NCBI GenBank assembly: GCA_022561755.1
Contig: JADFQN010000012.1
Coordinates: forward strand, 1-37,038
Direction: 5' to 3'
Origin: Bacteroidota bacterium
GTDB lineage: Bacteria; Bacteroidota; Rhodothermia; Rhodothermales; Rubricoccaceae
DNA length: 37,038 bases
A program made the position numbers and the translations under genes. Position 1 is the first letter of the stretch. Every line of letters begins with the position of its first letter. The notes beneath the pieces are model-generated. The model ran no database searches. It was not told the DNA's origin and worked only from the letters and a program-made list of their open reading frames with translations. Of the stretch, positions 1-37,038 are shown in pieces.

Positions 1-1
1 G

Positions 2-598
2 ATAGAGGTGGCATCCGAAGGGCCTGGCGTCAAACTCATAGACCGTGCTCTCCCCGACGCCGATCATCCCGGCCCCGACGTTCGGCACGCCGTCCATCGA
101 AGAAGGATGGATGCCGTGGAAGTGAATCGTATGGGGATGACTGCCGGCGTTGAAAAACTGGATGCGGATCCGGTCGCCTTCGACGCAGCGGATGGTGGGG
201 CCGGGAACGCGGCCGTTGTAGGTCCAGGCCGGAAAGAAAACGCCCGGCGCAATCTCGATCTCTCGGTCCCGCGCGACGAACGTGTATTCCCGCAGGGTTT
301 GGCCGTTTTCGAGCGTGCTCACCTCGCCATAGTCGAAATCCGTCAGCATCTCGACGGGGTCGAAGCCGTTGCGGAGATGATCGACTTCGCCCATCGTACC
401 CATCGCGCCATGGGTCATGCGGTGGGAGGGAGCCTCGGGAGGTCCGAATCCTTCTGTGGATTGCTCGGCGGTTGGTTCCGCCTGGCTTCCCAACAGAGCC
501 GTTGAGCCGGTCAGCCCAGCGAGGCCGAAGGCCGCTCCCGTCCGCAACCAGGTGCGCCGCGAGATCCGCCTTGACAGTCGATCGATGACATCTTTCAT
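2..598 (-). CDS. multicopper oxidase, Tat-type signal, N-terminal part (runs off window start)
   Basis: Frame not in the ORF track because it has no stop inside the window. Minus-strand translation from ATG at 598: MKDVIDRLSRRISRRTWLRTGAAFGLAG...PAWTYNGRVPGPTIRCVEGDRIRIQFFNAGSHPHTIHFHGIHPSSMDGVPNVG. Twin-arginine motif and the cupredoxin motif HTIHFHG are typical of multicopper oxidases. Confidence 0.88.
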   Translation of the reverse strand, partial: MKDVIDRLSRRISRRTWLRTGAAFGLAGLTGSTALLGSQAEPTAEQSTEGFGPPEAPSHRMTHGAMGTMGEVDHLRNGFDPVEMLTDFDYGEVSTLENGQTLREYTFVARDREIEIAPGVFFPAWTYNGRVPGPTIRCVEGDRIRIQFFNAGSHPHTIHFHGIHPSSMDGVPNVGAGMIGVGESTVYEFDARPFGCHLY

Positions 599-728
599 GA
601 CAGTGTGGGGTAGAAGGGTGGTTTTCGGCGGTGTTCAGGCTAGCAGATTCTATTCTTTGCAAGAGCCCGGTGTTTTTTCCCTTGGCTAAAAACAATGCTC
701 CAAAGGCAAGAAGCAATTCGAAACACGG

Positions 729-1403
729 TCATTTGACGTCTCTGACAAAAAGATGAGCGGCAGCCCGGTGCCCAACAGCGTGCTCAGCACCACGCTGATC
801 GCCGTCCAGCACGCGCACGGTGACCGGTCCGTCTGAGTAGGGCGCAGAGGAGATAACTTCTAAGGCGGTGCCGGGGTAGAGGCCCAACCCGCCGACATAG
901 CGCAGGAGTTCCGGATCGTCGTCGCTGACCTCTGCAACGACGGCCTTTGTTCCAGCATCCATCCGGGCAAGAGGTGGCCAGTCGGGTTCTACAAGCTCCA
1001 GCGTTGGCGTGGGGATGGGGGCGCCGTGGGGGTCGTTGGTGGGATGCCCGAGAGCCTCGTCCATTCGGGCCTCGACGTCCTCGGAAAGCACGTGCTCCCA
1101 TTTTTCGGCCTCGGCGTGGACCTCATCCCAAGGCACTCCGAGGGCTTCGTGGAGGTACGTTTCCACGAGGCGGTGATGCCGGATGACCTCGATGGCGATG
1201 CGCCGGCCTGCGTTGGTGAGGGCGACACCGTAGTACCGTTCATAGGTCACGAGCTTCATTACCGCAAGCTTCTTTACCATCCCGGTCACGGAAGCAGGAG
1301 AGACGTCCAACCGCGCAGCAAGGGCGGAGGTTGTCACTGTTTCTTCAGTTCGGCCGATTTCGCAAACTGCCTTCAGGTAGTCTTCTACAGCGGAGGTATG
1401 CAC
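729..1403 (-). CDS. mntR: DtxR/MntR family metal-dependent transcriptional regulator with C-terminal FeoA-like domain
   Basis: MHTSAVEDYLKAVCEIGRTEETVTTSALAARLDVSPASVTGMVKKLAVMKLVTYERYYGVALTNAGRRIA...; typical DtxR wHTH plus dimerisation domain. Confidence 0.88.
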   Translation of the reverse strand: MHTSAVEDYLKAVCEIGRTEETVTTSALAARLDVSPASVTGMVKKLAVMKLVTYERYYGVALTNAGRRIAIEVIRHHRLVETYLHEALGVPWDEVHAEAEKWEHVLSEDVEARMDEALGHPTNDPHGAPIPTPTLELVEPDWPPLARMDAGTKAVVAEVSDDDPELLRYVGGLGLYPGTALEVISSAPYSDGPVTVRVLDGDQRGAEHAVGHRAAAHLFVRDVK

Positions 1404-1436
1404 GGCGGTTGCTTAATTGGTGGCGGCTAAGTTAAT

Positions 1437-1454
1437 TTTTAGTCTTCCCTAAAA
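1437..1454. promoter_or_regulatory. putative DtxR/MntR-type operator palindrome TTTTAGTCTTCCCTAAAA
   Basis: Inverted arms TTTTAG-n6-CTAAAA in the divergent spacer between the regulator (start 1403) and the outer-membrane ORF (start 1478). Confidence 0.5.
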
Positions 1455-1477
1455 CAACTGTTCGTCACCCCTGTTCC

Positions 1478-2203
1478 ATGATCCGCTTCATGTTCATCAT
1501 CGCCCTTCTCCTCCCGCCGGTTTCTGCCGCCCAGCCGTTTCCCGAATTGGTTACAGATCGGCCCGACTTCACCGAAAGCGGCGTCACGGTTCCTCGCGGG
1601 CACGTGCAAATCGAGAGTGGGATTCTGTACGATCAGGTCGTAGACACGGGGAACATCGCTTTTCCTGAAGTGCTCGTTCGTTGGGCGCCGCTCAATCGGT
1701 TCGAACTTCGTTTCGGCACCCCGAATTACGTCGCCGGCGATTTTCCTAGAGGATTCTCCGATGGTTCGGTGGGCGCCAAAGTTCAGTTCGGCCCAGTCGG
1801 CTCGTGGGATCTGGGCCTGATCGCCGTAGTGTCTTTGCCTGTTGGTGAAGTCGATTTGACGAGCGGTTCCGTGGATCCCGAGTTCATCCTGATTACGGGG
1901 CACGATCTCAGTTCTCGCGTGTCGCTGGGGGCGCAAGGGATGCTTACCTACGACGGAGTTGAGGACGTGTGGCAGTACGGCGGAACGCTGGTCGTTGGGC
2001 TCGAACTAAGTCCGCGTGCCGGAAGCTTTATCGAGGCGGTAGTGATCGACCAGAGGCGAAACAGTGTGTTTGTCATGCTTCACCACGGCTATACCTATCT
2101 CCTCTCGCCTACTCTGCAATTGGACGTTCACGCAGGGCTCGGCTTCTTCGAGCGTGGAGGCGGAGAGGGCCTCGTGGGAATCGGCCTGAGCACCCTGCTT
2201 TAG
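1478..2203 (+). CDS. outer-membrane beta-barrel / MetA-pathway-type transporter-like protein
   Basis: Signal peptide MIRFMFIIALLLPPVSAAQ, then VTDRPDFTESGVTVPRGHVQIESG..., characteristic of the Phenol_MetA_deg/transporter family; terminal beta-strand. Confidence 0.7.
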   Translation: MIRFMFIIALLLPPVSAAQPFPELVTDRPDFTESGVTVPRGHVQIESGILYDQVVDTGNIAFPEVLVRWAPLNRFELRFGTPNYVAGDFPRGFSDGSVGAKVQFGPVGSWDLGLIAVVSLPVGEVDLTSGSVDPEFILITGHDLSSRVSLGAQGMLTYDGVEDVWQYGGTLVVGLELSPRAGSFIEAVVIDQRRNSVFVMLHHGYTYLLSPTLQLDVHAGLGFFERGGGEGLVGIGLSTLL

Positions 2204-3346
2204 CTATTCGGCAACGCCGAAGCTTGCGTCCACCTCCTCCGGTTCCTCAACCCAGTCGGCGACGAATACGTTGGTGTCGCGGCTATCCTCGCGGTCTGCC
2301 CGGCGGTTGGAGGAGAAGACCAGCTTCGAGCCATCGGAGTTGAACATCGGGAAGGCGTCGAACGTGCCGGAGTTGGTGATCTTGCTCAGGCCCGTGCCGT
2401 CCACGTTCACCATGAACAGGTCGAACTCGCGGCCGCCGCCATCCAGCGTGTGGTGGTTGGAAGCGAAGATGATTTGCTCACCGGAGGGATGGAAGAACGG
2501 CGCCCAGTTGGCTCCGGGGAGGTCCGTTACCTGCACGGGATTGCTTCCGTCGATATCGGCCACGAACAAGTTCAGCGCGCTCGGCTCGATGGCATCCTGC
2601 CGGAGCAGCCCGCGGTATTGGGCTGCGTCTTCGCCTTCGGGGCGGTTCGCGCGCCAGACGATCTTATCGCTGTTTCGTGAGAAGAAGGCCCCTCCGTCGT
2701 AGCCGAGTTCGTCGGTGAGCTGGATGACTTCCTCCGTGGCCATGTCGAAGCGGTACAGTTCGAGGTCGCCCGAGCGCGTCGAAGTAAAGATGATGTATTT
2801 GCCGTCGGGGCTGACCGTAGCCTCGGCGTCGTAGCCCGGCCCGCCGATGAGCACTTCCGGGTGCGAGCCGTCCGGCTCGGCCGCGTAGATGTCGAAATCG
2901 GGGAAGATGGACCAGACGTAGCGGCCCAGTTCAGAGGCTTTCGGGGTCGGGCATTCCGGATTACCCGCGTGCGTCGAGGCGTAGATCAGGCGCCCATCCG
3001 GGAGGAAGTAGCCGCAGGTGGTGCGCCCCTTGCCCGTCGACACGAGGTTGTACAGTTCGCCGTTTGCCATTGCCCCGCCGTCGGCGCGCAGTACGAACTG
3101 CTGGTCGCAGCCCTGCGGGTTGATCTCGCTCCAGTCGCTCTGCATGATGAGCAGCGAGTCGTCGTTGCTCCAGTAGGCCTCGGCGTTGTTGCCACCGAAC
3201 GTCAACTGGCGGATGTTGCGGAGGTGGGTTTCACCGGCAAACCGGAGGGAATCCGAGTCCGCATCGTAGCCTGTCGGATCGGTTGGGCCGCACGCGGAAG
3301 CAACGAGGACAAGGATGAAAACAGGGGAGAGGAGCGCGCGTCGCAT
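2204..3346 (-). CDS. TolB-like PD40 beta-propeller lipoprotein
   Basis: Lipobox VASACG; repeated DGKYIIFTSTRSGDLELYRFD, GEQIIFASNHH, GSKLVFSSNRR motifs. Confidence 0.8.
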   Translation of the reverse strand: MRRALLSPVFILVLVASACGPTDPTGYDADSDSLRFAGETHLRNIRQLTFGGNNAEAYWSNDDSLLIMQSDWSEINPQGCDQQFVLRADGGAMANGELYNLVSTGKGRTTCGYFLPDGRLIYASTHAGNPECPTPKASELGRYVWSIFPDFDIYAAEPDGSHPEVLIGGPGYDAEATVSPDGKYIIFTSTRSGDLELYRFDMATEEVIQLTDELGYDGGAFFSRNSDKIVWRANRPEGEDAAQYRGLLRQDAIEPSALNLFVADIDGSNPVQVTDLPGANWAPFFHPSGEQIIFASNHHTLDGGGREFDLFMVNVDGTGLSKITNSGTFDAFPMFNSDGSKLVFSSNRRADREDSRDTNVFVADWVEEPEEVDASFGVAE

Positions 3347-3442
3347 CGTGAAGCGAATGTGTGGGCGAATGCTCCGATCAACGTAGCTGCATCGAGCGGG
3401 TTGCGCACGGGATGAAGCTTCCCCGCTTTTTCGACTACAACT

Positions 3443-3547
3443 ATGTCATCCAGACGACCGCAGGGAGGAAGGATCTCGATAGACGAGTCGCGAGGCGGCT
3501 CGTGACTTCTCGTTGAGATTCCTCGTCGCAAGCTCCTCGGAATGATA
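3443..3547. repeat. family D intergenic inverted repeat (GTCATCC...GGATCTC...GAGATTCCTC...GGAATGAT)
   Basis: tgtcatccagacgaccgcagggaggaaggatctc ... gagattcctcgtcgcaagctcctcggaatgata; complementary ends and inner arms; abuts the tsaD stop codon. Confidence 0.6.
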
Positions 3548-4582
3548 TTAAAGCTTCAGCGCCGGTTCTGCGGCCAAGGTCAACTCGCTCGACTGGCCCG
3601 CCGCGAGCTTGAATGCCCCCGTCACAGCGATCATGGCCGCGTTGTCTACGGAATGTTCGAAGGCAGGTACGAACAATTCGAACCCGTCTTTGTCAGCGGC
3701 CGCCTGAGCTGTGGCGCGAAGACCTCGATTGGCGGATACGCCGCCCACGATGGCCACGGACTCAACCCCGGTTTCTTTCACAGCGTCGCGAATGGCGCCC
3801 ACGAGGGCATCGACGACGGTTTTCTGGAAGGAGGCTGCGATATCGGGGAGATGACCGTCCAACATCTGCTTTCGCTCTGTCTCTCCCAGATCGCGGAGGA
3901 AGTAGAGCACGTTCGTCTTGATGCCGCTGAACGAGAACGCGTAGCTCTTCCGATGGTCCTTGTTGGGTAGCCGGGGGGAGGGGAAGGCTCGAAACGTGGG
4001 GTCGCCGGAGGCTGCGAGCCGGTCGATCTCCGGGCCGCCGGGATAGCCGAGCCCAAGGATCTTCGCCACCTTGTCGAAGGCCTCGCCCGCCGCGTCGTCG
4101 CGCGCGCGGCCGAGTTCTTCGTGGACGAACCCCTCCTTTACGAGCGTGAGGAGCGTGTGCCCGCCGGAGACGGTCAGGCAGAGGAACGGAAACGACGGAT
4201 GGGGCTCGTCGATGAACACGGAGTAGATGTGCCCTTCGAGGTGGTTCACGCCGATCAAGGGAATATCCAGACCCAATGCTAGCGCCTTGGCGAAGCTGAG
4301 TCCTACGAGCAGCGACCCCGCCAGTCCTGGACCATACGTGACGGCTACGGCGCCGAGGTCATGTTTGTCGACCTTGGCTTCTTCCAGTGCAGCCTCCACG
4401 GTAGGTACGATGAGCCGCTGATGCGCCCGGCTCGCCAACTCGGGCACGACGCCTCCGAATCCCTCGTGGATGCGCTGGGCGGCAACGACCGACGACGCAA
4501 CATGGCCATCCTTCAAAACAGCCGCCGCGGTGTCATCGCACGACGACTCGATGGCGAGGAGGGTGAGATCGGAGGGGAGCAT
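3548..4582 (-). CDS. tsaD: tRNA N6-adenosine threonylcarbamoyltransferase TsaD
   Basis: LAIESSCDDTAAAVLKDG, LASRAHQ, VTYGPGLAGSLLVGLSFAK, NHLEGHI, GGVSANRGLR motifs. Confidence 0.96.
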   Translation of the reverse strand: MLPSDLTLLAIESSCDDTAAAVLKDGHVASSVVAAQRIHEGFGGVVPELASRAHQRLIVPTVEAALEEAKVDKHDLGAVAVTYGPGLAGSLLVGLSFAKALALGLDIPLIGVNHLEGHIYSVFIDEPHPSFPFLCLTVSGGHTLLTLVKEGFVHEELGRARDDAAGEAFDKVAKILGLGYPGGPEIDRLAASGDPTFRAFPSPRLPNKDHRKSYAFSFSGIKTNVLYFLRDLGETERKQMLDGHLPDIAASFQKTVVDALVGAIRDAVKETGVESVAIVGGVSANRGLRATAQAAADKDGFELFVPAFEHSVDNAAMIAVTGAFKLAAGQSSELTLAAEPALKL

Positions 4583-4641
4583 GTTTGTGATTGTGGCACC
4601 GCCTCCTTACTCTTACGACGTGATCTTGATTCCAGAGCCCC

Positions 4642-5559
4642 ATGCGCCTGCGATTTCTCCCTTTGCTTACCCTATCGGCGACGGTATCCGCCCAAGAGCC
4701 GGACACGACCGACTGGCATAGCTATTTCCCACTTGAGGTGGGGAATGAGTGGCACTATGAGGCAGAGTTTCCTTCGCCTCCGGGCGCGTTCCGCTATAGT
4801 TACCGAGTTGTTAGCGATTCTCTGGTAAACGACACCACGTACTACGTTATTCGACATTGTTTTCAAAATGAGGACGAGCCGGTAAAATGCAACGATTCAG
4901 CCTATCTGAATCGATACGATGAAGAACTTGCGACAATTGTTTATAGGCTTGATCCACCGAACGAGCCCGTCAGTTATCCGCCTTGGTTCCTTATTCCTTG
5001 CAGGCTTGATAGCCCGTTTGGTGAACTTGGTGAGGATGACTGCTTCTTTGATCTTGGGGGCGCTTTCTGTTATGGCGAGTATGACACGGAATGGTTGATT
5101 GGTGAGAGTAAGGCCGTTGGAACGCTTAAAGGTTTTGACTCACTCTTTGGAGCGAGATCATTCTTATCTGGGATTGGGTTCGTGTGGGAAGTTGGTGATG
5201 GGGGCGGTGCCGCCACGTCAGTCGTATACGCCCGCGTTGGAGGTGTCGAGTACGGTACGCCCGTCGTTTCTAATGAGGCTGATGTACCACTACACCAAAG
5301 CGTTATTCGCACCTTCCCGAATCCCGCGCGGCACGAGGTAACGCTTCAGTTTTCGGTGCCAACGGCCCAGCAGGTCGAGGCCATCGTCTATAACCTCCGA
5401 AGTGTTCTCGTGGAGACGAGGCCACTCGGGGTGGTGCCCGGTGGCGTGGAAGTCAACCATACGATTGACGTTTCAAAGTGGCCGTCGGGGCTCTATTACA
5501 TGCGTCTGATTGGCGACCAAGGTTTTTCGGCCACCAAGGGGATCGTCGTGATTCACTAG
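4642..5559 (+). CDS. secreted protein with T9SS type A C-terminal sorting domain
   Basis: Signal peptide; C-terminus FPNPARHEVTLQFSVPTAQQVEAIVYNLRSVLVE...GLYYMRLIGDQGFSATKGIVVIH. Confidence 0.8.
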   Translation: MRLRFLPLLTLSATVSAQEPDTTDWHSYFPLEVGNEWHYEAEFPSPPGAFRYSYRVVSDSLVNDTTYYVIRHCFQNEDEPVKCNDSAYLNRYDEELATIVYRLDPPNEPVSYPPWFLIPCRLDSPFGELGEDDCFFDLGGAFCYGEYDTEWLIGESKAVGTLKGFDSLFGARSFLSGIGFVWEVGDGGGAATSVVYARVGGVEYGTPVVSNEADVPLHQSVIRTFPNPARHEVTLQFSVPTAQQVEAIVYNLRSVLVETRPLGVVPGGVEVNHTIDVSKWPSGLYYMRLIGDQGFSATKGIVVIH

Positions 5560-5593
5560 GCACTACTCATTTACACATCTTACTCAAGTAGAA

Positions 5594-6142
5594 ATGACTG
5601 TCATGCGTTATCAAACCATCCACGCAATCATTTTCGTGTTCATCACCTTCGTTTCGGTGGCTGGCTGCTCTCTTTTTGGAGAGGGTAAACTAGAGAGGCT
5701 TTTCCCCGGCGACGGGCCTAGTCTTGTTCATCTCGATTCCACCGAATACGGTATCGCAGAGGATGGTGAAGTAGATATTGCCGTGTCGGTTACGAATCCC
5801 ACAGATGAAACGATCTACGCTTCCGGCAATGGAACCCTTAGGTTCGAGCTGGAGAAACTAGTCGATGGTGACTGGGTGCTCGCGTTTTCTTTTGGCCACA
5901 TCTTAATCGGGGGACCACCTTTAGAGATATCGGCAAATGAGACTGTTTCCATATCCTATTCTCTAGGCTATGCCGATCGACCTAATGACCACAATTCGGG
6001 GTGGCTTATTGATGAGGTTGCAGGAGATTATCGAGTAGTGGTAGAGCTTCAGGCAGAGCGCGGTAATGAGGGAAACAGTTACGAAGAAGAGCAATTGCCA
6101 CTTGGTTACCGCACCTCCTCTACGTTCGAAATACACGAATAA
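5594..6142 (+). CDS. hypothetical lipoprotein
   Basis: Lipobox SVAGCSLFG; Ig-like EDGEVDIAVSVTNPTDETIYASGNGTLRFELEK. Confidence 0.65.
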   Translation: MTVMRYQTIHAIIFVFITFVSVAGCSLFGEGKLERLFPGDGPSLVHLDSTEYGIAEDGEVDIAVSVTNPTDETIYASGNGTLRFELEKLVDGDWVLAFSFGHILIGGPPLEISANETVSISYSLGYADRPNDHNSGWLIDEVAGDYRVVVELQAERGNEGNSYEEEQLPLGYRTSSTFEIHE

Positions 6143-6243
6143 GCGGCCAACCGGTACGACAAGAATCGAACGTGGCTGCCCTTCATCGCCTACATGCCCC
6201 AACGTGGTGGAGTTCTCGGCGCAGTCAAGGAGCGTGCGCGCTG

Positions 6244-6303
6244 GCAATTCGTCAGAGTGACCAAGGCTTCTCAGCCACCAAAGGCATCATCGTAATCCAC
6301 TAG
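6244..6303 (+). pseudogene. remnant of a T9SS C-terminal sorting tail
   Basis: In-frame ...AIRQSDQGFSATKGIIVIH*; nearly identical to the C-terminus of the 4642-5559 gene (DQGFSATKGIVVIH*), with no upstream ORF in this frame. Confidence 0.7.
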
Positions 6304-7016
6304 TCCACCAGCCGCCCGAACGTCCAGCGGCTGCCTACGAACACATTCAGGTCCACCTGGCCTCGGATGCCGTCTATTTGGCCTAGGTGGTCGTGCTGCC
6401 AGAACGTCCAGTCGCGGCCGTCGTCCAGAGAGGGCTCGTCGCCGAGCGTCGGAATCCAGAGCGGCACATCCTCAAAATGCCCGGCGATGATGCGGCGGTA
6501 CGCATCGGAGTCGGCGTAGATGAGCGGTGTCCGGCCGTAGGCATCGGAGACGATTTCAATGAAGGTTGCTAGCTCGCCTCGGATGGCCTCCGTGCTACTT
6601 CTTCTTCCACAGTTGCCCGTGTATTCCACGTCCACGGCGGGCGGCAGGGTGTTGGCCTCCGGCCGTACGGTTGCAAGAAAGTGCTCGGCCTGCTCTTCGC
6701 CCGATCGACAGAACCGGAAGAAGTGATAAGCGCCTCGCGCGATGCTCGCCGCCTCGGCGCCCGACCAGTTTTCCTCAAACCTCGGGTCGATCCAGTCAAC
6801 ACCCTCGGTGGCTTTGATGAACACAAAATCGACGTTCTCGCCGCGCACCGTACTCCAGTCGATGGCATCTTGATGGTGCGAGACATCCAGCCCCCGCACC
6901 AAATAGCGTAAGTGCGCCGGGCGGTTAAAGGATAGGAAGCCTAGCTCGGCAGAGATCACTCCGGCCACCACAATCAGTGCGGCAAACGCAGCAAAGCGGA
7001 AAGCGAAGCGAGACAC
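6300..7016 (-). CDS. glycoside hydrolase family 25 (lysozyme-like) protein
   Basis: VRGLDVSHHQDAIDWSTV...VDFVFIKATEGVDWIDPRFEENW...PPAVDVEY...PLIYADSDAYR...PLWIPTLG; GH25 motifs. Confidence 0.88.
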   Translation of the reverse strand: MSRFAFRFAAFAALIVVAGVISAELGFLSFNRPAHLRYLVRGLDVSHHQDAIDWSTVRGENVDFVFIKATEGVDWIDPRFEENWSGAEAASIARGAYHFFRFCRSGEEQAEHFLATVRPEANTLPPAVDVEYTGNCGRRSSTEAIRGELATFIEIVSDAYGRTPLIYADSDAYRRIIAGHFEDVPLWIPTLGDEPSLDDGRDWTFWQHDHLGQIDGIRGQVDLNVFVGSRWTFGRLVD

Positions 7017-7103
7017 GGGTGAGGGAGGCGGGAGGCGAGGTGAGATCCTGAACGAGAAGCGCCGATTCAGGTTGCAGAACCCTGTGGATGCATACGGAAC
7101 GTT

Positions 7104-7267
7104 AGGAGTCCATCTGACTTAGGATGTTTCTACTGCGGCGGTGGCAAATCGGCTCATTTCCCCCATCTTTTTCGTTACGTAGCGCCACTATGTGCCTCAA
7201 AAGATCGGGAAACTGCTCTCGATTTCCCGCCTGCCTCGTTACGAACCCCTAAGTCTGATGGACTCCT
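7104..7267. repeat. family A palindromic element, copy A2
   Basis: Terminal arms AGGAGTCCATCTGACTTAGG / CCTAAGTCTGATGGACTCCT (1 mismatch); internal sequence matches A3 along its length. Confidence 0.8.
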
Positions 7268-7303
7268 GGGGCACGTCGTTCTACCCCGCGTCCGGCGCAA
7301 CGT

Positions 7304-7478
7304 TTAGCAGCCCGTTGAAGATGTCATCCTGCCTTCCCGCCATGCGGCGGGAGTCTCGGCCGATCTCCGCGTTGCGAGATGCTCGTCGAATCACCCGATT
7401 CGCCTGCGATCTCGCGCCTTGATCTCGACCGAGATGCACTCGCCTCGGCGACGGAGCACATCTTCAACGGGCTGCTAA
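7304..7478. repeat. family B palindromic element, copy B5 (inverted relative to B2), with nested 21-nt hairpin at 7332-7352
   Basis: Perfect 20-bp terminal inverted repeat TTAGCAGCCCGTTGAAGATG / CATCTTCAACGGGCTGCTAA; interior homologous to B2 and B3. Confidence 0.85.
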
Positions 7479-7555
7479 GAACAAAAGATGCGGCTATGTG
7501 TATTGACGCAACCCATCTGCGCTCCTATTCTACTCCTAGCGCCAACCATTCCCCC

Positions 7556-8158
7556 ATGCCCATGCGCATCCTCTCAATTGTTTTGCTGGTCGTGCTCATA
7601 ACGTCAGCGCCGGCTTATGCGCAGCTTCGTACCGATCTCCCGGGAGACCCCGCTCCGGTGGTGCTAACCGACTCGCAGAGACCTCTCACGCTTTCCGGCC
7701 TCTTCAATTCGCAGACGCTGAGAATCGGCCATTCGTACGAGTTTTCGTATACCGGCTATGGTGGCAGCAGCCTTGGCTTGGGCATATACACAACGAGCCT
7801 GCAATGGCAGCCGAGCAGCAGACTAGCTGCGCGTGTGGACGTTGGTGTAGCGCACTCGCCGTTTGGTTCGGCGGATGTTCAGCAGGCGCTTGGGTTCGAC
7901 CCAAACACGCCGGCTAGGATTTTCCTCCGGAACGCGGAGATCGCGTACCGGCCTACCGAGAACTCGGTGCTTCGCCTGCAAATCCGGCAGAACCCGATGG
8001 GTGCCTACGGGCGGAGCCCATACGGATCCTACGCCACGCCGTACGGCTATGGGGGCTACGGATATGGGGGTTACGGCTATGCGCCCGGTAGCTACGGAAC
8101 GAGCCTTCACGCACGCTACGGTGTCGACTCGGACGCACTTTTTTGGCGTGGCTATTAA
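7556..8158 (+). CDS. exported protein with Gly/Tyr-rich C-terminal region
   Basis: The tracked ORF starts at 7379 inside repeat B5. The likely start is ATG 7556 (MPMRILSIVLLVVLITSAPAYAQ signal peptide). C-terminal YGYGGYGYGGYGYAPGSYG. Confidence 0.65.
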   Translation: MPMRILSIVLLVVLITSAPAYAQLRTDLPGDPAPVVLTDSQRPLTLSGLFNSQTLRIGHSYEFSYTGYGGSSLGLGIYTTSLQWQPSSRLAARVDVGVAHSPFGSADVQQALGFDPNTPARIFLRNAEIAYRPTENSVLRLQIRQNPMGAYGRSPYGSYATPYGYGGYGYGGYGYAPGSYGTSLHARYGVDSDALFWRGY

Positions 8159-8248
8159 TGTTCTGTCTTCGGACTTGACCTATCGTGCGGCACGCCGGAC
8201 CTTCCGGGGTGCCGCCGGCGTTTTAGGGGCCAACCTGAATTACACTTT

Positions 8249-8701
8249 TTGACTCGATCTCGCTTGAGCAACGCGTTGTTGAACGCGGCCATTGCAGCGG
8301 CCGCTGTGGTTTTGATCGTGCTTATATATGGCCTGGCGACGCGCGTCTTCGTTCCGCGAACGGACCCGATCCGCGAAGACAACCCCGGGCAGCTTCTGGG
8401 CGATCGCATTCAGGTAGAAGTCCGCAATGGCGTTGGGGTGTCCGGCCTTGCGAGCACGGTCACGCACTACCTCCGCAGTCGCGGCTTCGATGTGGTCGAG
8501 AACGGGAATCATACGAGCTTCGGTATCGATTCGTCGTTCGTTGTGGATCGGGTGGGCAACCCTCGGGCGGCGCAGCGCGTAGCCTCTGCCCTCGGGCTTT
8601 CGTACGAGCGCATTCGCGAAGACATCCGCCAGGACTTCTACCTGGATGTTTCCGTCATCATCGGCAACGATTACACCTCGCTCGAACCCTTCACGCCTTA
8701 G
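8249..8701 (+). CDS. LytR C-terminal domain protein
   Basis: N-terminal TM segment; VEVRNGVGVSGLASTVTHYLRSRGFDVVENGN...GNPRAAQRVASALG typical of LytR_C. Confidence 0.78.
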   Translation: MTRSRLSNALLNAAIAAAAVVLIVLIYGLATRVFVPRTDPIREDNPGQLLGDRIQVEVRNGVGVSGLASTVTHYLRSRGFDVVENGNHTSFGIDSSFVVDRVGNPRAAQRVASALGLSYERIREDIRQDFYLDVSVIIGNDYTSLEPFTP

Positions 8702-8723
8702 CACACACGCGAATTCAAAACCT

Positions 8724-9161
8724 ATGCCGGCAGTTTCCACGTCAACATCCGCACGCGAAGAGCGGTCCAGCCCTGTAGCAGGGCGCCATCTTGCACGCCT
8801 CGCCGTTGATGCGGCACACGAGAAAAAAGCGATCGATGTGACGGTGATGGACCTGCGTGGTATTTGGGACGAGGTGGACTATTTCGTGATCTGCACGGGC
8901 GAGACCGATGTGCAGATTCGCGCCATTGTAGAGTCGGTGGTGGAGAAACTGAAGGACGAAGCTGGTGAGCGGCCATCGCACAGAGAAGGCATTCCGGGCT
9001 TTTCCCGCTGGATTGTGCTGGATTACTTTGATCTCGTGGTCCACGTGTTCAATCCAGAGCTTCGTTCGTACTACGACCTCGAACGGCTGTGGGGTGATGC
9101 GCCTACCGAGCGTGTAGCAGACGGTACTATGGAGATCGCACTTTTGTTAGAGGATGAATGA
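8724..9161 (+). CDS. rsfS: ribosome silencing factor RsfS
   Basis: HEKKAIDVTVMDLRGIWDEVDYFVICTGETDVQIRAI...WIVLDYFDLVVHVFNPELRSYYDLERLWGDA; start trimmed from 8646 to ATG 8724. Confidence 0.93.
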   Translation: MPAVSTSTSAREERSSPVAGRHLARLAVDAAHEKKAIDVTVMDLRGIWDEVDYFVICTGETDVQIRAIVESVVEKLKDEAGERPSHREGIPGFSRWIVLDYFDLVVHVFNPELRSYYDLERLWGDAPTERVADGTMEIALLLEDE

Positions 9162-9664
9162 TGCGGTTGCTCCTTCCCCTGGTTCTGATGGTTGGCCTGG
9201 CGGCGTGCGCCGGGTCCGGGGACGACTCGGTCTCGCCGGACGAACTGTTCGGCCATCGCTACGAGGGCATTGCCCCTGACGGGCGCGAGACGGTGCTCAT
9301 CGAGCCCGCGGATTCGTCGGAGGTCTACATCGAGCTCCCTGTATTTCTCGACAGCGTTCACGTGCGCTCCGCTCACCGCGAAGCGCTGCCCGGCGAGGCC
9401 GTGCCGGTAGAGGTGCTCATAAAAGGCGCCTTGCCCGACGCTTGCTCTGAGTTGAACGAGGCCACGCAGGAGCGGATGGAGCACTTCGTCGAAGTCACCC
9501 TCACCGTCCGCCGTCCGCGTGGGGCTATCTGTACCGAAGTGGTCCGGCCCTTTCGCTTTTACCTCCCGCTCGACGGCACGTTTGCACCCGGTTCGTATTC
9601 GCTGCGAATCAACGGGGCAGCGCATCCCTTCCGCATCCGCGAAGGCGGCGTAGAGAACGGCTGA
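9158..9664 (+). CDS. hypothetical lipoprotein
   Basis: Signal/lipobox LMVGLAACAGSG; 4-bp overlap with rsfS. Confidence 0.6.
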   Translation: MMRLLLPLVLMVGLAACAGSGDDSVSPDELFGHRYEGIAPDGRETVLIEPADSSEVYIELPVFLDSVHVRSAHREALPGEAVPVEVLIKGALPDACSELNEATQERMEHFVEVTLTVRRPRGAICTEVVRPFRFYLPLDGTFAPGSYSLRINGAAHPFRIREGGVENG

Positions 9665-10077
9665 TGAACCGAGCGGCCCGGTTGTTTCTGGTGATGGGGG
9701 CCCTGAGCGGCGCAACAGCAGTTATGGCCGGCGCGTTTGGCGCGCACGCTATCGCCGAGTCGGTAACGCCTGAGAGGCTGGCCACATTCAAGACGGGAGC
9801 GCAGTACCAACTGATTCACTCGCTCGCACTCCTTCTGGTCGGAATTATTGTCGAGCGTCTTCCCTCGAAGGTCGTCCAATGGTCCGGCCGGCTTTTTCTT
9901 GCCGGCGTTATTCTGTTCTCCGGCAGCCTCTACGCCCTTGTTCTAGTGGATTTGCCTGCCTTCGGGGTCATCACGCCCTTTGGCGGCCTGGCCTTTATTT
10001 GCGGATGGCTTCTGCTCGCGTGGGGCGCGTGGAAAGCGCAGGCCGAACTCAGCCTTCCTCCTCAAACAGAATCATGA
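9664..10077 (+). CDS. DUF423 family membrane protein
   Basis: GALSGATAVMAGAFGAHAI...TFKTGAQYQLIHSLALLLVG...LFLAGVILFSGSLYAL...ITPFGGLAFICGWLLLAWGAW. Confidence 0.92.
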   Translation: MNRAARLFLVMGALSGATAVMAGAFGAHAIAESVTPERLATFKTGAQYQLIHSLALLLVGIIVERLPSKVVQWSGRLFLAGVILFSGSLYALVLVDLPAFGVITPFGGLAFICGWLLLAWGAWKAQAELSLPPQTES

Positions 10078-10399
10078 ACGAGGGGGCCAGGTTATTGTCC
10101 TTGGCCAAGGCGTAGAGCACATCGGCTGCCTCGTCGGGTGTTTGGAAGACACCATGTTCCTGCCCGTCTACGGCCAGCGCGTAGTCGATTTCACCGTCTT
10201 CGTCGGCATCGAGGTCTTCCCATTCGATGGCTTCCTCTATCAGAAACACATCGCGCTCAGGATCGAACGAGGCGAGGTAGCGCTCACGCACGCTCTCCTT
10301 GTCGATGAGGCTCACGTTGCCGAAGGCGCCGTATTCGGGGTCATAGAAAAGCGCCTCGAGGAGGAGCTGGCGGGCGAACTGCTCGGCGTTGAACGCCAT
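10049..10399 (-). CDS. hypothetical acidic protein with a DxDxDG loop
   Basis: MAFNAEQFARQLLLEALFYDPEYGAFGNVSLIDKES...EWEDLDADEDGEIDYALAVDG; convergent overlap with the DUF423 gene. Confidence 0.65.
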   Translation of the reverse strand: MAFNAEQFARQLLLEALFYDPEYGAFGNVSLIDKESVRERYLASFDPERDVFLIEEAIEWEDLDADEDGEIDYALAVDGQEHGVFQTPDEAADVLYALAKDNNLAPSFMILFEEEG

Positions 10400-10430
10400 G
10401 GTGGGGACCGGTGGGTGAGGGTGAGATTCA

Positions 10431-10550
10431 AGGAGTCTGTCGGACTTAGGATGATTCTACTGCGGCGGCAATAAATCGGCCCATTTCCCCGTCTGCCTCG
10501 TTACAGCCTGCCCCGCCTTGGCGGGGAACCCCTAAGCCCGACAGACTCCT
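10431..10550. repeat. family A palindromic element, copy A1, with nested 21-nt hairpin at 10505-10525
   Basis: Arms AGGAGTCTGTCGGACTTAGG / CCTAAGCCCGACAGACTCCT; internally deleted relative to A2/A3. Confidence 0.82.
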
Positions 10551-10670
10551 AGGAGGCTGTTGAATTACGTGCTCTGTCGCCGAGACAGCCTGCCCCGACT
10601 TGTCGGGGAGCGCATCTCGGTCGAGAGGTGCCGTCGCAGGCAGGATGACGTATTTCAAAAGACTCGTAGG
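10551..10670. repeat. family B palindromic element, copy B1, with nested 21-nt hairpin at 10587-10607; directly abuts A1
   Basis: aggaggctgttgaattacgtgctctgtcgccgagac...gatgacgtatttcaaaagactcgtagg, homologous to B2. Confidence 0.82.
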
Positions 10671-10679
10671 GCCGGCAGG

Positions 10680-11444
10680 TTACGGCGCGGGCCCGCTCAC
10701 GGTTTCGTGTGATGCGTCTTTCAAGAAGGATCGAATGTACGCGAACGCCTCCGAACCGTGGAATGAAATAAGGGTCACGTCGAACAGACCGGCGAAGTGC
10801 TTAAGGAAGCGGGCCGCGACCTCGGTTTCTTCCACGGGTCGGCCGAGTTCATGCGCCAGCGACGTCACGCCTCGGTCGCTAATCCCGCACGGCACAATGA
10901 GGTTGAACCAATCCAGGTCCGTGTTCATATTGAAGGCGAAGCCGTGCATGGTCACCCACCGGCTGCACCGAATGCCCAGCGCGCAGATCTTCCGCTCAGG
11001 CCCGCGCACGTCGGGGCCTATCCACACACCGGTGCGCCCCTCGATGCGCCCAGCGTGCAGGCCGTAGTCGGCGCACGTGAGCATGATGGCCTCTTCCAAC
11101 GTGCGGAGGTAGCGGTGGATGTCCTTAAAGAAGTGGTCGAGGTCCAGGATCGGGTAGCCGACGAGTTGCCCAGGCCCGTGGAATGTGATGTCGCCGCCCC
11201 GATCCACCGGGATGAACTCGGCGCCACGTTCCGAAAGCATCGGCTCGGACAGCAGCAGATTTGCACGGGTTCCGCTCTTTCCCAGTGTATACACAGGCGG
11301 ATGCTCCACCAGCAACAAGGAATGGGGGAGATGGGCGGGGGGAATGCTTCGCTTCGCTGCGATCAGGCGCGCCTGCACCTCTCGCTGAAGCTCCCAAGCT
11401 TCACGGTACCCCACTTGGCCCAAATGGCAAACAGCAACGTCCAT
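10680..11444 (-). CDS. lipB: octanoyltransferase LipB
   Basis: [89 protein letters not shown]. Confidence 0.96.
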
Positions 11445-11648
11445 ACGTGCTCGCGCCCGGTACTTTTGGCCGGCTAGGATCTCTTCACAGTAGATGTCGT
11501 GAGATCGGGTCGAGGATAGTCTGAGGCCGATTCAAGGCCCGCGAGGAGGTCGGGGCACAAGTCCCGGACCCTGCTCTGCGGGGAGTGCAACGCCGAAACG
11601 GTCCAGAATGGGCCGGAACGGTCCTTCATGGCGTACTGTGAACAGGCC

Positions 11649-14600
11649 CTAGTTGGAGAACGATACGCGGAAGCTGAAGCCGCCGTTGATCAACGAAGTA
11701 GACGGGATCTGGCTGCCTCGGCTATCGATGGATTCATACCGGACAAACACGTCCATGTTCACCTGATTGGAGATGGCGTAGGAGAGTCGGGGTTCGAGCG
11801 TCAGCCGCGTCGATCCGGTATCCTGGAGGGGGGTGAGCTCCGAACCCCGAAGGATATCTTCGAGGTCGTTCTTGAGGAAGTGTATAAAGTTGATGTTGTT
11901 TGAGCGGGTAAGCGTGAGTGAGAACCGGACGTTATTGTTCAGCCGCCGACGCCCAAAGAGGGGGATGCGTAGCCCCGTCTTTGAATACGTCAGCCGGAGC
12001 GAGAGTTCATCTGTTGTGTTCTCGCTGACACTCGCCGAAGCCGCCGAAAGCGAACGGGAATTGCTCTGGTTCCAGGAAAAATCGGACTGGAGGCCGCCCT
12101 TCCACGCTACGTTGACGCCAAGCAAAGGCTGGAAACGCTCGTTCACGATGGCCGTCGATGGCTCTCGGAAGGGGATCTCCGATATGAGTGTCTGGTTCCT
12201 GGTTCCTCCGCCCGCCAGAGGGACCTGGATGTTCTCGGACGATAGGGACGTTCCGGCGGCCGCGTTGGAGTTGTAACTGAGGTCGTACGTTGCCGAATAT
12301 CCATGCCGGAGCGTTACCTGATTGGCGAGCGCCCTGAAGAGCGGCCAGCGCGAAAGTCCGGAATAGTTGATTTCCCAGTTTGGGAGGGGCAGGACGAAGA
12401 ACCCGCGTGGCCCGAACGAACCCATGCCCGAGGCAAACGCGGACTGGAAATCGGCGGCCAGGCTCGATCTTGTGAGCACGTCCGAGAAAAGCGTGTCTTG
12501 CGCCGCGCCTCCCTCCGCCGCATCGGCCTCGTAGCGCTGCCGGTGTATTTCAAGCAGGCGCTCATACGACCCTCCAAACGCAACAACAGTTGACTTCCCG
12601 CCACCTCGCTCTACGGCGGGGCGCTCAACCAGACGTCCGTTTTCAATTTCCAGCGTGATGTCCTCGCTCTGGTCCCAATTTGCGTCCCAGGTAAGGTCTA
12701 CCCTCAGTTCGGGCGTAAGGCGGATTGACGTGCGTGCGTTGATGTGGTGGACATTGCCGAGGATGTCGTGAAACTGGAGGCCTTCGGATAGAATACGGTC
12801 ACGCAGGGGTATCCTGCGTTCGAGAGAGAGGCGATATCCGAGAGAAGGCCCTTCGCCCAGCAGGGCATCGTAGAGGGAGAAATTGTTTCCCCTAAGCCCG
12901 GAAGCCGCCGTGGATCGTGTACCGTTATAGGTGATCGTGAAGTCTTCAACGCCTGTAACGGCGAGGAAGAGCTTTCTGCCAATGGAGGCAAAGCTGGGCA
13001 GCCTTGGGCGGCGGCGTTCCTCCGCATCCTCCTGGCCTTCGTCATCGGCTTGCTCGGCGTCCGTTGGTTCGCCTTCATCGGTTGGTCGATCGCGTCCGCG
13101 TCCGCGGTCGTCCCCACGTCCCCGGTCGCCCTGCTGTTCAGCTTGTTCGATGTTTCGGTAGAAGGAGAAGAGCCGCCAGAACTCGCGCGGCTGGAGCCGA
13201 AGACCTCCTCGAATGGTTGACGATGCATTCACATTGGCAACAATCGTGTCATCAACCTCCTGACTGTAGTTCCACGCGAATTGCGAGCCGTAGGCGATGG
13301 GTTGTGGGCGGAACCATCGGAGAAACTGGACGCGGTCGAATTGCGGCTGGAAGGTGCCGGTCACGTTCTGTGAGTAGGAGTTCGTAAGGATTTGGCGCTC
13401 TCCGTTGAACACTCCTCCAAGCACCTCGCCAAGAGGAAGCACATTCAACGCGGTGATTTCCTGGATGATGTATCCCTGATTCCTCAAGTCGTTAACGTTT
13501 AATGAATCAGGAATACCAAAGTCCCGCCGCGCGATTCCGCCGGGCGCAAAGGCCTCCTCATTGCTGATGTCGTACTCCCTTGTCGTACCAAGCGAATCAC
13601 GGACGAAGAGGTTGAACCCTGCCTCAGCGCCCGCACCGTCAAGGCTTTGGGAAACGTCCGAACGATAACTGAGCACAAGGAACGTGAAGGGATTGTAGGC
13701 GAGGTCAAACGTTCTTCCGTGCCCGAACCGATGATCCCGACGCGTCGGGTAGAGAAAGCGCTCTGGTACGCCCTGGTTAACCGGGTTGTTGATCACCTCG
13801 TCAATTGGGCGCTCCCTGTTGTCTGTTACCGATCTGTCGGCATCGGCGCTGAACGTAAACGATTGAGGTAGATAGTTGAGGCGCAGCTTGCCCAGGATGC
13901 CGAGCACGGGCACGTTCTCGACAAACCAGAACGGACGCACCGAACGGGCGCGCGGCACAGACAGCCGATAGGTGAAGGAGGCCGACCACCGATCGGAATC
14001 TCCGAACTGGCTGAAGGGCGACCGCGAGCGAGAAGCGGAGTTCGTGTACACCAGCGACACGCCGTCAATGGTATAGCGCAGCCACGGAGATCGGCTTCCA
14101 CTCTTCGAAAGGGGGATGCGGATGGACCGGGAAAACGTTGATGTCTCGCTTTCTCCTATAATCTGATCGACGCGATCCTGACGCTCTTCCTGTGTGAGGT
14201 CAGGGTCTTCCTCCGCCTGGGCAATGAGTTCCTCTACACGGATATCGCCCCGGCGCGGCGAATAACGCGGCGTGCTCTGGCTTTGTTGAATGGATAGCGA
14301 GATGGGCATACTCCATCCGAACCGCTCGGGCAAGAACTTGTGAGCGTTGAACGTAGCCAACACGCTGTAGTCCTGCTTGTCGCTAAAGCTGCGGCCGCCG
14401 AGGCTGCTTCCCAGTTCTCCGAACCCGTCCGTTTGCCGGCTGAAACGTGCGTTTATACTCGCAACATCGGCCAACTGCAACGTGGCGCGGGCATACGCAC
14501 TCCAACCGCTCTCTTCGTCGTAACCGGTTACGCGCAGTTCGTTGAACCATACTTCCACGTTCTCGAGAGGCGCCGTTGTTCCGCCCTCCGCATTTCGGAC

Positions 14601-17600
14601 CCCGATGGCTATGGTGTTTATGCTCTGAATTGATGGATTGCCGCGGATGGTAATTCGGGTTCCGGGCGGGGCGCCTTCAGGGGTTCTGTTGTTCGAATAA
14701 CGCTCATCCCTGGGTATCGACGGGTCGTTGTCGCGCTCTACTTTTAGCTGGTTGAGCTCGCTGAGCACGACATTGATGGAATTGCGATCCACCGTTTCTG
14801 TGCCTACGGGCACGTTAGTCTGCCAGAGGCTGTCAGGATTCACCAGCTGCCCGTCCGGAATCACGTAAGGATAGAGGGGCTGCTCGTACTCGTAGTAGTC
14901 TTCCGTTTGGTTGTCGCCAAGCCGGATGAATACGCGCACGGAGTCGCGCTCCTCGAATCCTTCCGCGTGGGTAAACATGCGGAGGTTCGAATACTTCGTG
15001 AGGTCATGACTGTTAGTGGAAAACGGCTTGTAGATCGCCCGGCTCGTTTCTTCCGGCAGGTTCTCCACCCTGAACACAAGCGCTTGCTCCCGCTGGCGAA
15101 TCAGGTTTCCGGAGATGTCCGGCGTTCTGCTGACCAGCGCGCCAACCGGAGTTGCGTACTGGTTCGGGTTTTCTTCGTTGTTGATGGTTTCAATGAACAA
15201 CCGTGGCGGGATCCGAGGTGGTATGGTTCCGGGTGTCCGGTCGTCAATACCCACGTTGTCCGACTTGAGCCATCGGCTTCCCACGATCTCGAGCGTGGCG
15301 AACCGCAAGGTCGCGGGCCTGTCATGCCCGGTCGACCATATCCGCATGAACTCGATCGACGAGAAATCCTCGATCCCGCCGATGGCCTCGCGCTCTTCGC
15401 TCCGAACAGGAATGCGGATCACATACCATCTTTGCCCGGATTCCGTATCAATGACGTTTTGGAAGAAGGGGCTGGCGAGGATGCCTGCGCTATCCAGTGG
15501 GATGGTGTAGCGGAAGTGCCTCTCAGCCGCATCCAGCGATTGATTGCCGTTCAGATCCTCCGAATCCGGCTGTCTGGAGTTACCGGTCGTGCCAGCGTCG
15601 GATATTTTTTGCTGACTTTCAAAAGCATTCAGTTCCAGCCCTGGGAAGAACCTGCTAAACCGCTCTTGCAACGTGGCCCGTCCCCCTTCGAAGCGGTTGC
15701 CGCTGTTGAAGTAGGCCGAGTCGTCGAAGTGATGGAAATCGTCTGCCGAGGGGTCTTCGTTCGCACGCGCGAACTCCATCGAACCCTGCGAAAGGCCAGC
15801 CAGGAACTCGCTGAAAAAAGTACGTTCGTCCGTTTCATAGTCCGTTCCTCCGGGGTTTACTAGCGAAGAGCGGAGGCCGTCCAGGCCAAGATCCTCTGTC
15901 TGCCCCGTGGTGTCGTCGTAGTCAACAGTTGTGGAGGTTTGTCCATCCGGCAGGCGGCCCCAGACGTCCGAGTTGCTCGGTTCAATTGGCACCTCGCGGA
16001 GCCCGTCCTCGTTGTTGAATTGGTGGTTGGGGATGACGTCCTCGCTGACCTGGCCGAGGTCGATGTGCAGCACCGCCCCCGGCGCAATTTCCTCCGTGCC
16101 GTTGCGCCCTCCCAGCGGCGAGAAAATGAACTCTACAAACTCGATGTTGTTGCGCCCGCCGAAGTCGGTGAAGCCTTCGGGCAGGCGCTGCACCATCCCG
16201 CCCCACGCCGTTTGCGGGTTCGCGTTGTACGTGGTTTCGAACTCACCATTGTAGTTGTACGGTCCTCGCTGCGCGGGGTCGATGTAGAGGTCGAGCGTGG
16301 TGAGGGTTTCCGGTTCGCCGCGTCGAGGATCACGGTCCGGGAATATCTCGCGGATGCCCAATTGGCGTGTCGCCCGGGTTGTACAATCAACTTCACTGCA
16401 CAGGTCCCCTCGGTAGGTACTGGCAAGAACGGAATACCACGAGAAAAGACCGCGCCAGTTGGAGGGAAGGAGAGGTTCTGTAACTGGGGTGCCGGCCGTC
16501 CAGGACATCGCGCCCTCGGGGCCGGAGCCGCTTGGCGCTGCGGCCAAACGCCACGCGCCGGGCTGAAGAAGAGAGAAGACGTTTTCGACGCCCTCGAAGT
16601 CGTCAATAAACGACAGGCCGGTAAGCTCGTCCTCGTAGAAATCGCGACTGAGTGCGTTCAACGCATCACGCTCCTGGTTGAACGCGAACGTTTGCGGATG
16701 CCCTGGGTTGAGTTGTGCGAACTCTGCCTTCAACTCAAAGCGGCTCGGCGCGCGCGTTTGGAGGAATGGCAGCGCGTCGATCGCGCGGGTTAGCCAGCGC
16801 GGCTCGGCTTCAAATCGCCCGTCGACTCCCCATATGGTGTTGTTCAGAGGCTCTTCGCCAATCCGATACTTGTCGATAAGAGGGCGTTCGGAGAGGCGCA
16901 TCCACGTTGCGCCCAGTTGCACATCATCTCCGAGCGTGTAGTTAGCGCGAAGGCCCAAAAGCGTTTTGCTGCCAATGGAAGCGAACTGGTTGCGCTCGTA
17001 GTCGATTCGCAGATTCTGGCCCGGTGTCAAGAATGCCGGGTTGGTTATTTCAACCGTGCCGCTGGCATCGTTGACTGTGTAGTCGACGCCCTCCGTCAAC
17101 TCGATAGAACCGGATGTAACGCTGACCGAGCCCTCCACAATGGCAAACCCCAACTCATAAACCGATTGAACCGAACTACGGTAGGAACCAGCAATTGCGT
17201 AGTTGTTTATGTTGCTTATTCGATCCGCCGAGCTCGAGGTGGTGGTGTACAATGTGTCAAAAACAAAGTCATCAATCGCATCCTCTGTATTGGTTCCCAG
17301 AAACGAGATGTCCAGCCCTTCGATCTCGCCGTTGAGTACGCTACGCAGGTATGCGCCAAAAGGCTCACGCACAGGGAAGATGATGCGCCCTGAACCGGCG
17401 TCGATGGTCTGGCCCTCTCTGAAGTCGAAAACGTCGTCGGGTTGTGCGGCGCCGTCTCGGTTCAGGCGGTCCAGGCCCAGCGTCTGGAGAAGAGTTTGCT
17501 GCAGGCCAATCGTAACGCCGGGCAGGGTTCGCTGGGGCGTGCTTCCACTAGGCTTGTAGCTTACGTCAACGTCGAATGCATCTGCCCTGAGCGAGCGGCC

Positions 17601-19412
17601 GCCCACGCGGTAGATGTTGCGCATCGTAAGCGCCCAGGATGCATTGCTCGGTATGGGCAGGCGTCCCCGAAGGAGCTTCAGAATAATCTTGTCGCCATTC
17701 GATGAGCCCCCCTGGGACCCCTCCCCGAAATCGCCTATGGTAATCGGCGTGCCGTCTGCCGCCAGGTATTGGTAGGAAACGGCCAGCATGTCATCTTCCT
17801 GGAGCCGACTGGTGAGCGACAGATAGCCGGAATAGAGATCGACGGTGTAGTCTACATTCTCTTGCAGTATTCTGAACGGCGCCGTTTCATAGTCCGAGCT
17901 TTGCAGGCCGAACGCGTCCTCAATAATTACCTGACTCGACGAATCGCGAAGAACGTTCAGGTCGTCATCCGAATACTGGTCCAGTAGTTCGTTGGGCAGC
18001 GGCGCGTTGATGTCAAGACCCGCCAGGTACGCATCGCCGCCGGCGAGCACCCCGTTTGGAGGCGCACCGGGTATGTTGTTGCCCGGCCCGGGTTCACCCA
18101 AATCGAGAAGCGCCGTAGCGTAAACCCTCTCGTTCTCCGAGCCCGTCGTGTTGACGACGGTTCGGTCGTGAATCCATACCTCGACACCGGTAAGGGTGGC
18201 AAAGCCAGGGCTGAGCGTCCGGTTGACCGGATCCTTGTGCCCCTCGTTCCACCAGTTCCGGAAGTGATAAGCCAGAAAGAAGTGGGCGTTGTCTTCGTAC
18301 TTGTAGGGCGCCAAACTGAACTCGGTGGTCTGGCTGCCGCCCTCAATGTTGAGCGCATCGCTTTCGGCGTCCTGCTGGCTCGCCACGAGTGTGATGCCAA
18401 GCCCGCCGAACTGGAGTTCGGTGCGGAGCCCGAATAGCCGCTGGCCCCCGCGGATAAGCTCGCTGGGAGTCTGGAGGAAGACGTTGCCGGCCTCGATTCG
18501 TTGGATGATGTCGTCATCGTAGCCCTCGTACACCAGCGACACCTGGTTCTCGAAGTCGAAGGTGTTCTGTGTGTCGTAGTTGACGTTGATGCGCAGCTTG
18601 TCGCCTATCGTTCCCGTGATGCCCAGCGAGAGCTCCTGGCCAAAGTCCGGGTTGACGGAGCCCGCGTTGCCGGTCGCGGCTTCCTGGAGCTCGTTGCGCT
18701 GGTAGTCGAAGCCGAGGTCGATGTCGGCTTGTCCGTTGACGCGCAGGTCCACCTCATTCTTGCCGAAAATGCTGGAGAATGCGCTCTGGTTGCCTCCCGG
18801 GATGTCGATGGTGATGCCAAACCCGCCCCGGCCACGCCGCCTGACGCGACGCGACGCGAGGTCGCGAAAGCCAAGCTGCAGCGCATCCCGGAGGCGAGCC
18901 TCGCGGTAGGTTTCGAGGTCTACGTCGGCGGGGACGCGCACATCCTGCTGCGCTACGTCCTCGGTGATGATATACCGGAACTCCGACGAGTCGAGCACGG
19001 CCTCACGGTGCCAATACGGGCCCAGGTCTATCGTGAACGGCCTTGTGCGCCGGGCGGTTAGCGGCGGGGTATAGCCTTCCCGTCGGGGCGTGGGGAAGTA
19101 GAGGTGCGCAAGGCTGTCGGCGTCGGTCGTGTCGGCCGGAAGCACATCGGTGCTATCCTCGGTGCTATCCTGCGCTGCATCGAGCAGGTCGCCGATCGCT
19201 TCGTCCACGGCCACCGAATCGGTATCCGCGACGGCCGTGTGGAAAACCGAGAGCGGCCAATCGTACCCGTTCGCCGCAATCGACCGCGCCTGCAGCGCCA
19301 TCAGCAACACCCCCGCGGCAACACTAGCGCCGAGAAGGGGCAGCAGGCGGCTGGAAGTACGTGCCTTGGGAGTTACGCGCACAGCGACGGAGTCGGCTAC
19401 GAACACACACAC
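11649..19412 (-). CDS. sprA: cell-surface protein SprA (T9SS translocon / gliding motility)
   Basis: 2587-aa ORF with SprA-type features: IDIPGGNQSAFSSIFGKNEVDLRVNGQADIDLGFDYQRNE, ELSLGITGTIGDKLRINVNYDTQNTFDFENQVSLVYEGYDDDIIQRIEAGNV. Confidence 0.95.
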   Translation of the reverse strand: MCVFVADSVAVRVTPKARTSSRLLPLLGASVAAGVLLMALQARSIAANGYDWPLSVFHTAVADTDSVAVDEAIGDLLDAAQDSTEDSTDVLPADTTDADSLAHLYFPTPRREGYTPPLTARRTRPFTIDLGPYWHREAVLDSSEFRYIITEDVAQQDVRVPADVDLETYREARLRDALQLGFRDLASRRVRRRGRGGFGITIDIPGGNQSAFSSIFGKNEVDLRVNGQADIDLGFDYQRNELQEAATGNAGSVNPDFGQELSLGITGTIGDKLRINVNYDTQNTFDFENQVSLVYEGYDDDIIQRIEAGNVFLQTPSELIRGGQRLFGLRTELQFGGLGITLVASQQDAESDALNIEGGSQTTEFSLAPYKYEDNAHFFLAYHFRNWWNEGHKDPVNRTLSPGFATLTGVEVWIHDRTVVNTTGSENERVYATALLDLGEPGPGNNIPGAPPNGVLAGGDAYLAGLDINAPLPNELLDQYSDDDLNVLRDSSSQVIIEDAFGLQSSDYETAPFRILQENVDYTVDLYSGYLSLTSRLQEDDMLAVSYQYLAADGTPITIGDFGEGSQGGSSNGDKIILKLLRGRLPIPSNASWALTMRNIYRVGGRSLRADAFDVDVSYKPSGSTPQRTLPGVTIGLQQTLLQTLGLDRLNRDGAAQPDDVFDFREGQTIDAGSGRIIFPVREPFGAYLRSVLNGEIEGLDISFLGTNTEDAIDDFVFDTLYTTTSSSADRISNINNYAIAGSYRSSVQSVYELGFAIVEGSVSVTSGSIELTEGVDYTVNDASGTVEITNPAFLTPGQNLRIDYERNQFASIGSKTLLGLRANYTLGDDVQLGATWMRLSERPLIDKYRIGEEPLNNTIWGVDGRFEAEPRWLTRAIDALPFLQTRAPSRFELKAEFAQLNPGHPQTFAFNQERDALNALSRDFYEDELTGLSFIDDFEGVENVFSLLQPGAWRLAAAPSGSGPEGAMSWTAGTPVTEPLLPSNWRGLFSWYSVLASTYRGDLCSEVDCTTRATRQLGIREIFPDRDPRRGEPETLTTLDLYIDPAQRGPYNYNGEFETTYNANPQTAWGGMVQRLPEGFTDFGGRNNIEFVEFIFSPLGGRNGTEEIAPGAVLHIDLGQVSEDVIPNHQFNNEDGLREVPIEPSNSDVWGRLPDGQTSTTVDYDDTTGQTEDLGLDGLRSSLVNPGGTDYETDERTFFSEFLAGLSQGSMEFARANEDPSADDFHHFDDSAYFNSGNRFEGGRATLQERFSRFFPGLELNAFESQQKISDAGTTGNSRQPDSEDLNGNQSLDAAERHFRYTIPLDSAGILASPFFQNVIDTESGQRWYVIRIPVRSEEREAIGGIEDFSSIEFMRIWSTGHDRPATLRFATLEIVGSRWLKSDNVGIDDRTPGTIPPRIPPRLFIETINNEENPNQYATPVGALVSRTPDISGNLIRQREQALVFRVENLPEETSRAIYKPFSTNSHDLTKYSNLRMFTHAEGFEERDSVRVFIRLGDNQTEDYYEYEQPLYPYVIPDGQLVNPDSLWQTNVPVGTETVDRNSINVVLSELNQLKVERDNDPSIPRDERYSNNRTPEGAPPGTRITIRGNPSIQSINTIAIGVRNAEGGTTAPLENVEVWFNELRVTGYDEESGWSAYARATLQLADVASINARFSRQTDGFGELGSSLGGRSFSDKQDYSVLATFNAHKFLPERFGWSMPISLSIQQSQSTPRYSPRRGDIRVEELIAQAEEDPDLTQEERQDRVDQIIGESETSTFSRSIRIPLSKSGSRSPWLRYTIDGVSLVYTNSASRSRSPFSQFGDSDRWSASFTYRLSVPRARSVRPFWFVENVPVLGILGKLRLNYLPQSFTFSADADRSVTDNRERPIDEVINNPVNQGVPERFLYPTRRDHRFGHGRTFDLAYNPFTFLVLSYRSDVSQSLDGAGAEAGFNLFVRDSLGTTREYDISNEEAFAPGGIARRDFGIPDSLNVNDLRNQGYIIQEITALNVLPLGEVLGGVFNGERQILTNSYSQNVTGTFQPQFDRVQFLRWFRPQPIAYGSQFAWNYSQEVDDTIVANVNASSTIRGGLRLQPREFWRLFSFYRNIEQAEQQGDRGRGDDRGRGRDRPTDEGEPTDAEQADDEGQEDAEERRRPRLPSFASIGRKLFLAVTGVEDFTITYNGTRSTAASGLRGNNFSLYDALLGEGPSLGYRLSLERRIPLRDRILSEGLQFHDILGNVHHINARTSIRLTPELRVDLTWDANWDQSEDITLEIENGRLVERPAVERGGGKSTVVAFGGSYERLLEIHRQRYEADAAEGGAAQDTLFSDVLTRSSLAADFQSAFASGMGSFGPRGFFVLPLPNWEINYSGLSRWPLFRALANQVTLRHGYSATYDLSYNSNAAAGTSLSSENIQVPLAGGGTRNQTLISEIPFREPSTAIVNERFQPLLGVNVAWKGGLQSDFSWNQSNSRSLSAASASVSENTTDELSLRLTYSKTGLRIPLFGRRRLNNNVRFSLTLTRSNNINFIHFLKNDLEDILRGSELTPLQDTGSTRLTLEPRLSYAISNQVNMDVFVRYESIDSRGSQIPSTSLINGGFSFRVSFSN

Positions 19413-19760
19413 CCTGAACCGGCGTCCGCCGGTTGCGGCGCAGCCGACGTGCCGGAAGCAGGGCGGACGATCAAATTGGGCGTAACGAAGCGGCTATACG
19501 ATCCGGTGGGATAGCAGGCTGAAACACGTACCGACGGACACCAAACGCACAAAGTGCGCCGGCGATGCCGGGGGCTGAAACTACGCCTGTACAAAGGGGG
19601 CCGCAAGGTTAGAAACGCCCCGCCTTTGGGTAGAAATATGGGGATGACGGGCATGTAGGGAGCGCTCCGGTACCACGATGTGGGCAATTCCTGTATGGCC
19701 AAGGCGCCTCGGATTCCGTAGTCTTGCCGGCATCGCTATAGCCTTCGAGTCAATCCCCCT

Positions 19761-20306
19761 ATGCATCATTCCCGAACATCCCACAGCGCCCTCTACGCGG
19801 CGCCCGTACTGATTGCGATTTTTGTCGCAGCGTGTAGCTCAGGCCCGCGAACCACAGCCGAAATGAGGCCGCCGCAACTCGGCGTAACCCACGGAATGCT
19901 GCCGGAAATTGCAGAACCCATCCCCGGCGCCGATGAGATAGCAGCCGAGATCCGCGCCGTGCTCGACGCACAGGTTGCCGATTGGAACGCCGGAAACATC
20001 CGCGGCTTCATGAACGGCTACTCGCGGTCGGATTCGCTTCGCTTCATCTCGAACGGCACCATGCGCACGGGCTGGCAGAACAGTCTCTACGCCTACGTGC
20101 GCAACTATCCCGACCAGGCTTCGATGGGCACGCTCTCGTTCGAGGATCTGCACGTCCAGGTGCTTTCGCCGGATGCAGCGCTGGTCTTCGGCAGGTACCG
20201 CCTCGTTCGGGAGGACGACGAGCCGCTGGGCCTCTTCTCGCTCATCTTTGTAATGGAGGACGACGGCTGGCGTATCATCCACGACCACACGTCGTCGTCG
20301 CCCTGA
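19761..20306 (+). CDS. SnoaL-like/DUF4440 (NTF2 fold) lipoprotein
   Basis: Lipobox FVAACSSG; VLDAQVADWNAGNIRGFMNGYSRSDSLRFISNGT...ALVFGRYRLVREDDEPLGLFSLIFVMEDDGWRIIHDHTSS. Confidence 0.82.
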   Translation: MHHSRTSHSALYAAPVLIAIFVAACSSGPRTTAEMRPPQLGVTHGMLPEIAEPIPGADEIAAEIRAVLDAQVADWNAGNIRGFMNGYSRSDSLRFISNGTMRTGWQNSLYAYVRNYPDQASMGTLSFEDLHVQVLSPDAALVFGRYRLVREDDEPLGLFSLIFVMEDDGWRIIHDHTSSSP

Positions 20307-20481
20307 AGTCTGTCGGACTTGGGGGTTCGTGACGAGGCAGGCGGGCAATCGAGAGCAGTTTTTGATCTTTTGAGGCGTCCCGCAGGCTTGCGGGATGGGG
20401 CTACGTGGCGAAAAAGATCGAAAACAATGGGCCGATTTACCGCTGCCGCAGTAAAATCACCCTAACTCCGACAGACTTCTA
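20304..20481. repeat. family A palindromic element, copy A3 (reverse orientation), with nested hairpin CCCGCAGGCTTGCGGG near 20379-20394
   Basis: Arms gaagtctgtcggactt / ctccgacagacttct; the reverse complement aligns to A2 along its length; begins at the stop codon of the preceding CDS. Confidence 0.82.
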
Positions 20482-20492
20482 AGCTTTCCCTC

Positions 20493-21167
20493 ATGCTCGC
20501 ATCCGGACTAGAGAACACCGTGGTAGTCCTCACTGGAGCAGCAGGGAGGCTTGGTAGCGTAACCACTCGCAAACTGCTGGAGGTCGGGGCCACGGTCGCC
20601 GCGATTGATGTCCGTGAGATTGAAGGGCTGCCGGACGGGGCCACCTCGTTTGTCGCTGATCTGACGGACGAGGCCTCCGTAGCGCAGACGTTTGCGCAGA
20701 TCGAGGAGGAGTTGGGGCCGCTCGGAGGGCTCATCCACACGGTGGGGATGTGGGGCGGCGCGCCGTTCTCCGAAACGGAGATGGCCGCCTGGGACACGAT
20801 GTTGAAGATCAACCTGACGACTACGTTTCTGTGTTTCAGGGAGGCTGTGCGGCGGATGAACGGCCGGGAAGGTCGGCTGGTGGCCATTGCCTCCGGGCAG
20901 GGCGCGGATGGAGGTGTGGCCGAGCAAGGGCCTTATTCCGCCGCGAAAGCAGGCGTGGTCCGGCTGGTGGAATCGGTAGCCGCCGAGTACGACGGGCGCA
21001 TCACAGCTTCTGCCGTGGCGCCGTCCATGATTTTGTTCGGAGGCGAAGAGCTCGGCACACGCGGCGTCTCCGTGGAAGCCATCGCTGATCTGTGCGTGTA
21101 CCTGTGTGGGGAGGGCGGGGTGATTCACAACGGTGAAGTGCTGCGTGCGTACGGGACGATGCCGTAA
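20493..21167 (+). CDS. short-chain dehydrogenase/reductase family protein
   Basis: VVVLTGAAGRLGSVTTRKLLEVGATVAAIDV, GLIHTVGMWGG, YSAAKAGVVRLVESVAAEY. Confidence 0.85.
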   Translation: MLASGLENTVVVLTGAAGRLGSVTTRKLLEVGATVAAIDVREIEGLPDGATSFVADLTDEASVAQTFAQIEEELGPLGGLIHTVGMWGGAPFSETEMAAWDTMLKINLTTTFLCFREAVRRMNGREGRLVAIASGQGADGGVAEQGPYSAAKAGVVRLVESVAAEYDGRITASAVAPSMILFGGEELGTRGVSVEAIADLCVYLCGEGGVIHNGEVLRAYGTMP

Positions 21168-21213
21168 GGGCGAGATATATTTCGCCCTGTGCCGGTGATG
21201 CGTCAATGCACCG

Positions 21214-22869
21214 TCACGCCCACGCCGCCCGTGTCCCCAGCCGCCGCGTGAGTGCCACCGCACCGATCACCAGCACCATCAACAGGACACCATACGCCGC
21301 CGCCGCGCCGAAGTCGTAGAGGCGAAGCTGGGCGAAGAGCTCTACCGAGATGGGGCGGTTGCCGTAGACGTACAGCATGATGGAGGAGACGAACTCGCCG
21401 AGCGCCGTTACGAATGTGAGCAGCGCGCCGGCAATCACACCCGGCAGGATGACAGGCAGCACGACGCGCCGGAACGTCGTCCAGGCGCCTGCGCCGAGGT
21501 CGGACGATGCTTCGCTGAGGCGGTCGTCGTAGCTCTCGAGGGCGGCCTGCGCCGCGCGGACCACCAGCGGGATGTGCCGCACGAAGTAGGCCAGCGGCAC
21601 CAGCCACACGGTGCCCACGAGGACGGCCCCACCGGAGAGTACGGAGGCCTCGTCGAACGTCACAATAAGGTTCAGCGCGATGACCGTGCCGGGGATCGCA
21701 AAGGGGAGGAGCGCCAGCACGCGCAGCAATCCGCGCCCCGGAATGCGGCTCTTGGTGATGACAAGAGCTGCTGCCAGGCCGAACACCAGATTGGCGGCGG
21801 TCGAGAGCGCGGCCATCCACAGCGAGTTGCGGACGGGCTCGAAGACATCCGACTGTGAAAAGAGCGCTCCGTAGTTGGCCGTCGTGTACTGGTCGGGGAG
21901 GATCTGCGTGGTCCAGCTTCCTTCCTGCACAAACGACAGCAGTACCACCGTGGCAATGGGCAGGAATACGAACAGCAGGAACAGCATGGCCAGACCTCCC
22001 GCCGCCGCCCGCGCCCATCCGCTGGCGATAGGGGTCGCCGCTCGTCCGGCGCCCTTTGATGTGGTTCCGATGCGCGTCCGGCCGGGCCGAAGTTCGAGCA
22101 GAAGCAGGAAAATGAAGCAGATGGACGTCAGGACCACCGCGACGGTGGCCGACCGATCCAGAAAGCCGTTCGTCTTGAACTGGTAGATCTGCGTGGTCAT
22201 GAACGGCTCGTCGCCGGCGAAGAGGAGCGGCGCCGTGAAGCTTGCCATCGACAGCATGAAAACCAGCAGCGCGGCGCCCACCAGCGCCGGGCGGAGGAGC
22301 GGAAGCAGCACGCGGCGGAAGGTGGCCCAGCCGGACGCGCCGAGGTCGGCCGAGGCGTCCAGCAGGCTGCGGTCGAGGTCGGCCAGCGCGGCGCTCACGA
22401 ATAGGTAGAAGAAGACGTAGAAGGCGTAGACGTGGACGATGAGCACAGCCGCGCGGCCCTCAAACGCGAAAGGGACGGCCTCCAGCCCAAACAGTGCCTG
22501 CAGCCCGCGAGGGAGCATCCCACTCTCGCCGTAAAGGAACAAGAAAGCCATCACGCCGACCAGCGGCGGCAACGCCAGCGGCAGCGCGGCGCTGACTTGT
22601 AACGTCCGTCTTAGCGGAAAATCGAACCGGAAAAACGCCCACGCGAGACCGGTGCCGAGAATGCCGCCCAAGGCCACGGTTCCCAGCGAGATGCCCACGG
22701 AGTTCACCAGAGCGCGGACGCCCGCCGACCTCCATCCGCCGAATAAGCGGCCGAGGTTGGCCTCGTTGAAGCCCAGCGAGATTGTGTCCACGCTCGGCCA
22801 GAGCACGTACGCGGCGAGGATGACCGCAACGGGGATTGCGAGGAGGAGACCGGCGCGTCGAGAGAGCAA
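21214..22869 (-). CDS. fused two-domain ABC transporter permease (iron/thiamine type)
   Basis: 551 aa; two copies of the inner-membrane permease signature (LDASADLGASGWATFRRVLLPLLRPALV and LSEASSDLGAGAWTTFRRVVLPVILPGVI). Confidence 0.88.
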   Translation of the reverse strand: MLSRRAGLLLAIPVAVILAAYVLWPSVDTISLGFNEANLGRLFGGWRSAGVRALVNSVGISLGTVALGGILGTGLAWAFFRFDFPLRRTLQVSAALPLALPPLVGVMAFLFLYGESGMLPRGLQALFGLEAVPFAFEGRAAVLIVHVYAFYVFFYLFVSAALADLDRSLLDASADLGASGWATFRRVLLPLLRPALVGAALLVFMLSMASFTAPLLFAGDEPFMTTQIYQFKTNGFLDRSATVAVVLTSICFIFLLLLELRPGRTRIGTTSKGAGRAATPIASGWARAAAGGLAMLFLLFVFLPIATVVLLSFVQEGSWTTQILPDQYTTANYGALFSQSDVFEPVRNSLWMAALSTAANLVFGLAAALVITKSRIPGRGLLRVLALLPFAIPGTVIALNLIVTFDEASVLSGGAVLVGTVWLVPLAYFVRHIPLVVRAAQAALESYDDRLSEASSDLGAGAWTTFRRVVLPVILPGVIAGALLTFVTALGEFVSSIMLYVYGNRPISVELFAQLRLYDFGAAAAYGVLLMVLVIGAVALTRRLGTRAAWA

Positions 22870-22898
22870 TTTGGGTGTGAGGGGGTGAGAGGGGGGCT

Positions 22899-22973
22899 AT
22901 TGCGTAATGCGTATCGCGTATCTCAGGTCAGGCAAGCTCTCGCTCAATACGCAATACGTACTACGCATTACGT
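22899..22973. repeat. family E imperfect inverted repeat of CGTAATGCGTA/CGTATTGCGTA words, copy 1
   Basis: tattgcgtaatgcgtatcgcgtat...caatacgcaatacgtactacgcattacg. Confidence 0.65.
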
Positions 22974-22977
22974 CACA

Positions 22978-23568
22978 TCAAATCTCAGTTTTCTTCAGCC
23001 ACCTTGTCCGTGCCGGCGGCCGGTAGTTACGCATGGCCTCCAGAAGAGCCTCTGGCTCAGTTGCAACGGTGATGAGCGCGCGTTGTCCGGGGTTCAAGAA
23101 TTCGTGCGCCGTGGCTGTATCGAGGAACGCTATCAACTCGTCGTAGAAGCCGTCGACGTTCAAGATGCCGCAGGGCTTTTGGTGGATGCCCAATTGGCCC
23201 CACGTGAAGGCCTCCGCAATTTCCTCCAGCGTGCCCAGGCCGCCCGGCAGGGCGATGAAGCCATCCGACATGTCCGCCATCAGAGCCTTCCGCTCGTGCA
23301 TCGAGTCGACGACGTGGAGCTCCGTCACGTGCTCGTGGGCGACTTCTTTCTTCGCCAGTCCGCGTGGGATGACGCCGATGGCTTGGCCACCGCCGTCGAG
23401 CACGGTGTCGGCGATGATGCGCATCAACCCGATTCGCCCGCCGCCGAACACGAGTCCGATGCCTTCCCGCACCAGCACCTCGCCGAGTACACGCGCCGCC
23501 TCCACGTACGCGGCCTGGTTGCCGGTTTTCGATCCGCAGAAAACGCAAAGACGCTGGAAGTGAGGCAT
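22978..23568 (-). CDS. LOG family (TIGR00730) protein
   Basis: RLCVFCGSKTGNQAAYVEAARVLGEVLVREGIGLVFGGGRIGLM...MHERKALMADMSDGFIALPGGLGTLEEIAEAFTWGQLGIHQKPCGILN; PGGxGTxxE motif. Confidence 0.94.
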   Translation of the reverse strand: MPHFQRLCVFCGSKTGNQAAYVEAARVLGEVLVREGIGLVFGGGRIGLMRIIADTVLDGGGQAIGVIPRGLAKKEVAHEHVTELHVVDSMHERKALMADMSDGFIALPGGLGTLEEIAEAFTWGQLGIHQKPCGILNVDGFYDELIAFLDTATAHEFLNPGQRALITVATEPEALLEAMRNYRPPARTRWLKKTEI

Positions 23569-23626
23569 GAAAAAACAACAATGTCATCTCGAGCGAGCAC
23601 TTCGCCGCCCCGTCATGTTGCCTCCG

Positions 23627-23720
23627 CACCCCCTTATCTCCGGTATAGCGACCAGAGATTTGTCCCCCTTGGTAACGGGGACATCCCGCCGCATGGCGGG
23701 AAGGGGGTGGCTTGGCTAGG
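23627..23720. repeat. family C element, copy C1, with nested hairpin module TCCCGCCGCATGGCGGGAAGG at 23684-23704
   Basis: cacccccttatctccggt...cgaccagagatttgtcccccttggtaacggggac[module]gggtggcttggctagg; matches C2. Confidence 0.75.
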
Positions 23721-23884
23721 AGGCTGTTGAATTACGTGCTCTGTCGCCGAGACGAGCGCATCTCGGTTGAGATCAAGGCGCGGAGATCGTGGTCGAATCG
23801 GTGATTCGGCGAGCATCTCGCAACGAAGAGATCGGCCGAGAGGCGCCGTCGCAGGCAGGATGACGTATTTCAACAGCCTCCTAG
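23717..23884. repeat. family B palindromic element, copy B2
   Basis: TAGGAGGCTGTTGAATTACGT / ACGTATTTCAACAGCCTCCTA (1 mismatch in 21). Confidence 0.85.
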
Positions 23885-23942
23885 GAGCTTCGATACGGTC
23901 CGCAGGATGACAGATTGGACAACGCATGGAATCTCGGACAAA

Positions 23943-24590
23943 CTACATCCTCGCCCGCCCCTCGAGGGCGCGGGAGAGGGTGGCCTCGTCGGCGTATTCG
24001 AGGTCGCCGCCGACGGGAAGACCCCGCGCAATGCGCGTTACCCGCACGCCGAGCGGCCCGAGCAACTGCCCGATGTAGTACGCCGTGGTGTCGCCCTCCA
24101 CGTTCGGATTCATGGCGAGGATGACCTCCGTTACGGGCTCCTCCTGCTCTTCCGGGGCCCCGTCGCCACCGGCCGGGCTTACCCTGTTGTTTGCAACGCG
24201 TGCCACCAACTCACGGATTTTGAGGTCGTCCGGCCCGATGCCGTCCAGCGGCGAAATTACCCCGCCGAGGACGTGGTATTGGCCGTGATACTCGCCCGTG
24301 CGCTCCAGCGCCAGCACGTCGTTGGGCTCTTCTACCACGCAAATAACCGTGCGGTCGCGTTTCGCGGAGAGGCAGATTGGGCAGGGGTCGTCGTCCGTCA
24401 CGTTGTAGCATACCGAGCACGCCGTTACGCGGTCCTTGACGGCCACCAGAGCGTGCGCCAACTCCACGACTTCCTCGCGCGGCATTTTGAGGATGTACGC
24501 CGCCAGCCGCTGCGCCGTCTTGCGACCCACCGTCGGCAGCTTCGAGAACTGCTCAACGAGGGTCTCGACTGTTTCGGAGGTGAGATGCAT
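23943..24590 (-). CDS. recR: recombination mediator protein RecR
   Basis: [35 protein letters not shown] zinc finger, [39 protein letters not shown] Toprim, [27 protein letters not shown]. Confidence 0.97.
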
Positions 24591-24635
24591 GTCGGAGCGT
24601 GAGAACGATCTAGCGCAAAAAAGCTACTAGCTTGC

Positions 24636-24732
24636 ACACCCCCTATCTCCGGTCTGCCGACCAGAGATTTGTCCCGCTTAGTAAGGGGGACAGTTTTCGA
24701 GCGTGCGAGAAAACAGGGGGCGACTTGGCTAG
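24636..24732. repeat. family C element, copy C2, with a different hairpin (AGTTTTCGAGCGTGCGAGAAAAC) at 24692-24714
   Basis: caccccctatctccggtctgccgaccagagatttgtcccgcttagtaagggggac[hairpin]agggggcgacttggctagg. Confidence 0.72.
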
Positions 24733-24779
24733 GTGTTTCGATGCGGCCTTCAGGACGGAAAACAAGGTAGTTGGAAAGA

Positions 24780-25160
24780 CTAGATCAACGAACCCGAATC
24801 GCCGCCCATGAGCCCGCCGAGGTCCATGCCCGGCGGCAGGAACGACGTGGCGGCCTCCCGCATCTTCTGCGTTCGGAGGTTCTCCGCTTCGTCCAGTGCC
24901 TTGTTGACGCCCGCGATGAGGAGGTCTTCGAGCAACTCGATGTCTTCCGGCTTCATCCCGGCAGCGTCCAGATGGAGCCCTGCGGCGTCCAGCTTTACGC
25001 CTAAGATGCGCCCGCGCCCGTCGGCCGTGACGCTTACCATGCCGCCGCCAACTTCAGCGGAGACCCGTTCTTCGGCGAGCTCTTCCTGCGTGTCAGCCAT
25101 CTTCTGCTGCATGTCGGCCATGCGCCCGAAGAGATCCGCCATGTTGGGGGTGTTGTCCAT
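24780..25160 (-). CDS. ybaB: YbaB/EbfC family nucleoid-associated protein
   Basis: DLFGRMADMQQKMADTQEELAEERVSAEVGGGMVSVTADGRGRILGVKLD; adjacent to recR and dnaX. Confidence 0.9.
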   Translation of the reverse strand: MDNTPNMADLFGRMADMQQKMADTQEELAEERVSAEVGGGMVSVTADGRGRILGVKLDAAGLHLDAAGMKPEDIELLEDLLIAGVNKALDEAENLRTQKMREAATSFLPPGMDLGGLMGGDSGSLI

Positions 25161-25233
25161 AGCGTAGTGCGTATTTCGTATTGCGTAATTCCGTAGGGCG
25201 GATGTCCTTACGAACTACGCAATATGCATTACC
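25161..25233. repeat. family E imperfect inverted repeat, copy 2, filling the dnaX-ybaB spacer
   Basis: agcgtagtgcgtatttcgtattgcgtaattccgtagg...ccttacgaactacgcaatatgcattacc. Confidence 0.6.
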
Positions 25234-27238
25234 AAACGATTTCAGCTCCGAACTTCTCGAACAGGGCCTGAATGACCGGGTTCTCGTGGCGGAGCTGCTT
25301 GAACCGCTCGAACGGGTCTACATCCCGTGCGGGTTCCCTGCCGGGTGACGCATCAACCACAAAACGCAGCGGCGGCGACTTCTCTTCGAGGAGGCCGCTC
25401 AGCGCCGAGGCAAACTTCGCGGCCTCGCTTTCGAGGAGCGTGCACGAGAACTTGTCCGGAACGGTGACCTCGATGCTCCCGCGCACAACACGTTTGGGCT
25501 CCGCCTGTTGGAGAAGCGTTCCCACGTGGATGCGGTCGGCCTTGATGGTCTGCACGAGGTCGGGCCAGAGTGCTTTGATGCGCCCGAGGGGCACGTCGAG
25601 GTCGGCGGTCGCGGCGTGGGCCTCCGCGACGGCTACGTCGCCTGCGACTGCCAGGACGGCCTCGGGGCCGTCGGAGCCGTCGCCGGACGGGTCGCCGGAC
25701 GAATCGCCTGAAGAATTGCGGCGTACTTGCAGCGCAGGCGCGCCGAACAAACCTGAATGGGCCGGGGCACTCGCGGCGGAGGCCGGTTGAGGCGCCGGAG
25801 AATTGGCGGCGAGCGCTCGCGGGGGTTCCGGAGAGAAGGCCGGTGGCTCGTTCTCCGATTCGTCGTCAGGCGCTACATCCGGCTCGGTGCGCGGAAGCTC
25901 CTGTGTAGGCTTCTCCTGTTTTTCCGGTTCGTAGTTCACCGAAGGCTCGGCCGTGGTCTGCGGCGTAACGGACGGCGAGGCTTGGGTGGGACGATCCCCA
26001 TTGGCCGGCATAGCTTCGAGGGCGCTCAATTTGCCGATAAGTTCCTCCAGATCCGCCGCTGTTTCCAGACTTGCCATCTTGAGCAGCGCAAGCTCGACCG
26101 CGAGGCGCGGCTGCCGGCTTGCCTTGATGTTCCGCGCGGCTTCCTCCACCATCATGAGGAGGTGCAGAAGATCGGCCTCCGCCCGGCTTCGGGCCGCCTC
26201 CACGTACTGCGTGCGCGTTGCGTCGGTGGCTTCAATGAGGTCGCCTTTGCCGGTGGACCGGGCCACGAGAAGATTCCGCAGGTGGTCGGCGAGGCCACCG
26301 AGGAACTCGGGGAGGTCGTAGCCCCGGCTCACCAGCCGCTCGACCAGTTCGAGCAGCCCGGCCCGGTCGCGTGCCGCCGCCTTGTCCGTCACCTCAAAAA
26401 AGATTTCCGTGTCCACTACGCCAAGGGCCTCCCGGAGGGCCGCGGCTTCGAGGGGTGAGCCGCAAAGCGAGACCGCCTGATCGAAGAGCGAAAAGGCGTC
26501 GCGCAGCGCTCCATCCGCTTTTCTGGCCAGCAGCAGCAGCGATTCGTCGTCGGTTTCGATGGACTCCGCCGCGCAGATGGCCCTCAACTGTCCGATGATC
26601 TCGATGATGGAGATCCGCCGGAAGTCGAAGCGCTGCGTGCGCGAAAGAATGGTGGGGAGAACCTTGTGGGGCTCGGTGGTGGCGAAGATGAAAAGGACGT
26701 ACGGCGGCGGCTCCTCGAGGGTCTTCAGGAGCGCATTGAACGCGCCCTTGGATAGCATGTGGACCTCGTCGAGGATGTAGATTTTCTTCTTCGCGCCCTG
26801 CGGCGGGATGCGGACGGTGTCGCGGAGCTCGCGGATGTCGTCCACGCTGTTGTTGCTCGCCGCGTCGATCTCAATAATGTTCATCGAGCGGCCGGCCTCG
26901 AACGTCTTGCACGAGTCGCAGGCGCGGCAGGGCTCCGCGTTTTCGCGCTCCTCAAGCGGCGTCGTGCAGTTGACGGCCTTGGCGAGGATCCGCGCCGCCG
27001 TCGTTTTCCCCACGCCGCGCGGGCCGCTGAAGAGGTAGGCGTGCGCCAGCCGGTCCAGCCGGATGGCGTTGCACAGTGTCTGCGCCACGTGCGTCTGCCC
27101 CACCATCTCCCCAAACGTCTGCGGGCGGTATTTGCGCGCCGTAACGAGGTAGCTGCTCTCCGTTTCGGAGGCGTCCCCGCTGGAGCGGGGTGGGCTGTCG
27201 GGGAAGAGCGAGGAGGATGGAGTTGGCTCGTCGGCCAT
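25229..27238 (-). CDS. dnaX: DNA polymerase III subunit gamma/tau
   Basis: TARKYRPQTFGEMVGQTHVAQTLCNAIRLDRLAHAYLFSGPRGVGKTTAARILAKAVNC...CRACDSC...EIDAASNNSVDDIRELRD...KKIYILDEVHMLSKGAFNALLKTLEEPP. Start moved from 27388 to ATG 27238 because the extension lies in repeat sequence. Confidence 0.96.
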   Translation of the reverse strand: MADEPTPSSSLFPDSPPRSSGDASETESSYLVTARKYRPQTFGEMVGQTHVAQTLCNAIRLDRLAHAYLFSGPRGVGKTTAARILAKAVNCTTPLEERENAEPCRACDSCKTFEAGRSMNIIEIDAASNNSVDDIRELRDTVRIPPQGAKKKIYILDEVHMLSKGAFNALLKTLEEPPPYVLFIFATTEPHKVLPTILSRTQRFDFRRISIIEIIGQLRAICAAESIETDDESLLLLARKADGALRDAFSLFDQAVSLCGSPLEAAALREALGVVDTEIFFEVTDKAAARDRAGLLELVERLVSRGYDLPEFLGGLADHLRNLLVARSTGKGDLIEATDATRTQYVEAARSRAEADLLHLLMMVEEAARNIKASRQPRLAVELALLKMASLETAADLEELIGKLSALEAMPANGDRPTQASPSVTPQTTAEPSVNYEPEKQEKPTQELPRTEPDVAPDDESENEPPAFSPEPPRALAANSPAPQPASAASAPAHSGLFGAPALQVRRNSSGDSSGDPSGDGSDGPEAVLAVAGDVAVAEAHAATADLDVPLGRIKALWPDLVQTIKADRIHVGTLLQQAEPKRVVRGSIEVTVPDKFSCTLLESEAAKFASALSGLLEEKSPPLRFVVDASPGREPARDVDPFERFKQLRHENPVIQALFEKFGAEIVW

Positions 27239-27247
27239 CAAAAACAA

Positions 27248-27286
27248 CAGGCAAAAACCACAGGCAAAAACCAGAGGCAAAAACCA
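27248..27286. repeat. three tandem 13-mers (C/G)AGGCAAAAACCA just upstream of dnaX
   Basis: caggcaaaaacca caggcaaaaacca gaggcaaaaacca, followed directly by B3 (gaggctgttg). Confidence 0.9.
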
Positions 27287-27445
27287 GAGGCTGTTGAAAA
27301 AGGTGCTCCGTCGCCGAGGCGAGCTGATCTCGGCCGAGATCAAGGCGCGGGATCGCAGACGCATCAGAAATTCGGCGAGATTCCGCAACGCCGAGATCGG
27401 TCGAGAGACATCGCCGCAGGCAGGATGACCTCTTTCAACAGCCGC
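27287..27445. repeat. family B palindromic element, copy B3
   Basis: gaggctgttgaaaaaggtgctccgtcgccgaggcgagctgatctcgg...gcaggcaggatgacctctttcaacagccgcg. Confidence 0.82.
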
Positions 27446-27449
27446 GAAA

Positions 27450-27486
27450 GCGGGAGCCCCGGCAAAGTAGTGCTCGGGGCTCCCGC
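27450..27486 (-). terminator. strong hairpin downstream of the RDD gene (possible transcription terminator)
   Basis: gcgggagccccg-n13-cggggctcccgc, perfect 12-bp stem, immediately 3' of the minus-strand RDD gene; no clear U-tract. Confidence 0.45.
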
Positions 27487-27511
27487 CGGCAAGGTGGAGA
27501 TGGTGCTCTCG

Positions 27512-28036
27512 TCAGTCGTCGGAGACGACGACTTTTGTACCGGCAAACTTGTCACCGATTCGCCGTCCTTCGGAGTCTGTCAGGACCAGGATGGCTTCCA
27601 CAAGCCCCAAAAGGCTGCCAATCCAGGCAATGATGGCGAGGAGCCCCGCGAACAGAAAAATACCGAGCCCACCCATGAGCGCGGCAATCCCCAAAAGGAT
27701 GGGACCAAGAGCGAGGGGCCAGTTTCTGCGAATCGACGTGTTGATGTCCATGGTGCCGCCGTCCAAGCGAATCGGACGGAGCTTCATCACTTTCTTTCCG
27801 AGCGAGCGCCCGTTCATAAACTCAAGGGTGAGGCCGTCGCGTACCAGATAGTAGACCGCACCGGCAAGCATGCCGAGGCCGTACAACGCGCCGCGCCCTC
27901 CGAAGCTGAGAACGAGAGCTAGTAGATAGACGATGAGAACGTCAATGAGGAGAGCGACGAAGCGCTTGCCGAGGTCGGCTTTTCCGGGTGATGTGGCTCC
28001 GGTTTCTGCCGGGGCTGTATCGGGGATGGTTTCCAT
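27512..28036 (-). CDS. RDD family membrane protein
   Basis: GKRFVALLIDVLIVYLLALVL...YYLVRDGLTLEFMNGRSLGKKVMKLRPI...RRIGDKFAGTKVV. Confidence 0.85.
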   Translation of the reverse strand: METIPDTAPAETGATSPGKADLGKRFVALLIDVLIVYLLALVLSFGGRGALYGLGMLAGAVYYLVRDGLTLEFMNGRSLGKKVMKLRPIRLDGGTMDINTSIRRNWPLALGPILLGIAALMGGLGIFLFAGLLAIIAWIGSLLGLVEAILVLTDSEGRRIGDKFAGTKVVVSDD

Positions 28037-28150
28037 GACACGTTGTGTGGTGGGTGAGTGGGTGGGGTGGACATCCCCGTTTCATCTTGCACAATAGGGC
28101 TCAACCCCAATTCGGGGCAAGTGCTTGCCGATTTTCTTTGAAATCGACGC

Positions 28151-28777
28151 TCAGGCTTCTACACGCTCGGTTTTCTCCTTTTTCTCTGGCTCTACGGAAG
28201 GCTCCGGCTCAAAACACTGCCGGCAGCGGGGCTCGTAGGCGTCTTTCTCGCCCACGAGCACGCGGTCGCCGGAGGTCACAATGCGCTGCGAGTGGTTGGC
28301 TGGTGCGCCACACCGGACACAGACGGCGTGCAGCTTGGTCACGTGCTCGGCAATCGCCATGAGTTGCGGAACGGGCTCAAAGGGGTTCCCGAGGTAGTCC
28401 TGATCGAGCCCGGCGATGATGACCCGCTTGCCCTCGCGCGCTAGTTGGTCGCAGACCGGGAGGATCTCGAGGCCGAAGAACTGCGCCTCGTCGATGCCCA
28501 CCACGTCGGCCTCGCTGGAGAGCAGCAGGATCTGCTCCACCGCATGCACAACCTGTGATGGAATGGCGTTTTCGTCGTGCGAGACCACGGCGTCGCCGGT
28601 GTAGCGGTTGTCGAGGGCCGGTTTGAAGATCTCCACGCGCTGCCGGGCGATTTTCGCGCGCCGCAGCCTCCGGATCAGCTCCTCGGTCTTGCCGCTGAAC
28701 ATCGAGCCGCAGACGACTTCAATCCAGCCAACGCGCCGTCCGCTCTCGTCTCGTGGGTAGATGTGGGGTTCCGTCAT
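28151..28777 (-). CDS. tdk: thymidine kinase
   Basis: GWIEVVCGSMFSGKTEELIRRLRRAKIARQRVEIFKPALDNRYTGDAVVSHDE...VVGIDEAQFFG...KRVIIAGLDQDYLGNPFEPVPQLMAIAEHVTKLHAVCVRCG. Confidence 0.96.
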   Translation of the reverse strand: MTEPHIYPRDESGRRVGWIEVVCGSMFSGKTEELIRRLRRAKIARQRVEIFKPALDNRYTGDAVVSHDENAIPSQVVHAVEQILLLSSEADVVGIDEAQFFGLEILPVCDQLAREGKRVIIAGLDQDYLGNPFEPVPQLMAIAEHVTKLHAVCVRCGAPANHSQRIVTSGDRVLVGEKDAYEPRCRQCFEPEPSVEPEKKEKTERVEA

Positions 28778-28804
28778 TGCCGAAAGGTACGCTTGCGTGA
28801 CTTG

Positions 28805-29629
28805 TCAGATCCGCTCTACCGCACGCAATGGGAGCCATCCGCGTACCCCGCCGGGGAGCCGCACAGCCTGCCAGTCGTCACGGACTTCGGTGATGCGTAC
28901 GCGCAGGCCCGGTTGGAGGGTTGCGCGCGAGGCCGCTTCTGCGGAGGGCGAGGCCCGCAGTTGGGCGTCTTCGGAGAGGACGATGCCATCCGGGGAGCGG
29001 ATACTTCCCCATACGGAAAGCGCTGCCACTAGCACGGCCGCCGTGACAGGAACGAGCACCGTAATGGCCCGCCTCGACCACGCATCGTCGCGGCGAGTCC
29101 AGAACCGGAAGCCGATGATCGCGGTCAGGCTGATGTAGAGCACGAGTCCGAATGCCAGCCAGAGATTCGGGCCGCCCATCCGCGAAAGGCGGCTGTTGAG
29201 CAGGCCCAATGCCGACGCGGCCTCGACTGTGACGCCGGCCTGCTCCCGCGCAATCCGCAGATTGTGGGTGATGGCCTCGTTGCCGGGCATGAGCCGCCGC
29301 GCGCGCTCGAAGTGCAGGATCGCAGGGCCGAAATGCTCAAGCTCAAGATAGGCCGTGCCGAGGTTGTAGTGAAGCATCCCGCTCGACAATCGCGTGGCCC
29401 CAGCGCCTTCGAAGGCGGCTACAGCCCCGGGCGCGTCGCCGTCCGCGTAAAGCTGTACGCCCAACGCGAAGAGGCGCTCGGCTTCAGCTTGCGAGTCGTC
29501 AGCAAGCGCAGGCTGAGGGACGACGAAAAGGAGAATGGCGAAGACATGAGCTAGGCGACAGAATATGACTTTTTTCTTAAGAAAAGCTGCCTTTTGAATT
29601 CCCCCTTTGAAGGGGGTGGATCCCGTCAT
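28805..29629 (-). CDS. batE: BatE-like protein (TPR repeats plus C-terminal SH3-like domain)
   Basis: LFALGVQLYADGDAPGAVAAFEGAGATRLSSGMLHYNLGTAYLELEHFGPAILHFERARRLMPGNEAITHNLRIAR, TM segments, DAQLRASPSAEAASRATLQPGLRVRITEVRDDWQAVRLPGGVRGWLP. Start uncertain; ATG 29629 lies within an intergenic hairpin. Confidence 0.75.
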   Translation of the reverse strand: MTGSTPFKGGIQKAAFLKKKVIFCRLAHVFAILLFVVPQPALADDSQAEAERLFALGVQLYADGDAPGAVAAFEGAGATRLSSGMLHYNLGTAYLELEHFGPAILHFERARRLMPGNEAITHNLRIAREQAGVTVEAASALGLLNSRLSRMGGPNLWLAFGLVLYISLTAIIGFRFWTRRDDAWSRRAITVLVPVTAAVLVAALSVWGSIRSPDGIVLSEDAQLRASPSAEAASRATLQPGLRVRITEVRDDWQAVRLPGGVRGWLPLRAVERI

Positions 29630-29757
29630 GCCGCGGGAGACGAGGGATGGTGACGGAGTAGCAGGATGAAGAGGAGCCATGCCATAAGCACCAGTCTCCA
29701 ACCAACTCCCCACAGCCCAGCGGGGCTCGGCACCCCCATCATGGGGTGACTTTGAAT
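29598..29757. repeat. cluster of short hairpin modules (CCCCCTTTGAAGGGGG, CCCGTCATGCCGCGGG, CCCCACAGCCCAGCGGGG, CACCCCCATCATGGGGTG)
   Basis: Visible consecutive self-complementary blocks between B4 and batE. Confidence 0.6.
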
Positions 29758-29771
29758 TACGGATATCTGCG

Positions 29772-29847
29772 TTAGGAGGCTGTTGAAATACTACGCCGTA
29801 AGCGAGGCGCCGCCGCAGGTAGGTTGAGTTTTTCGACAGCCTCCTAA
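29772..29847. repeat. family B palindromic element, copy B4 (short, internally deleted)
   Basis: TTAGGAGGCTGTTGAAA...TTTTTCGACAGCCTCCTAA; 1 mismatch over the outer arms. Confidence 0.82.
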
Positions 29848-29866
29848 GAGAAAGAACCCACATAAC

Positions 29867-31696
29867 TCAGGCGGCGACCTCGTCGGCTTCGTCGGCTTCG
29901 TCGTCTACGGCAGCGAAGAGGAGAGAGGCCTGCTCGGCAGCGGCCTTTTGTACGCCTAATGGTACGTCCATGCCGCCCGCAATTCCGGGCGCGTACTGCG
30001 CCTGTTCACACTCGGCGAGGAACGTGACCACCGCCTGCCGGGTTTCGGTGGAGATGCCGCGTTCGGCCAACGTTGCCTGTAGCGTGGTCCGAGGGAGGCC
30101 GTTAACCGGCGTGCCGAGCCTGTCGGTGAGGAACGCCAGGAAGGCAAGCTCGATGGCGGCGTAAAAAGCAGAGGCGTCGCCGAGGGCCTTGTGGGCCTCT
30201 TTTAGCTGTTTTCTGGCCTCCGGATGCGCCCGGAGGGCGAGGGCTTCCACCGACACATCCGCCCGGCGGTCCCCAATTCGGCGCACGGCTACGAGGCCGA
30301 GAAGCGCCAGCAACGGAAGCGCAAATCCACCAAAAAGAACGAGGGCCGAAACATGTCGCGGTGTCCGGGCGCGCAGCCAGATGGCCTCCGTCATCAAACC
30401 AAGCGGCACGGACGGATCGCTCGGTGTGGCCTCCGGAATCAAAGCGGACGAGGCGACGGGGCCGCTCACTTCAACCGGGAACGCCGAGGAACGAAGCGTC
30501 TGGTAGCTGCCCCGCTCGGGGTTGTAGTAAGTCCATTCAACAGGCGGAATCTCGAACGATCCGCCGCCTCGCGGAACGAGCGTGAACGTGAACGTCTTCG
30601 TCCCGGACGGTGACGCTGTCTGCCTGTTGATTCTGCGTTCCTGCCGCGGGTCGAACTGGTCGAACTCGGGTGGTACTTCGATCTCCGGCGGCGCCAGCGT
30701 GGCGATGTTGCCCGTCCCACGGAGTTCCACGGTCAGTTGAATCGGGTCGCCCGCAGCTACGTCCTCGCGGTCGGTAAACGCAGCCATCCCAAACTGCCCG
30801 ACGGCGCCTCCGAACGACTCCGGTGCGCCGGCCGGAAGTGCCTCGGAGGTCAGTGTCAGCGCCGGGGCGGTGACATCCTCCGTCGAAAACCGGCTCGTAA
30901 ACGGCGAAAAAAGAGGTCCGAAAGGATTCGACGGCCGCGAGGTTCGCGCCAGTTCCACCTCAAACGTCATCTCGCCTATTTCCAGCCGGCCCGTTCTCGT
31001 GGGGAAGAGCGCCATCCGCCGGAGCGTGACCGCGTCGTACTCCTCACCCCCGATGGTAACCGGGCGCGGGTAAGTGTCACGGTCGGGGACGTCCAGTTCT
31101 TCGCGCCAGAAGCCCTCAGCGTCCCACGTGCCCATCACCTGCGAGCGGCGCGGCCGTAATTGCGGGCGCACGTAGAGGACGTAGTCCACCACCACTTGCT
31201 GACCGGGTACGAGGCTTCGGGAGGAGGGCTTGGCCCGTACGAACAAATCGCCTGCGGCTGCGCTCGGCGGGTCGGGTTTGGGGCCCAGGCTTGGTTGCGA
31301 CCGCGAGGCTCTCGGGGCACTTCGTTGGCTCTGCGGAATGACCTCGATGCTGATCGGGTCGGTTTCGAGTATGCGACCGCCGACAGGGATGCGCGCGGAG
31401 AGTATTTCGGCCTGGCCGGTGCGCTGCGGGCGGTAGAGCCAGCGAAGGGTGAGATGCTCTTCGCCGTTCGTGATGACCTGTGACCGGAGGATAGGAGTGC
31501 TCTGCGTAAGGACAAGACCGCTCGCGTCGGGTGGCTGAATAGCGCCGAGTTCGTTGAGATCGCCGGAGATTTCGAGGGTGAAGGCCAGCGTCTCTGCGTC
31601 GCCAAGGACCGTTTTGTCGACGTACGCATGGATGCTCACCTGCGCGGAAAGCGGCGCGGCGAGCACAAAAAGGAAGAAGGAAAGGACGAAGCGCAT
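29867..31696 (-). CDS. batD: BatD family protein (oxygen tolerance)
   Basis: MRFVLSFFLFVLAAPLSAQVSIHAYVDKTVLGDAETLAFTLEISGDLNELGAIQPPDASGLVLTQ...VPPEFDQFDPRQE...VPRGGGSFEIPPVEWTYYNPERGSYQTLRSSAFPVEV. Start trimmed from 31735. Confidence 0.88.
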   Translation of the reverse strand: MRFVLSFFLFVLAAPLSAQVSIHAYVDKTVLGDAETLAFTLEISGDLNELGAIQPPDASGLVLTQSTPILRSQVITNGEEHLTLRWLYRPQRTGQAEILSARIPVGGRILETDPISIEVIPQSQRSAPRASRSQPSLGPKPDPPSAAAGDLFVRAKPSSRSLVPGQQVVVDYVLYVRPQLRPRRSQVMGTWDAEGFWREELDVPDRDTYPRPVTIGGEEYDAVTLRRMALFPTRTGRLEIGEMTFEVELARTSRPSNPFGPLFSPFTSRFSTEDVTAPALTLTSEALPAGAPESFGGAVGQFGMAAFTDREDVAAGDPIQLTVELRGTGNIATLAPPEIEVPPEFDQFDPRQERRINRQTASPSGTKTFTFTLVPRGGGSFEIPPVEWTYYNPERGSYQTLRSSAFPVEVSGPVASSALIPEATPSDPSVPLGLMTEAIWLRARTPRHVSALVLFGGFALPLLALLGLVAVRRIGDRRADVSVEALALRAHPEARKQLKEAHKALGDASAFYAAIELAFLAFLTDRLGTPVNGLPRTTLQATLAERGISTETRQAVVTFLAECEQAQYAPGIAGGMDVPLGVQKAAAEQASLLFAAVDDEADEADEVAA

Positions 31697-31715
31697 ACGT
31701 TGCAGTCGGATGACG

Positions 31716-32363
31716 CTACCAGTCGCGCTCAACACGGCGCGGGCCGGCAGGGCGGCGTCGGATGGAGCGAAGGAGCGCGCTTTCGTCGGCGCGGAGGGCG
31801 GCCAGGATGCGCTCGGCTTCGGCGCGGCTCATCCGGCCGAGCTGAACCGGCGTGGTGTCTTCAGGCTCGGCCTCGTCTTCGTTGGACAGCGGCCGGTTGG
31901 GCTCTTGCTGCTCGTCCTCGCGGCCGTCCTGATTCGGCTGATCTGCTTGCTCCGGCTCGGGTTGATGTTCTTCCTGCCGATCCGATTCGGTCGAGTCATC
32001 GTCGCGGGGCTGATCTTGCTCACCCTGCTCGTCATTCTGTTGCTCAGAATCTTGCTGTTCAGATTCGCCGTCGCTCTCCTGATCATTCTGCGGGTTTTGC
32101 TGCTCATCGCTCGGCTCGCCTTCGTCACCCTCATCACCTTGCTGTTCGTTCCGCCGCTCCTGCTGTTGCCGGATGCGCTCCAGAAGCGCCTGCAGCTTTG
32201 CGTCATCCGGGTCGATGGCGAGCCCGGCCTCCGCCGCCTGCTCCGCCGCTGCCATATCTCCGTTGATGTACAACCCAGCAGAGGCGTGGTACCGATCGGC
32301 CGCCGTTTGCGCTGACGCGCCGGCACCCATCATCAACAGAAAACTGAGGAGGAGGTATCTCAT
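31716..32363 (-). CDS. batC: BatC-like TPR protein with acidic/Gln-rich low-complexity region
   Basis: Signal peptide; QQERRNEQQGDEGDEGEPSDEQQNPQNDQESDGESEQQ...; position between batB and batD. Confidence 0.7.
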   Translation of the reverse strand: MRYLLLSFLLMMGAGASAQTAADRYHASAGLYINGDMAAAEQAAEAGLAIDPDDAKLQALLERIRQQQERRNEQQGDEGDEGEPSDEQQNPQNDQESDGESEQQDSEQQNDEQGEQDQPRDDDSTESDRQEEHQPEPEQADQPNQDGREDEQQEPNRPLSNEDEAEPEDTTPVQLGRMSRAEAERILAALRADESALLRSIRRRPAGPRRVERDW

Positions 32364-33016
32364 TGTGTGGAATCGGGGGCAGTGGTTGCGCCCATCTCTT
32401 CAATGCCGACGACTTCTTCGAGGCGCTGCATGAAGTCGCTGTATGCGGCAACGGTGGAGTCTTGCATGAGGCTGGCGGCTTCGAGGTAGTGGCGGGCGGC
32501 CACGAGCGAGTCGGCGCGGGCTTTGAGTTCTTCCGCGAACGCCGAGGGCTCCTGCGGGGTCCCATCCTGTGGCTGCGTGCCATCAAGACGTCGTTTCACG
32601 AGTTCGTAGTTAAAACGAGCGGCGGGGAAGTCGGGTTGCAGGATGAGCGCTCGGCGGAGGTATTCGAGGGCCTGTTCGAGCTCCTCGGTTTTGGCCAGCG
32701 CGGTACCCGCATTGTAAGCGGCCTCCGCCCGCTTCGACGGCGTCTCGGCCAGCGCGAGAGCCTCCGAGAAGGCCTCGGCGGCTTCTGCAAACTGCTCTTG
32801 CGCGAAGTGTGCCAGCCCGAGATTCGTGTGGAGAGCTTCCCGTGTTCGACCGGTCTGGTTCTCCGTCGCGTTGATGCCTTCCTGAAAAGCCGCAGCCGCT
32901 GCCTCGAAATTGTCCGCCTCGAACAGCTCCATCCCCTTGCGTCCCTCGGCAGCGCCGTCGGCGAACGCCGCGCAGCCGGTCAGGGCTAGGAGGATGGCGA
33001 GGAGAGTGAGGCGCAT
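32360..33016 (-). CDS. tetratricopeptide repeat lipoprotein of the bat cluster
   Basis: MRLTLLAILLALTGCAAFADG lipobox; REALHTNLGLAHFAQEQFAEAAEAFSEALALAETPSKRAEAAYNAGTALAKTEELEQALEYLRRALILQPDFPAARFNYELVKRRLDG. Start trimmed from 33115, which lies in repeat G. Confidence 0.8.
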   Translation of the reverse strand: MRLTLLAILLALTGCAAFADGAAEGRKGMELFEADNFEAAAAAFQEGINATENQTGRTREALHTNLGLAHFAQEQFAEAAEAFSEALALAETPSKRAEAAYNAGTALAKTEELEQALEYLRRALILQPDFPAARFNYELVKRRLDGTQPQDGTPQEPSAFAEELKARADSLVAARHYLEAASLMQDSTVAAYSDFMQRLEEVVGIEEMGATTAPDSTQ

Positions 33017-33080
33017 TGTCTGGGTATGGGTGGTTGAGGGTGTGAGAGGGTGAGGGCGTTTCGGGGTGTGGGCGGTGGAG

Positions 33081-33230
33081 GTAGGGCGTGCTCGCCGAGC
33101 GCGCCGGTTGTTCATGGTGTGAGAGGGCGAGGGGGAGAAAGGTGAAGGGAGCGGTGAGAGAAGATGGGAACCTGTAGAGACGGCCCGTAGGGGCGTCTCC
33201 GGGTAAGCATTACCGCTACGATATGAGAGG
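33081..33230. repeat. family G modules, copy 1: gtagggcgtgctcgccgagcgcgccggttgttcatgg then gtagagacggcccgtaggggcgtctccgggtaagcattaccgctacg
   Basis: Both modules recur, in swapped order, at 35457-35566. Confidence 0.8.
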
Positions 33231-33261
33231 AAGAGCGTATGAGAGGAGGAGGTATTGATGC

Positions 33262-33285
33262 CTTCACGTAATCACGTAATCAACT
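33262..33285. repeat. family F (GTGATTAC octamer-type) repeat, copy F1, overlapping the batB stop
   Basis: Minus strand TTGATTACGTGATTACGTGAAGG. Confidence 0.7.
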
Positions 33286-34300
33286 CCTCGTCTGTCGTCT
33301 TGATCGTACGGAGTGCAAGAACTCGTTCGGCGATCAGAAAGAGTAGCGCCAGCCCCAGCGGCCACTGGAAGCGCTCGGCGGAGGCTTCGTAGCGTTCCGC
33401 GTCCAGGATAGCCCGGTCTAAACGGTCGAGGCGCGATGATATTTCCGCGAGGCCGTTTCCACTTCCCAGCCGTACGAGGCCGTCGCGCCCGGCGATGTCG
33501 CGCAGCACGCCTTCCTCCAGCCGCGACGTGATCTGCTCGCCGTTTCTATCGATTTTGAAGCCCACGCGCTGCCCGTCTCTGTAAATGGGAATGGGCGCAC
33601 CCTCCTCCGTTCCCACACCCGCGGCCAACAGCAGCACACCGTCGTCGCGGAGGGCGTCAACCGCTTCGTCCAGGCGGCCCTCGTGGTCCTCGCCGTCCGA
33701 GACCACGAGTAGGACACGCGGTCTCGGCGGACCGGCCTCACCATCATCGGCAAGGGCGCTGCGCGCGGTGAGGAGCGCGTTGGCGAAGTCGGTGCCGGGC
33801 GTGGCTACAAGGTCGGGGCCGGCGGCATCCAAAAAGAGCCGGAAGGCCGAGCGGTCCGTCGTGAGCGGGCATTGGAGGAACGCATCCCCAGAGAAAACGA
33901 CGAGCCCGATGCGGTCGCCCGCCCGCTGCTCAACGAGTTGGGAGATGGCGAGCCGTGCGCGTTCGAGGCGGCTCGGGGCGATGTCTTCCGCCAGCATCGA
34001 CGACGACACGTCCAGCGCAATGATGAGGTCGAGGCTTTCCCGCCGTGCCTCTCGAACCGAGGTGCCGTAGAGCGGCCTTGCAAGGGCCAGAATGAAAAAG
34101 GCGACGCCAAGCACGACCAGAAATCCCCGCCGCCGCCGCACACGAGCCACGCGGGATGCGTACGCTTGCTCGGGTGCTTCTCGCCCACCGAAGAATAACC
34201 GCAATGCCTCCATCCGCCGCCGCGCCGCGTAAGCAAACAGGAACACCGCCGCCGGGATCAGCAGCAGGAGCCAGAGGGCCTCGGGGGATTTGAAGGACAC
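33272..34300 (-). CDS. batB: BatB-type von Willebrand factor A domain membrane protein
   Basis: LDLIIALDVSSSMLAEDIAPSRLERARLAISQLVEQRAGDRIGLVVFSGDAFLQCPLTTDRSAFRLFL; MIDAS DxSxS; N- and C-terminal TM. Likely GTG start 34300 because the 34301-34408 extension is simple repeat. Confidence 0.88.
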   Translation of the reverse strand: MSFKSPEALWLLLLIPAAVFLFAYAARRRMEALRLFFGGREAPEQAYASRVARVRRRRGFLVVLGVAFFILALARPLYGTSVREARRESLDLIIALDVSSSMLAEDIAPSRLERARLAISQLVEQRAGDRIGLVVFSGDAFLQCPLTTDRSAFRLFLDAAGPDLVATPGTDFANALLTARSALADDGEAGPPRPRVLLVVSDGEDHEGRLDEAVDALRDDGVLLLAAGVGTEEGAPIPIYRDGQRVGFKIDRNGEQITSRLEEGVLRDIAGRDGLVRLGSGNGLAEISSRLDRLDRAILDAERYEASAERFQWPLGLALLFLIAERVLALRTIKTTDEELIT

Positions 34301-34322
34301 AGCGAAAGGTGAGAAGGGAAAA

Positions 34323-34353
34323 GGGTGAAGGGTGAAGGGTGAAGGGTGAAGGG
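34323..34353 (+). repeat. heptamer tandem GGGTGAA (five GGG runs with 4-nt loops), G-quadruplex-capable
   Basis: gggtgaagggtgaagggtgaagggtgaaggg. Confidence 0.9.
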
Positions 34354-34402
34354 AAAAATGGGCAGGGACGTCCTTCATGGGGGGGCCAGGGTGAGAGAGC
34401 AA

Positions 34403-34432
34403 ACTCACGTATTCACGTTCTCACGTAATCAC
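34403..34432. repeat. family F repeat, copy F2, overlapping the batA stop
   Basis: Minus strand GTGATTACGTGAGAACGTGAATACGTGAG. Confidence 0.75.
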
Positions 34433-35400
34433 GGCACCCTCCTCAGGCGGGTGTTAACTAGCAAAATGTTGAGCAGTATCACCCCGAAGGCGGGCCAGAG
34501 GAACCACTGATAGCGCTCCTCGACGTCGACGTACGAGGTTTCTTCGATCTCGGTGCGCTCCAACTCGGAGATGGCGTCGTAGATCGAGCGGAGGGCCTCG
34601 GCATCGGTGGCGCGGAAATAGCGGCCTCCGGTTTTGCCCGCGACCTCGCGGAGCGTGGCCTCGTCAACTTCCGGTACCTGCATGAACGGTCCAAAGATGC
34701 CGCCGCCCTCGCGACCGCCTTCCCCGCCTACTCCGATCGCGTAAATCTTGACGCCCAGCGCCTCGGCTACTTCAGCAGCCGTCGTCGGGTCGATTTCGCC
34801 GCGGTTGTTCTGGCCGTCGGTGAGGAGGATGATCACCTTGCTCTCCGCCTCGCTGTCGCGGAGGCGCGCCGTGGCCGTGGCCAGCGCCGTCCCGATGGCC
34901 GTGCCGTCCTCAATCAGGCCCATCCGCACCTCGAAGAGCATGCGCCGGAGGAAGGGGTAGTCCAGCGTAAGGGGGGCCTGCGTGTAGGCCTGCGCCGCAA
35001 ACACGACCAACCCGATGCGGTCGGACACGCGGCCTGCGATGAAATCGGCCCCCACCACCTTGGCGGCCTCGAAGCGGTTGGGGTAGAAGTCCTCCGCCGT
35101 CATCGACGTGGAGACGTCCAGCACTAGCATAATGTCGATGCCCTCGGCCGTGCGCTCCACCGTTACGTCGTGGCGCTGCGGGCGGGCGAGGGCCGTCAGC
35201 GAGAGCGTCAGAGCGAGGAGGCTTAGCACTGTGGGGAGGCCCTTCAACCGCGTCCCGAGCGTCTTGGGCAGCGCTTCGGCGTCGGCTGTGGCCGAGTAAC
35301 GCAGGCCCGGCGCGGTACGCCGCGACTGCTTCCACGCCGCCCACGCGAGCAGCGGCACGGCGAGGAGGCCGAGGAGGAAGATGGGATCGGCGAAGGACAA
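34429..35400 (-). CDS. batA: BatA-type von Willebrand factor A domain membrane protein
   Basis: EGIDIMLVLDVSTSMTAEDFYPNRFEAAKVVGADFIAGRVSDRIGLVVFAAQAYTQAPLTLDYPFLRRML...VIILLTDGQNNRGEIDPTTAAEVAEALGVKIYAIGVG. Confidence 0.92.
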   Translation of the reverse strand: MSFADPIFLLGLLAVPLLAWAAWKQSRRTAPGLRYSATADAEALPKTLGTRLKGLPTVLSLLALTLSLTALARPQRHDVTVERTAEGIDIMLVLDVSTSMTAEDFYPNRFEAAKVVGADFIAGRVSDRIGLVVFAAQAYTQAPLTLDYPFLRRMLFEVRMGLIEDGTAIGTALATATARLRDSEAESKVIILLTDGQNNRGEIDPTTAAEVAEALGVKIYAIGVGGEGGREGGGIFGPFMQVPEVDEATLREVAGKTGGRYFRATDAEALRSIYDAISELERTEIEETSYVDVEERYQWFLWPAFGVILLNILLVNTRLRRVP

Positions 35401-35456
35401 GGCTGAATGGTGAACGATGAGTGCTGAAGGGATGGAGGGAATGTTGGGGAAAAGCC

Positions 35457-35566
35457 CGTAGAGACGACCCGATGGGGCGTCCCCGGGTGAGCATTACTGC
35501 TACGGTATCAGAGGTTAGGGTAGGGCGTGCTCGCCGAGCGCGCCGGTTATTTATGGTATAAGAGGG
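35457..35566. repeat. family G modules, copy 2 (order swapped relative to copy 1)
   Basis: cgtagagacgacccgatggggcgtccccgggtgagcattactgctacggtatcagag then gtagggcgtgctcgccgagcgcgccggttatttatgg. Confidence 0.8.
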
Positions 35567-35700
35567 TGAGTGAGGAAGGGCGTGTGGGAGGTTGGGAGTG
35601 TGAGGGGGAGAGAGGGAGAGAGGGAGGTAAGGGTGTTCGGGAGGTTGGGGGTGTGGGCGGTGGCGAGGAAGAAAGGTGGAGAGGAGGAGATTAGGAGGCC

Positions 35701-35752
35701 TTCACGTACTCACGCGTCACGTACTCACGCGTCACGTACCCACGTAATCACG
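35701..35752. repeat. family F repeat, copy F3, encoding the Sir2 C-terminus and stop
   Basis: Minus strand CGTGATTACGTGGGTACGTGACGCGTGAGTACGTGACGCGTGAGTACGTGAAGG. Confidence 0.8.
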
Positions 35753-36499
35753 AACGGCTTCGAGAAGCCGCGGCAGTACCTCCCCAGCTTTCCCGGCAAC
35801 GTGCTCGCTGAGCCGTGAGGCTATGTCACTTCGCTGCGGATTGATCTCCGCGACGTACGCGCCGTTTTCTCGGGCGATGAGCGGAAGTCCGGCCGCCGGG
35901 TAGACGACGGCGCTGGTGCCTACAGAGAGGAAGACGTTACAGGATGCAGCAGCCTCGGCGGCGCACTCCATCGCGCCCTCAGGAAGCATCTCGCCGAACC
36001 ACACAACGTCGGGGCGGAGGAGGCCGCCGCACGACGGACACATGGCCGTCTCACCGGATTCGATAGCCGCGAGTTCGTCTTCCGAAGCAGGTCGCCTACA
36101 GCCGATGCAGTAGGAGCGAGTGAGCGTGCCGTGGAGCTCGATGAGCCTTTCGGAGCCAGCGCGGGCGTGCAGGCCGTCTACGTTCTGGGTGGCGAGGAGG
36201 AAGTCGCCGCCTCGTTCGCAGACCATGCGTTCGAGCTCTGCCAGCGCGTGGTGTCCAGGATTTGGCAGAACCTCTTCAACAACCGCCCGGCGATGCGCGT
36301 ACCAGCTTTGCACGAGCACAGGGTTGTTCAGAAAAGCCTCCACGTTCGCGAGTTCCTCGGGCCGGAACTGCTGCCAGAGACCATCCGGGTCGCGGAACGT
36401 GGGCACGCCGCTCTCCGCCGAGATCCCCGCCCCGGTCAGCACGGCGACATGCTTGGCGGCCGCCAGGCGTTCGACGAGGATGTCGGAAAAGGGAAGCAT
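35732..36499 (-). CDS. cobB: SIR2 family NAD-dependent protein deacylase
   Basis: VLTGAGISAESGVPTFRDPDGLW, TQNVDGLHARAGSERLIELHGTLTRSYCIGC...CPSCGGLLRPDVVWFGEMLP; zinc Cys4. Confidence 0.95.
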   Translation of the reverse strand: MLPFSDILVERLAAAKHVAVLTGAGISAESGVPTFRDPDGLWQQFRPEELANVEAFLNNPVLVQSWYAHRRAVVEEVLPNPGHHALAELERMVCERGGDFLLATQNVDGLHARAGSERLIELHGTLTRSYCIGCRRPASEDELAAIESGETAMCPSCGGLLRPDVVWFGEMLPEGAMECAAEAAASCNVFLSVGTSAVVYPAAGLPLIARENGAYVAEINPQRSDIASRLSEHVAGKAGEVLPRLLEAVRDYVGT

Positions 36500-36680
36500 T
36501 GATAGGGAGAAGTGAAAAGGGAAAAGGGTGAAGTGAAAAGGGTGAAGGGTGAAGGGTAATCTGCGTTGGTCTGCGTGAGTCTGCGGCTAGTTTGTCTTTA
36601 GACCCTAGTCCGAAGTCTATAGACTACAGACTAGAGACTGGGGCCTGGAGGCTAGAGCCTACAGTGTCCCTGCGTCTATC

Positions 36681-37037
36681 TTACCAAGAACGTACACGAC
36701 CGGTATCGATTTGAATAAAATCCAATTTCTTTTGAGACATGGGATCGGCTGCATCCCCGTCAAACATTCCTTCAATCATGTCCACGTTTTGCCCTGCCAA
36801 GGCTATATCATAAGTATCCGTGGCAGAGCACATGGCAAATAAGAAACCCCCTCCTGCAACAAAATCACGGATGTTGGTTGCAATAGCCAATTTAAGCTGC
36901 GATACTTTTTCAAATCCATGTTTTTTAGCGGATGCTTCATATTCTTGTTGTTGTTTGATGTACCAGGGATAGCTCCGGTACATGGAGTAGAATTTTCCAT
37001 ACTGACCAGTAAAGTCTTCATGATGAAGATGCAGCCA
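36681..37037 (-). pseudogene. truncated fragment resembling the Bacteroidetes 'asparagine synthetase B'-annotated family; no start in window and premature C-terminus
   Basis: WLHLHHEDFTGQYGKFYSMYRSYPWYIKQQQEYEASAKKHGFEKVSQLKLAIATNIRDFVAGGGFLFAMCSATDTYDIALAGQNVDMIEGMFDGDAADPMSQKKLDFIQIDTGRVRSW*. Family assignment is from memory; the tail after KKLDF does not look like the family. Confidence 0.6.
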
Positions 37038-37038
37038 G

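Follow-up and report, generated by a model that had tools for sequence, protein, structure and literature searches.

Comparison of filled and empty sites indicates that a 21-nt hairpin with the 5′ tag AGCC, two copies of which lie in the 37,038-nt stretch of Bacteroidota DNA analysed here (the window), inserts into larger palindromes, usually as a clean piece directly 5′ of a G. We put at about an even chance the wider reading that this AGCC unit represents a third tagged class of mobile bacterial hairpins, which lands in REPs, MITEs, and other palindromic repeats, is moved single-stranded in trans, and occurs across several phyla. The two exact 21-nt inserts described in the earlier note are present in the window, each followed by its target G (Table 1). 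The 22-nt strings that include this G, AGCCTGCCCCGCCTTGGCGGGG (10505–10526) and AGCCTGCCCCGACTTGTCGGGG (10587–10608), have no other match in the window at ≤3 mismatches, and AGCCTGCCCCGNCTTGNCGGGG has exactly two matches there, both at the insert sites, and none in 100 shuffles. The two filled host repeats, A1 and B1, are unrelated to each other and directly abut at 10550; both are intergenic and lie 3′ of a lipB-like gene. The window also encodes an SprA-type protein, a sign of a Bacteroidota-type organism. Rfam gave no match at the gathering score anywhere in the window. A 13-nt unit, CAAAAACCAGAGG, is tandemly repeated at 27239–27290, directly adjoining a B element.

Table 1. Inserts, host repeats, empty junctions, and neighboring gene in the window
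Feature	Position	Strand	Remark
AGCC-tagged mini-hairpin, C:G stem variant, 21 nt, AGCCTGCCCCGCCTTGGCGGG	10505..10525	+	inserted before G10526
AGCC-tagged mini-hairpin, A:T stem variant, 21 nt, AGCCTGCCCCGACTTGTCGGG	10587..10607	+	inserted before G10608
Target G at right junction, family A copy	10526	+	sole base between the flanks in empty copies
Target G at right junction, family B copy	10608	+	retained, on the basis of empty copies
Host repeat A, filled copy A1, TIR-like AGGAGTCTGTCGG...CCGACAGACTCCT	10431..10550	+	
Host repeat B, MITE-like, TIR TAGGAGGCTGTTGAA...TTCAACAGCCTCCTA, shortened filled copy B1	10550..10669	+	
Empty element of family A	7104-7271		another, reversed, near 20318
Empty junction, family A, CCTCGTTACGAACCCCTAAG	7234..7253	+	
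Empty junction, family B, CCGAGACGAGCGCATCTCGG	23747..23766	+	
Diverged empty junction, family B	27314..27333	+	
Diverged empty junction, family B	7429..7448	-	
Diverged empty junction, family A	20318..20337	-	
Neighbor gene, lipB-like (LplA-B catalytic domain)	10680..11444	-	

The principal evidence comes from a search of the genome DNA with the joined flanks of 168 distinct filled flank pairs, which found an empty counterpart for 74 of them; in 53 of these 74 pairs the spacer in the empty copy is exactly a single G, and in 8 further pairs, all at one site, it is AG. At the latter site the sequence of clean filled copies is gaca^AGCC...GGGG^agcac; in others an A was lost once the unit had inserted. 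It should be noted that the 74 pairs are not independent and represent about 16 host repeats, drawn mainly from the window's own genome, a Paludibacter MAG, a Cytophagales MAG, and Niastella soli. In a second, insert-agnostic test, in which whatever lies between fixed flanks was collected at 13 junctions, the recurrent spacers were either a single G (or its G-run and AG equivalents) or an AGCC...GGGG unit. At least four hosts in the own genome, A, B1, B2, and D, carry the insert; junctions in other genomes include gtcccgttag^G, gtgccgtag^G, gcattctgtag^G, and gtcctgcaa^G in Paludibacter, gacctgtcag^G in Niastella soli, where one filled copy and an empty copy that matches it perfectly share a single 20-kb stretch, and ctcccgtggga^G and gggcggg^G in the Cytophagales MAG. 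Copies in Caldithrix interrupt the palindrome CCCTGAGCYTGTCGAAGGG at GCYT^GTCG, and the empty palindrome is visible at locus L092; the host GTCATTGCGAGGCAC^GAAGCAATCT (L135) is presumably a palindrome of a familiar kind. Since AGCC...GGGG in the filled site usually corresponds to exactly one G in the empty site, the pairs point to clean insertion 5′ of the G without target duplication. The proposal that a very small palindrome inserts into larger ones is thus upheld by some 16 unrelated host repeats from several genomes, all with exact junctions at a single G, and membership of the AGCC unit in the MITEs, which was considered, is ruled out by the lack of a target duplication (one G when empty, 21 nt more when filled) and by the lack, in nearly all copies, of a tail that matches the head.

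These junctions also bear on an account that needs no dedicated enzyme, in which template switching or hairpin repair (SbcCD-type breakage and fold-back synthesis) copies hairpins between palindromes. The targets are indeed palindromes, filled and empty states are shuffled inside family B, the hairpin CCCCGCAGTACTGCGGGG replaces entire internal B hairpins, and a few inserts hold further inserts. However, such copying would predict variable ends and micro-homologies longer than one G, whereas the same ends, the A of AGCC and GGG before the G, are seen repeatedly in unrelated hosts and genomes that have no flanking homology in common, and we regard it as possible but rather doubtful. The defined ends argue for an enzyme that recognizes the unit.

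The contexts of the insertions, when similar ones are merged, comprise 41–63 sites, depending on strictness. An A is found two bases upstream of the junction in 41 of 63 sites (p 2e-11), and in 23 of 41 with the strictest merging (p 2e-5), whereas position −1 may be any base; the G 3′ of the junction is built into the construction of the joined flanks, and the base after it is seldom C. Joined targets are predicted to fold more stably (mean −6.2 kcal/mol) than noncoding G-centred control sites from the same loci that were not matched for GC content (−4.4 kcal/mol; p 6e-7), and at 33/77 sites the predicted target hairpin has the junction in its 3′ arm, as compared with 416/1770 controls (23.5%; p 3e-4). 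The target rule is therefore N^G, with a preference for A at the second base upstream and, in many cases, a position in the 3′ arm of a hairpin. The AC^G preference that the earlier note put up for testing does not hold in general, AC being limited to families A and B among the 41–63 contexts.

As read from the aligned copies, the unit appears to consist of the 5′ tag AGCC, a spacer TG, and the hairpin CCCCG-n-(often CTTG)-n-CGGG, with a length of 21 nt in the commonest form and 20–37 nt in others. Copies in the own genome form several stem-loop types with a common head, AGCC[TC]G, and a common stem, CCCCG...CGGG(G), and the tag AGCC[TC]G is present in all recurrent copies; a tail that matches the head AGCCTG is seen only in rare copies of the form AGCCTG...CAGGCT (loci L119 and L230). 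The two inserts in the window had been noted to differ by a compensatory stem pair, C:G versus A:T, and this proves to be general: the outer stem pair is complementary in 45 of 56 distinct six-base centres of the 22-nt class, where shuffling predicts 25.8 (maximum of 37 in 2000 shuffles). This covariation fits either a required hairpin or hairpin arms that correct themselves. In the Paludibacter MAG, a second 21-nt insert, GGTCTCCCGATTTATCGTGGA, is found inside the AGCC hairpin at L235:3300 and L236:1448, its hosts being two different AGCC stem variants, so that a hairpin is nested within a hairpin within a palindrome.

A search of the own genome (3.06 Mb in 198 contigs) with a strict pattern (≤2 mismatches) gave 46 copies, and none for the reversed pattern used as control; with the loop left free there were 70 matches and 1 for the control, and the total is about 60–70 AGCC(T/C)G + CCCCG...CGGG(G) hairpins. 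Elsewhere there are about 60 copies in a Cytophagales MAG and 40 in Niastella soli. The distribution is patchy among relatives, copies being present in 19/60, and the short-loop class is present in 14/300 genomes of the phylum. The exact 22-mer class is found within the Bacteroidota in Paludibacter, Niastella, Cytophagales, and Bacteroidales, and beyond them in Caldithrix, Stahlbacteria, and a few others, and some of the genomes that bear it have dozens of copies with stem variants of their own. Lone exact copies in Fimbriimonadaceae and a Proteobacteria MAG may be chance matches, because a 20-base pattern should match exactly about once in a collection of this size; among 2.9 million viral contigs, 65 stretches match a looser pattern, many of them perhaps by chance.

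The relationship between insert and host can be examined most closely in families A and B. In the own genome, B1 has 64 empty copies and about 28 filled, and family A has 43 empty junctions and about 16 filled. It is very improbable that the insert was there from the start and that the empty copies arose by its precise loss: the two states are interspersed on the B tree, which makes some losses within B possible, but the insert has no flanking direct repeats to explain precise deletion, and the predominance of empty copies in A and B1, together with the same insert in unrelated hosts, argues for insertion. In a tree of 52 B elements, from which the insert had been removed beforehand, the filled and empty labels are scattered (17 state changes as compared with 17.3 for shuffled labels), and at least 6 changes are forced by supported branches. 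The stem variant is mostly one per host family, the C:G form in A and the A:T form in B1. Because nearly all filled B1 copies share the A:T variant, we read the B data as one insertion followed by spread among B copies through recombination or gene conversion; B may also have gained the insert more than once, or lost it precisely in some copies. The suggestion that the insert is exchanged among palindromes thus stands within limits, namely within family B, where filled states are scattered. Neither host repeat was found in seven relatives, including members of the same genus, so that the usable empty sites are paralogous ones and outgroups do not polarize the change; the abundance of A and B here and their absence from those relatives suggest that both families have recently spread in the own genome.

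The single stem variant per family also suggests that copy number within a family reflects host amplification, which is what would be expected if the unit were immobile today, a few old insertions having been amplified with their host repeats and retained as RNA hairpins or terminators. This is an improbable reading, as many stem variants occur in one host family in Niastella soli and Paludibacter, and many single-copy targets also carry inserts. Another hairpin, CCCCGCAGTACTGCGGGG, which has no AGCC head, takes the place of whole internal hairpins in B elements of the own genome (loci L007, L027, L001, L017, and L020), replacing cgagcatctcg or a 39-nt hairpin, with a right border that is mostly caacg.

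An association with TnpA-REP or another Y1 enzyme, also raised in the earlier note, is not borne out at the level of gene neighborhoods. No AGCC hairpin was found at 32 loci with Y1_Tnp (RAYT) genes, 30 of them from 12 genomes and the others being both weak matches in the own genome, where mostly about 1.5 kb was inspected on each side and some loci are cut by contig ends. Two copy-bearing genomes (G063 and G039) gave no Y1_Tnp match, and the genes between paired copies encode ordinary proteins with no common candidate. The RAYT gene of the own genome (L078:3105–3940) is flanked instead by GTAG-tagged hairpins; GTAGGGCGTGCTCGCCGAGCGCGCC hairpins of the GTAG kind are found twice in the window, at about 33084–33110 and 35523–35549. 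The Y1_Tnp genes at L166 (G061) and L167 (G060) are flanked by palindromes like those that carry the AGCC unit in the same genomes; some AGCC hosts are therefore probably REPs, and the unit can sit in REPs of other systems. The absence of AGCC hairpins at Y1 loci, the clean ends, and the lack of duplication are compatible with movement by an enzyme outside the Y1/HUH group, such as an unrecognised recombinase, or by reverse transcription from a small hairpin RNA. We consider this unlikely, since there is no candidate gene beside paired copies and nothing positive for a specific alternative.

Our preferred reading, held at even confidence, is a non-autonomous mobile mini-hairpin moved in trans by a REP-type Y1/HUH single-strand route. 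The sequences show that the unit integrates as a defined piece 5′ of a G, often into the 3′ arm of a target able to form a hairpin; it would move as single-stranded DNA when target palindromes fold, for example on the lagging-strand template, with cutting and joining by a REP-type Y1/HUH enzyme supplied in trans. TnpA-REP, an enzyme of the Y1/HUH type, cleaves REP hairpins in single-stranded form, and the tag determines the dinucleotide: GTAG guides cleavage to CT or CA, GTGG to CC, and GTAC to GA or GT (PMC8266576). By this guide rule AGCC gives GG or GC and would select GG, and the observed right junction is GGG^G, an agreement that involves two bases and takes AGCC, not CCTG, as the tag. 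An insert inside a multi-copy host palindrome would be carried along when the host transposes and could pass between host copies by recombination or gene conversion, and either the need for a hairpin in movement or mutual correction of its arms would keep stem variants paired.

Several known systems resemble the AGCC unit in part. Mobile GC clusters of yeast mitochondrial DNA are likewise small, GC-rich hairpins that have clean ends and occur at filled as well as empty sites; they belong to a eukaryote organelle and have unrelated sequences. In the literature searched, the hairpin was not found printed as a bacterial repeat, the best precedents being in PMC3733652, where GTAG and CGTC REPs are established classes, the CGTC class having no known transposase, and a few are reported to lie inside larger palindromes, as do the CGTC-1 dimers of H. 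neapolitanus within 41-bp palindromes (Di Nocera 2013, PMC3733652). The unit resembles GTAG REPs, which are moved by TnpA-REP/RAYT (Di Nocera 2013, PMC3733652; Corneloup 2021, PMC8266576), in being a short tag with a small hairpin, dispersed and mostly intergenic; its layout of tag, 2 nt, and hairpin is that of Marinomonas REP, and in size and abundance (a 20–40 nt hairpin, dispersed, with many copies per genome) it corresponds to a REP. It differs from GTAG REPs in its tag, in having no adjacent Y1 gene, and in its precise N^G filled and empty junctions in unrelated hosts, and membership in that class is ruled out by the AGCC tag and the lack of a repeat-flanked RAYT (0/32 loci). CGTC REPs are likewise tagged short palindromes found in several phyla without a dedicated transposase, but their tag and stem are different and the AGCC unit, whose hairpin ends at the target G, lacks the CCA-like tail reported for them; tag and tail rule out membership here also. 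Because of its tag and the absence of an adjacent RAYT, the unit is not filed as a REP; it is REP-like and has palindromes as targets, but carries neither the GTAG nor the CGTC tag, and our best guess for its mechanism is a single-strand one of REP type with a new tag. Palindromes also serve as targets for the IS elements that insert into REP sequences (PMC1525189), but they are kilobase transposons with their own gene, whereas the AGCC unit is 21 nt long and has none.

At 21 bases, this hairpin ranks with the smallest mobile DNA elements for which genome sequences reveal the precise sites of insertion. On the question of how REP-like hairpins spread, dozens of natural filled and empty pairs give the ends, a target rule, and a link to target hairpins; because the pairs are exact to the base, the mechanism is directly testable. 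They also show that mobile palindromes nest, a hairpin entering the hairpins of other elements and traveling along with them. Such nesting makes repeats harder to annotate and may be the reason for the mosaic structure of many bacterial palindromes. If a third tagged class does exist, the AGCC unit would be a 21-nt parasite of repeats.
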